DNA of 64,000 bases, taken from Pannonibacter sp. XCT-53 (GTDB lineage Bacteria; Pseudomonadota; Alphaproteobacteria; Rhizobiales; Stappiaceae). Shown piece after piece: positions 1-64,000 of the stretch; within the stretch, counting starts at the first letter, position 1, and every line of letters begins with the position of its first letter. The position numbers and the translations under genes were made by a program. The stretch lies in the NCBI RefSeq assembly GCF_009915765.1, contig NZ_JAABLQ010000001.1, positions 2,108,001-2,172,000 on the forward strand. The letters run 5' to 3'. Under the pieces are notes generated by a model. It searched no databases, had not been told where the DNA came from, and saw only the letters and a program-made list of their open reading frames with translations.

Positions 1-381
1 GTGTTCGGGAAAGGTCACCAGCGACACTTCCCAAAGGTCGATTTCGGTGAGGTGCCGGCGGACACCGCCCTCACCCTTGACGGCCGCCAGGGCGCGAAAG
101 CCGATGGAGAGCCCGTCCAGCGCCCCGGCGCTGATCAGCTCCGCCGCCTCGCGCGCCGCGGCCACACCGGTCAGCAGCCGTCCGGTCACATAGAGGCCGT
201 GCGCGTCCTCCCGCGCCTTCTCCCAGATGCCGATGGGCTGCATCCGGTCGTGCTGCCACAGCATCCGCACGGCCGCCGTCCCGCGCCGGGCGAGCGAGCG
301 GGCAAAGGCGCCCGGCAGCACCACGTCGCCTGCGCCATCGGGCTGATGGAACACGCTGGCGTATCCGGCAAAGCGGGTCAT
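1..381 (-). CDS. HK97-type prohead protease, GTA-like (3' end outside window)
   Basis: The visible 127 residues match the N-terminal and central part of the HK97 prohead protease family (peptidase S78/U35), which trims scaffold from capsid protein during head maturation. Seen directly: the opening TRFAGYASVFHQPDGAGDVV, a LWQHD segment with the likely catalytic His44, and DGLSIGFRAL with the likely catalytic Ser92. The C-terminal part runs off the window edge. The start is the ATG at 381, which overlaps the stop of the upstream small ORF as ATGA, so the two are translationally coupled. Context (terminase and portal upstream on the same strand) places it as the protease of a gene-transfer-agent head cluster; a defective prophage is the alternative. 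Confidence 0.9.
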   Translation of the reverse strand, partial: MTRFAGYASVFHQPDGAGDVVLPGAFARSLARRGTAAVRMLWQHDRMQPIGIWEKAREDAHGLYVTGRLLTGVAAAREAAELISAGALDGLSIGFRALAAVKGEGGVRRHLTEIDLWEVSLVTFPEH

Positions 382-566
382 CGCGCCGCATCCCGATGGC
401 TGGGCGTCTGGTCCGTGATCTGGCCAAGCCGCTGCAACGTTGCGGCAAAGGCGGCAAACACCCGCGCGGGCCGGGCCTGCGGCATGGGTCTGCAGTTCAG
501 GTTCAAGGTCAGGCTGCGGGCAGGCGTCATCGCCCCGCCACGGGCCAAAAGGCCTGTGTCCGTCAT
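378..566 (-). CDS. small unrecognised ORF inside the GTA head cluster
   Basis: This encodes a 62-residue peptide with no domain I recognise. Seen: a basic, proline- and alanine-rich sequence with LTLNLNCRPMPQARPARVFA in the middle, no membrane segment and no signal peptide. The ATG at 566 is preceded by a clear AAGGAG eight bases upstream, which favours it over the upstream in-frame ATG at 614, and the stop overlaps the protease start as ATGA. The ribosome-binding site and the coupling argue that it is a real gene. Its place between the gp3.5-like gene and the protease suggests a head-assembly role, which is inference only. Confidence 0.6.
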   Translation of the reverse strand: MTDTGLLARGGAMTPARSLTLNLNCRPMPQARPARVFAAFAATLQRLGQITDQTPSHRDAAR

Positions 567-697
567 GACTTGGCTCTCCTTGTCGAGGTTCTGAGTCCGG
601 CTTGCCCGCTTCATGCGGCAGGCGAGCCCGGCGCTTCATCGCGAAACGTCACGCGGCGCCGTTTCGTGAGTCTTCTGAATCGCTTGGACCCGGCTCC

Positions 698-895
698 TCA
701 GCCACCGTCATGGTCGTTGAAGATCTGATTCAAGCGCTCGATCTCGTCCACGAACTGGCTGAAGCGCCGGTTCGAGGCGGAAAGTTCCTTCAGCAGCAGC
801 CCGGCCAGGGCCGAGGCCGATCCCGCCCACAGCAGCAGCGCCAGATGGGCCAGGTCGCCGCGTTCGACGACGGCGGTGAGGACCGCCTCAGTCAT
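698..895 (-). CDS. GTA gp3.5-like small membrane protein
   Basis: This 65-residue protein has one hydrophobic segment (about residues 16-40, LALLLWAGSASALAGLLL) followed by a charged tail with NRRFSQFVDEIERLNQIF, which is predicted to be helical. Its size, position directly after the portal gene and the NRRF-type tail fit the small orfg3.5 / head-formation proteins of Rhodobacter-type gene transfer agents. The start ATG at 895 lies inside the end of the portal gene (an 8-base overlap), so translation is coupled. Family assignment rests on synteny and the general pattern rather than on a diagnostic motif. Confidence 0.65.
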   Translation of the reverse strand: MTEAVLTAVVERGDLAHLALLLWAGSASALAGLLLKELSASNRRFSQFVDEIERLNQIFNDHDGG

Positions 896-2126
896 CGCCC
901 TGCCCTGCGGCTTCGCCCTTCCCTGCGGCTTCGTCTGATCCGGCGCGGCGGCCGTAGCCCACCGCCGCCCGCTTCTCGTCCTCCGACAGGAAATCCGCGG
1001 CCCCCACGCGCCGCCACAGGGCCTCGCGCTCCGGCGACAGCGCCTCGATGGCATCGGCGTCCGGTTCCAGCCGCAGCGGCGCGCCATAGGCCGGGGCCAG
1101 CCAGTTCGACAGGCTCAGCGCCGTCCGCCGGACAAGCGGCAGCACGGTCTGGCGCCAGAACGCCCGGTTGGCTTCCTGGTAATTGGCAAAGGTGTTGTCG
1201 CCGGGAATGCCGATCAGCATCGGCGGCACGCCGAAGGCCAGCGCGATCTCACGTGCGGCCTCGCGCTTGGCCTCGATGAAATCCATGTCCTTGGGCGTCA
1301 GGCCCATCGGCCGCCAGTCCAGTCCGCCTTCCAGCAGCAGCGGCCGGCCGGCGTTGCGCGCGCCCTGATAGCCCTCTTCCAGTTCCGCCTTCAGCCGCTC
1401 GAACTGGTCGAGCGACAGGTTGGCCCCCTCGCCCGCGCCATAGACCAGCGCTCCGGAGGGCCGCGCCGCGTTGTCGAGCAGCGCCTTGTTCCAGCCGGCG
1501 GCCGCATTGTGGATGTCGAGGCTCACCTGTGCCGCCTCGATCGGCGCGCAGCCATAATGGTCCGACAGCGGGTGAAACAGGGTCAGCTGCCGCACCTGCG
1601 GCACGTCGCCAAGGCCGCTCAGCCGCAGCGACTTGCCGCCCACCTGATACTCGAATGCCTCCGGCCAACCGGACGTCCCCGGCACCACCTTCACCCGGTC
1701 GGGGCGCAGCACATGCAGCTCCGCCGGCAAGGCATCCGCGTCTTCGCTGACATAGATCCGCTCGACATAGGCATTGCCCGCCACCAGCAGGTGACCGAAC
1801 AGGGCCTCCAGAAAATCCGGCCCGCTCTGGCCCCGGTTGGGCCGCGCCAGCAGGCGCAGCAGCGGGTGCTCCGTCAGTTCCTCTTCCTCGGAAAACAGGC
1901 TCAGCGGCACATTCGCCGCCGCCTCGCTGACCATGCGCACCGCCCGGTAGACAACCGGGTTGCGCAGGTAGCCTTCCCGCGCCAGCGCCGCATAATCACG
2001 CGGGCTCCACACGGGCCGCCCACCGCTGGCAAAGGCGATCAGCGGCGCCGTGCGTGAGGCCTTTTCCTCGTCAAGCGCTGCCCCGCGCGGTTTGAAAACT
2101 GAGTCCAGAAGCCGTGCCAACCCCAT
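888..2126 (-). CDS. HK97-family phage portal protein (GTA head cluster)
   Basis: A 412-residue protein of usual family length (about 400). Portal proteins form the dodecameric DNA gate of the capsid, where terminase docks. Seen: the family pattern VVYRAVRMVSEAAANVPLSL near residues 58-77, HPLLRLLARPN, LLVAGNAYVER, and the hallmark GVPPMLIGIPGDNTFANYQEANRAFW near residues 320-350 (given here in part as GVPPMLIGIPGDNTFANYQE). The last 20 residues are low-complexity (GKGEAAGQGDD) and come from a short duplicated GC-rich tract. It lies 175 bases after the large terminase gene and overlaps the gp3.5-like gene. Start ATG 2126 has AGGATC just upstream. Confidence 0.95.
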   Translation of the reverse strand: MGLARLLDSVFKPRGAALDEEKASRTAPLIAFASGGRPVWSPRDYAALAREGYLRNPVVYRAVRMVSEAAANVPLSLFSEEEELTEHPLLRLLARPNRGQSGPDFLEALFGHLLVAGNAYVERIYVSEDADALPAELHVLRPDRVKVVPGTSGWPEAFEYQVGGKSLRLSGLGDVPQVRQLTLFHPLSDHYGCAPIEAAQVSLDIHNAAAGWNKALLDNAARPSGALVYGAGEGANLSLDQFERLKAELEEGYQGARNAGRPLLLEGGLDWRPMGLTPKDMDFIEAKREAAREIALAFGVPPMLIGIPGDNTFANYQEANRAFWRQTVLPLVRRTALSLSNWLAPAYGAPLRLEPDADAIEALSPEREALWRRVGAADFLSEDEKRAAVGYGRRAGSDEAAGKGEAAGQGDD

Positions 2127-2228
2127 GATCCTGAATCCTTTTTCCGCATCAGTTAAGAGATTGAATCCACGGCCTCACAGCTTGAGTCACATGGCAGCCT
2201 CGGCGCCCTCACGCCCCAGCCCCAGGCG

Positions 2229-2256
2229 CCCTCTCCCCCCTTGAGGGGGCAGAGGG
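2229..2256. repeat. GC-rich hairpin between terminase and portal genes
   Basis: A 12-bp stem (one mismatch) with loop TTGA: the left arm at 2229-2240 is C-rich and the right arm at 2245-2256 is G-rich. It lies in the 175-base gap between the large terminase and portal genes. It looks like a small dispersed palindrome inserted in the operon; it could also act as a processing or attenuation hairpin. There is no U-tract, so a simple terminator is unlikely. Confidence 0.6.
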
Positions 2257-2301
2257 GGGTAAGCAGCATCTCCGCAAACCGGTGAGCAGATCCATGCCCC
2301 C

Positions 2302-3657
2302 TCACAGCCGCCTCAGCCGCGGTGTCCCCCGTTCGGACAACAACAGCTCGCTCAGGGCCCAGACCAGCGCGTCCAGCCGGTCGGGCGAGCGGCCCGAGGT
2401 GAGCCCGCCCGGTCCGAAATCCGCCATCTCGTCCTCCAGCGCCGGCATGGCTCCGACATGGCGCACCCGGCCCTGCTCGTAGATCAGCGCAATCGGTTCG
2501 GCCCGGGCATATTTGCCCCGGCTCGCCCGCACGCTCTTCACCGGCACCCCCGGATCGGCGGCGGCAATCACCTCGCGCACCATGTCGCCGCCCTGATTGA
2601 CCTCGGCGACCAGACAGTCCGCCTGATAGTGCCGCCACAGCGCCACCGCCCGCCCGGCCCAGTCGGCCGGCCGCGCCCGGGCCAGACTGTGATCGGCGAG
2701 CACATAGGCAATCCCGTCCTCACCGAGGCCCGCCACCACCAGGCCGCAGGCATCGGAGCGTTTCGTGGCCGTGGCCGGCGGATCGATGGCAATGACGATC
2801 CGCGCCAGATGATCCGGCGCGGCGGCGATCCGGCAGGCGTCCAGGTCACCGCGTTGCCACAGGGCATCGGGCCGGTCCTCGATCAGCTCGCCGTCCAGTT
2901 CCTGCCGCCCCAGCCGCGTTCCGGCGTAGCGCGCCACCACCCGCTCCAGAAAACCCGGTGCCAGAAACAGCGCATTGGCCCGGGTTGCGGCCCGGGTCAT
3001 CGTGGTGCCGGGCATGTCGATGAGGCGTTTCAGCAGCGGCACCGCGCGGGGCGTCGTCGTCACCAGCTGGCGCGGCCGCTCGCCCAGTCTCAGGCCAAAC
3101 TGCAACATGTCGAAGGTCTCCTCGCCATTGCGCCACTTGGCCAGCTCGTCGGCCCAGGCGATGTCGAACTGCGGCCCGCGCAAGGCCTCCGGGTCTTCCG
3201 ACGAAAAGGCCTGCGCCACCGCGCCTGTGCGCCATTCCAGCCGCCGCCGGCTCGGGTTCCACTGCGGCCGCTCGGCTTTGGGATGCACCGAGAGGATGCC
3301 CGACACCCCTTCGATCATCACCTCGCGTACATCCTGATAGGTCTCGCCAACCAGCGCGATGCGCCCCGCCGGTCCCGCCTCGCCGGTCCAGCCATGGCCG
3401 AGCGCGCGGGCGCGGATCCATTCCGCGCCGGCCCGGGTCTTGCCCGCGCCGCGTCCGCCCATCATCAGCCACACCGCCCAGTCGCCGCCGGGGGGCAACT
3501 GATGCTCATGGGCGAAGGTCGGCCAGTCCTTCAGCAGGAACGCCATCTCGCTCCGGCTCAGCCGGTCCAGCGCCTCCTCCATCCGCCCCGCCTGCCCAAA
3601 GGCCAGCAAGGCGGCGCGCAAGTTCCGCGCGCAGGCTGTCGGGGTCAGGTCCGTCAT
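2302..3657 (-). CDS. phage terminase large subunit (GTA TerL)
   Basis: A 451-residue DNA-packaging motor. Seen: Walker A GGRGAGKTRAG at residues 67-77, Walker B IAWADE at about 166-171 after SSEDPEALRGPQFD, an ATPase coupling stretch VTTTPR, and a nuclease-type AIDPPATATKRSDACG region near residue 290 with acidic residues in the C-terminal half. The phrase DWAVWLMMGGRGAGKTRAG is typical of GTA terminases. Start ATG 3657 has GAGGAG five bases upstream. It overlaps the upstream small-terminase-like gene by 152 bases in another frame, longer than normal translational coupling. GTA terminases package host DNA by headful; whether this cluster is functional cannot be judged here. Confidence 0.95.
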   Translation of the reverse strand: MTDLTPTACARNLRAALLAFGQAGRMEEALDRLSRSEMAFLLKDWPTFAHEHQLPPGGDWAVWLMMGGRGAGKTRAGAEWIRARALGHGWTGEAGPAGRIALVGETYQDVREVMIEGVSGILSVHPKAERPQWNPSRRRLEWRTGAVAQAFSSEDPEALRGPQFDIAWADELAKWRNGEETFDMLQFGLRLGERPRQLVTTTPRAVPLLKRLIDMPGTTMTRAATRANALFLAPGFLERVVARYAGTRLGRQELDGELIEDRPDALWQRGDLDACRIAAAPDHLARIVIAIDPPATATKRSDACGLVVAGLGEDGIAYVLADHSLARARPADWAGRAVALWRHYQADCLVAEVNQGGDMVREVIAAADPGVPVKSVRASRGKYARAEPIALIYEQGRVRHVGAMPALEDEMADFGPGGLTSGRSPDRLDALVWALSELLLSERGTPRLRRL

Positions 3658-4147
3658 CCGTCTCCTCGCTGCGGCTCTTCTGCAGGTCCATGAGCGTGTC
3701 GAGCGTGCGCGCCAGGCTTGCCAGCGTCCTTGCGCCCTGGTCCATGTCGGAGAGCTTGCCCCCCTCCCCGGTCTCGCCCGCCATCAGCCGGCCCAGCCGG
3801 TCTTCGAGCCGCGCCACCTGGGTCTCGAACGCCCGGTAGAGCCGATTGATCATCCGCGCCTGCTCATCGGGCTCAGCGGCGGCAAAGCCCTCCAGCGCCT
3901 CGCCCCGCCGCATCCAGCCCTCCTGCCGGATGCGGTAGCAGAGCCGCTTGGCCGTCACCTGAAGCCTTGCGGCAATCGTCGTCTGCGACAGGTCCGTCTC
4001 CTCGTAGAGCCGCCGCGCCTCGCGCCAGACCTGCGCCGGATCACTGCTGGCCCCCTTCACCGGACGGCCTGCCGCTTGTGCCCGGCGGCCGCGCCCGCGC
4101 GGCTGTCGACCGGGCAAGACGTCCTCGTTCCCGGCAGTGTCCTGCAT
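3506..4147 (-). CDS. putative small terminase subunit / HTH protein heading the GTA cluster
   Basis: A 213-residue protein. Seen: a basic Gly/Arg-rich N-terminus, an HTH near residues 48-80 (LYEETDLSQTTIAARLQVTA followed by KRLCYRIRQEGWMRR), then a long charged, probably coiled helical region (about 95-165). The HTH plus oligomerising helices, and the position directly upstream of TerL, match small terminase subunits or the orfg1-like gene of Rhizobiales GTAs. The GTA small terminase of Rhodobacter is shorter, so the assignment is moderate. Start ATG 4147 follows GAGGGAG by about ten bases. The C-terminal 50 residues overlap the TerL reading frame. Confidence 0.7.
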   Translation of the reverse strand: MQDTAGNEDVLPGRQPRGRGRRAQAAGRPVKGASSDPAQVWREARRLYEETDLSQTTIAARLQVTAKRLCYRIRQEGWMRRGEALEGFAAAEPDEQARMINRLYRAFETQVARLEDRLGRLMAGETGEGGKLSDMDQGARTLASLARTLDTLMDLQKSRSEETDDGPDPDSLRAELARRLAGLWAGGADGGGAGPAEPERDGVPAEGLADLRP

Positions 4148-4243
4148 GGCCGCGTGCTCCCTCGTGCATGTGCAAGGTCAGGTGTTCCCGGTCCTCCCGA
4201 CCGCCGGGACGGGCGCCGCCGCGCCGCAGACCGGCGGCCAGTT

Positions 4244-4276
4244 GGCTGCGATCTGGCTGCGATCTGGCTGCGATCT
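4244..4276. repeat. three perfect 11-bp tandem repeats in GTA leader
   Basis: GGCTGCGATCT occurs three times in a row (4244-4254, 4255-4265, 4266-4276). It lies about 100 bases upstream of the first GTA gene and downstream of the promoter proposed at 4394-4422, so it would be in the 5' leader. An 11-bp period places copies on one face of the helix, which suits a regulator site, but replication slippage alone could produce it. Confidence 0.85.
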
Positions 4277-4393
4277 GGCGAAACGGGGCGGCAGGACCGA
4301 AAAACTTGTGCCCGGGCATGGCCGGGCAGCGCATTGTCGGGAGGCGCGTCCCGCCGCATCCGGCGTCAGCCGCACCTCTTCGATCTTGCAGAA

Positions 4394-4422
4394 ACACTAC
4401 CCGACCAGCGTCCGGATGTCAA
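4394..4422 (-). promoter_or_regulatory. sigma-70-like promoter for the GTA cluster
   Basis: Read on the minus strand this is TTGACA, a 17-bp spacer, then TAGTGT. The -35 is perfect and the -10 has three consensus bases. A palindrome AGGAA-TTAT-TTCCT at 4422-4435 abuts the -35 and could bind an activator or repressor. The start point would be near 4387, giving a leader of about 240 bases before the ATG at 4147. Confidence 0.55.
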
Positions 4423-4532
4423 GGAATTATTTCCTATATCTTTCCAGCCCGGAACGACGCCGGCCCTCTGCCTCGCGGGCCGAGGCCGAGGCCGCGGCCG
4501 GAGCCGGATCCCGGCTCCGGCGGTCGGTTCCA

Positions 4533-6017
4533 TCAGCACAGCTTGCGGGATGCGGTCCGGGCCTTCAGCGTCGCCCGCTCGATCGAGGCGGTGGCGCGCG
4601 AGATGCCACCGATGCTGTCGGTGATGGCCTGCACCCCGCTGGAGGCCTGATGCATGTTGCCGGAGATGTCCCGGGTCACGCTCGCCTGGCGGGTCACCGC
4701 ATCGGAGATCGAGGCGGAAATGTCGCCGATGCTGCGGATGATCTCGATGATCGAGGTGATGGCCCGTTCCGCACTGCCGGTCGAGGCCTGGATGGAGCCG
4801 ACCTGCCCGGTGATGTCCTCGGTTGCCCGGGACGTCTGGCTCGCCAGATCCTTCACTTCGGCGGCCACCACGGCAAAGCCGCGACCGGCCTCTCCGGCGC
4901 GCGCGGCCTCGATCGTGGCGTTGAGCGCCAGAAGGTTTGTCTGGTTGGCAATGCTCTCGATCAGTTCCAGCACCTCGCCGATGCGCTGCGAATCCTGGCT
5001 CAGCTGCGCCATGATCCGGCTCGACTGGTCCGCCTCGGTCACCGCCATCTTGGCCACGTCGAGCGCCGTTGCGACCTGGCGGCTGATCTCGGCGATCGAG
5101 GCGACCAGCTCCTCGGCGGCGGTGGCCACCATCTGCACGCTGGCGGAGGTCCGGGCCGAGGCGGCGGAGACCTCGGCGGCCTGTGCGCTCGTGCTGGTGA
5201 TCTCCGTTTCCACCAGCGCGAGATCCGCGTCAATCTTATGCTGGATGTGTTCGCGCTGCTGGCGCATCCGCACCTGCTCGGTGGCGTCCGTTGCAAACTT
5301 GACGACGCGGCTCAGCCGTCCGTTGGCGTCGAAGATCGGGTTGTAGGTGGCCTGGATCCAGACGTCGTGGCCGTTCTTGCCGATCCGGTGGAACTCGCCG
5401 CCCTGGAACTGCCCGGCGCGCAGATCCTCCCAGAAACGCTGGTAGGCGGGGCTGGCGCGCTCGGCCGGGTCGACGAAGATGCTGTGGTGCCGGCCGCGGA
5501 TCTCCTCGATCCGGTAGCCCATGGTGGCCAGGAAATTCTCGTTGGCGTCGACGATCGTCCCGTCCAGCTCGAATTCGATGACCGCATTCGAGCGGTTGAT
5601 CGCGTCGAGCTTGCTCTGGATTTCCGCGGCGCGCTGGCGCTCCTCGGTGATCACGGAGGCGATCTTGATCACCCGCGTCACCTTGCCGTCGCGGCGCAGG
5701 ACCGGATTGTAGCTCGCCTGGATCCAGACATCGACACCGCCCTTTGCCTTCCGGCAGAAGGAGCCGGACTTGTAGGCGCCGCCCGCCAGCTCGCGCCAGA
5801 AGCTGCGGTAGCTCTCGCTCTCGGCCTCCTCCTTGCGCATGAACATCGAATGGTGGCGACCGACGATCTCGCCGGCCGTGTAGCCGACGGCGGACAGGAA
5901 ATTGGAGTTTGCCCGCACGACCGTGCCGTCCGGCTTGAATTCGATGATGGCCTGGGATCGGCTGAAGGCTGCCAGAACCTCCGCCTTGTCGATGCCGAAT
6001 AGGGTTCGTATGCGCAT
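4533..6017 (-). CDS. cytoplasmic methyl-accepting chemotaxis protein with two PAS domains
   Basis: A 494-residue protein with no membrane segment. Two PAS/PAC units (about residues 15-130 and 140-255) share near-identical motifs ([12 protein letters not shown] and [19 protein letters not shown] and GRHHSIF), indicating internal duplication. They resemble the Aer-type family, which can bind flavin or haem to sense redox or oxygen. A coiled signalling domain follows, with the conserved tip [20 protein letters not shown] near residue 355 that contacts CheA/CheW. No HAMP domain is evident. It would form soluble arrays or join polar clusters. The 5' leader is AT-rich and contains a 9-bp inverted repeat. 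The ligand cannot be read from sequence. Confidence 0.95.
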
Positions 6018-6550
6018 GGGAAGGCCTGACGTCTGATTTCGTAGTCTGAGGCGGAGTCTGCGTCATCGCAGTTGCAGGAAGGTTAAACAACGAACACACC
6101 GTCGCAACAACTGCCCGGAACAGATCGAAACATCTTATGACAAGACCGGAAACCGATAAATTATCATAAGATCAAACGACATTTCCTCATCAATATTGAA
6201 GTACATTTCAAAATTGACATCGCAACTTTGTAAATTTGATCACATCATGTTGCCGCAAAGACTGACAAGAGCCAGAGCGAGCCGGCAGAAAAGCAACGAA
6301 CTATCCGCACGACCCAACCGGAGCCTTGCGGACAAAAATAGAGCGGCTGCTGAGGCGTCAACATGACTTTACAAATTTTCGTCACTTTGAACGATCAGAT
6401 CTTCAAAAAGACACCGCAAATTTTACAAAGATGAATATCACAGGATGCAAGATAAGTGACCCTACATCCTGGGCGATCCTGCCGGCGCTGATCCGTGCAG
6501 GCCGGCGCGGCGTAACACGCAGCAGAGTTTCATCTTGCAGGAGTTCCCGC
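6018..6550. other. AT-rich intergenic region upstream of chemoreceptor and DUF3833 genes
   Basis: This 533-base divergent region is clearly richer in A and T than its surroundings from about 6060 to 6430. It holds a perfect 9-bp inverted repeat (6132-6140 and 6164-6172) and a weak TTGACA-like box near 6214. The reading frame of the DUF3833 gene stays open back to 6326, but the composition and a good ribosome-binding site at 6551 argue that this extension is not coding. Confidence 0.6.
6132..6172. promoter_or_regulatory. 9-bp perfect inverted repeat in chemoreceptor leader
   Basis: ATCTTATGA (6132-6140) and TCATAAGAT (6164-6172) are separated by 23 bases. It lies about 115 bases upstream of the chemoreceptor start. 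It could be an operator or form a weak stem in the transcript; no known regulator box is recognised. Confidence 0.45.
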
Positions 6551-7096
6551 ATGTCCCGGCTTCGCCGCCCGTCCGGCCTGATGCTGCCGCCGTTCCTGTT
6601 TGCGCTTGCCGCGGCCCTGATCCTCCTCCTTGTCGCGCCCGTGCGCGCAGCCCAGCCGCTGGTGCTGGAGGAATTCTTCCGCGGACGCACCGTGGCCGAG
6701 GGCGTGTTCGAGAGCCGGATTGCCGGTGTCCGGCGCGAGTTCAAGGTCTATCTGCACGGGACCTGGGATCCGAAGACCTTCACGCTGCGCCTGCGCGAGG
6801 ATTTCGTCTATGCCGATGGCGAGAAGGACACCAAGGTCTGGTTCTTCCAGAAGGTCGGCGACCGCCGCTACATCGGCACCCGGTCGGATGTCCTCGCCCC
6901 CACCCATGTGACGCCCGAGGGCAACAGCCTGGTGTTCAGCTACGCCGCCGAGGTTCCGGTCGGCGATGACACCATCGCGCTGCGCTTCAACGACACGCTG
7001 ACCCCGATCGACGCCCGGACGGTCCGCAACACCGCCAATGTGGTCAAGTACGGCATCACCGTCGGCACCGTCGAGCTGATCTTCACCCGGCCCTGA
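6551..7096 (+). CDS. DUF3833 family exported protein
   Basis: A 181-residue protein. An N-terminal signal or anchor (about residues 1-33, with the hydrophobic run LMLPPFLFALAAALILLLVA) is followed by the DUF3833 domain: EEFFRGRTVAEGVFESRIAG, the GTWD turn, EDFVYADGEKDTKVWFF and a C-terminal VVKYGITVGTVELIF. The function of the family is unknown; it is usually periplasmic or lipid-anchored. The ATG at 6551 has AGGAG seven bases upstream and begins a sensible signal peptide, so it is preferred over the in-frame ATG at 6326. A GC-rich hairpin follows at 7209-7234. It appears monocistronic. Confidence 0.85.
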   Translation: MSRLRRPSGLMLPPFLFALAAALILLLVAPVRAAQPLVLEEFFRGRTVAEGVFESRIAGVRREFKVYLHGTWDPKTFTLRLREDFVYADGEKDTKVWFFQKVGDRRYIGTRSDVLAPTHVTPEGNSLVFSYAAEVPVGDDTIALRFNDTLTPIDARTVRNTANVVKYGITVGTVELIFTRP

Positions 7097-7208
7097 CGCC
7101 GGGCCCTCGCTTGGGGCCCTCACGTCGGCCCCTCATGCCGGGAATGGCCGCGCCGGTTCTGCGGCGCGCCCGCGTGCGCGCTTCCCCCTCCTCCCGAGGC
7201 GGACCGCA

Positions 7209-7234
7209 AGCGGCAGGGCATCCGCCCTGCCGCT
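7209..7234 (+). terminator. perfect GC-rich hairpin after the DUF3833 gene
   Basis: AGCGGCAGGGC, loop ATCC, GCCCTGCCGCT: an 11-bp perfect stem 113 bases beyond the stop. There is no U-tract, so it is only a possible terminator or 3'-end stabiliser. Confidence 0.4.
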
Positions 7235-7288
7235 CCGGCCGGGAGGGACCGGTCGCCGAGGTCCGGCCCCACGCCCGGCCCGATCACT

Positions 7289-7305
7289 GTTCACCCGGAG
7301 TGAAC
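7289..7305. promoter_or_regulatory. operator-like inverted repeat upstream of MhqO-like gene
   Basis: GTTCAC-CCGGA-GTGAAC is a perfect 6-bp inverted repeat with a 5-bp spacer, 104 bases upstream of the dioxygenase start. In Bacillus the homologous mhq genes are controlled by a MarR-type quinone sensor; a similar repressor site is a reasonable guess here, but no regulator gene is adjacent. Confidence 0.45.
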
Positions 7306-7408
7306 TTCAAGTCCAGTCCTGGCGGAATTTTCGCCGGCCGCGGAACACCCTACCTTCCGGTCATCGCCAGCGCCCCCACGCCGGGGGCGCAGAACCGGGA
7401 GACTTCCC

Positions 7409-8341
7409 ATGCTGAACCAGATCCGCGGGCTGCATCACGTCACCTCGATTGCCGGGGACGCAGCCGTGAACAATGCCTTCTTCACCCGCACGCTCGGCCT
7501 GCGCCGTGTCAAGAAGACGGTCAACTTCGACGCACCTGACGTCTATCACCTCTACTATGGCGACGAGACCGGCTCACCCGGCACCGTCATGACCTATTTC
7601 CCCTTCCCCGGCGCGCGCGGCGGCCGTCCGGGCACGGGCGAGGTCGGAACCACCGTCTTTGCCGTGCCGCGCGATGCCATCGGCTACTGGAAGGAGCGGC
7701 TGGGACGTCTCGGCGTCGACGGGCTGGCCGAGGACACGCTGCTCGGCCAGAAGCGCCTGCATCTTGCCGGTCCCGACGGCGACGGCTTTGCCCTTGTCGA
7801 GGTCGAGGATGACGCGCGCCAGCCGTGGACCGGCAGCGACGTGCCCGCCGACGTGGCGATCCGGGGCTTCCACTCGACCGCCCTGCGGCTGCGCGACGGC
7901 GGGGCAACGGGCGAGCTGCTGCGCTTCATGGGCTACGAGGCCAGCGAGACGGCGGAGGGACTGACGCGCTACCGCATTACCGGCGGCAATGGTGCCCATG
8001 TGATCGACGTCGAGGTGATGCCCAACATCGCCCATGGCGTGCAGGGGGCCGGCTCGGTGCATCACGTCGCCTTCGCGGTCGAGAACCGGGCGGCCCAGCT
8101 CGAGGTCCGCAAGGCGTTGATGGACACGGGCTTCCAGGTCACGCCGGTGATCGACCGGGACTACTTCTATGCGATCTACTTCCGCACCCCGGGCGGGGTG
8201 CTGTTCGAGATCGCGACGAACGAACCGGGCTTCTCCCGGGACGAGGACACGGCGCACCTTGGCGAGGCGCTGCGGCTGCCGGCCCAGCACGCGCATCTGC
8301 GGCCCTACCTGGAGGCCCATCTCCAGAAGCTGGAGGGCTGA
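7409..8341 (+). CDS. ring-cleaving dioxygenase of the VOC superfamily, MhqO-like
   Basis: A 310-residue protein with two vicinal-oxygen-chelate (glyoxalase-type) modules, the first starting at GLHHVTSIAGD (His9/His10) and the second containing SVHHVAFAV near residue 220 and GVLFEIATNE near residue 272. The His and Glu residues are the expected metal ligands. Relatives such as Bacillus MhqO/MhqA cleave hydroquinone-type aromatics and are induced by quinone stress. GGGAG sits close before the ATG. It is followed after three bases by an esterase gene, reproducing the mhqO-mhqD pairing. The real substrate is not shown by sequence. Confidence 0.88.
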   Translation: MLNQIRGLHHVTSIAGDAAVNNAFFTRTLGLRRVKKTVNFDAPDVYHLYYGDETGSPGTVMTYFPFPGARGGRPGTGEVGTTVFAVPRDAIGYWKERLGRLGVDGLAEDTLLGQKRLHLAGPDGDGFALVEVEDDARQPWTGSDVPADVAIRGFHSTALRLRDGGATGELLRFMGYEASETAEGLTRYRITGGNGAHVIDVEVMPNIAHGVQGAGSVHHVAFAVENRAAQLEVRKALMDTGFQVTPVIDRDYFYAIYFRTPGGVLFEIATNEPGFSRDEDTAHLGEALRLPAQHAHLRPYLEAHLQKLEG

Positions 8342-8344
8342 TCC

Positions 8345-8965
8345 ATGAGCCTGTCCGCCTACCATCACCACCTGCGCCGGGCCGAAGGGCCCGGTGCTGC
8401 CCCGCTCGTCCTGGCCCTGCATGGCACCGGCGGCGACGAGAGCCAGTTTGCGGGCCTTGCGGCCGCGCTGGCCCCGCAGGCGCATGTCCTGTCCCCGCGC
8501 GGAGACGTGTCGGAACACGGGGCCTTGCGCTTTTTCCGGCGCACCGGCGAAGGCATCTACGACATGGAGGACCTGGCACTGCGCACGGCGCAGATGGCCG
8601 GCTGGATCGAGGCCTGGACGGCCGAGCTGGGCGCTTCCCGCGTCCTTGCCTTCGGCTACTCCAACGGGGCCAACATCCTGGCCAGCGTCGCGTTCCAGCG
8701 GCCGGAGCTGTTTGCGGGCATCGCGCTGCTGCATCCGCTGATCCCCTTCGAGCCCGCAGCCCGGCCAGGCCTGTCCGGCCTGCCCGTGCTGGTGACGGCG
8801 GGGCGGCGCGATCCGATCTGCCCGGCACCGCTCAGCCAGCGCCTGTCGGACTGGTTTTCCGCCCAGGGAGCCGAGGTGACGCTCGACTGGCACGACGGCG
8901 GCCACGAGCTGCGCCAGCAGGAGGTGGATGCGCTGGCCCGGTTCGCCGGCCGGGTGCTTGCCTGA
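8345..8965 (+). CDS. alpha/beta hydrolase (phospholipase/carboxylesterase family), MhqD-like
   Basis: A 206-residue serine hydrolase. Seen: the oxyanion region ALHGTGGDESQ (residues 24-34), the nucleophile elbow FGYSNGAN with Ser106, Asp156 in GRRDPIC and His187 in DGGHELR, giving a complete catalytic triad. No signal peptide, so cytoplasmic. Family members hydrolyse short esters; in Bacillus MhqD is co-induced with MhqO by quinones. The three-base gap to the dioxygenase gene indicates one transcript. Downstream is a strong hairpin (9092-9122) that may end the operon. Confidence 0.9.
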   Translation: MSLSAYHHHLRRAEGPGAAPLVLALHGTGGDESQFAGLAAALAPQAHVLSPRGDVSEHGALRFFRRTGEGIYDMEDLALRTAQMAGWIEAWTAELGASRVLAFGYSNGANILASVAFQRPELFAGIALLHPLIPFEPAARPGLSGLPVLVTAGRRDPICPAPLSQRLSDWFSAQGAEVTLDWHDGGHELRQQEVDALARFAGRVLA

Positions 8966-9091
8966 TCCGGCGGTCCGCAGGGTCCGTCCGGGCGGACTGA
9001 CCGGCTGACGGACGGGCGCACTGACTGGCTGACTAATGGGCGGGCGGGCGTCCCGCCCATGCCGGCCGTCTCTCGCCAGCGCCAGAGTCAC

Positions 9092-9122
9092 AAGGCCCCG
9101 GACCATGTTGGTCCGGGGCCTT
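9092..9122 (+). terminator. strong hairpin, first of two identical copies
   Basis: A 14-bp perfect stem (AAGGCCCCGGACCA, loop TGT, then the reverse complement). It lies 127 bases after the hydrolase stop. An identical 31-base copy occurs at 9375-9405. The tract after the stem is G/T-rich rather than poly-T, so termination efficiency is uncertain. Confidence 0.55.
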
Positions 9123-9146
9123 GGGGTTGATTACAAACCCTCTATC

Positions 9147-9336
9147 GTCATCCCGGCCCAGCTGAGCGTGAGCGAAGCGCCGAGCCGGGATCCAGATATC
9201 AGCCGCGCGAAGCGCGACACACCTGTCGGTCGCAAGTCGTATCGAGGTGACTTGGTTTTGCGCTCGCTTGCGCTCGCACTGACATGCTGGATTCCGGATC
9301 TGCGGTTCGCTGAAAGCTCACCTTGTCCGGAATGAC
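9147..9336. repeat. dispersed palindromic repeat element, copy A (type I)
   Basis: A 190-bp imperfect palindrome that begins GTCATCCCGG and ends CTTGTCCGGAATGAC. The interior carries CAGCCGCGCGAAGCGCGAC and a GCGCTCGC-type inner palindrome. It is a diverged member of the family seen at 45101-47398 and is flanked by two copies of the 31-base hairpin. The architecture recalls Rhizobiales intergenic elements of the RIME type. Confidence 0.8.
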
Positions 9337-9374
9337 AGCAAACTGACGAAACTCCGAAGTTTGTCAGCAGTCTG

Positions 9375-9405
9375 AAGGCCCCGGACCATGTTGGTCCGGG
9401 GCCTT
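9375..9405 (-). terminator. strong hairpin, second identical copy
   Basis: Identical to 9092-9122. It lies 42 bases beyond the stop of the chemoreceptor gene that ends at 9448 on the minus strand, where it is well placed to terminate transcription. Confidence 0.55.
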
Positions 9406-9447
9406 GGTCGTGGTGATGGGGCTTGGGCCTGCGGGAGCGGTCCGTTT

Positions 9448-11079
9448 TCAGATCGCGCTCACGCGGCGCAGGAAGTCGTCGATGCTGTCGGCGAGCTGGC
9501 GCGTCTTGCCGGCAACGTCTGCCGAGGAGCGCGACACGTCGGCCGCCGAGGAGGAGGTCTCGTCCACGGCGCCCTTGACGCTGCTCATGTTGACAGTGAT
9601 CTCCCGCGTTCCGGCAGCCACTTCCTGCACCGAGCGGCTGATCTCGCTGGTGGCCGAGCCCTGCTGTTCCAGGGCCCGGGTGATGGAGGCGGTGTATTCG
9701 TTGACACGGACCATCGTCGCGGCGATCTCCTCGATCGCGGCGACCGACCCGGAGGAGGCGTCCTGGATCGCGGTGATCTGGGCGGAGATTTCCTCCGTGG
9801 CCTTGGAGGTCTGGGTGGCCAGTTCTTTCACTTCCGCCGCCACGACGGCAAAGCCGCGGCCGGCTTCGCCCGCACGGGCCGCCTCGATGGTGGCGTTGAG
9901 GGCAAGGAGATTGGTCTGTTCGGCAATGTCCTGGATCAGCTGCAGCACCGCGCCGATCCGCTGGGCCGAGGCGGCAAGACCGGCCACCTGCTCGTTGGCC
10001 GAGGCGGCCTTGCGGTTGGCGGCGGCAACGACCGTGCTGGTGTCGGCAATCTGGCGGGAGATCTCGCCGATGGAGGCCGACAGTTCCTCCGACGCCGAGG
10101 CTACGGTCTGCACGCTGGCATAGGCCTGTTCGGTGGCCGCCGCCACCGAGGCCGTCCGGCCCGTGGTGTCCCGCGACAGGTCGAGCAGCACCGACGAGAT
10201 CTGCCCCATGTTGGCGGTCGCCTCGGTGACGGGCAGCAGCAGGCTCTGCGAGTTGCGGCGGAAGCCTTCGATCATGTCCTCCAGCTCCGCCTGGCGGGCG
10301 CGCTCGCGCTCGAAGGTCTCGCGCTGCTGCGCCTCCAGCTCGCGCTGGCGCACCGCGTTGTCCCGGAAGGTCTCGACGTTGCGGGCCATCTGGCCCAGTT
10401 CATCCTTGCGCAGGACGCCCGGCACCGCCAGCTCCAGCTGTCCGTCAGCCAGCGTCAGCATCGTGCGCGACAGGCTGTCGATCGGGCGGGTGATCCGGCT
10501 GATCAGATACATCAGTGCGGCCGACACGACGCCGATTGCCACCAGCGTCATGGCCAGGGCGGTCGTCAGTGCCGCGTTGCGCTGGGTGACGATGACATTG
10601 GCATCAAAGGCGATGAACACGCTGCCGATCCGGGTGAGTGTGCCGCCGTCGTCGCGCAGGATCGGCTTGACGCCGACCTTGTAAGTGCCCGTGTTGAAGA
10701 AGCGCGTCGCCGTCTCGTCGCTGGCCGCCAGCGCCGCCTGCGGCAGGAGCGCCAGAAGATCCGCACCTTCCGTTCCTGCCTTGGCCACGGTGGCGAAGAT
10801 CGACCCGTTCTCCTCGCGCACCACCGCCCAGGAGAAATGGTCGTTTTCCATCAGCGGCTTCAGCACCGTCTTGGCAAGGTCCTGGTTGAAATCCCAGATG
10901 GCATTTCCAAGGGCCTGGTTCGACAGCTCGGTGCTCAGCGCGATCTCGGACTCGAAGGCCTTTTCCGAGGCGCTGATCAGATGCGTCGTGGTCAGATACG
11001 AGAAGGCCGCGAAGGCGAGCGCGACGACAACGACCACGGGTGTGATCGTCTTGAACTTGATCGATTGCCAGAACTTCAT
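9448..11079 (-). CDS. membrane methyl-accepting chemotaxis protein with HAMP domain
   Basis: A 543-residue chemoreceptor. Seen: a first membrane helix (about residues 9-31, [19 protein letters not shown]), a periplasmic sensor region of about 135 residues with [12 protein letters not shown] at its end, a second helix (about 175-198), a HAMP stretch ([20 protein letters not shown]) and the signalling domain with tip [20 protein letters not shown]. The sensor looks like a small single-Cache/sCache-type module, ligand unknown. The ATG at 11079 puts the first helix at the N-terminus; an in-frame ATG at 11121 would add 14 residues. The upstream 180 bases are comparatively AT-rich and probably hold the promoter. 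Confidence 0.95.
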
Positions 11080-11307
11080 GGCACGTCCCCGATTGAACTG
11101 TGCCCATGCTGCGCCCGCCAACCCAATATTCCGTTAATGTCGCCCAGCAGCGCGCATGTTTTTGCGCTCAAGTTTTAAGCAAACACCCAGGAAGATCCAG
11201 TCAACCACCACTTTGACTTTAAACCGCGTGTAAACCACACCCGGATTGCAAGCCGGCGAATATTTTTACGCAGTTTTCCCAAGGTCACCCCACAGGGACA
11301 GCGCAGC

Positions 11308-11823
11308 TTACCGTTCGGCACCGGGCGCGCGCGGCGGCTTGCGCCGGGCACGCTGCGGCACCCGCATCGGCCAGTCCACCACATGGTTCTCGTAATCCTC
11401 GACCTCCATTCCGGCCTCGCTGACCGTGCGGCCGCGCACCGACACACCGGCCGCATGCACCGTCTCCGGATCGCCGGAGACCAGCGGATGCCACCAGTAG
11501 AGATCCTCGCCGTCGCGCACGAGGCGATAGGCGCAGGTCGGCGGCAACCAGGTGAGCGTGCGCACCTCCGCCGGGGTCAGCTGGATGCAGTCGGGCACGG
11601 TCTGGGCCCGGTTGGGATAGTCGCGGCAGCGGCAGCTGTCGCCATCCAGCAGCGCGCAGGCCACGTCGGTCCAGACGATGGCGCCGGTGTCCCAGTCCTC
11701 GAGCTTGTTGAGGCAGCAGCGGGCGCAGCCATCGCACAGCGCCTCCCATTCCTGGTCGGTCATCTCCTCCAGCGTCTTGACGCGCCAGTAGGGTTCCGTT
11801 GGGGGATTGTTGGCGTCCGGCAT
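11308..11823 (-). CDS. YcgN family (UPF0260) cysteine-cluster protein
   Basis: A 171-residue cytoplasmic protein with the UPF0260/YcgN pattern: [18 protein letters not shown] near residue 26, [20 protein letters not shown] near residue 52, VPDCIQLTP and [11 protein letters not shown]. The eight conserved cysteines suggest metal or Fe-S binding, and the wider family (PF03692) is annotated as putative zinc- or iron-chelating. The biochemical role is unknown. It is transcribed away from the penicillin-binding protein gene, sharing an 88-base divergent region. The C-terminus is basic and proline-rich. Confidence 0.9.
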
Positions 11824-11911
11824 TGATTTCGCGGCCCGTTTCGGGTTCCCTGAGTGTCAGTTGTATCGGCTGTCGTTCCTTTAACAGCATCTTCAGACCA
11901 CGGATAGCGCT

Positions 11912-14155
11912 GTGAGCTCCGACCTTCAGGGTGATGGCGGCCCGGATCGCCCGCAGACGCAAGGCCAGGAGCCCGGCGCCGAGCCGGGTGCACGTTCCGG
12001 TCCTGAAACCATTCCGGCCCGCTTGCGGCGGCGGCGGCATCGGTCCATCGCGTCCCGGCTCATGTCGGCCGATGCCTGGGTGGACACGGCGCTGTGGCGG
12101 CTGGGGCGCTCGCTCGGCGAAGGCATCCGCGCCTATGATCGCTTCCTGCGCCGGTTCGAGGCGCGGGGTGTTGGCCGGGTCGCGGCCGAGGTCGGGTCCG
12201 ACGGGGTCACCTTCGGCCTGCTTGGCCTTCTCGTCCTGCTCACCTTCGCCCAGCCGGCCTTCGAGGCAACACGCAACGCCGACTGGATGACGACCGACGA
12301 CTTTGCCGTCACCTTCCTGGACCGCTTCGGAACCGAGATCGGTCGGCGCGGCATCGTGCTCAACGACACCGTGCCGCTGGAGGAGATCCCGGACGTGCTC
12401 GTCAAGGCGACGCTGGCGACCGAGGACCGGCGCTTCTTCGAGCATTTCGGCATCGACATCTTCGGCACGTCCCGCGCCATGGTGGAAAACCTGCGGGCCC
12501 GCACGGTCGTCCAGGGCGGATCCTCGCTGACGCAGCAGCTCGCCAAGAACCTGTTCCTGTCCAACGAGCGGACGCTGGAGCGCAAGATCAAGGAAGCCTT
12601 CCTCGCGCTCTGGCTGGAGGCAAACCTGTCCAAGCGGCAGATCCTCAAGCTGTACCTCGACCGCGCCTACATGGGCGGTGGCGTCTTCGGCGTCACGGCC
12701 GCCTCGGAGTTCTATTTCCGCAAGAACGTGCGCGAGCTGTCGCTGGCCGAGGCCGCCATGCTGGCCGGCCTCTACAAGGCCCCGACCAAATACGCCCCGC
12801 ACATCAACCTCCCGGCCGCCCGCGCGCGCGCCAACGAGGTGCTGACCAACATGGTCCAGTCGGGCTTCATGACCGAGGGCCAGGTCATCGGCGCGCGCCG
12901 CAACCCGGCCGTTGCCGTCGACCGGTCGCAGGACCAGGCGCCCGACTTCTTCCTCGACTGGGCCTTCGAGGAGGTGAAGAAGCTTGCCCGGCGCAATCCT
13001 GCCCTTGCCCGTGACCGGATCGTCACCGTCCGCACCACCCTTGACCCGGCGCTGCAACGGCAGGCGGAACAGTCGATGGAGAGCGTGCTGGCGGAATTCG
13101 GCCAGGTCCGCCGGACGTCGGAAGGCGCGCTGGTCGCCATGGTGCCGGACGGGGCCGTGCGGGCCATGGTCGGCGGCCGTGACTACGGCAAGAGCCAGTT
13201 CAACCGCGCGGCCAATGCCCTGCGCCAGCCCGGGTCGTCGTTCAAGCCCTTCGTCTACATGACGGCCTTCCTCAACGGCTACTCGGCCAGCAGCATCGTG
13301 CCCGACGCGCCGGTGTCGATCGGCAACTGGAGCCCGCGCAACTACTCGCGCGGCTATGCCGGGCCGATCACCCTCAAGGATGCGCTGACCCGTTCCATCA
13401 ACACGGTGCCCGTGCGCCTGTCGATCGCCGTCGGCCGGCCGGCGATCATGGAGACCGCCTACCGCATGGGCATCACCAACGAGCTGCAGAACACCGTGTC
13501 GCTGCCGCTGGGGGCGTCCGACGTCTCCGTCATCGACATGACGGCCAGCTATGCGGCCTTTGCCAGCGGCGGCTACAAGGCAACGCCCTTTGCCATCGTC
13601 GAGGTGCGCAACTCCGCCGGGCAGGTCCTGTTCGACCGGGACCGCGACCTGCCGGCGCCGGAACGCATCCTGCCGGCCGACAAGGTGGGCGAGATCAACG
13701 ACATCCTCGTCAACGCGGTCGAGAACGGGACGGGCCGGCGTGCGATGATCGAGGGCGTCGTGGTCGCCGGCAAGACCGGCACCACCTCCGCCTACCGCGA
13801 TGCCTGGTTCGCAGGCTACACGGGCAATTTCGTCAGCGCCGTGTGGATGGGCAACGATGACTTCACCTCCACCAACGAGGTCACCGGCGGCAACCTGCCG
13901 GCGATGGTCTGGCAGCGGCTGATGGCCTATGCGCATCAGGGCATCGAGCTGACGCCGCTGCCGGGCGTAGATCCGGCCCGGCTCAAGCCGGCGCAGGTGG
14001 CCCGCACCTCCGACAGGGCGCCGGCCGCCGTCCAGCCGCGCCTCCTGTCCACCCGCACGGTCGAGGTCCTGTCCGACATCGGAGCCGCCTTCGACGCGCT
14101 CGGCCAGACCGCCTCGGCGGAGGCGACGGACGCGCCGGAGGTCGCCCGGCCATGA
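11912..14155 (+). CDS. bifunctional class A penicillin-binding protein (PBP1A family)
   Basis: A 747-residue peptidoglycan synthase. Seen: a charged cytoplasmic N-terminus, one membrane helix (about residues 99-115), a glycosyltransferase domain with Glu171 in EDRRFFEHFG and GGSSLTQQLAKNL (203-214), and a transpeptidase domain with SSFK (nucleophile Ser442), SIN (495-497) and KTGT (621-624). Both catalytic centres are intact. The GTG at 11912 is the annotated start but its ribosome site is weak; the ATG at 12062 would still leave the helix intact. The stop overlaps the next gene as ATGA, so it heads a three-gene operon with two membrane-anchored DUF proteins that may be envelope partners (inference). 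Confidence 0.93.
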   Translation: MSSDLQGDGGPDRPQTQGQEPGAEPGARSGPETIPARLRRRRHRSIASRLMSADAWVDTALWRLGRSLGEGIRAYDRFLRRFEARGVGRVAAEVGSDGVTFGLLGLLVLLTFAQPAFEATRNADWMTTDDFAVTFLDRFGTEIGRRGIVLNDTVPLEEIPDVLVKATLATEDRRFFEHFGIDIFGTSRAMVENLRARTVVQGGSSLTQQLAKNLFLSNERTLERKIKEAFLALWLEANLSKRQILKLYLDRAYMGGGVFGVTAASEFYFRKNVRELSLAEAAMLAGLYKAPTKYAPHINLPAARARANEVLTNMVQSGFMTEGQVIGARRNPAVAVDRSQDQAPDFFLDWAFEEVKKLARRNPALARDRIVTVRTTLDPALQRQAEQSMESVLAEFGQVRRTSEGALVAMVPDGAVRAMVGGRDYGKSQFNRAANALRQPGSSFKPFVYMTAFLNGYSASSIVPDAPVSIGNWSPRNYSRGYAGPITLKDALTRSINTVPVRLSIAVGRPAIMETAYRMGITNELQNTVSLPLGASDVSVIDMTASYAAFASGGYKATPFAIVEVRNSAGQVLFDRDRDLPAPERILPADKVGEINDILVNAVENGTGRRAMIEGVVVAGKTGTTSAYRDAWFAGYTGNFVSAVWMGNDDFTSTNEVTGGNLPAMVWQRLMAYAHQGIELTPLPGVDPARLKPAQVARTSDRAPAAVQPRLLSTRTVEVLSDIGAAFDALGQTASAEATDAPEVARP

Positions 14156-14814
14156 AATCCGCCTTCCCGCTCGGCCCCGAGACCGACTGGCAGAAGACCG
14201 AGACCCCGGAGATCCTGCAGCCGTCGCGCATGAGCCCTGCGGCGCGGGCCCTCGCGCTTCTGGCGACGGTGGTTCTGGCCGTTGCCCTCGGGCTCGGCTC
14301 CGCCTGGCTGGCGCTCGACCGCGAGGACCTGTTCCAGCAGATCCGCATCGGGGTCTGGGGCGCGCATCCGCAGGCCGGCACGCCCGAGGCCGATCCCTAT
14401 TCCGCCGCGATCTACGCCCGCAGCGGCCGGGTGCCGCTCGCCAATGGCGAAGGCGTTGCCTTCACCGCCACGACGGACAGCGCCGGCGCGCCGCTGTCGC
14501 CCGGCTGCACCTATCGCGTGTCGGGGCAGACGCCGACGGCACGGCTGTGGACGCTGACGGCCATGGACCGGCACGGCCGGCTGCTGGCCTCGGCCGGGGA
14601 CCGCGTCAGCCTGTCGAGCGTCGGCCTCCTGCGCGCCCCGGACGGCAGCTTCGGGATCACCGCGTCCCGGCGGCCCCATCCCGGCAACTGGCTGCCGCTC
14701 GGCGACGGCGACGGCCTCACCTTCGTGCTGAGGCTCTATGATGCGCCGATCACCACCGGCGCGTCGCTCACCGGTCTTGCCATGCCCGCCATCACCCGGA
14801 TCAGTTGCCCATGA
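14152..14814 (+). CDS. DUF1214 domain membrane-anchored protein
   Basis: A 220-residue protein. A membrane anchor (about residues 30-47, ALALLATVVLAVALGLGSAW) precedes a periplasmic domain ending with the DUF1214 features GNWLPLGDGDGLTFVLRLYD and PITTGASLTGLAMP. Conserved in Rhizobiales as COG5402, next to a COG5436/DUF1254 gene, function unknown. It is coupled to the PBP gene by a 4-base overlap and to the DUF1254 gene by another, so all three are co-translated. Stable linkage to a class A PBP suggests a cell-wall or envelope role. Confidence 0.8.
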   Translation: MKSAFPLGPETDWQKTETPEILQPSRMSPAARALALLATVVLAVALGLGSAWLALDREDLFQQIRIGVWGAHPQAGTPEADPYSAAIYARSGRVPLANGEGVAFTATTDSAGAPLSPGCTYRVSGQTPTARLWTLTAMDRHGRLLASAGDRVSLSSVGLLRAPDGSFGITASRRPHPGNWLPLGDGDGLTFVLRLYDAPITTGASLTGLAMPAITRISCP

Positions 14815-15407
14815 GCCGCCGTCTGCTGGTCCGTCTCTCGCTCTATGGCCTGGCCAGCCTGTTCCTGGCCGGCATCGTGCACATCTTCGTCATTCTGACG
14901 GTGCCCGGCCATGTGCGGGCCGAGGCCTTTGCGCGTCTGGCCCGGCTCGGTCCGGACCGCAGCTTCCATGTGCTGCCGGCGGTCGCGCCGGGCGCCGAGG
15001 CGCTGCCGATGCTGGATCCCGAAATGAGCCACGCCCTGTGCTGGTTCCGCCTCGCCGATGGTCCGGTGCGGCTCAGCGCCTCCGTCAGTTCCCCGTTCTG
15101 GTCGATGGCCCTGTTCAATGGCGGCGGCGAGGTGGTCTACAGCCTCAACAACCGCACCTCGGGCAGCGGCGAGCTGGCCATGCTGGTGCTGTCCACGGCC
15201 CAGCTCTCGATCCTGCGCGAGAACCCGCCCGACAATCTCGACGAGCTGATCGTCATCGAGACCGACCAGGCCGAGGGTTTCGTGCTGCTGCGCGCCTTTG
15301 TCGGCGACAGGCCGGCGGCCGGGCTGGTGCGTGACGGCCTGGCCGGCGCGCGCTGCGAGACGCTCGCCTCCGCCTCCACCGCCCCTGCGCCGACGCCAGG
15401 CGGCTGA
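14811..15407 (+). CDS. DUF1254 domain membrane-anchored protein
   Basis: A 198-residue protein. One N-terminal membrane helix (about residues 8-28, LSLYGLASLFLAGIVHIFVI) is followed by a periplasmic domain with the DUF1254-like elements LPMLDPEMSHALCWFRLADG and SSPFWSMALFNGGGEVVYSL. The length is that of the short Rhizobiales form (COG5436), not of the 400-residue DUF1254 proteins. The ATG at 14811 overlaps the preceding stop (ATGA). Together with the DUF1214 partner it forms a two-gene unit downstream of the penicillin-binding protein. Function unknown. Confidence 0.8.
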   Translation: MSRRLLVRLSLYGLASLFLAGIVHIFVILTVPGHVRAEAFARLARLGPDRSFHVLPAVAPGAEALPMLDPEMSHALCWFRLADGPVRLSASVSSPFWSMALFNGGGEVVYSLNNRTSGSGELAMLVLSTAQLSILRENPPDNLDELIVIETDQAEGFVLLRAFVGDRPAAGLVRDGLAGARCETLASASTAPAPTPGG

Positions 15408-15461
15408 CGCGACCGGGACGCGGTGCCCCGCAGCTGCCACAGGCGCCGCAGCGCCGGCGCG

Positions 15462-16367
15462 CTACTTCTGCGGCGCGGGGCGTTCCAGCCCCCAGTTGCC
15501 ATAGATCCGCGAGCGGTCGGTCTGTTGCGCGGTCGGGAACCGGTTGGTGTCCTGACAGCCCTTCTCGGTCAGGCGCACCACGGTCTCCAGTTCCTTGATC
15601 GCCCGGTTTGCCTCCCACACCCGGTTGCCCGAGGGGGTCTCGATCTCGAAATGGTCGACGGCCGTCTGGTAGGCCTGGATGCGGAAGCGCAGCGCCTGTG
15701 CCACCCAGTCCGTGTAGGCCCGGTTCTCCCAGACGCGCGCATTGGCACCGGCATAGGTTTCCGTCGTCACCAGATCCCGGCTCGACAGGGCCCGCAGCCG
15801 TTCCAGATCCGCCTCGGCCACACGCGTCGCCACCGCGCAGAAGGGCGGAACCAGCGTTGCATCCCCGCGCGCATCGGCGGCGATACGGTCAAACCGCACG
15901 TTGCTCGACCGGAACGTCTCGCTGCCCAGGAACACGGTGTAGAGCGTCACCGGCACCAGTCCCTCCTTTTCGGGCAGCAGCCGCGTGCGGGTCAGCTCCA
16001 CCTTGGTGCCGCCGATCCAGTCCTGCGTCGCCGGCGGCCGGATCAGGCCCCAGCCGAGGTCGCGCAGAAGTTTCTCGTCATCCGTCAGGATGAATTCCGA
16101 GACCGGCTCCTCGCGGAGGCGCGCCACCAGCTTGCCGGCTTCGGGCATCAGCACGTCATGGGTCACGGAGGGGCGGGCGCGGTCGAAATCCCCTGTCGGG
16201 CGACTGCAGGCGGAGAGGCCGAGGAGGGCCAGGCCGAGGCCCGCCAGACCTGACAGCGCCCGCAGCCGGACGGCCCTGCGGCCGGTCACCGGCGCCAGTC
16301 CGGCGTCAGCTCCCTCGGGCCGGCCCTGCGGCGGGCGCTTGGGAGGAGGAACTATCGTCAGGGTCAT
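15462..16367 (-). CDS. hypothetical lipoprotein
   Basis: A 301-residue exported protein with no family I recognise. Seen: an unusually long basic N-terminal region, a hydrophobic stretch (LAGLGLALLGLSAC) and a lipobox LSAC with Cys54, followed by a soluble domain containing GGTKVELTRTRLLPEKEGLV and TVFLGSETFRSSNVRFDRIA. The ATG at 16367 has GAGGA eight bases upstream; the frame stays open to 16469. It converges on the DUF1254 gene. The SETFRSSNVRFDRIA region may be a lipoprotein domain conserved in relatives. Function unknown. Confidence 0.7.
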   Translation of the reverse strand: MTLTIVPPPKRPPQGRPEGADAGLAPVTGRRAVRLRALSGLAGLGLALLGLSACSRPTGDFDRARPSVTHDVLMPEAGKLVARLREEPVSEFILTDDEKLLRDLGWGLIRPPATQDWIGGTKVELTRTRLLPEKEGLVPVTLYTVFLGSETFRSSNVRFDRIAADARGDATLVPPFCAVATRVAEADLERLRALSSRDLVTTETYAGANARVWENRAYTDWVAQALRFRIQAYQTAVDHFEIETPSGNRVWEANRAIKELETVVRLTEKGCQDTNRFPTAQQTDRSRIYGNWGLERPAPQK

Positions 16368-16516
16368 CGAGCCGTCCTCGCGCGGGGGCTTGCTGACCAG
16401 CCGGAACCGCCCGGGCCTGCGTCCGGTCCGGCGCACCGTCGCCGGTGCCCGGTCCGCCGCGGACCACATGTGTAAGTCCGAGCGTGCGCCATGCGCTTCT
16501 GGGAATGCGCGCCACT

Positions 16517-16726
16517 CTAGTCGTGTTCGGGAGCCACGTTCTTGGCTGCTGCTCCGATGGTCCCGATTCGCGGGGCGAGATCAAGCGGCTCGCGCTCGAT
16601 GCGCACACCGGGGAACAGGACGACGCGCCCGGCCGGGTCTTCGGCCGCAGGGCCGCGCCCCCGCACCGGAGGGCGTCTTCCACTCAGCGGCCGCCGGGCC
16701 GCAGCAAAGTCCAGAACGGTACCCAT
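16517..16726 (-). CDS. small conserved hypothetical protein
   Basis: A 69-residue protein, MGTVLDFAAARRPL at the N-terminus and AGRVVLFPGVRIEREPLDL in the middle. The short motif VVLFPGVRIER is one I associate with small uncharacterised Rhizobiales proteins. No membrane segment. The ATG at 16726 has GGAG six bases upstream and is preferred over in-frame ATGs at 16741 and 16777. A CtrA-box-like sequence lies about 100 bases upstream, in the region shared with the DUF2336 gene. Function unknown. Confidence 0.6.
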   Translation of the reverse strand: MGTVLDFAAARRPLSGRRPPVRGRGPAAEDPAGRVVLFPGVRIEREPLDLAPRIGTIGAAAKNVAPEHD

Positions 16727-16821
16727 CGTCGTCTCCGCCATTGAGCGGCCCGATGCCACGCCCGGGCCAGAAGCCACACAGCGACACTTCCCGTCGGTCT
16801 CACCAGTAACGCGCCGTCAGG

Positions 16822-16837
16822 GTTAACAGCCTGCTAA
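16822..16837. promoter_or_regulatory. CtrA-box-like site between small gene and DUF2336 gene
   Basis: On the minus strand this reads TTAG, seven bases, TTAAC, one base away from the CtrA consensus TTAA-N7-TTAA(C). It lies 75 bases upstream of the DUF2336 start and 96 bases upstream of the small gene. A single near-match can occur by chance, though TTAA-type words are rare in this GC-rich sequence. Confidence 0.35.
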
Positions 16838-16911
16838 CGGTTTACGTCTAAGTTGAGACATCGGATCCTCGGATCCCTGTGTCGTGTTTCTGGCTGTGTT
16901 GACGCGTATCC

Positions 16912-18156
16912 ATGTCCCCAGTGCCGCCCTCCCGGGATCTTGACCGTCCCGCGCCCGATCCTGACCTCATCCGCAAGGATCGCCTGCTGCTGGCGGCAAC
17001 CGAGCTGTTCTGCGCGCGCGAACGTCACGACCGCGGCGAGCAGAAGGCCTTCGGGGAGCTGGCGCTGCAGCTGTATGATGCCACGTCCCTTGCCGACCGC
17101 CGCCGCGTTGCCTGCCTTCTGGCCCGCGCCAGCGGCGTTCCCTCTGCCGTACTGGCGCGCCTCGCCGATGATGCGGATGCCCTCGTTGCCTATCCGGTGC
17201 TGCTGCATGCGCCGCAGCTTGACCAGGACGTGCTCGCCCGGGTCGCCGGCCGGGGGCCGGAGAGCCTGCGGCGCGCGATCCTGCGCCGCGCCGACCTGGC
17301 AGCGCCCGCGCTTGCGATCCTGGCGGCCGAGGCCGAACCCGACACGCTCATCGCGCTTGCCGACCGCCGGCCGGACGAGCTCGACGACACTGTCCTCGAG
17401 GCGCTCTGCCGCCGGCCGGCGGTGATGGACCGGCTTGGCCCGCTGCTGGCGGAGCGCAATCTCCTGCCCAGTGACCTGCTTCTCGCGCGCTTCCCGACGC
17501 TGGACCCCGTCAACCGGCAGCGCGCGCTTGCTGCCGCCGGCCTGCGCGCCCTCGCCGACCGGGCCCGCCAGGGCCCGCCGCGGCTGCCCCGTCCGCTGCT
17601 CTCCACCGCGCTCCTGCAGAAACTGTCGGCCACCGCGCTGGCGTGCGGCCCCGAGGCCTTTGCCGGGGACCTGTCGCGGTTGCTCGACCTTGACGGCGAC
17701 TTCAGCCTGTCGATCGTGGCCGATGCCAGCGGGGAAAGCCTCGTGGTCGCGCTGAAGGCGCTTGGCATGCCGGCTGCGGACACCGCCTCGATCCTGGTCC
17801 GGCTCGCCGGCGCCAGCCTGTCACTGGAGGCGCTCAGGGCTGCGCTGCGCCTGCACGAGACGCTGGGCCTCGCCGCAGCGCAGCTCTTGGTGGCAACCTG
17901 GCGCCAGCATGCGCCGGCAGAGGGAACAGCGACGGCAACGGGGGCAGCGACAACACCGGTCCGGGCCGGGGCCGAGAGCCGCGCCGCCTCGCCCGTCGCC
18001 GGCCTGCGCGGCAGCGATGGCGGGATCACCCAGCCCCAATCCCAACCCCTGCCCCATTCACACCCCCAGTCCGTGCCCCAGTCCCAACCTGCTGCCGGGG
18101 CCCAGCCGCAGACGGCCTTGCCGGCGTCGCGCGGCGGCACCCGTCAGGCGTCCTGA
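16912..18156 (+). CDS. DUF2336 family protein
   Basis: A 414-residue cytoplasmic protein. Residues 15-340 are a run of alpha-helical, HEAT-like repeats typical of DUF2336, an alphaproteobacterial family without an established function: QLYDATSLADRRRVACLLA, SGVPSAVLARLADDADALVA, EPDTLIALADRRPDELDDTV. The last 75 residues are low-complexity, rich in Ala, Thr, Gln, Pro, Ser and His (PQSQPLPHSHPQSVPQSQPA), coded by repeated CCCCAGTCC-type DNA, and are probably disordered. The upstream region carries a CtrA-like box. It stands alone. Confidence 0.85.
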   Translation: MSPVPPSRDLDRPAPDPDLIRKDRLLLAATELFCARERHDRGEQKAFGELALQLYDATSLADRRRVACLLARASGVPSAVLARLADDADALVAYPVLLHAPQLDQDVLARVAGRGPESLRRAILRRADLAAPALAILAAEAEPDTLIALADRRPDELDDTVLEALCRRPAVMDRLGPLLAERNLLPSDLLLARFPTLDPVNRQRALAAAGLRALADRARQGPPRLPRPLLSTALLQKLSATALACGPEAFAGDLSRLLDLDGDFSLSIVADASGESLVVALKALGMPAADTASILVRLAGASLSLEALRAALRLHETLGLAAAQLLVATWRQHAPAEGTATATGAATTPVRAGAESRAASPVAGLRGSDGGITQPQSQPLPHSHPQSVPQSQPAAGAQPQTALPASRGGTRQAS

Positions 18157-18308
18157 TCCGCTGTCCGCCGGAAAAGGGCGGGGCGGAAAAAGGCGGGGCA
18201 GCAGACAGGGGAGGCCGCAGGCGCGTGCCCGGGCTGGTCAGGGTCTGACAATTCAGCTCAGGTGGGGACAGTTCGGGGCTGTCCCTGGCGTGCCCCTCCG
18301 GCCACCCG

Positions 18309-18653
18309 TCAGGAGGCCGGGATCAGCGGCACCGCATCCGTGCCGCCCTTGTGCTCAATCTCGACCACCCAGAAATCCGGGTCCATCCGTTTCTCCCGGT
18401 CCAGCCGGGCCGTGGCGTCGGCGCGCGCGCCGGCGCGGATGAGCGGCTCGAACAGCCGGTCCTCCGGCGTTGTCTCGAAGATGGCTTGCGGCGCCGGACC
18501 GAACAGGTCGACCGTTCCGTCCAGCCGGTCGACCAGCACGAAGATCGCCCCTGCTTCCTCCGCGCCCTTGCGCGTCACCGCGGCAAAGCCGCCCGCCCCC
18601 ATCACGCGGCGGATCAGGGCACTGACATAGAATCGGCTGGTCAATCTCGGCAA
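18309..18653 (-). CDS. DUF1491 family protein
   Basis: A 114-residue protein of normal DUF1491 length: TSRFYVSALIRRVMGAGGFA, VTRKGAEEAGAIFVLVDR, EDRLFEPL and a C-terminal MDPDFWVVEIE. No signal peptide or membrane segment; function unknown. The start is a TTG at 18653 with GAGGAG about seven bases upstream. It is the last gene of an operon with the peptidoglycan-binding protein and the DivJ-like kinase, 129 bases after the former. The same gene order is common in Rhizobiales as far as I recall. Confidence 0.85.
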   Translation of the reverse strand: MPRLTSRFYVSALIRRVMGAGGFAAVTRKGAEEAGAIFVLVDRLDGTVDLFGPAPQAIFETTPEDRLFEPLIRAGARADATARLDREKRMDPDFWVVEIEHKGGTDAVPLIPAS

Positions 18654-18782
18654 GGACAGGCTCCTCGGTCCGGCCCGCGCCCCGGATCCGTGGACCGGGA
18701 CCGGACAGACCGGTGTTGGCAGGGGATCCCGGCGCCCCCCTGCGGCGGCACCTGGCGCTCCGGCTCAGGGCTTGCGCCCCGA

Positions 18783-19658
18783 TCAGCCCTCGAAGGGAAT
18801 CCCGGTGAAGTCTTCCAGCGCCTGGATCAGGGCGGGCGACACCTGCCCGGTGATCGCCATGCCCCGGTCCAGCTCGAAGCGCTGAATCGCGTTGGCCGTG
18901 TTCTTGCTCATGACGCCATCGGCGCGCAAGGGGCCATAGCCAAGTTCCGACAGGAGAGCCTGGATGCGCGCGAGGCGGCGCCCGTCCATGTCGAGCGAGC
19001 CGGTCACGTCATCGAGGTTGCGCGGCGGCACCGGCGCTGCTTCGGCCACCGCCTGCGGGGCCGGGGTGAAGGTCGGCGCGGCCGGCAGTACGGTCTGGCT
19101 CGGTGCATTGCGCGCCGGGTGGGCAAAGGGCGACGGGCGCGGCACCGGCACATGGGCCCCGAGGGCCGCCGAGGGGTCGCCGGCCAGCGCGGCCTGATCG
19201 ATCGCCTGCGAGGCCGCGGCCATGTTCCCGGTCTCCATCAGCAGCTTGGCGAGCAGCGCGCTGGTCGGCTGGCCGGTCTCCGGCAGGCCGGTCAGGATCT
19301 CGTAGCGGCGGATCGAGCGTTCGGTCGCCGGTCCGACCAGGCCGTCGAGCAGCCCTTCATAAAGACCGAGGCGACGCAGCTCGGTCTGGATGTCGAGGAT
19401 CAGCGTCGAGACCGGCTGGGCCTCCACGGTGCGCGCATCCGTGGTCGGCAGGTCGGCCGTGCGCTCGCGCGAGACCATCAGCGGGGCGGGATGGCGCTGC
19501 GGCTGCAGGCTGACGGCATTGGCGATGATGAGGCAGCCGGTCAGGGCCATGACGACGGCTCCGCCTGCCGCGAGCGGATTGTCGAGAGCAGCCCCGCTCG
19601 CCCGGGCGATGAGGCCGTCTCGTTCCGGCAGGTCGAAGTCGTCTTTGCGGCGGGCCAT
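18783..19658 (-). CDS. membrane-anchored peptidoglycan-binding protein
   Basis: A 291-residue protein. Seen: a basic N-terminus, one membrane helix (about residues 29-49, AGGAVVMALTGCLIIANAV), then two PG_binding_1 modules, the first near residues 85-140 (IQTELRRLGLYEGLLDGLVG) and the second near 230-285 (IQALLSELGYGPLRADGVMS), separated by a Pro/Ala-rich linker. It would sit in the inner membrane and contact the cell wall. GGAG six bases before the ATG. It starts only 12 bases after the kinase stop, so the two are co-transcribed; it may tether the kinase or sense the wall (inference). Confidence 0.9.
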   Translation of the reverse strand: MARRKDDFDLPERDGLIARASGAALDNPLAAGGAVVMALTGCLIIANAVSLQPQRHPAPLMVSRERTADLPTTDARTVEAQPVSTLILDIQTELRRLGLYEGLLDGLVGPATERSIRRYEILTGLPETGQPTSALLAKLLMETGNMAAASQAIDQAALAGDPSAALGAHVPVPRPSPFAHPARNAPSQTVLPAAPTFTPAPQAVAEAAPVPPRNLDDVTGSLDMDGRRLARIQALLSELGYGPLRADGVMSKNTANAIQRFELDRGMAITGQVSPALIQALEDFTGIPFEG

Positions 19659-19670
19659 GCGCGCTCCGTC

Positions 19671-21452
19671 TCAGGCGACCGTCTTCAGGCCGCTTGCGGC
19701 CCGCTCGGGTTCGGTGGGACGGCTCGCTGCCAGGGGCAGCGTCACGCTGACTTCGGTACCCATCCCCTTGCGGCTGTCGATCCGCAGGCTGCCGCCGTGC
19801 AGTTCGGTGAGGGCCTTGACCACCGACAGGCCGAGGCCGGTTCCGGTGGTGCCGGACGGAGCGGCCCGGAAATAGGGTTCGCCGATGCGCGCCAGCGTGT
19901 CCGCGTCCATGCCGACACCGGCGTCGCGCACCGACAGCTCCACCGCCTCGCCGGTGAGGCGGGCCGCCAGCACCACCTCGCCGCCGTCGACGCTGAACTT
20001 GATGGCGTTGGACAGGAGGTTCAGCACGATCTGGCGGCAGGCGCGGCGGTCGGCCGGGAAGGCGCTCAGCCCGGAACAGATCTCGGTGCGGATCGTGACG
20101 CGGCGCTGTGCCGCCTCGGCGGCCAGCATGTGGCGGCAGCTTTCCAGGCAGGCGGTCAGGTCGAAGGGCGCGATGGTCAGGTCGTAATGCCCCGTCTCGA
20201 TCCGCGACACGTCGAGCAGCCCCTCCACCACTTCCAGCAGATGCGTGCCGGATTCGTGGATCAGCTCGACATACTCGCGCTTGCGCCGCTCGTCGGCGAG
20301 CATCGCCGGGCTGGCGCGCAGCAGGTCGGAGAAGCCGATGATGGCGTTCAGCGGTGTGCGCAGCTCGTGGCTCACGGTGGCCAGCATCCGCGACTTCGCC
20401 GCGCTTTCTGCCTCGGCGGCACTGCGGGCAAGAGCGATGCGCTCGTCCTCGAGCTTGCGCTGCGAGGCATCGCGCAGCACGGCGACGACCTGCCCGTCCG
20501 GCAGGCGACGGCAGGAGAGATCGAGCCAGCGATAGTCCGCAACGCCGGCCTGTCCGGGCTGGGCGGTGCCGGTGCGCAGGCGGATGTCAAGGCGCGCGGG
20601 GTCCAGCCCGCGCTGCGCATCCGAGACGGTCTTGAGATAGGCGGGCCGGTCCGCGACATGCAGCCGCTGGAACAGGCCCTGACGTTGCAGCGCGCGGGCC
20701 GGCACGCCGACCACCGTCTCGCTCGGGCCGGTCAGGCTCGTCACGTCGCCGCCCTCGCCCAGCCGCAGCACGAGATCGCCCAGCGTGTCGCAGACGAGGC
20801 GCAGGTCATGTTCCCGGTCCGCCAGCAGCGTGTCGCCGCGCCGCTGGTCCCAGGCGAATCGCAAGGCCAGAAGGGCGGCATAGGCCAGACCGCCGGCCGT
20901 GGAGATGGCCAGCGCCGCCTCCGGGCTGACGGCCATCACAGACAGCGGCGAGGCCCCGCTGATCGGCGCCATCGAGGCCAGCAGCGCGGCTTCCAGCACG
21001 CAGAGCGTCGTGACCCAGAGCACCGCGCGCCGGTCGCCCGACAGCGCGGCTTCGAGCGGCGGCAGCAGCAGCCAGAGCAGCGCAAAGGACGCCACCCCGC
21101 CGGTGAGCGCACAGATCGCGCCGATGAACAGGGCAAACAGCGCCGCCGAGGCAGCCTGGGCGAGCCCGAGATACCCGGTGCGCGACAGGAACAGGGCCAG
21201 CGGCCACTGGGCGAGACCCCAGGCGAGGGCGAGTGTCAGCGGCAGGGATGCGGGTCCGGCGAGGGCCAGATGCAGCGGCAGGAGAATCAGGGCGGCGGAT
21301 CCGGCGATGAGGCTCGCCGTGATGAAGGCGGCGTGCCGCGGGGCGCGCAGGGGATCGGCCATCGCAGACGGATGCACGAGCCCCTCGATGAAGCGGCAGA
21401 TCGTTTGGCCAAACACCGTCAGAACTTTGGACACGCTACGCAACACACTCAC
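19671..21452 (-). CDS. membrane sensor histidine kinase, DivJ-like
   Basis: A 593-residue kinase. The N-terminal half holds six or more hydrophobic helices (about residues 40-220), then a PAS-like region (about 230-345), a HisKA dimerisation domain with His362 in ATVSHELRTPLNAIIGFSDL, and a HATPase domain with NLLSNAIKF, DAGVGM and GTGLGLSVVKAL. Domain order and the multi-helix sensor resemble DivJ, the kinase of DivK in alphaproteobacterial cell-cycle control; the identity is tentative because PleC and other kinases share the HisKA motif. The GTG at 21452 has a weak ribosome site, and an ATG at 21362 is possible. No response regulator is adjacent, in line with a DivJ-type orphan kinase. Confidence 0.85.
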   Translation of the reverse strand: MSVLRSVSKVLTVFGQTICRFIEGLVHPSAMADPLRAPRHAAFITASLIAGSAALILLPLHLALAGPASLPLTLALAWGLAQWPLALFLSRTGYLGLAQAASAALFALFIGAICALTGGVASFALLWLLLPPLEAALSGDRRAVLWVTTLCVLEAALLASMAPISGASPLSVMAVSPEAALAISTAGGLAYAALLALRFAWDQRRGDTLLADREHDLRLVCDTLGDLVLRLGEGGDVTSLTGPSETVVGVPARALQRQGLFQRLHVADRPAYLKTVSDAQRGLDPARLDIRLRTGTAQPGQAGVADYRWLDLSCRRLPDGQVVAVLRDASQRKLEDERIALARSAAEAESAAKSRMLATVSHELRTPLNAIIGFSDLLRASPAMLADERRKREYVELIHESGTHLLEVVEGLLDVSRIETGHYDLTIAPFDLTACLESCRHMLAAEAAQRRVTIRTEICSGLSAFPADRRACRQIVLNLLSNAIKFSVDGGEVVLAARLTGEAVELSVRDAGVGMDADTLARIGEPYFRAAPSGTTGTGLGLSVVKALTELHGGSLRIDSRKGMGTEVSVTLPLAASRPTEPERAASGLKTVA

Positions 21453-21777
21453 TCTGACCGGTCAGGGACCGGCCGTCTCCAGATTCTGTTCAAGGATCAG
21501 TTTTGCGCAGACCGCTTAAGGAACGCTGAAAGCGGACGGGGGTGCGGATTTGGTTGCAAGTCGGATTTCTTCGTCCTTGCAGATACTTGGACAGAGATCG
21601 GCACAATTTGAATCGAAATTTCTGCGCATTTTCCTCAAGTCTGGGGCGAATTTGACGAAAAACGACGCCTCCGGCTCAACCGGGCTTTCGCACGTCCCTG
21701 CTAGGGTGGCGTCATAAGAAAACCGCTGGCCCCTGGCACGGAGAGACAGCGGAACCGAAACTGAACAGGGTAGCGTC
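21453..21777. other. divergent intergenic region between kinase and DUF5330 genes
   Basis: This 325-base region is somewhat AT-richer from 21530 to 21660. The only promoter-like element is an isolated TTGACG at 21652. No ORF with coding character, repeat or clear palindrome is visible. Confidence 0.5.
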
Positions 21778-22401
21778 ATGTTTTTTCTGATCAGGACAGC
21801 CTTCTGGCTCACCCTGGTCCTGCTGCTGATCCCGCTCGGCACGGACCAGAAGGAGGGCAACGGGATCAACGTCGATCCACTGGCGGCGCTGATGGCAGCG
21901 CAGGCGACGGTCTCCGATCTTTCCGGCTTCTGCGACCGCAATCCGCAGGCCTGCGAGACGGGTGGCCAGGCGCTGACGGCCATTGGAACCCAGGCCCGCG
22001 ACGGGGCCCGCATCGTCTACGAATTCCTCGACAAGTCCGTGGCAGACGGGTCCACGTCTCAGGATCCTGCCGCCGCGCCGGGCTCTGCCCTGCCCGGCCA
22101 AATCCAGCACGGCCCAGGCCAGCCCGGCACCGGTCAGGCCGCCGCCGGCCTTGGCAGCAGCGCCCTTCCCGGACCGGCCTTCACCGGCTCCGTCCCGCGT
22201 CCCGGCACCGTGACGGGTCCCGTCACCGGGAGCCTTACCGGCACGCTGACCGCCGCCGATGCGGCCCCGGCCTGGCATCTGCCGGCGCCCGAAACCCTTC
22301 CCGGTGCGGCTCCTGCCGCGCCGTCCGCAGCTTCCTCCGGTCCGGAGGCCTTCTTTGGGCCGGTGCCACGGCCCAATCCCCGGTCAGGCAATCGCGTCTG
22401 A
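21778..22401 (+). CDS. DUF5330 family protein
   Basis: A 207-residue protein. An N-terminal signal anchor (FFLIRTAFWLTLVLLLIPLG, residues 2-21) is followed by the DUF5330 core: VDPLAALMAAQATVSDLSGF, CDRNPQACETGGQALTAIG and ARDGARIVYEFLDKS (residues about 30-95), including the conserved C-x-R-NP-x-x-C unit. The remaining 110 residues are a Pro/Gly/Ala/Thr-rich disordered tail (TGPVTGSLTGTLT), longer than the core seems to need. Probably periplasmic; function unknown. AGGG lies before the ATG, and a strong terminator follows at 22528. Confidence 0.85.
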   Translation: MFFLIRTAFWLTLVLLLIPLGTDQKEGNGINVDPLAALMAAQATVSDLSGFCDRNPQACETGGQALTAIGTQARDGARIVYEFLDKSVADGSTSQDPAAAPGSALPGQIQHGPGQPGTGQAAAGLGSSALPGPAFTGSVPRPGTVTGPVTGSLTGTLTAADAAPAWHLPAPETLPGAAPAAPSAASSGPEAFFGPVPRPNPRSGNRV

Positions 22402-22527
22402 CCACACCGTCCGCGCCCGATGGCGCCTTGTGTCTCGTGCGCGGTGGTTTGCGCCCCGCATGACCGGTCCGCTCACCTCCCGGTGAACGGTCCGGGTGAC
22501 GGACAACACTGAGCGGAGATTACCGCG

Positions 22528-22575
22528 ACGCCGCAGGCGGGCAGCTGCCCTTTCCGCTTGCGGCGTTTCTTTTTT
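22528..22575 (+). terminator. Rho-independent terminator after DUF5330 gene
   Basis: A 13-bp stem with one mismatch (22528-22540 with 22554-22566), a 13-base loop, then TTCTTTTTT. It is the clearest canonical terminator of the window and separates the DUF5330 gene from sufE. Confidence 0.85.
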
Positions 22576-22673
22576 CCGCTGATCGCCAGCAACAACCGCG
22601 CGCCGCCTTTTCCTTGCGTTGCCGGGCGATGCGGCTATATCTGCGCCCAGCGACAGCCTGTGCGGACGAGTTC

Positions 22674-23102
22674 ATGACCACCACTCTCAGCGACATTCTT
22701 GACGGTTTCGAGTTCCTCGACGACTGGGAGGATCGCTACAAGTATGTCATCGACCTTGGCCGCGAGTTGCCCCCCTTCCCGGAGGAGCTGCGCACGGAGG
22801 CCAACAAGGTGCGCGGCTGCGTGTCCCAGGTCTGGCTCGTCACCGAGGTGACGAGGGACGCCGCCGGCGAGCCGGTGCTCACCTATCGCGGCGACAGTGA
22901 TGCGCTCATCGTGCAGGGGCTGGTGGCGATCGTGCTGGCGGTCTTTTCCGGTCACAGCGCCCGCGAGATCCTGGCCACCGATGTGGACGGCCTGTTTGCC
23001 CGTATCGGGCTCAAGGACCATCTCACCCCGCAGCGTTCCAACGGCCTCAAGTCGATGGTCGAGCGCATCAAGTCGGACGCCCGCGCCGCGCTGGCGGCCT
23101 GA
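22674..23102 (+). CDS. sufE: SufE family sulfur-acceptor protein
   Basis: A 142-residue protein of standard SufE length. SufE accepts persulfide sulfur from the cysteine desulfurase SufS and passes it to the SufBCD scaffold for Fe-S cluster assembly. Seen: RYKYVIDLGRELPPFPEELR, the active-site Cys49 in VRGCVSQVWL, and SGHSAREILATDVDGLFARI. The ATG at 22674 begins the conserved region; the frame stays open from 22614 but the extension has no family support. No suf cluster is nearby, as is usual for stand-alone sufE in Rhizobiales. Its 3' end overlaps the converging DUF6456 gene by 35 bases. Confidence 0.92.
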   Translation: MTTTLSDILDGFEFLDDWEDRYKYVIDLGRELPPFPEELRTEANKVRGCVSQVWLVTEVTRDAAGEPVLTYRGDSDALIVQGLVAIVLAVFSGHSAREILATDVDGLFARIGLKDHLTPQRSNGLKSMVERIKSDARAALAA

Positions 23103-23877
23103 TCCCGGCCAGCCCCAGCCCGTAGTGGCGGGCAAGCGTCGTCAGGGCCAGTCCCAGCACCACCTTGGCGGACCGGGGCGGCCAGCCCCGTTCACGCTCG
23201 ACCGTCGACAGCCCCTTGAGATGGCAGCAGACGTCCACCAGCACCGGTGCGAGGCCCGGTCCGACGGCCGCCAGCGCGCTTTCGGTGCGCCGTCGCGCGG
23301 CAAGGCCCTGGTCTCCGGCCTCGACCGCCGGATGTCCCGCGCCTGCGCCGCCGTCCACGCGTTCGGTGCGCCAGCCGCCGGCCAGATGCGGCATCAGCCG
23401 CGCCCGCGTGAAATCAAGCCGCAGCCGTTCGCCGGCCTCGACCTGATCCCGGTCCAGCAGCGGCCGGCCCTCGCTGTCCCGACGCTGGGCCAGCCAGGCG
23501 AGCGGACTTTCCGACAGGTTGACCGCAGTCCGCACGGCGCCGGCCGCGCTCCCCGACGCAGGTCCTGGGTCTTTCCCGCAATCTCGTCCATCATCTGGCC
23601 CCGACGTCGGACCGGAGCCTGGCGGGTGCCGGTCCTGGTGCTGGGCGCGGAACGGGTCATCGGCCCCGCTCATGAGGCGGCGCAGATGCAGGCGGCCGGC
23701 CGTGCTCAGGGTCAGCCCCTCGGCCTGCCGCGCCGCCAGTCCCTCGGCCAGGAGATGCCGGATGAGGTCCCCTGCGGCGGCGGCATCGCCCAGCCGCGCC
23801 GTCACGGCCTCCGGCGCGAGCGGACCCGCGGCCAGCCATTTCAGCGTGCGGCGCAGCTGCGGCAGCGGCGGGGTCAT
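23068..23877 (-). CDS. DUF6456 domain protein
   Basis: A 269-residue protein. Residues 1-70 look like a winged-helix unit (LRRTLKWLAAGPLAPEAVTA, LIRHLLAEGLAARQAEGLTL); a Gly/Pro/Asp-rich linker (about 72-112) leads to the DUF6456 domain: NLSESPLAWLAQRRDSEGRP, AGERLRLDFTRARLMPHLAG, VLVDVCCHLKGLSTVERERG and a C-terminal ALTTLARHYGLG. In Rhizobiales this gene commonly follows the DnaA-C-type HTH gene; here they overlap by four bases. A DNA-binding regulatory role is likely but unproven. The 3' end overlaps sufE. Confidence 0.85.
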   Translation of the reverse strand: MTPPLPQLRRTLKWLAAGPLAPEAVTARLGDAAAAGDLIRHLLAEGLAARQAEGLTLSTAGRLHLRRLMSGADDPFRAQHQDRHPPGSGPTSGPDDGRDCGKDPGPASGSAAGAVRTAVNLSESPLAWLAQRRDSEGRPLLDRDQVEAGERLRLDFTRARLMPHLAGGWRTERVDGGAGAGHPAVEAGDQGLAARRRTESALAAVGPGLAPVLVDVCCHLKGLSTVERERGWPPRSAKVVLGLALTTLARHYGLGLAGIRPPARRGRPT

Positions 23878-24314
23878 CGCTGGCCTCCCCGCACCGGCGG
23901 CACCGCGCAGGGCCGGTCCAGCTGGGCAAGCCCGGCCATGGCCACCGGCGAGAGCTGCATCTCGAGCTGATCGATGAAGCGGTCGAACACCGGATCGTCG
24001 CGCAGGTCCTCGAACTTGCGGCAGGCATGGCGCACCGTCTTGCGGTCACGGCGGTAGATCTGCCCCACCTGGCCGATCGACAGGCCGAAGAGCACATGGG
24101 CCAGATACATCATCGCCTGACGCGCATCCGCCGCCGGCTTCGGGCCACGCGAGGGCTGGTAGAGCTCGTGCGGATCGACGCCGAAGCTGCGGGTGACCAG
24201 CAGCTCCGCCTGCCGCACCCGGTCGAGCGGTCCCGGATTTCCGGTCAAGATGTCCTGTCGGCGCCGCTTCCGACATGGCATGCGGCGGATATCCCCCACT
24301 TTGGCGACCTGCAT
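23874..24314 (-). CDS. HTH protein with DnaA C-terminal-like domain
   Basis: A 146-residue protein. Residues 30-115 resemble the DnaA domain IV DNA-binding fold: LLVTRSFGVDPHELYQPSRG, then RQAMMYLAHVLFGLSIGQVG and QIYRRDRKTVRHACRKFED, which parallels the DnaA signature. The ATPase domains of DnaA are absent, so it is a DNA-binding relative and not an initiator. The ATG at 24314 has GGGAGG about eight bases upstream. Codons 5-9 form one arm of a 12-bp inverted repeat whose other arm lies in the upstream region, suggesting autoregulation. Co-translated with the DUF6456 gene. Confidence 0.85.
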   Translation of the reverse strand: MQVAKVGDIRRMPCRKRRRQDILTGNPGPLDRVRQAELLVTRSFGVDPHELYQPSRGPKPAADARQAMMYLAHVLFGLSIGQVGQIYRRDRKTVRHACRKFEDLRDDPVFDRFIDQLEMQLSPVAMAGLAQLDRPCAVPPVRGGQR

Positions 24315-24393
24315 CAGAATGCCTCCCGATGATAAGAAACGACTAGGCTTCTTTTCCTACATTGTAAGGCAACAATCAAAGGTGGGGGATATC
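24288..24393. promoter_or_regulatory. perfect 12-bp inverted repeat spanning the start of the DnaA-C HTH gene
   Basis: GATATCCCCCAC at 24288-24299 and GTGGGGGATATC at 24382-24393, 82 bases apart; with one slipped base the match extends by TTTG. One arm is in codons of the HTH gene, the other 68 bases upstream of its start in AT-rich DNA. Two identical sites in opposite orientation suggest binding by a dimer or DNA looping, plausibly autoregulation. Confidence 0.6.
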
Positions 24394-24553
24394 TTTCCTA
24401 TTAAACTCCAGATTGCAGCGCGCTTGCAGGAAAACTTATCCCCCTGCGGGCGCGGGACCGCACACTGTGCCGTCAAGGGCCAGCCGACCGACCGGCAAGC
24501 AAGAGCCGCGCCATGGCTGGCCCTGCCTGTCTCACACCTGGAGACCTCGTCGC

Positions 24554-24895
24554 ATGCGAGACGCCCCCTCCCCCGGCTGCGGCAGACGGTCGCCGCCGGC
24601 CCTTGACCGGAACCGGCTGCTGCGCCTGCTCGCCCGGTCGGATCTCCTGCCGGCGGACTGGACGGATGACCGTCCGCTGCCACGGGCCGCGGTGCGCCGT
24701 CTCATCCTGATGCTGCGGGGGGAAAGGCGCCGGCTGGCGGCCGGTCACTGGAGCGCCAGCCTGGCGCGGGCGCTGGCGCTGGAGACGGCGCTCGCCTGCG
24801 GCTGGCCCCGGCGTGCGCCGCCGGCGCGGGCCTCGCGCAGGAAACCGGGGCCGGACAAACGGAAAGGCCGTTCCGGTTGCCCGGAACGGCCCTGA
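24554..24895 (+). CDS. possible small basic hypothetical protein
   Basis: A 113-residue Arg- and Leu-rich ORF with no recognised family: RNRLLRLLARSDLLPADWTD and LILMLRGERRRLAAGHWSAS suggest amphipathic helices. Codons in 24600-24790 have strong G/C in third positions, as expected of coding DNA here, and GGAG lies ten bases before the ATG. Against it, the last ten codons overlap a hairpin that is well placed as the mucR terminator on the other strand. It could be real, or open by chance in GC-rich sequence. Confidence 0.4.
   Translation: MRDAPSPGCGRRSPPALDRNRLLRLLARSDLLPADWTDDRPLPRAAVRRLILMLRGERRRLAAGHWSASLARALALETALACGWPRRAPPARASRRKPGPDKRKGRSGCPERP
24866..24891 (-). terminator. likely mucR terminator
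   Basis: An 11-bp perfect stem (GGCCGTTCCGG, loop TTGC, reverse complement) followed on the minus strand by TTTCC, 95 bases past the mucR stop. Confidence 0.6.
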
Positions 24896-24985
24896 CCTTG
24901 TGCTGGGCATCTTGCCCTCTTGCGACCACCGCCGGTCCGGGCGCGCCCGGGGCGCAGGCCCTCGACCGGGAGGCGCCCGGCCGTC

Positions 24986-25402
24986 TTACTTGGAGCGCTT
25001 GCGCTGCTGGCCGAGACCCATCTTCTTGGCCAGTTCCGAACGGGCGGCCGCGTAGTTCGGCGCCACCATCGGATAGTCCGCCGGCAGGTCCCACTTCTCG
25101 CGGTACTCTTCCGGGGTCATGTCGTAGTGGGTGCGCAGGTGACGCTTCAGCGACTTGAACTTCTTGCCGTCTTCCAGGCAGATGATGTAGTCCGGCATCA
25201 CCGACTTCTTCACCGGGACGGCCGGCTTCAGCGGCTCCGGCTCCGGCTCCGCCTGGGTGCCGGACGTGCGCTGCAGCGCGTTATAGATGTCGTTGATCAA
25301 ACCCGGCAGTTCCGTAGCAGCCACCGTGTTGTTGCTCACGTAAGCAGAAACGATCTCTGCGGTCAGGTCGATCAGGTTGGCGTCTACCGGATTGTCAGTC
25401 AT
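24986..25402 (-). CDS. mucR: MucR/Ros family zinc-finger transcriptional regulator
   Basis: A 138-residue regulator of standard MucR length. Seen: the N-terminal oligomerisation region ([20 protein letters not shown]), a Pro/Glu linker, and the Ros-type zinc finger with Cys75, Asp78, His88 and His92 ([20 protein letters not shown]) followed by [17 protein letters not shown]. MucR proteins bind AT-rich targets and silence surface polysaccharide, motility and cell-cycle genes in Rhizobiales, usually including their own promoter. The 5' side is an AT-rich, 600-base non-coding region that would fit autoregulation. A hairpin terminator follows at 24866. Confidence 0.95.
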
Positions 25403-26022
25403 ATCTCACCCGTTTCGTATATCTTGCGAGGATTTCGCTAGCCGGACCGAAGCTTGGGACTACGGTGACCGCTCGTCAGTTCGCTGAAACTTTCTTGCGG
25501 TATCGACTGTTAAAATTTGATTCTACTGCGTCTGCAACGTTTTTCGGGTTATACAGGCGCTTATCCCAGTCGACAAGCCCTGAACAACAGGAATGAAGTA
25601 ATTCTTCACGGCCCTTCAGCTGTCTTTGCAGTCTGTCTGGTCCAAATTTGTCGTTTTTGTGGAGATCCCACTGAGTAAATTGCCCGTGACGATCATGACT
25701 GGACCATCGCCGGGTCTGAGTCGGGACCGGTCGCGATTGCAGCCGGGCGCGCTCATGGCCCATTCTCGCGGCCATTGCAAGGGCTGCGTCTGCGCCGGGC
25801 AGCCCTCGTCTTCGCCGCGCCGGCCCGGAGCCTGGTCCACGCCTTCAGGAAAGGGAACCGGGCATGAAAAAATCCGGGGCGCACTGCACCCCGGATCAAC
25901 TGCAACTTCTCGTCCAGTCCAGCCTTGCGCCGTATCCGTCCGCCCCTCCGCCCGTTGCGCCCCGCGCCGCGGCGCGAGCGGGGCTGGGCTGGACTGGGCT
26001 GGCCCCGGCGCTGGCGGGCCGG
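25403..26022. other. long non-coding region upstream of mucR
   Basis: This 620-base region is AT-rich between about 25480 and 25700, unlike its surroundings, and GC-rich from 25700 on. It contains the mrp terminator at 25867-25896 and short GGGCTG-type tandem repeats near 25980. A 99-codon minus-strand frame (25476-25775) has poor codon character and no ribosome site. MucR is known to prefer AT-rich DNA, so the segment may be its autoregulatory platform. Confidence 0.55.
25867..25896 (-). terminator. Rho-independent terminator of the mrp operon
   Basis: Read on the minus strand: ATCCGGGG, a nine-base loop, CCCCGGAT, then a run of T (25871-25867). It lies about 130 bases beyond the mrpG stop. 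Confidence 0.8.
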
Positions 26023-26379
26023 TCAGGCCTTGGGCTTGCCGGTCTTGCCCAGCATCTGCCGCAGCCCCTCCTGGTTCATCGCGGCACAGGGCGGATAGCC
26101 GGCGGTGAAGGCCGCCTTGGCCAGCAGATGCGCCGAGATCGGGGCCGTCAGCAGGAAGAACAGGACACCGGCGACCGCCCGGGTGATGACGTCGAGCTGG
26201 CCGGCGTCGAAGGCGAGGGCCAGCAGCATCAGGCTCGAGCCCACCGTGCCGGCCTTGGAGGCGGCATGCATGCGCGTGTAGACGTCGGGAAACCGCAGGA
26301 CGCCGATGGCCGCAAGCAGGGCGAAGATCGCGCCCACCACCAGCATCAGGCCGATGATGATGTCGATGACGGCACTCAT
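26023..26379 (-). CDS. mrpG: Mrp antiporter subunit G
   Basis: A 118-residue membrane protein with three hydrophobic helices: [40 protein letters not shown] (the MnhG/PhaG hallmark) and [20 protein letters not shown]. MrpG is the small terminal subunit of the cation/proton antiporter. The ATG at 26379 has AGGAG close upstream and overlaps the mrpF stop by four bases. The last 25 residues are a soluble tail ([18 protein letters not shown]). It is the final gene of the seven-gene operon and is followed by a terminator at 25867. Confidence 0.93.
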
Positions 26380-26732
26380 TTCATTCTCCTGTTGCGGGCA
26401 AGCCCTTCCTTCACCTCTTCGGTGATCGAGGGATCGCCGGCGGTGCCCCGGTTCAGGATGAACCGGGCCAGCGCCACGGTGGCCAGGAAGCCGACAAGGC
26501 CGAGGGTGATGGCAATGTCGATGTAGAGGTAATAGTCGGTCACAATGCCGATGATGGCGATGAAGCCGATCACCGTGCCCACCAGCATGTCGAGGGCCAG
26601 CACCCGGTCCGGCAGGGTCGGTCCGAGAACGGTCCGCACCACGGTCAGCAGGAAGGTGAGGCAGATCAGGAGCAGCGCGATCTGGATGCAGACATCGAGA
26701 AAGCCGGCTGCGAAAGTCTCGAACGGGGTCAC
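26376..26732 (-). CDS. mrpF: Mrp antiporter subunit F
   Basis: A 118-residue protein with three membrane helices ([59 protein letters not shown]) and the family motif [12 protein letters not shown] between the first two. The start is a GTG at 26732 that overlaps the mrpE stop, and the stop overlaps mrpG, so E, F and G are translationally coupled. MrpF is required for Mrp complex assembly and for cholate or Na+ efflux in characterised systems. The C-terminal cytoplasmic tail is charged ([17 protein letters not shown]). Confidence 0.93.
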
Positions 26733-27205
26733 CGGAAGGCCTCCATGATCTTGCGCTCGAAGCCGTTGCGGATGTCGGCAATCGTGCCTTCCGGATCCGG
26801 CACGTCGATGCAGTGGACGTAGAGCGTCTTGCGGTCGGCCGACACGTCGACCGACAGGGTGCCCGGCGTCAGGGTGATGAGATTGGCCAGCAGCGCGATC
26901 TCGAAGTCCCGGTCCACCGTCAGCGGATAGGCGACGATGCCCGGCGCGATCTCGATGCGCGGCCGCACCACCATCTGCGCCACCCGCCAGGCGGACAGGG
27001 CCAGCTCCTTCAGGAACAGCAGGATCAGGCTGATCACCCGGCCGGTCCGCTGGAAATAGGCGACGCCGCCGATCTGCTCGCGGATCATGTAGAGCACGCC
27101 CGAGCCCAGCACGAAGCCGAAGCAGAGATTGACCACCGAGAACGAACCGGTCACCGCCGCCCAGGACAGCGCCAGCAGGATGTTGATGAGGAACAAGCCG
27201 GTCAT
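26729..27205 (-). CDS. mrpE: Mrp antiporter subunit E
   Basis: A 158-residue protein of normal MnhE length. Two N-terminal membrane helices ([33 protein letters not shown]), an amphipathic region with [20 protein letters not shown], and a cytoplasmic domain containing [20 protein letters not shown] and [14 protein letters not shown], which are the family signatures. It overlaps mrpD by four bases at its start and mrpF at its stop. MrpE lies in the E-F-G half of the complex and is needed for full antiport activity in characterised bacteria. Confidence 0.95.
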
Positions 27206-28800
27206 GCACCGCCTCCGAACACCGAGCGCAGGTAGCCGACCGGGTCAATCAGGCCGGACGCGCCACGCTGGGACACTTCCATGATCCATTCCGGCAGCAG
27301 CCCGAACAGCACGACCAGCGCCGTCAGGGCCGCCAGCGGGATCCACACGGCCGCCGTCGACTGGCCGCCGCCTGCCATGGCCAGCACGGAACCGGACGGC
27401 AGGCTTGCCGAGCCGCCATCGACGGTGCCTTCCGGACCGCCGCGCCAGAAGGCGTAGATCCAGACGCGGCCGATGGCGAGCGACGTGAGGAAGCCGGTCA
27501 CCAGGATGGCAGCTGCCAGCCAGGTCCAGCCGAGCTGGAGGGCGGCATCGACCAGCATCACCTTCGGCCAGAAGCCGGAGAAGGGCGGCAGGCCGGCCAC
27601 CGCCAGCGCCAGCACGAGGAACACGGCCGCCAGCAGCGGGCTTGCGCCATAGAGCCCGCCCAGCCGGCGCAGGTCATAGCTGCCGGCCATCGCGGCCATC
27701 AGCCCGGCCGCCATGTAGAGCGCCGTCATGACCAGGATCGAGTGCACCGCATAGAACACGGTGCCCGACACCGCCAGCACCGAGCCGATTGCCATGCCGG
27801 CCATCATCGAGCCGATGCCGGAGATGACCAGATAGCCGAGCAGCCGGCGCAGGTCCGACTGCGCGATGGCCCCGATGACCCCCGTCAGCATCGTCAGCGC
27901 CGCCACCCAGGCGATCACCTCGGCGAGTTCCGCGCGCGCGGCCGGCATCAGCATGACGAGCGTGCGCAGCAGCGCATAGATGCCGACCTTGGTCAGCAGG
28001 CCGGCAAAGATCGCCGCCACGACGATGCGCGGCGTGTGGTAGGACGACGGCAGCCAGAAGTTCACCGGGAAGGCGGCTGCCTTCATGGCGAAGGCAAGCA
28101 GATAGAGCACCGCAATCGTCATCAGCGGACCGCTGACGCCGCTCTCCTGCACCTTGATGGTGATGTCGGCCATGTTCAGCGTGCCGAGCTGGCCATAGAG
28201 CAGGCCGGTGGCGATCAGGAACAGGTTGGTGCCGATCAGGTTGAGGATGCCGTACTTGACCGTCCCGTCGAGCTGCGCCCGGTCATTGCCCAGCACCAGC
28301 AGGCCGTAGGACGAGATCAGCAGCACCTCGAACCAGACATACATGTTGAAGATGTCGCCGGTGAGGAACGCGCCGTTGGCGCCCGTCATCATCAGCAGGA
28401 GGAACGGGTAGAAGCCGTAGCGGCGCCCGGAGCTGTCGATGGTGATCGACGCATAAAGACCGGCGCAAAAGGCGACGATCGCGGCAACCAGGGCCAGCGT
28501 CGCGCCCAGCGCATCGACGGTGAAGGCAATGCCGAAGGGCGGCAGCCAGTTGCCCATCACCATGGTGATGACACCGCGCTTCAGCACCTCGCCCAGCAGG
28601 GCAAAGTTGTTGAGCACCAGCAGCCCGAGGAAGACGAGGCCGAGCTTGGCCTGCAGCCCCGTGTTCTTGCGCAGGATCAGGCAGATCGAGCCGCCGATGA
28701 TGGTCAGGATCGACGGGGCGATCACGAGCCAGTCCGCCAGCGGAACCGGCGTCGTGAACATGGCCTTGGCGATGTCGACAGAAGTGGAATACCCGGCCAT
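27202..28800 (-). CDS. mrpD: Mrp antiporter subunit D
   Basis: A 532-residue polytopic protein of the complex I NuoM/NuoN-like antiporter family, about 14 helices. Seen: [20 protein letters not shown] with the MrpD-type acidic residue in [15 protein letters not shown], the conserved lysine region [20 protein letters not shown], and [20 protein letters not shown]. MrpD is a proton- or cation-translocating core subunit. It starts three bases after the mrpC stop and overlaps mrpE. The C-terminal section contains a small Gly/Ser-rich loop ([18 protein letters not shown]). Confidence 0.95.
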
Positions 28801-28803
28801 GGA

Positions 28804-29181
28804 TCAGTACCCCTGCGGCGGCAGCGCCTCGCCCTTGGGCTCGGCGACGCGCATCTCGTTGACGTCGTCGGTGCCCAGCTCCTGATAGGTGCGGAACGCC
28901 AGCACCATCAGGAAGGCGAAGAAGGAGAAGGAAATCACGATGGCCGTCAGTACCAGCGCCTGCGGCAGCGGGTTGGCCGTTGCACCGGCGGGCACGTAGA
29001 GGTCAATCGGGATCACCGGCGGCACCTCGCGCATGAGACGCCCGGCAGTGAAGATCAGCATGTTCACCGCATTGCCGAGGATCGTGATGCCGATGAGGAT
29101 GTGGATGATCTGCCGCGACAGCATCAGATAGACGCCGACGGCGAAGAACAGGCCGATCAGGATCGAGAAGCCGGCTTCCAT
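28804..29181 (-). CDS. mrpC: Mrp antiporter subunit C
   Basis: A 125-residue NuoK-like subunit with three membrane helices (FSILIGLFFAVGVYLML; HILIGITILGNAVNMLIF; ALVLTAIVISFSFFAFLMVL) and the family motif PLPQALVLTAIVIS. The ATG at 29181 shares its last base with the mrpB stop (TGATG), so translation is coupled. The hydrophilic C-terminus (ELGTDDVNEMRVAEPKGEAL) is of ordinary length. Subunit C partners MrpA and MrpD in the membrane arm of the antiporter. Confidence 0.95.
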   Translation of the reverse strand: MEAGFSILIGLFFAVGVYLMLSRQIIHILIGITILGNAVNMLIFTAGRLMREVPPVIPIDLYVPAGATANPLPQALVLTAIVISFSFFAFLMVLAFRTYQELGTDDVNEMRVAEPKGEALPPQGY

Positions 29182-29600
29182 CAGTCGCTCTCCCGTTCCT
29201 CGAGGGCAAGCGCAATCGAGCCGATTGCACCGACCACCACGAGATAGACGCCGATGTCGAAGAACATCGGGGTGGACAGGTCGACCTGCACGCCGAACAC
29301 ATGCACGGCCGCCCACTGGCTGGTCATGTAGGCCTGCGCCTTGAACAGGGACAGGAGGCCGGAAACGGCCGCCAGCAGCAGACCGAAGCCGGCAATGCTC
29401 ATCGGATGCACCTTCAGCGCACGGCGGGCCGGCGCGACGCCGGCGGAGATGCCGTAGATCGCCAGCGCCGAGGCGGCGATCAGGCCGCCGATGAAGCCGC
29501 CGCCGGGTTCATTGTGCCCCCTGAGCAGCACGAAGAAAGAGAACAGCACCATCAGCGCCGTGATGAACGGGGCGAAGGCGCGGAAGATCACCGTACGCAT
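29181..29600 (-). CDS. mrpB: Mrp antiporter subunit B
   Basis: A 139-residue protein with four membrane helices, starting [20 protein letters not shown] and including the MnhB motif [20 protein letters not shown]. It is a separate gene, unlike in Sinorhizobium pha1, where the B part is fused to A. The start at 29600 overlaps the mrpA stop by one base. Together with A, C and D it forms the half of the complex that conducts Na+ or K+ in exchange for protons. The DNA is typical of the operon, with no sign of transfer. Confidence 0.95.
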
Positions 29601-31990
29601 CAGCGGGCCTCCACCGTCTTCTGCGCGGCCTTGGCCGCCCTGGTTGTCTTCTGGGCCGGTTCGGCCTTGTCGGATTTCGTCTTGACGCGGATCAGCCCCA
29701 GCACGGCAAGGCCGGTGAGCACCACGACCGCGATCTCGCCCAGCGTATCGAAGCCGCGGTAGTCGACGATGATCACGTTGACGATGTTGCGGCCATGGGC
29801 GATCGGGCGGCTGAACTCGGCGAAGAATTCCGACAGGCGCGCGTCGAAGGGCTGCTGCGTGATCGCCATCAGCGTGAGGGCGAAGCCGGCGCCTACCGAG
29901 GCGGCGATGACGCCGGTCACGATCTTGGAGCCGAGCGGGCGATGGTCACGCGGCGACAGGTTGAGGCGGGTCATCACCAGCGCCAGCACCACCACCGAGA
30001 GTGTCTCGATCATGAACTGGGTGAAGGAGAGATCCGGCGCACCGAAGAGCATGAACAGCGTGGCCACGGCAAAGCCCTGGATGCCGAGCGAGATGATCGC
30101 GGTCAGACGGGTCTTGGCCAGGAGCACCGCGACAAGACCCATCACGGCGATCAGGATGACGGCCCATTCGTAGAAGCGGAATTCGGGCCAGGCCGGGACG
30201 GCCGGGAAGCTGCCGGTCAGCACCTGCGGCAGCAGCAGCGCCGCTCCGGTCATGGCGAAGGTCAGCATCATGTAGGTCTGCATCTTGCCGCCCTGCAGCA
30301 CGCGGGTCAGCGCGGCCGAGACGCGGACGATGGCTGCCACCACCTGGTCGAAGCCGCGGTCCGGCCCCCAGCCGATGGTCGCCAGGATCGTGGCGATCAG
30401 GCCGCGCAGCCGGTCCAGCTGCAGGAACAGCACCACGCCGAGGGCCACCGTGATGATCGACAGGATCAGCGGAGCCGAGATGTAGGGCGGGATCAGCACC
30501 AGTTCGACCGTGGTCTGCACGCCCTTCAGCGAGGACAGCATCGGACCGATGAACAGCGCCCCGGTCGTGTTCGCCATCAGCGCGGCGGCAAGGCCGGCAA
30601 GCGACAGGGCCACCGGGCCGGCCCACAGCAGGACGGGGCCTTCATGGGCATGCTTGGGCGTGTGCGTCTCCGGCCCGAAGAAGGGCTTGACCGCCACGCC
30701 GGCGGCGATGACCAGCATCAGGGCATTGCCGATCACGGCAACGATGGTCAGCGCCAGCGCGCCCTGCGGCAGGCCCCAGGTGCCATAATAGAGCACTTCC
30801 TTGGCAATGAAGCCGATGAAGGGCGGCAGGCCGGCCATCGACAGGCCGGCGAGGGCCGCGGCGGCAAAGGTGATCGGCATCGCCTTGCGCAGACCGCCGA
30901 GCTTGGTGACGTCGCGGGTGCCGGCCTCGTGGTCGATCGTGCCGGCAACCATGAACAGCGCGCCCTTGAACAGCGAATGGGCGAACAGATAGAGCACCGC
31001 GCCTTCCAGCGCCCTGTCGCTGCTCGTGCCCGTCAGCATGACGAGGAGGCCAAGCGAGGCGACGGTGGTGTAGGCCAGCATCAGCTTCAGGTCGGTCTGG
31101 CGCACGGCGAGGATCGTGCCGACCAGCAGGGTGATGCCGCCGAACACCGGCAGCACCGTCGTCCACAATTCGGTGCCACCGAGAACCGGATGGACGCGCA
31201 TCAGCAGATAGACGCCGGCCTTCACCATCGTCGCCGAATGCAGGAAGGCGGAGACCGGGGTCGGTGCCTCCATCGCGTTCGGCAGCCAGAAATGGAACGG
31301 GAACTGCGCCGACTTCGTGAAGGCACCGCCAAGCACCAGCAGGAAGATCGGCAGGTACAGCGCACTGTTGCGCAGCGTGTCGCCGCTGGTCAGGACCGCG
31401 GACATCTCCGTCTGACCGGTCGCATGGATGATCAGCAGGAACCCGGCCAGCAGCGCGAGACCGCCGCCGCCGGTCACCAGCAGCGCCTGCAGCGCGGCGC
31501 GGCGCGAGGCGGCGCGCAGGTGGTCAAAGCCGATCAGCAGGAACGACGTGATCGACGTCAGTTCCCAGAAGATGAACAGGGTGATGAGGTTGTCGGCCGT
31601 CACGAGGCCCAGCATCGCCCCCATGAACAGGAACAGGAACGAGAAGAACCGTCCCTGCTGCGGATGCCCCTTCAGGTATCCGCCCGCATAAAGGATGATG
31701 AAGGTGCCGATGCCGGAAATCAGCAGCGCGAACAGCGTCGACAGGCCGTCAATGAAGAAGGACAGGCTGACGTTGTACTGCGGCACCCAGTCCCGGGCGA
31801 TGGTGTAGGTCTCGCCTGCGGACACGCCGGCCAGATAGCCCGCGAAGTGCACGAAGATCAGGAAGGGCACGATCGCCAGCGGCCAGGCGGCATTGTGCTT
31901 GAGGATCCTGACGGCGAAGGGCGCAATCGCCGCAGCCGCAAAGGGCGCAAGCACGGCGAGGATGGTCATGTCGGGTGCGGCGGGCGTCAT
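29600..31990 (-). CDS. mrpA: Mrp antiporter subunit A
   Basis: A 796-residue polytopic protein, the largest Mrp subunit (NuoL-like). Seen: the membrane-embedded acidic motif [20 protein letters not shown], the lysine motif [40 protein letters not shown], and the C-terminal extension [19 protein letters not shown] that resembles MrpB-type domains. The ATG at 31990 begins the family homology; the frame stays open to 32200 without family support. It is the first gene of mrpABCDEFG (group 1 order), which exports Na+ or K+ in exchange for protons for pH and salt homeostasis. Which cation is exported cannot be read from sequence. Confidence 0.96.
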
Positions 31991-32269
31991 GCTCACTCTT
32001 CGGCTGGTCTCGACGGTCGGGCCGGACGGGTCCGCGTCCGAGGCTAGGAGGAGGAAGTTAAAATTTTCGGTTGAATTGGAACTTCTTGGCACCGGTTGCA
32101 AGGGACACGGGTGCGATTGGGCACGTGATTTCACGTAGCCCTTTCCCGCCGGACTGCGAGACCCGTGTTTCGCCCGGGATTTCTCGAGTACACGCTGCAA
32201 GAGGCAGGCTGCTCCGCCCGGTCAACCTTGCGTCAGGCGCGAGGTCCGCCGCATCGGCCCGCCGGCGCC

Positions 32270-32788
32270 TTAGGACGCGGGCCGGTCGGTCTCCCCCTGC
32301 CGGGCCTGCGCCGCGGCGATGCGGGGCATGTTGACCTCGATCCAGTCGGCCAGCACCCGCACACGCTCGCCCGCCTCGCGTCCCAGGTCGGTCAGGCGAT
32401 ACTCCACATGCGGCGGCACCACGGGCAGCGACGTGCGGCTCACGAAACCGTCCGCCTCAAGCTGCTGCAGGGTCTGCGCCAGCATTTTCTCGCTGACGCC
32501 GCCCACCTTGCGTCGCAAGGCGCTGAAGCGGTGCATGTCCTCCAGCAGCGCCAGCAGCACCAGCACGCCCCAGCGGCTGGTGAGATGCTTCAGGACCTCG
32601 CGCGAGGGGCAGGCCTCGTTGAACAGCACACCCTGGCGCATCAGGTCGGAGAGCGGCGCGCCGCGCATCGGACCGGCAGCGTCTCCCCTCCCGCTGCCGG
32701 AGCCGGAGCGAGGGTCAGCATCAGCGCCCGCTTCGGCTCCTGTGCCTGTGCCTGTGCCAGTCGCATCGCGCCATCGGTCGTCGGTCAT
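32270..32788 (-). CDS. HxlR family transcriptional regulator, QorR-like
   Basis: A 172-residue winged-helix repressor. The HxlR core covers residues 55-150: CPSREVLKHLTSRWGVLVLL with the conserved Cys60, MHRFSALRRKVGGVSEKMLA, LQQLEADGFVSRTSLPVVPP and VEYRLTDLGREAG. In Corynebacterium QorR and E. coli YtfH relatives the single Cys senses diamide or quinones. The first 40 residues are a low-complexity Gly/Thr/Asp/Ser stretch partly coded by three tandem TGTGCC hexamers (32741-32758), so the native start may be the Met at 41 or 50. It is divergent from qorB with a palindrome between. Confidence 0.88.
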   Translation of the reverse strand: MTDDRWRDATGTGTGTGAEAGADADPRSGSGSGRGDAAGPMRGAPLSDLMRQGVLFNEACPSREVLKHLTSRWGVLVLLALLEDMHRFSALRRKVGGVSEKMLAQTLQQLEADGFVSRTSLPVVPPHVEYRLTDLGREAGERVRVLADWIEVNMPRIAAAQARQGETDRPAS

Positions 32789-32825
32789 GTCCAGGCCTCC
32801 GGGTTGGTGTCCTCATACTAACAAA

Positions 32826-32843
32826 TTGGTGCGTACTTACCAA
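32826..32843. promoter_or_regulatory. candidate QorR operator
   Basis: TTGGT-GC-GTAC-TT-ACCAA is an 18-bp palindrome (only the two 2-base spacers mismatch), located between the HxlR gene and qorB, 38 bases from the regulator start and 73 from the qorB start. GTAC-centred palindromes are typical of HxlR targets. Confidence 0.6.
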
Positions 32844-32915
32844 AAGAAAGTTTTGGAGTCATACCACGTCCATCGCCCCCGGCATGGGCCGGCGGGCCGC
32901 AGACGGAGCCTGATC

Positions 32916-33770
32916 ATGATTGCCATCACCGGTGCCAGCGGCGAACTCGGCCGCCTCGTCGTCACGTCCCTGCTCTCGAGCGAACCGGCCGCCTCGCTGC
33001 GCCTGCTCGTCCGTGACCCGGCCAAGGTGGCCGATCTTGTCGCGCTTGGCGCCGAGGCCGTGGTCTTCGACTACAACCGTCCCGAGACCCTTGCGCCGGC
33101 GCTGGCCGGTGTCGACCGGCTGCTGTTCATTTCCTCCTCCGAGGTCGGCAGCCGCGCCGCGCAGCACACGGCCGTCATCGATGCGGCGAAGGCGGCCGGG
33201 GTGTCGCTTCTCGTCTACACCTCGATCCTGCGCGCGCCGCAGTCGGGCATGCTGCTGGCGGCCGAACACGCGGTCACGGAGGCTCATCTTGCCCGGTCGG
33301 GCCTGGCTCATGTGATCCTGCGCAACGGCTGGTATCTGGAGAACTTCATGGGCTCGGTGCCGGCGGCGATCGAGCATGGCGCGGTGTTCGGCGCCTCCGG
33401 TGCGGGCCGCATCTCCGCCGCCGCGCGGGCCGACTATGCCGCAGCCGCCGCCGCCGTGCTGCGGCAGGGGGCAGCGTCCGGCACGATCCTCGAACTGGCC
33501 GGCGACACGTCCTTCACCAAGGCCGATCTGGCCGCCGAGATTGCCCGCCAGTCCGGCAAGCCGGTCGCCTACACCGACATGAGCGAGGCCGCCTTCAAGG
33601 ACCTGCTGGTGCAGGTCGGGCTGCCGGAGGGCTTCGCCCATGCCCTCGCCGATGCAGACACCGCCACCGCCCGGGGCGATCTCTTCGACGACGGCAAGGC
33701 CCTGTCGCGGCTGATCGGCCGCCCGACCGTCACGCTTGCCGAGGCCGTTGCCGCCACGCTGAAGCGCTGA
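32916..33770 (+). CDS. qorB: NAD(P)H:quinone oxidoreductase type 2 (QorB), NmrA-like SDR
   Basis: A 284-residue atypical short-chain dehydrogenase. Seen: the dinucleotide site TGASGELG (residues 5-12), LRLLVRDPAKVADL, LLFISSSEVGSRAAQHTAVI and LRNGWYLENFM, all typical of E. coli QorB/YtfG. The catalytic Tyr-Lys pair of classical SDRs is absent, as in the NmrA/QorB group. QorB reduces quinones with NADPH. CGGAG lies eight bases before the ATG. The divergent HxlR gene and the shared palindrome reproduce the qorB/qorR arrangement. A 9-bp GC hairpin follows at 33791. Confidence 0.9.
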   Translation: MIAITGASGELGRLVVTSLLSSEPAASLRLLVRDPAKVADLVALGAEAVVFDYNRPETLAPALAGVDRLLFISSSEVGSRAAQHTAVIDAAKAAGVSLLVYTSILRAPQSGMLLAAEHAVTEAHLARSGLAHVILRNGWYLENFMGSVPAAIEHGAVFGASGAGRISAAARADYAAAAAAVLRQGAASGTILELAGDTSFTKADLAAEIARQSGKPVAYTDMSEAAFKDLLVQVGLPEGFAHALADADTATARGDLFDDGKALSRLIGRPTVTLAEAVAATLKR

Positions 33771-33790
33771 GGCGGTCCGCCCTCGCCGCT

Positions 33791-33813
33791 GCGGTCCCGG
33801 ACGACGGGACCGC
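33791..33813 (+). terminator. GC hairpin after qorB
   Basis: GCGGTCCCG, loop GACGA, CGGGACCGC, perfect, 20 bases past the qorB stop. No U-tract, so termination is only a possibility. Confidence 0.4.
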
Positions 33814-34046
33814 CTGCGCCCGACCGCGGCCGGGCGGTGCCTGCCGCCCCGCCCAATTCTCTCCACCCGATCTTCCCGGCTCCGCAAGACGCCGCTTTTC
33901 CGACACGCGCGGCCGTCACAAAAGCTTCATAATTCGGGCTGGCCCTGCTATTCAGGAGGGAGTTCCCGCCGACTTGGCCCGCCCGCCCCCGACCGGACCG
34001 AAGTCTCCCCTCCGCCGGCTGTCCCGGCCCCTCCTCGAGGTCCGTC

Positions 34047-34904
34047 ATGTCGAGCCTTGGCCTTGCCCTGGTTCTCGCCGCTGCCTTTTGCCACGCCACC
34101 TGGAACGTGCTGGTCAAGCGCGTCGGCGGCGGGCCGGAGCTGGTGTGGCTGTTCTCCGTCCTCTCCGTGATCCTGTACCTGCCGGTGGCGCTCTGGGTGA
34201 TCCTGGTGGAACGGCCCTTCTTCGGGCCCTGGCAGATCCTGTTCATCTGCGGCAGCACGCTGGTGCACATGGCCTATTTCCTGTTCCTGCAGGTGGGCTA
34301 CCGCAAGGGCGACCTGTCGCTGGTCTATCCGACCGCCCGCGCGACCGGGCCGCTGCTGTCCACCCTGTTTGCCGTCCTACTCCTCGGCGAACATGTGACG
34401 CCGCAGATGGCGGTGGGGGCGCTGGTCATGGTCACCGGCGTCGCCTTCCTCACGGGCGGCTTTCGCAAGGGGCGGGCCGACGTCACCACGTCGCTGCTCT
34501 TCGGCCTCGGCACCGGCGTGCTGATCGGCATCTACACGGCCTGGGACGCCTACTCGGTCTCGGTGCTGATGATCCCGCCGCTGCTGCTCGACTATGTCTC
34601 GAGCTTCGGGCGCTCGATCCTGCTCTCCCCGGTGGCGCTGAAGCGGCGCGAGCTGGTGGCCGCGCACTGGCGCAATCACCGCCTGTCGCTGCTCGCCATC
34701 GCCTTCTTCAATCCGCTCGCCTACATCCTCGTCCTCTATGCGCTCACCTTCACCCCGGTCGCCTTCGTCGCCCCGATCCGCGAGCTCAGCGTGCCGCTGA
34801 CGGTGCTGGCCGGCAGCCTGCTGCTCGGCGAAGGTCACCTGAAGCACCGGCTCGGCTGGTCCGTCGTCATCCTCGCCGGGATGATGCTGCTGATCGCCGC
34901 CTGA
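34047..34904 (+). CDS. DMT superfamily (EamA-like) transporter
   Basis: A 285-residue inner-membrane protein with about ten hydrophobic helices in two EamA-like halves (ALVLAAAFCHATWNVLVKRV at the N-terminus; SLLAIAFFNPLAYILVLYAL and VAFVAPIRELSVPLTVLAGS in the second half). DMT proteins export amino acids, metabolites or drugs; substrate unknown. GGYRKGDLSLVYPTARATGP-like text (here VGYRKGDLSLVYPTARATG) is characteristic of one EamA subgroup. Its start at 34047 is preceded by GAGG about eight bases upstream. It may be cotranscribed with the MFS gene 173 bases downstream. Confidence 0.85.
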   Translation: MSSLGLALVLAAAFCHATWNVLVKRVGGGPELVWLFSVLSVILYLPVALWVILVERPFFGPWQILFICGSTLVHMAYFLFLQVGYRKGDLSLVYPTARATGPLLSTLFAVLLLGEHVTPQMAVGALVMVTGVAFLTGGFRKGRADVTTSLLFGLGTGVLIGIYTAWDAYSVSVLMIPPLLLDYVSSFGRSILLSPVALKRRELVAAHWRNHRLSLLAIAFFNPLAYILVLYALTFTPVAFVAPIRELSVPLTVLAGSLLLGEGHLKHRLGWSVVILAGMMLLIAA

Positions 34905-35077
34905 AATGCCCCCACCATGACCCCGGTCCGACCCTGACCTTGCCCTCCCCGATCGGGGAGGATGGCCCCGGGCGGGCGGACCGTCTATCCTGTCCGGGGC
35001 GCGGGTCCGCCCCGCGCCCGTTGGTCCCGCCCCCAACTCCCGCCGCCAGTTCGCCCCTGCCCCTTCCGGAGATCGCT

Positions 35078-36328
35078 GTGCCCCAGGCTGCCTTTACCGA
35101 CGACCAGATGCACCCGGACGGGGCCTATGCCTGGTTCCGCCTGGCGATTGCCATTCTCCTGTCCACCCTCGGCGGGGTGGGCATGTGGTCCGTCGTGGTG
35201 GTGCTGCCGGCGGTGCAGGCCGAGTTCGGTGTCGACCGGGCCGGGGCGTCGCTGCCCTACACGCTGGCGATGATCGGCTTTGCGGTCGGCAACCTCGTCG
35301 TCGGGCGCTGGGTGGACCGGGCCGGCATCATCCTGCCGGTGATCGGCTCCGCCCTGTCCCTGTCGGCGGGCTATGCGCTGGCTGCCGTCGCGCCGAGTCT
35401 CCTCGTCTTCGCCCTGATCCAGGGCGCCCTCATCGGCTTCGGCACCGCGGCCACCTTCGGGCCGCTGCTGGCCGACGTGTCGCACTGGTTCCAGCGCCGG
35501 CGCGGCATTGCCATCGCCTGTGCCGCCAGCGGCAACTACATTGCCGGCGCCCTGTGGCCGACCTTCATCAAGTGGGGGCTGGCCGCCGGTGACTGGCGCA
35601 GCACCTATCTCGCCATCGCCGTCATCCTGCTGGTCACCATGGTGCCCCTGACGCTGCTCCTGCGCACCCGCCGTCATGCCGGCCCGCTCGTCCGGCCGGG
35701 CGAGGCGGGGCCTTCCGGCGGCGGACACGGCCCGCGCGATCTTGGCCTGTCGCCGGCGGCGCTGCAGGGCCTGCTGGTTCTGGCAGGTCTTGCCTGCTGC
35801 ATCGCCATGTCGATGCCGCAGGTGCATATCGTGGCCTATTGCGTCGATCTCGGCTACGGCGTCGCGCCGGGGGCCGAGATGCTGGCGCTGATGATGATGG
35901 GCGGCATCGTCAGCCGGCTGGTGTCCGGCGTCATTGCCGACCGGTTCGGCGGCCTTGTTGCCCTGCTCGTCGGGTCGGTCGGCCAGGGGCTGGCGCTCGC
36001 CCTCTACATCCCCTTCGACGGGCTGACCTCGCTCTATGTCGTGTCGCTGGTCTTCGGCCTGTCGCAGGGCGGCATCGTGCCGAGCTACGCCGTCATCGTG
36101 CGCGAATACCTGCCCGCGCAGGAGGCCGGACAGCGCATCGGCTTTGTCATCATGGCGACGATCTTCGGCATGGCCATCGGCGGCTGGATGTCGGGCTTCA
36201 TCTATGACCTTACCGGCTCCTACACCGCCGCCTTCCTGAACGGCGCCGCCTGGAACCTCGTCAACGCCGCCGTCGTCCTCTCCCTCCTCCTGCGCGACAG
36301 GCGCACCCGGCGCGTTGCCATGGGCTGA
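35078..36328 (+). CDS. MFS transporter
   Basis: A 416-residue major facilitator with about 12 helices split by a hydrophilic loop (GPLVRPGEAGPSGGGHGPRD, residues about 200-225). Seen: the motif-A-like GNLVVGRWVDRAG between helices 2 and 3 and GIVSRLVSGVIADRFGG in the second half. It resembles the oxalate/formate or monocarboxylate-type MFS branch (VGMWSVVVVLPAVQAEFGVD), but the substrate is not determinable. The start chosen is the GTG at 35078, with CGGAG seven bases upstream; an ATG at 35108 would lose ten residues and still precede the first helix. Confidence 0.88.
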   Translation: MPQAAFTDDQMHPDGAYAWFRLAIAILLSTLGGVGMWSVVVVLPAVQAEFGVDRAGASLPYTLAMIGFAVGNLVVGRWVDRAGIILPVIGSALSLSAGYALAAVAPSLLVFALIQGALIGFGTAATFGPLLADVSHWFQRRRGIAIACAASGNYIAGALWPTFIKWGLAAGDWRSTYLAIAVILLVTMVPLTLLLRTRRHAGPLVRPGEAGPSGGGHGPRDLGLSPAALQGLLVLAGLACCIAMSMPQVHIVAYCVDLGYGVAPGAEMLALMMMGGIVSRLVSGVIADRFGGLVALLVGSVGQGLALALYIPFDGLTSLYVVSLVFGLSQGGIVPSYAVIVREYLPAQEAGQRIGFVIMATIFGMAIGGWMSGFIYDLTGSYTAAFLNGAAWNLVNAAVVLSLLLRDRRTRRVAMG

Positions 36329-36382
36329 GGGAGGCCAGACCAGGGAGCCAGACGGGAGAGATGCACCGGGGGCAGGAACCGG

Positions 36383-36553
36383 CTACCCCGCCTTCATCGC
36401 GACAACCGCGAACATCGCAATCGACACCAGCAGGAAGACGCCGGAAACCCGGGCTGACACCCGGGCCTTGTCGAACAGGGCGTCGCGCATGGCCACCGCA
36501 ATCATGGCCCGGGCGACCGTCTTCTGCGGCCGCCGGTCCGGGGCGAGCAGCAT
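36383..36553 (-). CDS. possible 56-residue single-span membrane protein
   Basis: A small ORF: MLLAPDRRPQKTVARAM, then a charged part (AMRDALFDKARVSARVSG) and one C-terminal membrane helix (VFLLVSIAMFAVVAMKAG). It follows the cytochrome b561 gene by 66 bases on the same strand and could be cotranscribed with it. Ribosome sites are weak at both candidate ATGs (36553 and 36505). The charged-then-hydrophobic layout is typical of real small membrane proteins. Function unknown; a subunit or regulator of the cytochrome is conceivable. Confidence 0.45.
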   Translation of the reverse strand: MLLAPDRRPQKTVARAMIAVAMRDALFDKARVSARVSGVFLLVSIAMFAVVAMKAG

Positions 36554-36619
36554 CCAGACCACACTCGCAGAACCGTCACGGCCGTCAATCGCCTCGCGCG
36601 AAAGTGACGGCCGGAAGGC

Positions 36620-37183
36620 TCAGACCCGCTTGCGGCCGGTGATCATCGACCTGACGAGGTTCTCCCGGTGCTCCAGGCTGGCGATGCCGACCCCGGCGAG
36701 ATGCAGCCCGACGAGGAGGAGCGCGGCATTGGCCAGCCCCTCGTGCAGCTCCTCGACCCAGGACACGCCCCAGAAAAGGTCGGTCGTCATCAGCACGCCC
36801 GTCGCACAGAGGCTTGCGAGCACGCCGATCAGGGCGAGGATCATGACCCCGCCAGCCGGGTTGTGGCCGATGTAGCGGCGGGCCCGGCCCCGGGCGGTGT
36901 CGACGAGAAAGCGGACCACCGTGGCGGGACGGTAGAGGAAGTCCGAGAAGCGGGCATGCCGCGTCCCGACGAGCCCCCAGACGACGCGCAGGGCCAGAAG
37001 ACCGGCAATCGCATAGCCGGCGGCCTCATGCAGGGCCTGCAGCTCGTCGCCGCTCAGCCAGGCAACGGCAAACAGGACCACGAGGCTCCAGTGGAACAGG
37101 CGCACGACCGGGTCCCAGACCCGGACGGTCGCCGGCAGCAGCGCGCTGCTGCCGGCAGGGTCGGCCTGCGAGGGCCCGCGCAT
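36620..37183 (-). CDS. cytochrome b561-type membrane protein
   Basis: A 187-residue protein with four membrane helices of the cytochrome b/b6 (Ni-hydrogenase-type) family. Seen: VRVWDPVVRLFHWSLVVLFA with the first haem-ligand His, LHEAAGYAIAGLLALRVVWG with another, and ELHEGLANAALLLVGLHLAG with the C-terminal His pair. YRPATVVRFLVDTARGRARR and YIGHNPAGG are hallmarks of this subgroup. It is coupled to the PepSY gene (stop and start share bases at 37183). Such cytochromes accept electrons from periplasmic donors, and the PepSY partner is its usual companion. Confidence 0.9.
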   Translation of the reverse strand: MRGPSQADPAGSSALLPATVRVWDPVVRLFHWSLVVLFAVAWLSGDELQALHEAAGYAIAGLLALRVVWGLVGTRHARFSDFLYRPATVVRFLVDTARGRARRYIGHNPAGGVMILALIGVLASLCATGVLMTTDLFWGVSWVEELHEGLANAALLLVGLHLAGVGIASLEHRENLVRSMITGRKRV

Positions 37184-37467
37184 CAGTCGTCCTGACCGCT
37201 CTTGAGGATCTCGCCCGTCGCCGGATGCACATGGGCCTCAAGGCGCATGCCCTTGGCGTCGATCGCATAGACCTCGTAGACGCCGTCATCGATCTCGACC
37301 TTGCGGACGTCATACCCGTCCGCCTTGAACTTCGCGGCGATCTGTTCCACCGACAACCACTGGTCCTTCGGCACGTTGACGGGCAGATTGACATCGGAGG
37401 CGGAGGCGCCGAGCGGGGCGGCGGCGACAGCGGCCAGAAGGCAGGAGGCAATCAGGATCTTGCGCAT
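37183..37467 (-). CDS. periplasmic PepSY domain protein
   Basis: A 94-residue secreted protein. A signal peptide (residues 1-23, KILIASCLLAAVAAAPLGAS, cut before DVNLP) is followed by one PepSY_2-type domain: KDQWLSVEQIAAKFKADGYD, VRKVEIDDGVYEVYAIDAKG and EAHVHPATGEILKSG. The ATG at 37467 has AAAGGA eight bases upstream. It is transcribed with the cytochrome b gene and is divergent from a second PepSY gene that heads a two-component operon. The shared 130-base region carries an inverted repeat and a PhoP-like direct repeat. Confidence 0.9.
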   Translation of the reverse strand: MRKILIASCLLAAVAAAPLGASASDVNLPVNVPKDQWLSVEQIAAKFKADGYDVRKVEIDDGVYEVYAIDAKGMRLEAHVHPATGEILKSGQDD

Positions 37468-37534
37468 GGTGTGGTTCCTTTCCAGGGCAGGCGGCGGTGT
37501 GCCGCCCGATGGAACGCCTTGTCGCACAGGGGCC

Positions 37535-37573
37535 CTGACAGCCGGCTGCCGGCAGCTGTCAGGGATTTGTCAG
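37535..37573. promoter_or_regulatory. regulator-binding region in the PepSY divergon
   Basis: An inverted repeat CTGACAGC (37535-37542) / GCTGTCAG (37555-37562) overlaps a direct repeat TGTCAG-N5-TGTCAG (37557-37562 and 37568-37573, 11-bp period). The 11-bp direct repeat is the layout used by OmpR/PhoP-family regulators; the response regulator at 37916 is of that family and is the obvious candidate. It lies 25 bases upstream of the start at 37598. Confidence 0.6.
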
Positions 37574-37597
37574 CTTGGCGGCGCTATCACTGCAACC

Positions 37598-37915
37598 ATG
37601 CGCCAGCCCCTGATCCTGCCTGTCCTGCTTGGTCTTCTCGGCCTGTTCGTCCTGCCGCCCTCCGGGCCGGTGCGGGCCGACGACGAGGATCACGACCGCG
37701 CGCGCGACGCGGTGCTCGCCCAGCGCGCCCGGCCGCTCGCCGAGATCCTCGGCCGGATCGCCGCCACCATGCCCGGCAAGGTGCTCGATGCGGAGCTGGA
37801 GACCGAGGACGGCCGTGCGCTCTACGAGCTGAAGATCCTGACCCCGGACGGTCGTCTGGTCGAATTGTCCGTCGATGCGGCCACCGGCGCGATCCTCGAG
37901 CGGGAGGAGGAGTGA
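37598..37915 (+). CDS. periplasmic PepSY domain protein
   Basis: A 105-residue secreted protein. Signal peptide LILPVLLGLLGLFVLPPSGP (about residues 5-24), then a PepSY-type domain: RPLAEILGRIAATMPGKVLD, AELETEDGRALYELKILTPD and GRLVELSVDAATGAILERE. It begins 25 bases after the proposed operator and ends with TGA directly before the response regulator ATG, so the operon pepSY-regulator-kinase is compact. PepSY proteins upstream of a kinase often act as inhibitors or sensors of the periplasmic signal; that role is inferred. Confidence 0.88.
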   Translation: MRQPLILPVLLGLLGLFVLPPSGPVRADDEDHDRARDAVLAQRARPLAEILGRIAATMPGKVLDAELETEDGRALYELKILTPDGRLVELSVDAATGAILEREEE

Positions 37916-38581
37916 ATGCGCATCCTCATCGCAGAAGACGATCCCCGGATTGCGGGCGACATCACGGCGGCGCTGGAGGCAAGCGGCTACGTCGTCACGC
38001 TGGCCCGAACGGGCGAGGACGCCTGGTTTCTCGGCGACACGGAACCCTTCGACCTGATCATCCTCGATCTCGGCCTGCCGCGCCTTGACGGACTGACGGT
38101 GCTGCGGCGCTGGCGCGCCGGCGGCCTGACGGTGCCGGTGCTGATCCTCACCGCCCGCGGTGCCTGGTCGGAGCGGGTGGAAGGCATCGATGCCGGGGCG
38201 GACGACTACCTGCCCAAGCCGTTCCACATGGAAGAGCTTCTGGCCCGGGCCCGCGCCCTGATCCGCCGGGCCGCCGGCGTGGCAAGCCCCGTAATCAGCG
38301 CCGGCCCGCTCACCCTCGACACAAGGCAGATGCGGGTGATGCGCGGCGCGGTGCCGCTGAACCTTACCCCGCTGGAGTACCGGCTGACCTCGTTTCTCAT
38401 CCATCACATGGGCCGCGTCGTGCCGGCGGGCGAGTTGCTCGATCATCTTTACGGCGACGAGGACGCCCGCGACGCCAATGCGCTGGAGGCGCTGGTCACG
38501 CGCCTCAGGCGCAAGCTGGGGCCGGACGTGATCGAGACCCGGCGCGGTTTCGGCTATGTCATTGCAGGTGACGGCTCATGA
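37916..38581 (+). CDS. OmpR-family response regulator
   Basis: A 221-residue two-domain regulator. Receiver: acidic pair Asp8/Asp9 in IAEDDPRIA, phospho-acceptor Asp51 in LIILDLGLP, Thr79 and Lys101 in YLPKPF. A C-terminal winged helix follows (residues about 125-218) with LNLTPLEYRLTSFLIHHMGR and VTRLRRKLGPDVIETRRGFG. It resembles the PmrA/TctD/QseB branch. The next kinase gene overlaps by four bases (ATGA). It probably binds the 11-bp direct repeat at 37557-37573. Confidence 0.95.
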   Translation: MRILIAEDDPRIAGDITAALEASGYVVTLARTGEDAWFLGDTEPFDLIILDLGLPRLDGLTVLRRWRAGGLTVPVLILTARGAWSERVEGIDAGADDYLPKPFHMEELLARARALIRRAAGVASPVISAGPLTLDTRQMRVMRGAVPLNLTPLEYRLTSFLIHHMGRVVPAGELLDHLYGDEDARDANALEALVTRLRRKLGPDVIETRRGFGYVIAGDGS

Positions 38582-39963
38582 CGCGCGGCTCGCTGCGCCT
38601 GCGCCTGATGCTGGCGGGGGCCGTCTCCATCCTTGTCGCGCTTGCGGCAGCGGCCTTCGGCCTGGTGCTGCTGTTTTCCCAGCACGTCGAACGGCGGGCC
38701 CATGCCGCGCTCGACCTGCAGATGGAACAGCTTCTGGCGAGCCTCGACCGGGATCCGGCCACCGGCCTCCTCGTGGTCACCCGTCCGGCCCCGGATCCCC
38801 GCTTCGGCACGCCCCTGTCGGGGCTGTACTGGCAGATCGAGGGCGCGGGCATCCTGGAACGGTCGCGCTCGCTCTGGGACAGCACGCTGACCCTGCCGCC
38901 GGACGCCGCCCGTCCGGCCATCGAGGCGCACCAGTACCGGCTGGCGGGGCCCGCCGGGGAAACCCTGGTCGTCTCGGAGCGCCACGTCACCTTGCCCGCG
39001 CGGCTTGGCGGGACGGGGATCCGGATTGCCGTGGCGCAGGACAGCGCCGACCTTGCCGCGGCCACCCGCGACTTCGCCTATGACCTCCTGCCCTATCTGG
39101 CCCTGCTCGCGCTGGTGCTGATGCTGGCGGCGCATGTGCAGGTGCAGGTCGGCCTCAGTCCGCTTGGCCGGGTGCGGCAGCGGCTGGCCGCCATCCGCAC
39201 GGACCCGGAGGCGAGTTTCGGCAAGGATTTTCCGGAGGAGGTGCAGCCGATCGGCGAGGCCATCGACCAGTTGCTCGAGGCACGGCGGCAGCAGATAACC
39301 CGCGCCCGCCAGCGGGCGGAGGATCTCGCCCATGGGCTCAAGACGCCGCTGCAGGTGCTCTTCGGTGACGCCAGCCGGCTCCGGCAGCAGGGGCAGGCGG
39401 AGCTGGCCGAGGACATCCGGAGCCTTGCCGAGACCATGTCCCGCCACGTGGAGCGGGAACTGGCGCAGGCGCGCCTCGCCGCCGGCGCGCGGGCGCTGAG
39501 CTGCGACGCTGCCACGGTGGCCGCGCAGGTGATCGCCGTCGTGCAACGCAGTCCCGACGGCCAGCGCCTGACCTTCGAGCTTGGGGGGGCCGCGCCGCTG
39601 CTCCTGCGCATCGACCCGGCCGACCTTGCCGAAGCCCTCGGCATCCTGCTCGAGAACGCCAGTCGTCATGCCGCAGGCCGCGTCGTGATCACCCTTGCCG
39701 GGGGTGCGGCGGACCAGGGCAGCCTCACCATCCGCGACGACGGGCCCGGCATTGATCCGGACCGCATCGACAGGCTGCTCGAACGCGGCGCCCGGCTCGA
39801 CACCTCGGCCGCCGGCACCGGGCTCGGCCTTGCCATCCTGCAAGACATCGTCAAGGCCTGGTCGGGTACGCTGGTGATCGTCAACCACCCGGAGGGCGGT
39901 CTGTCGGTCACGGTCACCCTGCCCCGCGCGGGTTCCGCACCCGTTACAGCCTTTCCGGCCTGA
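38578..39963 (+). CDS. sensor histidine kinase
   Basis: A 461-residue membrane kinase. Seen: two membrane helices (about residues 12-33 and 168-188) flanking a periplasmic region of about 130 residues, a HAMP-like linker, His252 in AEDLAHGLKTPLQVL, and a HATPase domain with ENASRHAAG, DDGPGID and GTGLGLAILQDIV. The partner is the regulator whose gene overlaps by four bases. The adjoining PepSY proteins and a cytochrome b561 suggest that it senses a periplasmic redox, metal or envelope signal (inference). The HATPase domain seems complete. Confidence 0.94.
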   Translation: MTRGSLRLRLMLAGAVSILVALAAAAFGLVLLFSQHVERRAHAALDLQMEQLLASLDRDPATGLLVVTRPAPDPRFGTPLSGLYWQIEGAGILERSRSLWDSTLTLPPDAARPAIEAHQYRLAGPAGETLVVSERHVTLPARLGGTGIRIAVAQDSADLAAATRDFAYDLLPYLALLALVLMLAAHVQVQVGLSPLGRVRQRLAAIRTDPEASFGKDFPEEVQPIGEAIDQLLEARRQQITRARQRAEDLAHGLKTPLQVLFGDASRLRQQGQAELAEDIRSLAETMSRHVERELAQARLAAGARALSCDAATVAAQVIAVVQRSPDGQRLTFELGGAAPLLLRIDPADLAEALGILLENASRHAAGRVVITLAGGAADQGSLTIRDDGPGIDPDRIDRLLERGARLDTSAAGTGLGLAILQDIVKAWSGTLVIVNHPEGGLSVTVTLPRAGSAPVTAFPA

Positions 39964-40016
39964 TCCCCTGGCGGCAGACCCTTGCCAAGCCCTGCAAAAC
40001 AACCTACCTCGGCGCC

Positions 40017-42101
40017 ATGACCAAGACCGTTCTTCCTCCGCGCGCGGAAGCGCGCCCCCTCACCCTGACCACCCACGGCATCACCCGCCAGGACGACTAC
40101 GCCTGGCTCAGGGCCGACAACTGGCAGGAGGTCATGCGGGATCCGTCCGTCCTGGCGGCGGACATCCGGGCCTATCTGGAGGCCGAGAACGCCTATCTCG
40201 AGGCGCAGATGGCGCCGACGAAGGCGCTGCAAGACACGCTCTTTGCCGAGATGAAGGGGCGCATCAAGGAAGACGACAGCTCCGTGCCGATGCCGGACGG
40301 GCCGTATGAGTACGGCCTGCGCTATGTGACCGGCGGCCAGCATCCGCTGCTGACCCGGACCCCGCGCGGCGGCGGCGACGAACAGATCCTCGTCGACGGC
40401 GACAAGGAAGCTGCGGGCAAGGCCTATTTCAAGCTCGCTGGCGCCACCCATGCGCCCGATCACAGCCGCCTGGCCTGGGCCTATGACGACAAGGGCTCGG
40501 AGTTCTACACCCTCAAGCTGCGGGACATGGCGACCGGGGCGGACATGGCCACCGTGATCGAGGACACCGCCGGCGGCGGCGTGTTCTCCGCCTGCGGCCG
40601 CTACCTCTTCTACATCCGCGTCGATGCCAACCACCGGCCGTCGAAACTCTTCCGCCACGAGATCGGCACCGATCCGGCGACGGACGTGCTGGTCTACGAG
40701 GAGGCCGATGCCGGCTTCTTCATGGGCGTCGGCAAGACCCAGTCGGGCAGCCACATCGTCATCGACATCCATGACCACGAGACCTCCGAGGTCCATGTCA
40801 TTCCCGCGGACGCCCCGACCAGCGCGCCGCGCCTGATCGCGGCCCGCCAGACGGCGGTCGAGTATTCCGTCGACGAGAGCGGTGGCCGCTTCTACATCCT
40901 CACCAACGCCGACGATGCGGAAGACTTCAAGATCGTCACCGCGCCGGTGAGCGATCCGGGCCGGGCCAACTGGCGCGATCTGGTGCCGCACAAGGGCGGC
41001 CGGCTGATCCTGTCGGTCACCGCCTACAAGGACTTCATCGTCCGTCTGGAGCGCGAGGACGGGCTGCCGCGCATCGTCGTGCGCCGGCTGGTGGATGCCG
41101 TCGAACACGCGATTGCCTTCGACGAGGAGGCCTACTCGCTGGGTCTTTCGGATGGCTACGAGTTCGACACCAGCCTGATCCGCTTCACCTATTCCTCGAT
41201 GACGACGCCGTCGCGCACCTATGACTACGATGTCGAGACGCGCCAGCGGACCCTGCGCAAGGAACAGGTGGTTCCCTCGGGCCATGACCCGGCCAACTAT
41301 GTCACCCGCCGCCTGCAGGCCCGCGCGGCCGATGGCGAGCTGGTGCCGGTGTCGGTGCTCTACCGCAAGGACACGCCGCTCGACGGCTCCGCGCCGTGCC
41401 TGCTCTATGGCTATGGCTCCTATGGCATCTCGATCCCGGCGAGCTTCAACACCAACTGCCTCAGCCTCGTCGACCGGGGCTTCGTCTATGCCATCGCCCA
41501 CATCCGCGGCGGCAAGGAGAAGGGCTACGCCTGGTATTCGAAGGGCCGGCGCGAGTTCAAGCGCAACACCTTCACCGATTTCCTCGCCGCAGCCGACCAT
41601 CTCGTCGGCGAAGGCTTCACCGCGCATGAGCGCATCGTCGCGCAGGGCGGCTCGGCCGGCGGCATGCTGATGGGCGCGGTGGCCAACATGGGCGGCGAGA
41701 AGTTCGGCGGCATCATTGCCGAGGTGCCCTTCGTCGACGTGCTCAACACCATGCTCGACGACACGCTGCCCCTGACCCCGCCGGAATGGCCGGAATGGGG
41801 CAACCCGATCGCCAGCCGCGAGGCCTACGACTACATCGCCGGCTACTCGCCCTATGACAATGTCACGGCAAAGGCCTATCCGGCGATCCTGGCGGTGGGT
41901 GGCCTGACCGACCCGCGCGTGACCTACTGGGAGCCGGCCAAGTGGGTGGCCCGCCTGCGCGCGGTCAAGACCGGCGACAGCCTCCTGATGCTGAAGACCA
42001 ACATGGAGGCCGGACACGGCGGCGCCTCCGGCCGGTTCGACCGGCTGAAGGAAGTGGCGCTGGTCCAGGCCTTCGCCCTCAAGGTGACCGGACGGGCCTG
42101 A
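40017..42101 (+). CDS. S9 family peptidase, oligopeptidase B-like
   Basis: A 694-residue prolyl-oligopeptidase fold. The N-terminal seven-bladed propeller (about residues 70-415) gates a C-terminal alpha/beta hydrolase domain. Seen: HGITRQDDYAWLRADNWQEV, CLLYGYGSYGISIPASFNTN, YAIAHIRGGKEKGYAWYSKG, the nucleophile Ser546 in QGGSAGGML, and His667 in AGHGGASGRFD. Oligopeptidase B cuts after basic residues in short peptides. No signal peptide. The length matches the family (about 690-700). It starts 54 bases after the kinase gene but is probably a separate function. Confidence 0.92.
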   Translation: MTKTVLPPRAEARPLTLTTHGITRQDDYAWLRADNWQEVMRDPSVLAADIRAYLEAENAYLEAQMAPTKALQDTLFAEMKGRIKEDDSSVPMPDGPYEYGLRYVTGGQHPLLTRTPRGGGDEQILVDGDKEAAGKAYFKLAGATHAPDHSRLAWAYDDKGSEFYTLKLRDMATGADMATVIEDTAGGGVFSACGRYLFYIRVDANHRPSKLFRHEIGTDPATDVLVYEEADAGFFMGVGKTQSGSHIVIDIHDHETSEVHVIPADAPTSAPRLIAARQTAVEYSVDESGGRFYILTNADDAEDFKIVTAPVSDPGRANWRDLVPHKGGRLILSVTAYKDFIVRLEREDGLPRIVVRRLVDAVEHAIAFDEEAYSLGLSDGYEFDTSLIRFTYSSMTTPSRTYDYDVETRQRTLRKEQVVPSGHDPANYVTRRLQARAADGELVPVSVLYRKDTPLDGSAPCLLYGYGSYGISIPASFNTNCLSLVDRGFVYAIAHIRGGKEKGYAWYSKGRREFKRNTFTDFLAAADHLVGEGFTAHERIVAQGGSAGGMLMGAVANMGGEKFGGIIAEVPFVDVLNTMLDDTLPLTPPEWPEWGNPIASREAYDYIAGYSPYDNVTAKAYPAILAVGGLTDPRVTYWEPAKWVARLRAVKTGDSLLMLKTNMEAGHGGASGRFDRLKEVALVQAFALKVTGRA

Positions 42102-42229
42102 GCCCGTCCCGCGCCTTTTCCCGCGAAATTCCTGCGATCACTCCTCTGTGACTTCCGCGTTACCGGCCGCATCCTCTTCTATGGAGAGGCGGACCGGTGT
42201 CGCGAAGGTTTGCATCGAGGGAGATTTGC

Positions 42230-42685
42230 ATGAAGAGTTTTGCCCTGGCCGCTGCGGCGGTTGCCCTGACCATGTCCCTGTCTGCCGCCCAGGCCGCCGA
42301 TGATCCGGTTGCCGCCCGCAAGGCCCTCATGCAGTCGGTGGCGACCAGCGCCGCGCTGTCGGGCGGCATGATGAAGGGCGACATCGCCTATTCCCCGGCG
42401 GCCGGCCGGGCGGCGATCGTGTCGCTGAATGCGGCCGCGCTGTCCTTCGGAGCCTTCTTCCCGGCCGGCAGCGGCACGGCTGCCAACACCACCGCCAGCC
42501 CGAAGATCTGGGACGACGCGGCCGGGTTCTCGGCTGCGCTCGCCAAGTTCTCCGCCGCCACCGGCGCGGCCGCCCAGGCCTCCGGCAAGGATGGCCCGGC
42601 CGATGTCGACGCCTTCAAGGCCGCCGTCGGGCCGGTGCTGGCCAGCTGCAAGAGCTGCCACGAAGCCTATCGCGTGCAGAAGTAA
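42230..42685 (+). CDS. cytochrome c' (class II c-type cytochrome)
   Basis: A 151-residue periplasmic haem protein. Signal peptide residues 1-23 (SFALAAAAVALTMSLSAAQA), then a four-helix bundle typical of cytochrome c' with the C-terminal haem site CKSCHEAYR (Cys140, Cys143, His144). RKALMQSVATSAALSGGMM matches the family's first helix. Such proteins bind NO or transfer electrons. AGGGAG seven bases before the ATG at 42230. It is followed after 19 bases by a dihaem cytochrome gene, so the two probably act in one electron path. Confidence 0.93.
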   Translation: MKSFALAAAAVALTMSLSAAQAADDPVAARKALMQSVATSAALSGGMMKGDIAYSPAAGRAAIVSLNAAALSFGAFFPAGSGTAANTTASPKIWDDAAGFSAALAKFSAATGAAAQASGKDGPADVDAFKAAVGPVLASCKSCHEAYRVQK

Positions 42686-42704
42686 CCGGTCCGGGGACGC
42701 GGGG

Positions 42705-43622
42705 ATGCGTGGCAAGATCCTGACCCTGGCCCTCGCGGTCGTGGCAGCCGGGGCCGCAGGGGCCTGGCTCGTCACGGCCCCGCGTCCCCTCCCCCCGGCC
42801 GTGCTTGCCGCCTTCCCCGAGGGCGATGCCGCACGCGGTGAAGCCGTCTTCCACGCCGGCGGCTGCGCCTCCTGCCATGCGGCCCCCGGGGCGACCGGCG
42901 AGGACAAGCTGCGGCTTGGCGGCGGGCTCCGGCTCGCCACGCCGTTCGGCACCTTCGTCGCACCCAACATCTCGCCCGACGCCACCGATGGCATCGGCGG
43001 CTGGACCCGGGCCGACTTTGCCAATGCCATGCTGGCCGGCGTGTCGCCGTCCGGGGAGCACTATTACCCGGCCTTTCCCTATACGTCCTACGCCCGGATG
43101 ACGCCCGGCGACGTGATGGATCTCTTTGCCTACATGCTGGCGCTGCCCGCCGTCGCCGGCCGGGCGCCGGCGCACGAGCTCTCCTTCCCTTTCAGCGTTC
43201 GCCAGGGCGTCGGCGTCTGGAAGCTCGCCAATCTCGATCCTGCCCCGGTCGTTCCGGTGCCGGCGGGCAACGCCGAGCTGGACCGCGGGCGCTATCTGGT
43301 GGAAGGCCCCGGCCATTGCGGCGAATGCCACACCCCGCGCGACGGGCTCGGCGGTCTGGACCGCAGCCGCTGGCTGGCGGGCGCAGCCGCGGCCACCGGC
43401 GCGGGCCGCATTCCCAACATCACCGGCGGCGAGGGGGGCATCGGCGACTGGAGTGCCGCCGACATTGCCTACTACCTCGAGACGGGCTTCACGCCCGAGT
43501 TTGATTCCGTCGGTGGCGAGATGGTGCCGGTGCAGGAAAACATGGCCCGGCTCACGCCGGAGGACCGCATGGCCATCGCGGCCTACCTGAAGGCGGTCCC
43601 GGCGCTGCCGGATGCCCGCTGA
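42705..43622 (+). CDS. dihaem c-type cytochrome
   Basis: A 305-residue protein with an N-terminal anchor or signal (LTLALAVVAAGAAGAWLV) and two cytochrome c domains: haem sites CASCH (residues 54-58) and CGECH (205-209), with later methionines as possible axial ligands (ARMTPGDVMDLFAYM and RLTPEDRMAIAAYL). It resembles the c-type subunit of flavin or quinoprotein alcohol dehydrogenases, with two rather than three haems. Cotranscribed with the cytochrome c' gene. No dehydrogenase subunit is present in the neighbourhood. Confidence 0.9.
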   Translation: MRGKILTLALAVVAAGAAGAWLVTAPRPLPPAVLAAFPEGDAARGEAVFHAGGCASCHAAPGATGEDKLRLGGGLRLATPFGTFVAPNISPDATDGIGGWTRADFANAMLAGVSPSGEHYYPAFPYTSYARMTPGDVMDLFAYMLALPAVAGRAPAHELSFPFSVRQGVGVWKLANLDPAPVVPVPAGNAELDRGRYLVEGPGHCGECHTPRDGLGGLDRSRWLAGAAAATGAGRIPNITGGEGGIGDWSAADIAYYLETGFTPEFDSVGGEMVPVQENMARLTPEDRMAIAAYLKAVPALPDAR

Positions 43623-43729
43623 CCCTTTCCCGGCTGTGTAATCTGGCTGTTGCAGCCCTCGCTTAAGGCTCCAGGCACCGTGGCGCCCCGGGCGTCACGC
43701 GTCCCGATCCTCGAGCCTGGGAGGCTTCC

Positions 43730-45049
43730 TTGCGTCTTCTCCTTACCGCCGGTCTGCTCATGACCACCTGCCTTAGCGCCGCTGCGCAGCAGGAATTCAC
43801 CGCCACGCTCGCCGGCCATGCCGTCCTGCCGGCCAGGACCTTCGTCGCCGCCCCGGCCGATGCCCCGGCCGTGCTGCAGACCTCCGGCAAGTTCACCGGC
43901 AAGACCCCGGTGCGGATCACCACGGAAGCCGGCACGGGCGAGACCCTGCCGATCAAGGGCCAGCCGGTGCAGGGCTTTTCCGGCATCAAGTCGCTCGGCA
44001 ACGGCACCTTCCTCGTCGGCTCCGACAACGGCTTCGGCTCGAAGCTGAACTCGCCGGACGCGATGCTGATGTTCCACGAGGTCAAGCCGGACTTCGCCAC
44101 GGGCTCCGTCCAGGTCGTCAAGACCACCTTCCTGTCCGACCCGTCCAGGATCGTCCCCTTCGTCATCTCCGGCGAGGCGACCGACACCCGCTACCTGACC
44201 GGCGCCGACTTCGACCTCGAGGGTTTCCAGCCGGTGGGCGACAAGCTCTACATCGGTGAGGAATTCGGCCCCTACGTCATCTCCGTCGATCGCGCCACCG
44301 GCAAGGTCCTGTCGTTCAACGAGACCGAAGCCAACGGCGGCAAGGTCCGCTCCCCGGATCATTTCGCCGTCAACGTGCCGAACCCGGACGGCAAGATGCC
44401 GGAACTCAACCTGAAGCGCTCCAAGGGCTACGAAGGCTTTGCCGCAGCTCCGGACGGCTCCAGGCTCTACGCCCTGGCCGAAGGCCCGATGTGGAACGTC
44501 GAGAAGGCCGCCTACGAGACCGTTGACGGCAACGAAGCCGCCTCGATCCTCGAGTTCGACACCGCCTCCAACACCTGGACCGGCCGCAGCTGGCTCTACC
44601 GCTTCGAGGCCAACGGCCACGCCATCGGCGACTTCAACATGATCGACGCCACCCGCGGCCTGATCATCGAGCGCGACAACGGCGAAGGCGATGCGGAACT
44701 GGCCTGCAAGGACGGCGCCACCACCGGCTGCTTCAAGTCCCCCGCCAAGTTCAAGCGCGTCTACCTTGTCGACCTCGCCGTCGAGCCGGGCAAGCCGGTG
44801 CGCAAGATCGCCTACATCGACCTGATGAACATCAAGGACCCGAACGGCGTTGCCCGCCTCGGCAAGCGCGCCGACGGCCGCTTCACCTTCCCGTTCTTCA
44901 CCATCGAGAACGTCGACAAGGTGGATGACACCACGCTGATCGTCGCCAACGACAACAACTTCCCCTTCTCGAAGGGCCGTGCCGTTGACGCCATCGACAA
45001 CAACGAGTTCATCCTCCTGAACGTCGGCGACTTCCTCAAGGCCCGGTAA
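43730..45049 (+). CDS. phytase-like (esterase-like activity) secreted protein
   Basis: A 439-residue exported protein. Signal peptide RLLLTAGLLMTTCLSAAAQ (residues 2-20), then a phytase-like propeller domain (PF13449): QGFSGIKSLGNGTFLVGSDN, LEGFQPVGDKLYIGEEFGPY, YEGFAAAPDGSRLYALAEGP, and TLIVANDNNFPFSKG. The family is annotated as esterase-like activity of phytase family; substrate unknown. The start is TTG at 43730 with GGGAGG six bases upstream. Codon usage is unusually uniform (AAC, GGC, TTC), suggesting high expression. The last 400 bases are followed by the repeat array. Confidence 0.88.
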   Translation: MRLLLTAGLLMTTCLSAAAQQEFTATLAGHAVLPARTFVAAPADAPAVLQTSGKFTGKTPVRITTEAGTGETLPIKGQPVQGFSGIKSLGNGTFLVGSDNGFGSKLNSPDAMLMFHEVKPDFATGSVQVVKTTFLSDPSRIVPFVISGEATDTRYLTGADFDLEGFQPVGDKLYIGEEFGPYVISVDRATGKVLSFNETEANGGKVRSPDHFAVNVPNPDGKMPELNLKRSKGYEGFAAAPDGSRLYALAEGPMWNVEKAAYETVDGNEAASILEFDTASNTWTGRSWLYRFEANGHAIGDFNMIDATRGLIIERDNGEGDAELACKDGATTGCFKSPAKFKRVYLVDLAVEPGKPVRKIAYIDLMNIKDPNGVARLGKRADGRFTFPFFTIENVDKVDDTTLIVANDNNFPFSKGRAVDAIDNNEFILLNVGDFLKAR

Positions 45050-45100
45050 GCCTCACCCGGCGGGCGGCGCCCCTCGGCCGCCGCCCGCCTCACCCCACTC

Positions 45101-45206
45101 GTCATTCCGGACAAGGTGAGCGCCAGCAATCCGCAGATCCGGAACCCAGCGCATCTGTGCGAGCGCACGCGAGCGCCAAACCCCTTCACCACGGAATTGC
45201 CCCGCC
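45101..45206. repeat. dispersed palindromic element, half copy B1
   Basis: Begins GTCATTCCGGACAAGGTGAG and carries the type II interior (GCATCTGTGCGAGCGCA) but lacks the right arm. It directly abuts copy B2. Confidence 0.75.
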
Positions 45207-45394
45207 GTCATTCCGGACAAGGCGAGCGCCAGCGAACCGCAGATCCGGAATCCAGACATCAGCCGCGCGACAGCGCGACACATCCCATCCGGCACAAGCC
45301 GCACACTCTGTCGATTGGGCGCTCGCTAGCGCTCGCACAGATCTGCTGGATTCCGGATCATCGGGTCGCTCCCGCTCCCCTCGTCCGGAATGAC
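45207..45394. repeat. dispersed palindromic element, copy B2 (type I)
   Basis: A 188-bp imperfect palindrome from GTCATTCCGG to CCGGAATGAC. The interior has CAGCCGCGCGACAGCGCGAC and the inner palindrome GCGCTCGCTAGCGCTCGC. It is almost identical to copy G at 47211-47398. Confidence 0.85.
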
Positions 45395-45494
45395 GGGAGA
45401 TTTTTTTGGCGCTCAACGACCCCAATCCCGGCATGAGAGGCGTCTCCAACTCCGCCCCCCCCCATACCATCCTCCGCCCCTCGCCCCCCCCACC

Positions 45495-45646
45495 GTCATT
45501 CCGGACAAGGTGAGCACCAGCGAACCGCAGATCCGGAATCCAGCGCATCTGTGCGAGCGCACGCGAGCGCTGAACCGCTACACCACGGAACTACACCAGC
45601 GGATCTTTCCCGTCGGGTCGCTCCCGCTCCCCTCGTCCGGAATGAC
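45495..45646. repeat. dispersed palindromic element, copy C (type II, short)
   Basis: A 152-bp copy with both outer arms (GTCATTCCGG... to ...CCGGAATGAC) but with part of the right interior missing. It lies 100 bases after copy B2, and 70 bases upstream of the GIY-YIG gene. Confidence 0.8.
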
Positions 45647-45716
45647 GGGAAGGGACGGGGTCCAAAAGCCCCGAAAGCGCGTGCATTCAGACAGAAACAC
45701 ATGCATAAATTGCATT

Positions 45717-46004
45717 ATGAGTGCATATGTCTACATTCTGGCATCGGGTCGAAACGGAACGCTCTACATCGGCGTGACGACGTCTTTGCCACAACGCATT
45801 CATCAGCATCGGCAGGGCTATACGCCCGGCTTTGCCTCTCGATACCGCGTAAACCTTCTCGTCTATGCAGAGGCGCACGAGCGGATCGACGAAGCCATTG
45901 CGCGCGAAAAGCGGCTGAAAACCTGGAAGCGCTCCTGGAAGATCGATCTCATCGAAGCCTCCAATCCCGAATGGCAAGATCTCTCGGCCGCCATGTTGCT
46001 CTAG
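45717..46004 (+). CDS. GIY-YIG nuclease family protein
   Basis: A 95-residue stand-alone GIY-YIG domain. Seen: YVYILASGRNGTLYIGVTTS (residues 4-23; Tyr17 and the catalytic-type Arg27 in LPQRIHQH), GFASRYRVNLLVYAEAHERI, and EAIAREKRLKTWKRSWKIDL with the metal-binding-type Glu64. It matches the small UPF0213/YhbQ-like branch. The third-position G/C bias is clearly weaker than in surrounding genes, and it lies inside an array of palindromic repeats, both signs of recent arrival or mobility. Function unknown; such genes are often hitchhikers with repeats. Confidence 0.9.
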   Translation: MSAYVYILASGRNGTLYIGVTTSLPQRIHQHRQGYTPGFASRYRVNLLVYAEAHERIDEAIAREKRLKTWKRSWKIDLIEASNPEWQDLSAAMLL

Positions 46005-46021
46005 TCAGACAACCACCTCCC

Positions 46022-46210
46022 GTCATTCCGGACAAGGTGAGCGCAGCGAACCGCAGATCCGGAATCCAGCGCATCTGTGCGAGCGACAGCGAGTGCCAAA
46101 CCACTTCACCACGGAACGGCACCACCGGATCTGTCCCGTCGCGCTCCGCGCGGCTTACTCGCTGGATTCCGGATCATCGGGTCGCTCCCGCTCCCCTCGT
46201 CCGGAATGAC
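46022..46210. repeat. dispersed palindromic element, copy D (type II)
   Basis: A 189-bp copy beginning 18 bases after the GIY-YIG stop. Outer arms GTCATTCCGG / CCGGAATGAC; the interior has GCATCTGTGCGAGCGACAGC and CGCGCTCCGCGCGGCTTAC. Confidence 0.85.
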
Positions 46211-46302
46211 GAGAGATCTTTTTTTGGCGCTCAACGCCCCACTTCCCTGCAACGGAACCGTTTCCGACTGCCCCCCGCCATCCTCCGCCCTTCCCCCTCC
46301 CC

Positions 46303-46491
46303 GTCATTCCGGACAAGGTGAGCGCAGCGAACCGCAGATCCGGAATCCAGCGCATCTGTGCGAGCGACAGCGAGTGCCAAACCACTTCACCAGGTGACTC
46401 CAATACTGGATCTGTCCCGTCGCGCTCCGCGCGGCTTACTCGCTGGATTCCGGATCATCGGGTCGCTCCCGCTCCCCTCGTCCGGAATGAC
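46303..46491. repeat. dispersed palindromic element, copy E (type II)
   Basis: A 189-bp near-identical copy of D, starting 281 bases after D; the 92-base spacer between them is itself conserved with the next spacer. Confidence 0.87.
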
Positions 46492-46585
46492 GGGAGATTT
46501 TTTGGCGCGGGAGGACACACATCCCGGCAACGGAACCGTTTCCAACGGCCCCCCGCACCATCCTCCGCCCATCGCCCCCCTCCCC

Positions 46586-46705
46586 GTCATTCCGAACAAG
46601 GTGAGCACCAGCGAACCGCAGATCCGGAATCCAGCGCATCTGTGCGAGCGACAGCGAGCGCTGACCCCCTTCACCACGGGACCTCAACCACCGGATCTGC
46701 CCCAT
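46586..46705. repeat. dispersed palindromic element, truncated copy F
   Basis: Left arm and left interior of a type II copy (one base change in the arm, TTCCGAACAAGG), starting 283 bases after E. It ends just before the DUF1284 stop codon region; no right arm is present. The boundary is approximate. Confidence 0.75.
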
Positions 46706-46731
46706 GGTCCGGCTCCCCGTGTCCGGCTGTC

Positions 46732-47157
46732 TCAGCCGCCCTGGACCCGCGTCCCGGCAAATCCGCTGCCGGCCACCTGATCACACAGGCCGGACCACTG
46801 GCACCCGCCGCAGGCCTTGCGGATGGAACCTGCCGCAAATCCCGCCTGCAGCCGGGCAATCAGCGCCCCGTCCAGCACCAGCTCGCCACCGGTCTCCAGC
46901 GCCAGCCCCGTCAACGCCGCCACATCCGCCAGCGCCTGCGCATCCCGCAGCCTCACGCTGTCGTTGTGGCAATGCGGATCATCGGTGCCGAGCAGCGGCG
47001 CGCAAATGTCATCCGGCCCTTCGACCATGACAACGGGCTCGCCGGCGCGAATGCGGTCGATGATGCGGCCATAATTGACGACAAACCGCGGGCTGTAGCC
47101 CTCGCCGACAAAGGTCAGCATGCACAGGAAATGATGCGGTCGCAGGCGGATGGTCAT
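46732..47157 (-). CDS. DUF1284 family protein
   Basis: A 141-residue protein starting TIRLRPHHFLCMLTFVGEGY, the DUF1284 signature, followed by VNYGRIIDRIRAG, CAPLLGTDDPHCHNDSV and a C-terminal cysteine group ACGGCQWSGLCD. Five or more conserved Cys/His residues suggest metal or Fe-S binding. The length is normal. It lies between repeat copies F and G, both of which abut it. No promoter stands out. Function unknown. Confidence 0.88.
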   Translation of the reverse strand: MTIRLRPHHFLCMLTFVGEGYSPRFVVNYGRIIDRIRAGEPVVMVEGPDDICAPLLGTDDPHCHNDSVRLRDAQALADVAALTGLALETGGELVLDGALIARLQAGFAAGSIRKACGGCQWSGLCDQVAGSGFAGTRVQGG

Positions 47158-47210
47158 CCCCTTGCGTACCCTGTTTTCGCCAGCCTGTCAGCGGTCGGGC
47201 AACTGCCACC

Positions 47211-47398
47211 GTCATTCCGGACAAGGTGAGCGCAAGCGAACCGCAGATCCGGAATCCAGACATCAGCCGCGCGACAGCGCGACACATCCAATCCGGTACA
47301 AGCCGCACACTCTGTCGATTGGGCGCTCGCTTGCGCTCGCACAGATCTGCTGGATTCCGGATCATCGGGTCGCTCCCGCTCCCCTCGTCCGGAATGAC
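47211..47398. repeat. dispersed palindromic element, copy G (type I)
   Basis: A 188-bp type I copy almost identical to B2 (45207-45394), with the inner palindrome GCGCTCGCTTGCGCTCGC. Its right arm abuts the sodB terminator. Confidence 0.87.
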
Positions 47399-47400
47399 AA

Positions 47401-47426
47401 AAGGCCCGGCGTTGCCGCCGGGCCTT
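47401..47426 (-). terminator. sodB terminator
   Basis: AAGGCCCGGC, six-base loop, GCCGGGCCTT; on the minus strand the stem is followed by TTTT. It lies 25 bases past the sodB stop. Confidence 0.75.
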
Positions 47427-47450
47427 CCAAAATCAAACGTCCAGAACCGC

Positions 47451-48053
47451 TTACTTGGCTACGGCTTCGTACATTTCCAGCACGTAGTCCCAGTTGACCA
47501 GGCTGTCGACGAAGGCTTCCAGGTACTTCGGGCGGGCGTTGCGGTAGTCGATGTAGTAGGAGTGCTCCCACACGTCGACGCCGAGGATCGGGGCGGCGCC
47601 ATGGACCAGCGGGCTTTCGCCGTTCGGGGTCTTCAGGATGACCAGCTTGCCGTCCTTGACCGCAACCCAGGCCCAGCCGGAGCCGAACTGGGTGGTGCCG
47701 GCGGCGATGAAGTCGGCGCGGAACTTGTCATAGCCGCCGAGGTCGCTGTCGATGGCCTTGGCCAGCGCGCCCGGGATCGACTTGCCGCCGCCATTCGGCT
47801 TCATCCACTTCCAGAAGTGGATGTGGTTGTAGTGCTGGCCGGCGTTGTTGAAGAGGCCGGCGTTCTTGCCGAAGCTCTCCTTGACGATCTCTTCCAGCGT
47901 CTTGCCTTCCAGGCCGCTGTCCTTCAGCAGGTTGTTGCCGTTGGTGACATAGGCGAGGTGATGCTTGTCGTGATGATACTCAAGCGTCTCCTTGGACATG
48001 TAGGGGCCAAGGGCGTCATAGGCGTAGGGCAGCTCGGGAAGTTCAAACGACAT
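47451..48053 (-). CDS. sodB: Fe-type superoxide dismutase
   Basis: A 200-residue Fe/Mn-SOD. Metal ligands seen: His27 (EYHHDKHH), His77 (HYNHIHFW), Asp160 and His164 (GVDVWEHSYYIDY). Gln73 in NNAGQHYNH is the position that favours the iron form, though cambialistic use is possible. No signal peptide, so cytoplasmic; it removes superoxide. The rate-tuning residue Tyr36 is present in AYVTNGN. Length normal. It is transcribed alone, with a hairpin terminator downstream and a 350-base divergent region upstream. Confidence 0.97.
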   Translation of the reverse strand: MSFELPELPYAYDALGPYMSKETLEYHHDKHHLAYVTNGNNLLKDSGLEGKTLEEIVKESFGKNAGLFNNAGQHYNHIHFWKWMKPNGGGKSIPGALAKAIDSDLGGYDKFRADFIAAGTTQFGSGWAWVAVKDGKLVILKTPNGESPLVHGAAPILGVDVWEHSYYIDYRNARPKYLEAFVDSLVNWDYVLEMYEAVAK

Positions 48054-48406
48054 GACAGTTCTCCTTCAGGAATGATCAGCAGGAGACGACAGGCCGATCG
48101 GGTCTGCGCCTCCTGTGGGGAGAGCACAGCGGGGATCCGTAGATCTACGCCCCGCGTTGCTGCGCAAGATAGGCGCGTTGCCGCCGCCCGGCAATGGCGG
48201 GTGCGCAATTAAAAAATATTTTTCTTCGTTTATTCCATCCCGGCCAAGGCAAACCAGGCATGGGGACAGGAGCGGTGTCACACCTCCGGTCGGCGTGCGT
48301 CCGTGTCCGGGACTGTCCACATGAAAGGTGACGGTCGGGGTCGCGGGCAGGGCTGCGGCCGACCGGCCGCCCTTCCCTTCGCCGCAAAGACGGGCACCCT
48401 CGCGCC
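48054..48406. other. divergent intergenic region between sodB and thermonuclease genes
   Basis: A 353-base gap. It holds an A/T tract with AAAAATATTTTT symmetry near 48210-48225, isolated in otherwise GC-rich DNA and probably part of the sodB promoter. No ORF or repeat of the array family is present. Confidence 0.5.
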
Positions 48407-49105
48407 ATGATGATGAATTTGAAGGTGATTCGCGCCGCAGCGCTGGTCGGGGCCGGGCTCCTGCTGGTGGTGCCCGGCCACGCGTCCGGGGCCGGACACA
48501 CGGTCGCCCCGGCCCGGGTCATCGACGGCGACACGCTGGACGTCGGCGGCGAGCGGCTGCGACTGGAGGGCATCGACGCCCCGGAGCTGGCACAGACCTG
48601 CCGCCGGCCGGATGGCCGCTCCTATGCCTGCGGCAAGGTGGCGGCCGAGGCCCTGGCCCGCCTCGTCGCCGCCGGGCCGCTGCGCTGCAGCGGCGACACG
48701 CAGGACGGCTATGGCCGCCGGCTTGCCACCTGCGAGGCCGCTGGCCGCAACATCAATGCCGCCATGGTGCTGAACGGCCATGCCTTTGCCTTCACCCGCT
48801 ATTCGGCAAGCTATGTGGCGGAGGAGGCGGCGGCCCGGGCTGCCCGGACCGGGCTCTTTGCCGGCACTGCCGAAGCGCCCTGGGACTACCGGGCCCGGAA
48901 ATGGGCCGCAGCCGGCGACGGCGCGGCGGCGGAAACAGGCCCGGGCGACTGCCGGATCAAGGGCAACATCAGCCCGTCCGGGCGCATCTATCACATGCCC
49001 TGGTCGCCCGCTTATGGCCGCACGCGCATTGACCTTCGCCGGGGCGAGCGTTGGTTCTGCTCCGAGGCGGAGGCCCTCTCGGCCGGCTGGCGCGCGCCGC
49101 GCTGA
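48407..49105 (+). CDS. exported thermonuclease (SNase-like) family protein
   Basis: A 232-residue protein. Signal peptide (residues 5-28, LKVIRAAALVGAGLLLVVPG), then a staphylococcal-nuclease-like domain: ARVIDGDTLDVGGERLRLEG with the metal-site Asp, IDAPELAQTC, and DGYGRRLATCEAAGRNINAA. A C-terminal tail CRIKGNISPSGRIYHMPWSP and GERWFCSEAEALSAGWR forms the calcium-binding excalibur-like or SNase-associated motif. It probably acts in the periplasm or outside. Three tandem ATGs leave the exact start open by one or two codons. Confidence 0.85.
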   Translation: MMMNLKVIRAAALVGAGLLLVVPGHASGAGHTVAPARVIDGDTLDVGGERLRLEGIDAPELAQTCRRPDGRSYACGKVAAEALARLVAAGPLRCSGDTQDGYGRRLATCEAAGRNINAAMVLNGHAFAFTRYSASYVAEEAAARAARTGLFAGTAEAPWDYRARKWAAAGDGAAAETGPGDCRIKGNISPSGRIYHMPWSPAYGRTRIDLRRGERWFCSEAEALSAGWRAPR

Positions 49106-49280
49106 GCCAGGCGGCCACCGGACAACGGACAAGGAGCCGCCCAAAAACGGGGCCAGCGCGCACAGGCAGGCTTGGCAGCCCGCACAAAGGCGCTAGGCTG
49201 GACGCGGCTGCCCGGCCCGAAACGGCCGGTTCCGTCCGGTGTCGGGGCGCTCCTCTCCTGCCCTCGCGTTCAGGCGTCCC

Positions 49281-50645
49281 GTGTCAAACTCTCCCCCGTC
49301 CGGTCTCCCCCCGTCCGGTCCTGCCCTATCCGGTCCTGCCCTATCCGGTCCTGCCCCGCCCGATCCTGCCTTGGCCGGTCCTGCCTTGGCCGGACCTCCA
49401 CCGTCCGCCCCTCCGGCGGCTGCGGCGGGGCGCGCCGATCCGGACAACAGCGGAACACATGACGCCCAGGCCGGAAGCACCGCCACCGCCACCGCCGCCT
49501 TCACCGCCCTTGGCGGGCTGCTGGCGCTGGCGGCTGCCATGGGCATCGGCCGGTTCGTCTATACGCCGATCCTGCCCTTCATGACCGAAGGCGTGCCGCT
49601 GTCGCCGGCCCAGGGCGGCCTGATTGCCTCGGCGAATTTCCTCGGCTACCTGATCGGCGCGCTGCTGGCGACGCTGCCCGGACTGCCGGGGCAGCAGCGG
49701 ACCTGGCTGGTCGGGGCGCTCGGGGCCAGCGTGGCGACCAGCCTCGCCATGGGCGTGGCCGGAGACCTTGCCACCTTTGCCCTGCTGCGTTTCGCCAGCG
49801 GGCTGGCCAGCGCCTTTGCCTTCGTGTTTGCGGCCGCGCTGGTGCTGGACCGACTGGCGCGGGTCGGCCGGCCGGGGCTGTCTGCGGTGCATTTCGCCGG
49901 CGTCGGGCTCGGCATTGCGCTGTCGGCGGTGATGGTGGCCGGACTTGCGGCAGCCGGAAGCGGCTGGCGCGGCCTGTGGCTCGCCTCCGGCGGCCTTACC
50001 CTGTTGCTGACGGTCGCCGTCATCCGGCTCCTCGGCACCACGCCGCCGCCGGACGGACCTGCGCCCGCACCGGCTGCGGCACCCGCGCGCCTGTCGGGTC
50101 GCGTCATCCGGCTGGTGGTGGCCTACGGCCTCTATGGTCTCGGCTACGTGGTCACGGCGACCTTCGTGTCGGTGATTGCCCGCTCGGACCCGGCGCTGGC
50201 GCCGGTCGAGGCCCTGGTGTGGCTCGTCGTCGGCCTGTCGGCCGCGCCCTCGATCCTGATCTGGAACACGGTCGCGGGCCGGATCGGGGCGGCCCGCGCC
50301 TTCGCGCTTGCTGCCGCGCTCGAAGCCGTCGGCGTGGTCCTGTCGGTGACCAGCGGGTCGGCACTCGGCCTTCTTGCGGCAGCGGCCCTGCTCGGGGGGA
50401 CCTTCGTCGGCATCACCGCGCTCGGCTTCGTCGAGGCGCGACGCCTCGCCGGTGGCGATCCCCGCCGCCTGCTCGCGGCCATGACCGCCAGTTTCGGCCT
50501 TGGCCAGATGCTGGGGCCAAGCCTTGCCGGGTTCGGGGCCGCGGCGACCGGCAGCTTCCTGCTGCCCTCGCTGGCGGCCGCCGCCTGCCTCCTCCTCTCG
50601 GGCGCGCTGATGCTGTGGCCCGCGCGCCCGGAGGGGACCGCCTGA
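49281..50645 (+). CDS. YbfB/YjiJ family MFS transporter with repeat-coded N-terminus
   Basis: A transporter of 454 residues from the GTG at 49281 (468 from the GTG at 49239; neither has a good ribosome site). The 12-helix core starts near residue 72 with ALAAAMGIGRFVYTPILPFM, the hallmark of YbfB/YjiJ. Upstream of it lies a Pro/Gly/Ala/Ser-rich extension (GPALSGPALSGPAPPDPALA) coded by six 15-bp tandem repeats at 49315-49399, which relatives are not expected to have. Substrate unknown. It lies 170 bases after the thermonuclease gene and converges with the aminotransferase gene, three bases away. Confidence 0.82.
   Translation: MSNSPPSGLPPSGPALSGPALSGPAPPDPALAGPALAGPPPSAPPAAAAGRADPDNSGTHDAQAGSTATATAAFTALGGLLALAAAMGIGRFVYTPILPFMTEGVPLSPAQGGLIASANFLGYLIGALLATLPGLPGQQRTWLVGALGASVATSLAMGVAGDLATFALLRFASGLASAFAFVFAAALVLDRLARVGRPGLSAVHFAGVGLGIALSAVMVAGLAAAGSGWRGLWLASGGLTLLLTVAVIRLLGTTPPPDGPAPAPAAAPARLSGRVIRLVVAYGLYGLGYVVTATFVSVIARSDPALAPVEALVWLVVGLSAAPSILIWNTVAGRIGAARAFALAAALEAVGVVLSVTSGSALGLLAAAALLGGTFVGITALGFVEARRLAGGDPRRLLAAMTASFGLGQMLGPSLAGFGAAATGSFLLPSLAAAACLLLSGALMLWPARPEGTA
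49315..49399. repeat. 15-bp minisatellite in the MFS N-terminus
   Basis: Five to six copies of CCGGTCCTGCCCTAT (two exact, then variants ending CCCGC and TTGG). Because 15 is a multiple of three, copy-number change preserves the frame and only alters a Gly-Pro-Ala-Leu-Ser repeat. Confidence 0.85.
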
Positions 50646-50648
50646 GGG

Positions 50649-51506
50649 TCAGGCGTGGGCGAAGGCCCAGTAGAGGTCGCGCGCCCGGGCCGCCACCGGA
50701 CCCGGGTCGATCTGGCGCGTCTCGATCCGGTTCACCGGCACCACCTTGGAGTAGTTGCCGGTGGAGAAGATCTCGTCAGCGGTCAGGAACTCGCCATAGC
50801 CGATGGTCCGCTCGATCACCTGGTGCCCGGCATCACGCAGCAGCTTGATGACGCGCTGGCGGGTGATGCCGTTCAGGAACGTGCCGTTCGGCACCGGAGT
50901 GTGGACGACACCGTCCTTGACCATGAACACATTGGCGCTGGTCAGCTCGGCGACATTGCCCAGCATGTCCAGAACCACGGCATTGTCGAAGCCGCGCGAC
51001 TTGGCCTCCACCAGCGCGCGGGCATTGTTGGGGTAAAGGCAGCCGGCCTTGGCGTTGACCGGCATCGTCTCCATCGTCGGCCGGCGGAACGGCGACAGGG
51101 TGATGGAGAAGGCGCTGCCGGCCGGGGCCATCGGCGCCTCGAACAGGCAGAGGCAGAAGCGGGTGGAGGCCGGGTCGGCAGCAATCACGCCCGGGCCGTC
51201 GCTCTCGGCCCAGTACATCGGCTTGATGTAGACGGCACTGCCCGGCTTGAACCTGGCCGCGCCGTCCTTCGACAGCTCGACCATCTCGCCCACCTGCAGG
51301 GTCGGTTTCAGGCCCAGCGCCAGGGCCGAGTCGTTGACGCGCTGGCAATGCAGCTCGAGATCGGGGAACACGCCTTCAAAGAAACGCGCGCCGTCGAACA
51401 CGCTCGATCCCAGCCAGCTCGCATGGCTGCGCGGGCCCATCAGCGGCGGATTTCCCTCGATCCAGCTGCCGTCGATATAGTTCCAGGTTTCGCTCCAGCC
51501 ACTCAT
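50649..51506 (-). CDS. class IV aminotransferase (branched-chain type)
   Basis: A 285-residue PLP enzyme. Seen: SSVFDGARFFEGVFPDLELH, the PLP lysine Lys153 in VNAKAGCLYPNNARALVEAK, LDMLGNVAELTSANVFMVKD with the conserved Glu, and PNGTFLNGITRQRVIKLLRD. This is the ilvE/BCAT-like fold; D-amino-acid transaminase or aminodeoxychorismate lyase activity is less likely given the FEGVF and NGITR motifs. The ATG at 51506 has GGGAG upstream; the frame continues to 51707 without support. Not in an ilv operon, so its physiological substrate is uncertain. Confidence 0.9.
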   Translation of the reverse strand: MSGWSETWNYIDGSWIEGNPPLMGPRSHASWLGSSVFDGARFFEGVFPDLELHCQRVNDSALALGLKPTLQVGEMVELSKDGAARFKPGSAVYIKPMYWAESDGPGVIAADPASTRFCLCLFEAPMAPAGSAFSITLSPFRRPTMETMPVNAKAGCLYPNNARALVEAKSRGFDNAVVLDMLGNVAELTSANVFMVKDGVVHTPVPNGTFLNGITRQRVIKLLRDAGHQVIERTIGYGEFLTADEIFSTGNYSKVVPVNRIETRQIDPGPVAARARDLYWAFAHA

Positions 51507-51681
51507 GGCGTGTCTCCCGTTGGATGTTTTGGCGCAGACCAAACCGCCTTCGCGCCGGCAGGTCAACCATTTGCCGGCTGCGACCGAAAAAACGCGACAT
51601 TCGTGCGGATGGAGACGTTTGTTCTTTTTACGTTCCGGCCCCTCTGCTACCTTTGCGGTGAATTTTCGCAAGGGATCCGTC

Positions 51682-52122
51682 ATGCAGCAGCGCCTTTCGC
51701 TCATCACCCTCGCCGTCGAGGATCTTGCCGTCAGCCGCCGCTTCTTCGAGCAGGGGCTCGGCTGGACCGCCTCCGCCGAGAGCCAGGACGGGATCGCCTT
51801 CTACCAGCTGCCGGGGCTGGCGCTGGCGCTCTATCCGAGGGCTTCGCTTGCCCGCGACATCGGGGCCGAGATCCCCTCCGGGGCCCAGTCCGGCGTCACC
51901 CTCGCCTGGAACGGCCACAGCGAAGCCGAGGTGGATGCGGCCTATGCGCAAGCGCTCGCGGCCGGCGCCACCGCCGTCGTTCCGCCGGAAAAGGTCTTCT
52001 GGGGCGGCTATTCCGGCTATGTGCGCACGCCCGACGGCCATCTGCTGGAAGTGGCCTTCAATCCGTTCTGGCCCCTTGCAGACGACGGAAGCCTGCGGCT
52101 GCCCGGGGCGGATCCGGCCTGA
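51682..52122 (+). CDS. VOC family (glyoxalase-like) protein
   Basis: A 146-residue single VOC module: RLSLITLAVEDLAVSRRFFE, GLGWTASAESQDGIAFYQLP, and SGYVRTPDGHLLEVAFNPFW with the C-terminal metal-type Glu. Such proteins include glyoxalases, antibiotic-binding and fosfomycin-type proteins; no specific function can be assigned. The ATG at 51682 is the first residue of the domain and has AAGGGA upstream. It is divergent from the aminotransferase gene with a 175-base shared region. Confidence 0.85.
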   Translation: MQQRLSLITLAVEDLAVSRRFFEQGLGWTASAESQDGIAFYQLPGLALALYPRASLARDIGAEIPSGAQSGVTLAWNGHSEAEVDAAYAQALAAGATAVVPPEKVFWGGYSGYVRTPDGHLLEVAFNPFWPLADDGSLRLPGADPA

Positions 52123-52204
52123 CCCGACAGGGGTCGCGCGCTGTCCAGACGGATGTTTTGGTAATTTAATTGCGCAACATGCCGAGTTTTCTGCGTAAAA
52201 TTGT

Positions 52205-52230
52205 TTGTGCAATGCACAATCCGCTTGACG
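52205..52230 (+). promoter_or_regulatory. palindrome and -35 element upstream of haloacid dehalogenase gene
   Basis: TTGTGC-AAT-GCACAA (52205-52219) is a perfect 15-bp palindrome with the T-N11-A layout of LysR-type sites, followed five bases later by TTGACG (52225-52230). A related TTGCGCAA lies at 52170-52177. The -10 is poor, consistent with an activator-dependent promoter. Confidence 0.4.
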
Positions 52231-52300
52231 TCCGGGATCACGGGTAGTCATCTATTGCCGCCTAAACGTTCGGCAGATTGCCCTTTCCTGACGGAGCCCG

Positions 52301-52966
52301 ATGATGGCCCACTCGGCCTATGTCTTTGATGCGTATGGCACCTTGTTTGATGTTCATGCGGCCGTACGCAAACATGCCGAGAAGCTTGGCCCGGACGCCC
52401 AGCAGTTCTCCTTTGTCTGGCGGCAGAAGCAGCTGGAGTATTCCTGGGTCCGCGCGCTGATGCAGCGCTATGCCGATTTCTGGCAACTGACCGAGCAGGC
52501 GCTGGACACGGCCTTCGCGCTGTTCCCGGCTGCCGACCGGGGGTTGCGGGCGGACCTGCTCAACGCCTACTGGGCGCTCGACTGCTATCCGGAAGTGCCG
52601 GAGGTGCTGACCACGCTGAAGCAGTCCGGCGCGCGTCTTGCCATCCTGTCCAACGGCACGCCGTCGATGCTTGAAGCCGCGGCCAGGGCGGCCGGCATCA
52701 CGGAGCTGCTCGACGAGATCTTCTCGGTCGACATCTTGCGCACCTACAAGACCGATCCGCGTGTCTACGAGATGGTCACCACGCATTTCCGCGTCTATCC
52801 GGACGCGATCTCGTTCCAGTCGTCCAACCGCTGGGACATCGCGGGGGCGCGCGCCTATGGCTTCCGCACCGTCTGGATGAACCGGGCCGGGTTGCCGGAC
52901 GAGTATCCGGACCTTGCCCCGGCCGCCGTCCTCTCCGATCTGACCGGCCTGCCCGTGCTCGGCTGA
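52301..52966 (+). CDS. haloacid dehalogenase type II (HAD superfamily)
   Basis: A 221-residue enzyme of L-2-haloacid dehalogenase type. Catalytic residues seen: nucleophile Asp10 (VFDAYGTLFD), Arg41, Ser117-Asn118 (LSNGTP), Lys150 (TYKTDPRVYE), and SSN 174-176 with Asp179 (SSNRWDIAGA). QLEYSWVRALMQRYADFW is the family signature. It would hydrolyse short-chain L-2-haloacids to D-2-hydroxyacids. The second ATG (52304) is better spaced to GGAG than the first. The upstream region is AT-rich with a LysR-like palindrome. Confidence 0.93.
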   Translation: MMAHSAYVFDAYGTLFDVHAAVRKHAEKLGPDAQQFSFVWRQKQLEYSWVRALMQRYADFWQLTEQALDTAFALFPAADRGLRADLLNAYWALDCYPEVPEVLTTLKQSGARLAILSNGTPSMLEAAARAAGITELLDEIFSVDILRTYKTDPRVYEMVTTHFRVYPDAISFQSSNRWDIAGARAYGFRTVWMNRAGLPDEYPDLAPAAVLSDLTGLPVLG

Positions 52967-53173
52967 TCCCCCGCATCGGGGAATGTCCGGGTGCGGCGGC
53001 GTGAACGGGAAATGCCCCGCACCTTGCGGCGCGAGGCATGCTCTCGGGTGGGGGACATCCCGTCCCCGGTCCGCGGCACGGGGCATGACGGCTGGACCGG
53101 AGACGGGACTGGGTGAACCGCCACGGCACTGGCGGTCCGGCAGGGCGTGGCCCCTGACCGTTTCGGGGTGGGG

Positions 53174-53881
53174 TCAGAAGGCGTAGGCCACGCCAAGCAT
53201 GAGACGGTGGTTGGCCGAGTAGTCCTTGACCTTGCGGCCGCCGAAGGTGTGCTTGTCGGCAGCAATCGCGGACAGGGTATAGTCGGCGCGGGCGCGCAGG
53301 TTGTCCGTCAGCGCGACTTCCAGACCTGCACCCACGGTCGTTCCGATGTTGATGCCCTTCTTGGCCTTGAACCCCTGCACCTGGTAGCTGTGTTCCGTGG
53401 CGGCCAGGCCCAGCGACAGGTAGGGCATGAAGTTGTCGATCGGCAGACCGATGCGGCCTCTCAGCCCGAGGCTCCAGGGCGAGGAGGCCTTGACCTGGCC
53501 GAGCCCGGCGACCTGGCCCTTGTACTGGCTGCCGAGATAGGTCGCGGAACCTTCGACACCGAGAACAACGCGGGAGACCTGCCAGTTGTAGCCGGCGAAG
53601 GCGCCGAAGGCGGCATCGACCCGCGACATGGTCTTCTTGGTGGAGCCGAACTCGGTCCGGGTGGCCGAGCTGGAGGCGCCGGCCTCGACACCGAAATAGG
53701 CGCCCTCGAAGGGCGACTTCTTGCGCGGGGTCTCCAGCACGGTGGACTGGTCGTAGTCCGGCAGCGGCTGCGGCATGTCGGCCGCGCCGGCGCTGCCGCT
53801 CGAAAGGCCAAGGCCCAGGACCAGCGGGAACAGGCCGGCAAGGCTGCTGCGCAGGGGCCGGGTACGGAAATGGGAGAACAT
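53174..53881 (-). CDS. outer-membrane beta-barrel protein, Omp25/Omp31-like
   Basis: A 235-residue secreted barrel protein. Signal peptide (residues about 12-34, LAGLFPLVLGLGLSSGSAGA), then alternating strands: FEGAYFGVEAGASSSATRTE, FGAFAGYNWQVSRVVLGVEG, SPWSLGLRGRIGLPIDNFMP, NLRARADYTLSAIAADKHTF and a C-terminal NHRLMLGVAYAF ending in Phe, as required for BAM-dependent insertion. It resembles the small Rhizobiales OMP_b-brl proteins. GGAG nine bases before the ATG. It shares an AT-rich divergent region with the DUF2975 gene. Confidence 0.88.
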   Translation of the reverse strand: MFSHFRTRPLRSSLAGLFPLVLGLGLSSGSAGAADMPQPLPDYDQSTVLETPRKKSPFEGAYFGVEAGASSSATRTEFGSTKKTMSRVDAAFGAFAGYNWQVSRVVLGVEGSATYLGSQYKGQVAGLGQVKASSPWSLGLRGRIGLPIDNFMPYLSLGLAATEHSYQVQGFKAKKGINIGTTVGAGLEVALTDNLRARADYTLSAIAADKHTFGGRKVKDYSANHRLMLGVAYAF

Positions 53882-54057
53882 CGAGGGTAACTCCAGGGGG
53901 ATGTCAGCGATCTCGTTTGCATAAATTTCTTATTGCGAAACGATAATTCAAAAAAGCCTTAGTTTGATTTTTTTGTCAAGCGCGATATTTGCGGCTTGAG
54001 CTGTCGACCTGTCGGGGCTATGAGTGGACCTGTCCCGACCCCTCAGGATTTCCTGCC

Positions 54058-54663
54058 ATGACCCAAGATGTGCTCCCGCCCCTGCCCCAGCCGGCCGATG
54101 ACCGCGCGGCGCGGCTCGCCAAGATCCGGCGCCTGTCGCTGGGCCTGAAATGGACGCTGACGGTCCTGTTCGCGCTGATGGTTCTGTTTTCCGCCTTCAC
54201 CCTCTGGATCGTGCTGGATCCGGCGTGGTTCCAACTGCCGCCGGAAGAGATGACCGTGGAGTTCGGCGAGGTGGAGCGCAGCGTGATGGAAATCCCCCTG
54301 CCCCAGCGGATCGGGGTGGCATTTGTCGCCGTCTGGTTCTTCGGCCTGATCCTGTGGCTGATGTGGAAGCTCCGGCAGCTGTTCGAGCGCTATGCCTGCC
54401 TCGACTTCTACTCCAGCCGCAGCCTGTCGATGGTCGTCCACACCGGCTGGCTGCTGCTGGCCATCGGGCTCAGCGACATCCTCACCGACATGCTGGGCGG
54501 GGTGCTGGTCACGCTCGACAGGCCGGCCGGCGAACGGATCCTTGCCTTCTCGCTTGACGGATCACAGATCTTCTTCCTCGTGTTCGGTCCGATGAGCCTG
54601 CTGCTGGGCTGGGTGTTGCGCGAGGCCGCGCTGGCCTACGAAGAAAACCAGCAATTCGTATGA
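54058..54663 (+). CDS. DUF2975 family membrane protein
   Basis: A 201-residue protein with about four membrane helices (LKWTLTVLFALMVLFSAFTL; RIGVAFVAVWFFGLILWLMW; TGWLLLAIGLSDILTDMLGG; IFFLVFGPMSLLLGWVLREA) and the family stretch LRQLFERYACLDFYSSRSLS. The C-terminal LREAALAYEENQQFV is typical. DUF2975 genes nearly always precede a small HTH gene, as here, where the stop overlaps the possible start of the next gene. Function unknown; the pair is thought to be a membrane-linked regulatory module. Confidence 0.88.
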   Translation: MTQDVLPPLPQPADDRAARLAKIRRLSLGLKWTLTVLFALMVLFSAFTLWIVLDPAWFQLPPEEMTVEFGEVERSVMEIPLPQRIGVAFVAVWFFGLILWLMWKLRQLFERYACLDFYSSRSLSMVVHTGWLLLAIGLSDILTDMLGGVLVTLDRPAGERILAFSLDGSQIFFLVFGPMSLLLGWVLREAALAYEENQQFV

Positions 54664-54674
54664 GGACGCCCGCC

Positions 54675-54893
54675 ATGCCCATCATCATCGAACTGGACGT
54701 GATGCTTGCCCGGCGCAAGATGCGCTCGAAGGAACTGGCGGAGAAGATCGGCATCACCGAGCAGAACGTCTCGCTGCTGAAGTCCGGCAAGGTGAAGGGA
54801 GTTCGCTTCGAGACGCTGGAGAAAATCTGCGAGATCCTTGACTGCCAGCCCGGCGACATCCTGATCTATCGGCCGGACGAGGTGACCCGATGA
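54675..54893 (+). CDS. small Cro/CI-type helix-turn-helix regulator (DUF2975 partner)
   Basis: A 72-residue HTH protein: IIIELDVMLARRKMRSKELA, EKIGITEQNVSLLKSGKVKG (the recognition helices), then RFETLEKICEILDCQPGDIL and IYRPDE. This is the YozG/DUF2975-associated type. The ATG at 54675 has GAGGA eight bases upstream; an ATG at 54660 that overlaps the DUF2975 stop is also in frame. It likely controls its own operon together with the membrane partner. Confidence 0.9.
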   Translation: MPIIIELDVMLARRKMRSKELAEKIGITEQNVSLLKSGKVKGVRFETLEKICEILDCQPGDILIYRPDEVTR

Positions 54894-55022
54894 CCGGCGG
54901 GCTTGCGACCGCGCCCGGCCGCAAGCCTCGCGCAAGCCTCAGGGCGTAACTCGGGGCAACCTGCCTTCCGTTCTGCCCCTGTCCGGTGCCCTCCTGCGCC
55001 GGCTGCCCGGAGTGACCCAGCC

Positions 55023-55349
55023 ATGCCGCCGTCGAAGGCGCAGTCCAGGCCCCAGTTCCGCCAGAAGTCTGCCCGTCCCGCCTTGCGCGCACGCCTGAGG
55101 GCGGGCCGGCTCGCCGACCTCGACGGCCTCGCTCTGGCCGACTGCACCCTGTTCGACACCGAGGACGGAACGCCCGGCATCCTCGTCGGCGCCGGGATTG
55201 CCCTTCCCTTGCGCCTTGTCGTCGAGGATCCGGCCGACCAGATGGTCACCGTCGTCCGCGTCATCGGCCGTGCAGGCCAGCAGCTCGCCGTTACGGTCGA
55301 ATCGCCCGCCACGCCGGCAAACCTGCCGCTGCCGCGCACGGACCCCTGA
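55023..55349 (+). CDS. possible degenerate PilZ-domain protein
   Basis: A 108-residue protein. Residues about 18-95 (RARLRAGRLADLDGLALADC, TLFDTEDGTPGILVGAGIAL, PLRLVVEDPADQMVTVVRVI, GRAGQQLAVTVE) follow the spacing of the short Rhizobiales PilZ proteins. The c-di-GMP residues are weak: the RxxxR element has only RLRAGR, and the D/NxSxxG loop reads DTEDGTPG without Ser. It may no longer bind c-di-GMP. It lies 158 bases upstream of a diguanylate cyclase gene on the same strand. The fold assignment is moderate. Confidence 0.55.
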   Translation: MPPSKAQSRPQFRQKSARPALRARLRAGRLADLDGLALADCTLFDTEDGTPGILVGAGIALPLRLVVEDPADQMVTVVRVIGRAGQQLAVTVESPATPANLPLPRTDP

Positions 55350-55506
55350 CGCTTCCGCAGACGCAAGGCCCCTGCCGCTGGGACACTTCACTCCCAGTCA
55401 AGTCTTTCCTTCACGGCACCTGCGCATTTATCGCAATGGTTCGTTTTCCTAATGCAGCGTATGACTGACCTTAAGGTTATTCTGCTGCAAGGGAATATCG
55501 GAATTC

Positions 55507-57213
55507 ATGATCGAGCGCCTGCCGACGCCCCACTGGTCCACGAGCCTGCGCATCCGCCTCTGGGTCATCGCGGCCCTGACGATCCTGTGCACGGTCATCC
55601 TTGCAAGCCTGTCCACCTGGTCCTGGTATGCCGAGTTGCGCCAGGCGCGCAGCAACGGCGAGGTGATCAACGAGTTCAAGGAGCTTCTTGACGCCAGCAA
55701 CGTGCTGTCGGCCGAAAGGGGGCCGGCCAATGCCTTCATGGCTGGTCCTGCGTCCGACCAGCCGGGCCTGCGCGAGGACTGGATGCTCGCCAGACAGCGC
55801 ACCGACGCGGCCATTGCGGCTGTTCTGGGCACGGAGGTTCCGCAGGAGCTTGAAGAAACGCTGCAGCGCCAGCTCCAGCATGCCCGCCAGCTTGTCCTTG
55901 CCACCGCGTCCCGACCGCCGGAGGACCGCGGCTATGACGACGTGCATGGCGCGATCACCGCGATGTTCCGGGCCCATGACGCGATCGAATCGATCATCCG
56001 TCACGAGGCGGCGCGCATCGTCGCCGCGTCGCCGGAGCTGATCGACATGATCTACAAGGGCATGATGCTGGCGGACCTGCGCGAGCAGGCTGGCCGCCTC
56101 GGCTCCTATGTCATCGCGCCGCTGGTGGCAGGCGAGCCGATCCGCCCGGCGCTGATGATCGAGAGCCAAGCGGTCCGGGGCCGGCTCATGGCCCTGTGGC
56201 TGCTGCTCGAACCGCTGGCCACCACGCTGCCGCCGGCGCCTGATGGCTCCAGCTATCTGGACCGCACGCGCGAGGAATACATCCTGAAGGGCCTTGCCCT
56301 GCGTGACCGGCTCGTCCAGGCGGGCCACCGGCCGCACAGCGGCCCGGCGCTGGATCCGGTCGTGTTCAGCCGGCTTTACGTCAAGACCATGCGGCCTCTG
56401 GAAGACCTTCGCCGCGTGATGATCGAGCAGTCGCTGCAGGACCATGACCGGCGCGTGGCGCGGGCCCAGAACGGGATGCTCTGGGCCGCGGGCCTGACGG
56501 TGGCCATTTTCCTGCTCATCGTCGCGCTGGTGATCAGCCTGCAGCGGTCCATCTTCAATCCGCTGATGGATGCCTCGCGCAGCATCATTGCGCTGGCCTT
56601 CGACCAGCCGGCCCCGGCACCGGCGCGGCAGCACCATGTTGCCGAGATCCGGCTGGTGCATTCGGCACTCGAGGTCGTGGCGGACAAGCTCAACGAGCGG
56701 CGCCGGATGACGGAGGAGCTGCATCTCCTGGCCACGACCGATGGCCTGACGGGCCTGCTCAACCGGCGCACCATCGACGGCATCGGCGACAGGACGTCCG
56801 AAAGCCAGCGCGCCAGCGATGTCCCGCATCTCATCCTGGCTGACATCGACCACTTCAAGCACATCAACGACCGTTTCGGCCATCCGGCCGGCGACGAGGT
56901 GCTCAGGGAGCTGGCGCTGGTGTTGCGGCGGACGGTGCGCGCGACCGACCATGTGGCCCGGTTCGGCGGCGAGGAATTCGCGGTCCTGCTGGAGGGGGTG
57001 AGCCGGGCAGAGGCGGCGCTGGTGGCGCGCAAGCTGCGCAAGGCGGTGCGCGCGATGGTGGTTCGCCTGCCGGACGGGCGCGACATCCGCCTCACCGTCA
57101 GCTTCGGTGTGGCCGGTGGCCGGGGTCTTGCGTGGGGCGAGATCGTCCGCCGGGCCGACCAGGCGCTCTACACGGCCAAGCAGGCCGGTCGGGACCGTAT
57201 CCGTCTCGGCTGA
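55507..57213 (+). CDS. membrane diguanylate cyclase (GGDEF)
   Basis: A 568-residue protein. Two membrane helices (about residues 17-38 and 323-345) enclose a periplasmic helical sensor of about 280 residues (LSAERGPANAFMAGPASDQP suggests a nitrate/DUF-like helical bundle). The GGDEF domain has the active-site GGEEF at 487-491, the substrate region ADIDHFKHINDRFGHPAGDE, and an intact inhibitory site RATD at 478-481, so product inhibition is expected. It synthesises c-di-GMP. No EAL domain. The ligand of the sensor is unknown. It converges with katG, with a shared terminator. Confidence 0.94.
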   Translation: MIERLPTPHWSTSLRIRLWVIAALTILCTVILASLSTWSWYAELRQARSNGEVINEFKELLDASNVLSAERGPANAFMAGPASDQPGLREDWMLARQRTDAAIAAVLGTEVPQELEETLQRQLQHARQLVLATASRPPEDRGYDDVHGAITAMFRAHDAIESIIRHEAARIVAASPELIDMIYKGMMLADLREQAGRLGSYVIAPLVAGEPIRPALMIESQAVRGRLMALWLLLEPLATTLPPAPDGSSYLDRTREEYILKGLALRDRLVQAGHRPHSGPALDPVVFSRLYVKTMRPLEDLRRVMIEQSLQDHDRRVARAQNGMLWAAGLTVAIFLLIVALVISLQRSIFNPLMDASRSIIALAFDQPAPAPARQHHVAEIRLVHSALEVVADKLNERRRMTEELHLLATTDGLTGLLNRRTIDGIGDRTSESQRASDVPHLILADIDHFKHINDRFGHPAGDEVLRELALVLRRTVRATDHVARFGGEEFAVLLEGVSRAEAALVARKLRKAVRAMVVRLPDGRDIRLTVSFGVAGGRGLAWGEIVRRADQALYTAKQAGRDRIRLG

Positions 57214-57223
57214 TCCAGACGAA

Positions 57224-57251
57224 AACGCCGCGCCCTTTCAGGCGCGGCGTT
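57224..57251. terminator. bidirectional terminator between cyclase and katG
   Basis: AACGCCGCGCC, loop CTTTCA, GGCGCGGCGTT. On the minus strand it is followed by TTTTC, on the plus strand by TTCC; it serves the two converging genes, better for katG. Confidence 0.75.
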
Positions 57252-57278
57252 CCGGATCACGACCTGACCTGATGCCGC

Positions 57279-59591
<2,313 letters not shown>

Positions 59592-59622
59592 CTACTAGGA
59601 CCGATAAGAATTTCTGATTGCG

Positions 59623-60483
59623 TCAGGCATGGCGCCGCGCCCCCGCCACGGACGCCACGACACCAAGCGTGGCAAAGGCCATCGCCGGGCTCACCGCTTC
59701 GCCGAGCAGCAGTCCCGCCAGCAGCAATCCGAGGAAGGGCTGGATCAGCTGCAGCTGGCCGACGGCCGCCGTCCCGCCGATGGCCAGCCCCCGGTACCAG
59801 AAGATGAAGCCGATGAGCATGCTGAACAGCGACACATAGGCAAGGCCCAGCCAGGCCGGAGCGCCCACCTCGCCCAACGTCTGGGGAAAGCTCAGCGCGC
59901 CCGTCACCGCCATCACCGGCAGCGCCAGGATCAGCGCCCAGCTGATCACCTGCCAGCCGCCCAGCCGCCGCGACAGCTTCGCCCCTTCCGCATAGCCAAG
60001 GCCACAGACGATCACCGCCGCCAGCATCAGGAGATCGCCCTCGATTGCCCCGCCGCCACTCTGCATCAGGGCAAAGCCCATGACCGCCAGGCTGCCGAGG
60101 CCGGAAAACAGCCAGAACAGCGGCTTCGGCCGCTCCCCGCCGCGCAGCACCGCAAACAGCGCTGTCGCCAGGGGCAGCAGACCGATGAACACGATCGAAT
60201 GCGCCGAGGTGATCGAGCGCAGCGCCACGGCGGTCAGGAGCGGAAACCCCACCACCACCCCGCCCGCGACCAGGGCCAGCGGCACCAGATCCGCCCGCTG
60301 CGGCCGCTTCTGCCGCAGGAGCACCAGCAGCAGCGCCGCGACGAGCGCCGCAATCACCGCCCGCGCCGAGGTCAGGAACACCGGCTCGAACCCCTGCACC
60401 GCCACCCGCGTCGCCGGCAGCGACCCGCTGAAGATCACCACCCCGACAAGCCCGCTGCCCCAGCCTTCCAGTCCCATGCGCAT
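59623..60483 (-). CDS. EamA family (DMT) transporter
   Basis: A 286-residue protein with ten hydrophobic helices in two EamA halves (FEPVFLTSARAVIAALVAAL; PLATALFAVLRGGERPKPLF; YVSLFSMLIGFIFWYRGLAI; GQLQLIQPFLGLLLAGLLLG). The ATG at 60483 has AGGA seven bases upstream; the frame is open to 60639 without support. It is divergent from a MocR-type regulator gene, the usual arrangement for EamA exporters controlled by MocR proteins. Substrate unknown (amino acid or cysteine-like metabolites in some relatives). Confidence 0.88.
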   Translation of the reverse strand: MRMGLEGWGSGLVGVVIFSGSLPATRVAVQGFEPVFLTSARAVIAALVAALLLVLLRQKRPQRADLVPLALVAGGVVVGFPLLTAVALRSITSAHSIVFIGLLPLATALFAVLRGGERPKPLFWLFSGLGSLAVMGFALMQSGGGAIEGDLLMLAAVIVCGLGYAEGAKLSRRLGGWQVISWALILALPVMAVTGALSFPQTLGEVGAPAWLGLAYVSLFSMLIGFIFWYRGLAIGGTAAVGQLQLIQPFLGLLLAGLLLGEAVSPAMAFATLGVVASVAGARRHA

Positions 60484-60539
60484 GTCTGTGTCCTGTCCTG
60501 TCGCCCCTGTTTCAAGCCTTTGGAAGATCCCGCCCCCAA

Positions 60540-60577
60540 CCCTGCCGGGGTCGGGGGTGGGGGGCGACCCGGCAGGG
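60540..60577. repeat. G-rich hairpin in the EamA/MocR divergent region
   Basis: CCCTGCCGGG (60540-60549) pairs with CCCGGCAGGG (60568-60577); the loop holds G-runs of four to six, and further G-runs follow to 60590. On the plus strand this can alternatively form a G-quadruplex. Confidence 0.55.
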
Positions 60578-60667
60578 TGAGGGGTGGGGGCAACCCGGCA
60601 CCCCCCCCTCCGCAACCAACCATCCTCCCAAGAGAACACCCCTCCCCCTTCCTCGACCAGACACAGA

Positions 60668-60695
60668 CTGATACAATCCCGTCAAACTGTACCAG
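60668..60695. promoter_or_regulatory. candidate MocR operator
   Basis: CTGATACA (60668-60675) and TGTACCAG (60688-60695), an inverted repeat with one mismatch and a 12-bp spacer, 17 bases before the proposed TTG start of the MocR gene. Autoregulation and control of the divergent transporter are typical of the family. Confidence 0.5.
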
Positions 60696-60712
60696 CATCA
60701 GAGACCATACAC

Positions 60713-62161
60713 TTGGCACCCGTCCCGAGCCGCACCGAGACCGTGATGGCCACCATCCGCGCGCGGATTGCCGCCCGCAGCCTTGGCCCGGGCGAGCGGC
60801 TGCCCTCGATCCGCCGGCTGGCCGAGGCCCTCGCCGTTTCGCCGGGCACCGTGGTGGAGGCCTATGACCGGCTTGCCGCCGAGGGGCTGATCCGCGCCCG
60901 GCGCGGCTCCGGCTTCTTCGTTGCCGGGCAGGCCCTGCCGCCCTTGCAGCTCGCCGACCCCGCTCCCGCAGCACGGGCGGTCGATCCGTTCTGGGTGTCG
61001 CGGCTGGCGCTGGAGGCCGATGACAGCGTGCCCAAGCCCGGCTGCGGCTGGCTGCCGCCCGACTGGATGCCGGAGGCCGCGCTCCGCCGGGGCCTGCGCC
61101 AGCTTGCCCGGGCCGAAACCGGCGTGCTCACGGACTATGGCGGCAGCCGGGGCTCGGCGCGGCTGCGCCGCCTGCTGCTTGCCCGCCTTGCGGAGGAAGG
61201 ACTGGAGGTCGGCCCCGGCCATCTCGCGCTCACCGGATCGGGCACCGAGGCGCTGGATCTCGTCTGCCGGCTGCAGCTGTCGCCCGGCGACACGGTGCTG
61301 GTCGACGATCCCTGCTACTTCAACTTCCAGGCGCTGCTGAAGGCGCATCAGGTGCGGCTTGTCAGCGTGCCCTACACGGGCACCGGCCCGGATCCGGCCG
61401 CCTTCGAGGCGGTGCTCGCTACCGAGAAGCCCCGGCTCTATCTCACCAATTCTGCCCTGCACAATCCGACCGGCGCCACCCTGTCTCCGGCGGTGGCGCA
61501 CCGCATCCTCGTTGCCGCCGGGGCGGCCGGCATGACGATCGTCGAGGACGACATCTTCGCCGATCTGGAGCCCGAGCCCTCCGTCCGCCTCGCTGCCCTC
61601 GATGGCCTCAAGCGCGTGATCCGCATCGGCAGCTTTTCCAAGACCCTGTCCGCCTCGGTGCGCTGCGGCTACATCGTCGCCCCGCCGGACTGGATCGAGG
61701 CGCTGACCGACCTGCAGATCGCCACCCGCTTCGGCGGCCCCAGCCCGCTTGCCGCCGAGCTGATTGCCGAGGTCCTGACCGGCGGCACCTATCGCAAGCA
61801 TGTGGAGGACCTGCGCCGCCGTCTCGAGCGCAGCCGCCGCGACGCCGCCCACGCCCTCGCCCGCCTCGGCTTTACCCCCGCCCTGATGCCGCGCGGTGGC
61901 TTCTACCTCTGGTGCCGCCTGCCAGACGGCCTGCCGGAAGGCATTCCAGAGCCCCGGTCAGATGGCCAATCAGACCGCCACCCCCGGGCTCCATCCGCCA
62001 CCGCGCTGGCCGAACGCGCCCGGGCAAGCCCCACGCCCCTCGTCCTTGCCCCCGGCAACGTCTTCAGCCCCACCCGCACCGCCGACGCCTACATGCGTTT
62101 CAACGCCCCGCACACAATGATGCCGGGCGTGCTGGAGCGGCTGGCAGCGGTGATGGCGTGA
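60713..62161 (+). CDS. MocR/PdxR family transcriptional regulator (GntR-HTH + aminotransferase)
   Basis: A 482-residue chimeric regulator. The N-terminal GntR-type winged helix (residues about 12-70: LGPGERLPSIRRLAEALAVS and GTVVEAYDRLAAEGLIRARR) is joined to a class I aminotransferase-like domain with LTNSALHNPTGATLSPAVAH, EDDIFADLEPEP and the PLP lysine Lys310 in FSKTLSASVRCGYIVA. PLP-bound amino acids or derivatives are the usual effectors. The TTG start at 60713 is chosen because the domain begins there; the ATG at 60743 would cut into the HTH. A short Pro/Arg/Ser-rich insertion (PRSDGQSDRHPRAPSATALA) lies near the C-terminus. Confidence 0.9.
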   Translation: MAPVPSRTETVMATIRARIAARSLGPGERLPSIRRLAEALAVSPGTVVEAYDRLAAEGLIRARRGSGFFVAGQALPPLQLADPAPAARAVDPFWVSRLALEADDSVPKPGCGWLPPDWMPEAALRRGLRQLARAETGVLTDYGGSRGSARLRRLLLARLAEEGLEVGPGHLALTGSGTEALDLVCRLQLSPGDTVLVDDPCYFNFQALLKAHQVRLVSVPYTGTGPDPAAFEAVLATEKPRLYLTNSALHNPTGATLSPAVAHRILVAAGAAGMTIVEDDIFADLEPEPSVRLAALDGLKRVIRIGSFSKTLSASVRCGYIVAPPDWIEALTDLQIATRFGGPSPLAAELIAEVLTGGTYRKHVEDLRRRLERSRRDAAHALARLGFTPALMPRGGFYLWCRLPDGLPEGIPEPRSDGQSDRHPRAPSATALAERARASPTPLVLAPGNVFSPTRTADAYMRFNAPHTMMPGVLERLAAVMA

Positions 62162-62510
62162 CGATGGGCAGGGACAAGGGAGCAGACGGGGGGACCTGAC
62201 AGGGGGGCCAACAAGGGGGCCAGACCAGCGGGCCAGACAAGCGGGCCAGGCAAGCGGGCCGCGACCCCGGCCACCTCTCGCGGTGTCGCGCAGGATCTAC
62301 CCGTCCACCCCGCGACGGCGGGGATCCGCTAAGCCAGAGAAGGAAGAGGAGGATAGCCTGCGTCCCGGCCTCGACGTGCCGGACCTGTGCCCCGTCCGCA
62401 ACGTGACCGCGACATGACCGCAGGCCGGATCGCAAGGGCTTGACCGCGGCACAGGACGACTGGTGCCTCCGGTCACTGGCTGCCCTTTCACGCCCAGAGC
62501 GGTCTGCCCC
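62162..62510. other. intergenic region after the MocR gene
   Basis: A 349-base gap holding the 13-bp tandem repeats at 62205-62260 and GC-rich sequence beyond. I see no ORF with coding character, terminator with a U-tract, or known RNA. Confidence 0.6.
62205..62260. repeat. 13-bp imperfect tandem repeats
   Basis: Four and a half copies of GGGCCAGACAAGC (62205-62216, 62217-62229, 62230-62242, 62243-62255, then GGGCC). It lies just after the MocR stop. Confidence 0.8.
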
Positions 62511-64000
62511 TCACGCCGCCGCGCTGCCCTCATAGCCGAGCTTGGCGTTGAGCTTGGCGATCAGGTCGATGGCGGCTTCGGCGATGACCGTGCCGGGGGG
62601 GAAGATGGCGGTGGCGCCGGAGGCGTAAAGCGCGTCATAGTCCTGCGGCGGGACGACGCCGCCGACGACGATCATGATGTCCTCGCGCCCTTCCGCGGCG
62701 AGCGCCGCCTTCAGCGCCGGCACCAGGGTCAGGTGACCGGCGGCGAGCGAGGAGACGCCGACCACGTGGACGTCGTTTTCCACCGCCTGGCGGGCGGCCT
62801 CTTCCGGGGTTGCGAACAGCGGGCCGATGTCGACGTCGAAGCCGAGGTCGGCGAAGGCGGAGGCGATCACCTTCTGGCCGCGGTCATGGCCGTCCTGGCC
62901 CATCTTGGCGACCAGGATGCGCGGCCGGCGGCCGTCGTTTTCCTCAAAGCGTTCAACAAGATGCTGCACGCGCGCGACCTTGTCCGACATGGCGCCGGCC
63001 TCCCGCTTGTAGACGCCCGAGATCGAGCGGATCTCGGCCTTGTGGCGGCCGAAGACCTGTTCCATGGCGAGGCTGATCTCGCCCACCGTCGCCTTGGCCC
63101 GCGCCGCCTTGACCGAGAGGTCGAGCAGGTTGCCGGCGCCCTCGCGGGCGGCCTCGGTGAGGGCGGCAAGGGCCGCCTCGGTCACGGCCGGGTCCCGCTC
63201 GGCCCTGAGGCGCTGCAGTTTCTCGATCTGGCGGGCGCGCACTTCGGCGTTGTCGACCTTGAGGACCTCGATCGGCTCCTCGCTGACCGGCTTGAACCTG
63301 TTGACGCCGACCACGGTCTGCGCGCCGCTGTCGATCCGCGCCTGGGTCTTGGCGGCGGCCTCCTCGATGCGCAGCTTCGGGATGCCCTTCTCGATGGCCT
63401 TGGCCATGCCGCCGAGGCTTTCCACCTCGGCAATATGGGCCAGCGCCTTTTCCGCCAGATCCTGGGTCAGCTTCTCGACATAGAAGGAGCCGCCCCAGGG
63501 GTCGATCACGGCGCAGGTGCCGCTTTCCTGCTGCAGGAACAGCTGGGTGTTGCGGGCGATGCGGGCGGAGAAGTCGGTCGGCAGGGCGAGTGCCTCGTCG
63601 AGCGCGTTGGTGTGCAGCGACTGGGTGTGGCCCTGCGTGGCTGCCATGGCCTCGATGCAGGTGCGGATGACGTTGTTGTAGACGTCCTGGGCGGTCAGCG
63701 ACCAGCCGGAGGTCTGCGAATGCGTGCGCAGCGACAGGGACTTGTCGCTCTTCGGTGCGAAGTTCTCCGCCATCAGCTTCGACCAGATCAGCCGCGCCGC
63801 GCGCAGCTTGGCGACCTCCATGAAGAAGTTCATGCCGATGGCCCAGAAGAAGGACAGGCGCGGCGCAAACTGGTCGATGTCCATGCCGGCGGCCACACCG
63901 GCGCGGGCATATTCGATGCCGTCGGCGATGGTGTAGGCCAGCTCCAGGTCCGCCGTCGCCCCGGCTTCCTGCATGTGATAGCCGGAGATCGAGATCGAAT
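62511..64000 (-). CDS. scpA: methylmalonyl-CoA mutase, large subunit (5' end outside window)
   Basis: The visible 496 C-terminal residues end at 62511; the N-terminal part lies beyond the window. It isomerises (R)-methylmalonyl-CoA to succinyl-CoA in propionate and branched-chain amino acid breakdown. Seen: the substrate-domain end ([54 protein letters not shown]) and the B12-binding domain with [15 protein letters not shown] (the D-x-H-x-x-G motif with the Co-ligand His), [13 protein letters not shown] and [14 protein letters not shown]. The presence of the cobalamin domain shows that it is the catalytic large subunit. No mutB/meaB gene is visible on this side. Confidence 0.97.

Follow-up and report, generated by a model that had tools for sequence, protein, structure and literature searches.

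What has multiplied a long palindrome at regular intervals around a small nuclease gene? The question is raised by positions 45207-46705 of the stretch of Pannonibacter sp. XCT-53 DNA analyzed here (the window, 64 kb long). We lean toward the answer that a REP-nuclease pair has its home locus in this array, a pair that is REPtron-like but built on an unrelated enzyme, and in which the nuclease cuts the REP and repair copies it.

Architecture of the array

The repeats at 45207-46705 form a genuine tandem array. Left arms of the form GTCATTCCGGA start at 45101, 45207, 45495, 46022, 46303, 46586 (with one mismatch) and 47211, and right arms end at 45394, 45646, 46210, 46491 and 47398; allowing up to one mismatch, this 11-mer occurs 13 times in the 64-kb window, where 1.2 occurrences are expected. 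One palindrome dimer of the array measures ~190 bp and comprises two outward-facing arms, the head-out orientation being common to all complete dimers. The initial annotation listed five copies with start-to-start spacings of 288, 281 and 283 bp. Those spacings are correct and arms are found at all five starts, but 46586 begins a left half whose right arm is absent, and two more elements are missing from the list: another left half, at 45101, and a complete dimer at 47211-47398.

Read along the + strand, on which all these features lie, the locus opens with the left half of a CGTC-REP dimer (45100-45205), located by arm search. This half has a degenerate counterpart in a genome of the same genus (G003), at the same position after a phytase-like gene. 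Unit 1 is a head-out CGTC-REP dimer (45206-45395), 97% identical to the one at 47211-47398, and is followed by a spacer (45396-45493) that shares homology with those of units 3 and 4. Unit 2 (45494-45647) is a shortened CGTC-REP dimer upstream of a stand-alone GIY-YIG nuclease gene of 95 aa (45717-46004). Units 3 (46021-46211) and 4 (46302-46492) are again CGTC-REP dimers, with spacers at 46212-46301 and 46493-46584, respectively, and unit 5 (46585-46704) is a left half-dimer without a right arm. An extra CGTC-REP dimer (47210-47398) lies between a DUF1284 gene and an Fe/Mn superoxide dismutase gene.

A recognizable spacer had been reported for every copy; this holds for three of the five (45207, 46022 and 46303) and fails for 45495, which the nuclease gene follows, and for the left half at 46586. 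The spacer word CAACGGAACCGTTTCC is exact in two of these three spacers. The three nevertheless passed the proposed alignment check far above chance, with pairwise Needleman-Wunsch scores of 35, 46 and 49 against means of -13 to -16 (sd 5-6) for shuffled spacers. Searched alone against the whole genome, the spacer at 46212-46302 has three matches, all within the array (15/15 candidates scored), and the array palindrome recurs at dozens of further places (40/81 candidates scored).

The closest pair of units, 3 and 4 with their spacers, is 92% identical over 277 columns, and unit 1 is 74% identical to the units at 46022 and 46303. Since the palindrome of unit 1 is 97% like the dimer at 47211 while the unit is 74% like units 3 and 4, palindrome and spacer have different histories; an array-type spacer joined to a palindrome of another subfamily indicates that palindrome replacement also occurred. 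The local duplication originally proposed is therefore upheld for the spacer-bearing units, whose spacer matches lie only in the array, but not for the palindrome of unit 1. Tandem duplication and palindrome replacement have thus both shaped the array. A known RNA element was ruled out as the identity of the array, Rfam giving no match up to E 0.1 at 44900-47500.

Each arm in the window reads CGTC, ATTCCGGA, loop, TCCGGAAT, CCA. All seven left arms start with CGTCATTCC and so carry the CGTC tag; the stem, ATTCCGGA/TCCGGAAT, has 8 bp, starts with A and contains one mismatch in 2 of 11 hairpins; and the CCA tail is present in 11/11 REP hairpins at 45000-47500. In excerpts of its published description, the CGTC-REP superfamily is characterized by an unpaired CGTC tag (variants TGTC/CCTC) at one end, a stem of 8-9 bp beginning with A (mostly AT), a CCA tail and a loop of 4-5 nt, with other loops in some (Di Nocera et al. 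2013, PMC3733652). The same excerpts describe predominantly head-to-head dimers, mainly in alphaproteobacteria, and clusters in Neisseria known as dRS3 (PMC3733652). The window REPs share with the superfamily as there described the tag, the A-initial 8-bp stem, the CCA tail and the arrangement in dimers, and differ from its typical members in a loop of 25-26 nt with the 8-bp stem, as against 4-5 nt (PMC3733652). Loop length excepted, the array palindromes can be classed as head-out dimers of CGTC-tagged REPs. The excerpted account reports no association of CGTC REPs with transposase genes and no dedicated transposase, and leaves their mode of spreading unexplained (PMC3733652); here, in contrast, they flank a GIY-YIG nuclease gene.

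The nuclease gene and its REP neighborhood

The initial annotation overlooked the nuclease gene inside the array; similar repeats recur beside such genes elsewhere. Its 95-aa product (45717-46004, + strand) matches PF01541 at 58.5 bits against a cut-off of 22.6 (E 8e-16). Residues Y6, Y17, G19, R27, H31, E64 and N83, which we take to have catalytic roles in the GIY-YIG domain, are invariant among 29 aligned sequences (alignment A1, with L038 and L052 left out because they contain stops). The AlphaFold model (mean pLDDT 90.8) finds its best PDB matches in the UPF0213 proteins 1zg2 and 1ywl (E 1e-4 and 0.02), followed weakly (E 0.06) by chains of Slx1, a nuclease for branched DNA, and the protein is thereby predicted to have the GIY-YIG fold of UPF0213/YhbQ-like proteins and Slx1. 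Only 31 residues of E. coli YhbQ align with the window protein (35%), and the yhbQ gene, unlike that of the window, sits tightly between other genes in a 7-kb region in which our strict scan finds no REP. The gene is present in 48 of 61 genomes (Pannonibacter sp. XCT-53 and 60 relatives), at 0-6 copies each. Carriage of the nuclease by phages was ruled out, with 0 matches in 50,697 phage records.

A wider sample was obtained with one conserved motif, searched in one genome per species; it consists of the best 80 of 578 matching loci, all from named organisms and with up to 10 kb on each side of the nuclease gene, and is not random. These best 80 of 578 loci belong to alpha-, beta-, gamma- and deltaproteobacteria and, in metagenome bins where contamination is possible, to Armatimonadota, Ignavibacteria, Elusimicrobia and candidate phyla. 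Gene and REPs are tightly associated in many of these bacteria. By a permissive hairpin scan, 77 of the best 80 loci have one or more REP-like hairpins no further than 500 bp from the gene. By the strict scan, which requires GTCA and accepts the tail [CT][CT][AG], REP density across the best 80 of 578 loci is 8.03 per kb at 0-100 bp, 4.53 at 100-200 bp and 1.63 at 200-300 bp, then 0.62 at 300-500 bp, 0.23 at 0.5-1 kb and 0.066 at 7-10 kb, compared with 0.011 per kb in block-shuffled flanks. After dropping 7 of the 80 loci with <300 bp available on a side, a REP lies within 300 bp on at least one side at 70/73 loci and on both sides at 57/73. Under a crude ORF call, REPs occupy 84 of 93 gene-adjacent intergenic gaps versus 36 of 333 other gaps of the same loci.

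UvrC, another GIY-YIG protein, provides a control within the same 61 genomes: a REP is found at 0/30 UvrC loci versus 22/29 GIY loci, the control being one-sided for 16 of the 30, where the match ends inside the gene and that side tests gene sequence. A REP is also found at 22 of 39 additional GIY loci of relatives, three of the 39 being repeats of loci in the former set. The association is weaker in these nearer relatives (22/29 and 22/39), and some of their REP-negative loci may hold REPs that escape the scan through a CCTC tag, a different tail or decay.

Where REPs occur on both sides (61 of the best 80 of 578 loci), the nearest ones point heads-outward at 44 loci and are arranged otherwise at 17. 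At the 44 head-out loci the REPs stand a median of 31 and 25 bp away from the gene match and span 376 bp from head to head (median; range 353-548), the commonest layout in this best-80 sample being CGTC-REP, ~31 bp, nuclease gene, ~25 bp and inverted REP over ~376 bp. The window shows a minority layout, with the nuclease gene between two dimers and not within one. Adjacent REP pairs distal to the gene are head-out in 26/41 cases at these loci (best 80 of 578); since they share the layout of the gene-bearing unit, a gene-less dimer would resemble a non-autonomous version of it. One Neisseria record, searched between -600 and +900, carries 12 dRS3-type hairpins, which extend from 555 bp ahead of the gene to 427 bp beyond it.

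The base before GTC in the 122 nearest REPs of the 61 loci (best 80 of 578) is C in 86, T in 32 and G in 4, and the CCA tail is present in 114 of the 122. The stem varies among 60 GIY-flanking REPs, with compensatory change at 7/8 pairs; these REPs were picked for complementarity and GTCA, and the percentage of paired positions is partly by construction. Their loops, from other GIY loci, are 4-5 nt long, but selection was by length.

Flanking REPs match each other and their nuclease. Left and right stems are identical at 35/61 loci (best 80 of 578), against a mean of 3.7 and a maximum of 10 in 1000 shuffles, and nuclease distance correlates with REP distance over 60 loci (Mantel 0.264; maximum 0.175 in 2000 permutations). 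Paralogues have REPs of their own: the one close paralogue in Pannonibacter sp. XCT-53 (49%, C1:403084-403353) adjoins two tandem copies of a different REP dimer, of the TGTCACCCCGG type, so that the two GIY genes most alike in this genome lie beside different REP families, each of them dispersed as well. Three paralogues of another genome (L246, L247 and L248 of G013) likewise have different REPs. Dispersed copies of the nuclease-flanking REPs occur in the few genomes viewed as a whole. In G056 the flanking 27-mer is exact at 7/7 dispersed sites retrieved, and the short flanking REP is found at 3/3 sites in G037 and at 5/7 in G047; the sites are best-scoring model matches and biased to similarity. 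Taken with the layout of the loci, this pairing suggests that the nuclease is the missing enzyme that spreads CGTC REPs.

Amplification, movement and competing explanations

As the enzyme of a REP-nuclease pair, the nuclease, with its predicted Slx1-like fold, would recognize its cognate CGTC palindrome when this is extruded, either as a hairpin or as a cruciform, and cut the folded REP. The break would be repaired by copying from another REP copy or the sister. Beside the gene this would yield tandem duplicates; elsewhere REP cores would be exchanged where they stand, the unit would be inserted between palindromes or lost from there, and on rare occasions a dispersed copy would arise anew. 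Dispersed gene-less REP dimers would then be non-autonomous versions, as REPINs are to RAYTs. We infer both that the nuclease cleaves the REP and that cleavage drives the copying. A more general proposal, which we put forward tentatively and hold at somewhat less than even, is that CGTC REPs belong to a selfish element of ~376 bp whose sole protein is a lone GIY-YIG nuclease of Slx1-like fold, and which spreads by cutting palindromes and by host repair, without a transposase, in alphaproteobacteria, other proteobacteria and, according to metagenome bins, several more phyla; the window array would be a home locus in the course of amplifying.

Amplification next to the gene is recurrent. After removal of 12 loci with <1 kb on a side from the best 80 of 578, direct repeats of at least 100 bp with a period of up to 800 bp are found within 1 kb of the gene at 17/68 loci versus 3/225 distal segments, a contrast that fits a nuclease effect or a REP-density effect alike. 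Some gene-adjacent tandem repeats have one copy on either side of the gene. Because such repeats recur beside the gene in other genomes, the window array represents a recurrent type.

The unit is also present in some related records and absent from others. On Sphingobium plasmids it lies between fnrL and a response-regulator gene in seven records, and four records are without it. The gene of TomMM7A stands exactly between two CGTC heads, and at this site TomTYG64 has one uninterrupted CGTC-stem-loop-stem-GACG palindrome, TomTYG74 a slightly degenerate palindrome and TomTYG72 none. The strict scan finds no REP in TomTYG65, TomTYG46 and TomMM15, and it generally misses Sphingobium REPs because their tail is CCC. 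In Azospirillum lipoferum 4B the gene and two REP dimers lie between sufB and sufC. Matches to the suf operon in 11 other Azospirillum records leave part of it uncovered, and the three of these records read at sufB-sufC have neither gene nor REP. Two Shinella records, relatives of a filled Shinella plasmid, lack the unit. Flanks differ in both Azospirillum and Shinella, so unit boundaries and target duplications cannot be fixed there. Between genomes G001 and G004 a REP pair beside the gene has collapsed to one palindrome, with the gene kept. Deletion between short direct stem repeats could account for the collapses in Sphingobium and between G001 and G004, and the direction of change may be either way.

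The Sphingobium plasmids give ground for a different view, that the gene is a free-standing homing-type parasite for which the numerous CGTC palindromes are landing or cleavage targets, the REPs themselves being spread by something else. Homing predicts the uninterrupted palindrome that TomTYG64 has where the gene of TomMM7A lies between CGTC heads, and REPs do exist in genomes without the gene. By model R1, whose counts are lower bounds (up to 123 candidates scored per genome, long-loop REPs missed), 8 of 13 relatives without the gene have more than one REP, with up to at least 112, and carriers show no significant difference from non-carriers in REP count (Mann-Whitney p 0.16). Genomes with 0-1 REPs are commoner without the gene (5/13 vs 2/48; Fisher p 0.0035), and gene copies correlate with REP counts (Spearman 0.37, p 0.003). 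Pannonibacter sp. XCT-53 itself scores 3 REPs by R1, a lower bound with its long loops missed. Against a homing parasite, left and right REP variants match within a locus and track nuclease similarity. The empty palindrome, moreover, can also be derived from a filled locus by deletion between the 8-bp direct stem repeats, and a like collapse without gene loss separates G001 and G004. We regard a homing-type parasite as possible but doubtful.

Near-identical copies of the unit within one genome are absent from the paralogue sets of 16 relatives and Pannonibacter sp. XCT-53 (L270, with two GIY genes, was left out), and the unit is therefore not an active self-copying transposon there. RAYTs are not seen multiplying within a genome either, and in this the unit resembles RAYTs more than active transposons.

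It is improbable, in our assessment, that the nuclease is instead a host-benefit enzyme that removes REP cruciforms in the manner of Slx1-like repair and is kept near REPs for that reason, with the array a product of replication slippage. The predicted fold and the weak Slx1 matches are in accord with such a role, the E. coli homologue carries the annotation of a nuclease in the DNA damage response, and slippage alone would account for tandem duplication. A repair function, however, gives no evident reason for the ~30-bp proximity, the head-out layout or the unrelated gene contexts, and E. coli yhbQ keeps its tight place between other genes without a REP over 7 kb. Tandem repeats are also much rarer away from the gene, a comparison in which REP content and nuclease are not separated.

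Dispersed copies in this genome introduce a further candidate. Of 16 dispersed copies examined, 13 have a MITE-type terminal repeat of 17 bp (up to 4 mismatches) at one end or both, 10 of them at both. Around 10/13 of these terminal-repeat copies and 1/3 of the others a terminator-like hairpin occurs in duplicate, the two hairpins sharing words of 21-33 bp. The genome holds 46 TIR-like sites, versus 0 for the reversed pattern. One such copy in the window, L010, is a CGTC-REP heterodimer on the - strand (9124-9375) with the 17-bp repeat at its 9375 end, the only terminal repeat in the 64-kb window at up to 3 mismatches. L010 sits between two copies of the terminator-like hairpin. The same terminal repeats occur around other REP cores.

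From the 13 of 16 copies with such ends, another enzyme may have moved the dispersed copies. That a TIR-type transposase spreads the repeats of this genome as MITEs, the nuclease gene being incidental, is nevertheless very improbable. No MITE-type terminal repeat is found at 45000-47500 or at the sites retrieved from G056, G037 and G047, and the association in other genomes is left unexplained. Among the transposase families searched in this genome, neither DDE_Tnp_1_6 (PF13751) nor Y1_Tnp (PF01797) has a match. An IS1182-type transposase, to which we presume PF13751 is linked, was ruled out on this ground as parent of the TIR elements, as was RAYT mobilization in this genome. A target duplication of the terminator hairpin around the nuclease unit, as at the MITE-like copies, was rejected (1/106 loci). 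An assembly artefact is unlikely to lie behind the array, and artefact or chance as the whole explanation can be practically dismissed, as the units differ (92% identity between the closest two), lie inside a 3.3-Mb contig and have spacers that align far above shuffles.

Comparison with known systems

If CGTC REPs are spread by the nuclease beside them, this superfamily, one of two large REP superfamilies, would not consist of orphans. The embedded gene is a directly testable candidate for how CGTC REPs spread, and possibly represents a mobile element that needs only a nuclease and repair. The pairing would annotate many small genes now called 'GIY-YIG nuclease family protein', and may explain clustered REP arrays such as the dRS3 elements of Neisseria. 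An earlier link between a GIY-YIG nuclease and REPs was not found among the papers listed from the open-licence literature, and the pairing of a GIY-YIG gene with CGTC REPs appears to be new; it is REPtron-like in its working but belongs to another family by its enzyme and tag.

GIY-YIG homing endonucleases, whether free-standing or of group I introns (I-TevI, for example), belong to the same catalytic superfamily (PMC1564403), and the window gene is like theirs in that it may interrupt its palindromic target. Unlike homing endonuclease genes, it has the repeat itself on its flanks; no intron or intein was noted there, and a protein of 95 aa can hardly accommodate an additional DNA-binding domain. 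The likeness to REPtrons and REPINs (PMC3733652) covers several traits: an enzyme gene lies beside or between REPs, REP dimers occur elsewhere in the genome, paralogues have specific REPs, and the enzyme is not seen multiplying within a genome. The difference lies in the enzyme and the tag, the REPs of REPtrons being served by an HUH tyrosine transposase (the RAYT, or TnpAREP, with a Y1_Tnp domain) and tagged GTAG, and those described here being paired with a GIY-YIG nuclease (PF01541) and tagged CGTC.

Dispersed MITE-like elements in the Pannonibacter sp. XCT-53 genome

MITE-like elements of ~255 bp with a CGTC-REP heterodimer core are present in the window at 9124-9375 (minus strand; locus L010) and elsewhere in the same genome at loci L004-L008 and L011-L017. 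In these 13 elements, one or both ends of the unit enclosing the heterodimer carry a 17-bp terminal repeat (TCAGACTGCTGACAAAC), and 10 of the elements are bracketed by a duplicated terminator-like hairpin whose copies share words of 21-33 bp. Elements of 184-186 bp at L220, L223, and L225, also from this genome, carry other, dissimilar REP cores inside these same terminal repeats, as if REP cores had been swapped within a fixed terminal-repeat frame. The window also contains a tandem repeat of 5.5 copies of a 15-bp unit (49299-49397), which bears no relation to the REP-nuclease finding.

The array site and the DUF1284-sodB gap in relatives

In the same-genus genomes G003 (L165) and G002 (L166), the site of the REP array (window 45101-46704) is instead occupied by two genes 5' of the DUF1284 gene, by eye a putative Crp-like regulator and a putative small DUF2892-like protein. 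We compared the gap between the DUF1284 and superoxide dismutase (sodB) genes in the window (47199-47398) with loci L165, L166, L167, and L168. The window gap holds a dimer of ATTCCGGA type, whereas that of G002 holds an ACCCCGG-type dimer. G003 also has an ACCCCGG-type dimer, carrying near its start an insertion that by eye resembles an IS. By-eye reading saw no REP in this gap in the relatives G001 and G004.

GIY-YIG genes beside REPs in other genomes

The close loci L061 (G001) and L056 (G004) differ in the apparent collapse of an inverted REP pair to a single palindrome, the junction being marked by a 9-bp direct repeat; both loci have the adjoining GIY-YIG gene. In Neisseria gonorrhoeae (L199; NZ_CP119140.1, a plasmid by listing, yet 2.17 Mb), 12 CGTC hairpins resembling the clustered dRS3 repeats of this genus surround a GIY-YIG gene, over a stretch that begins 555 bp before the gene and ends 427 bp past it.
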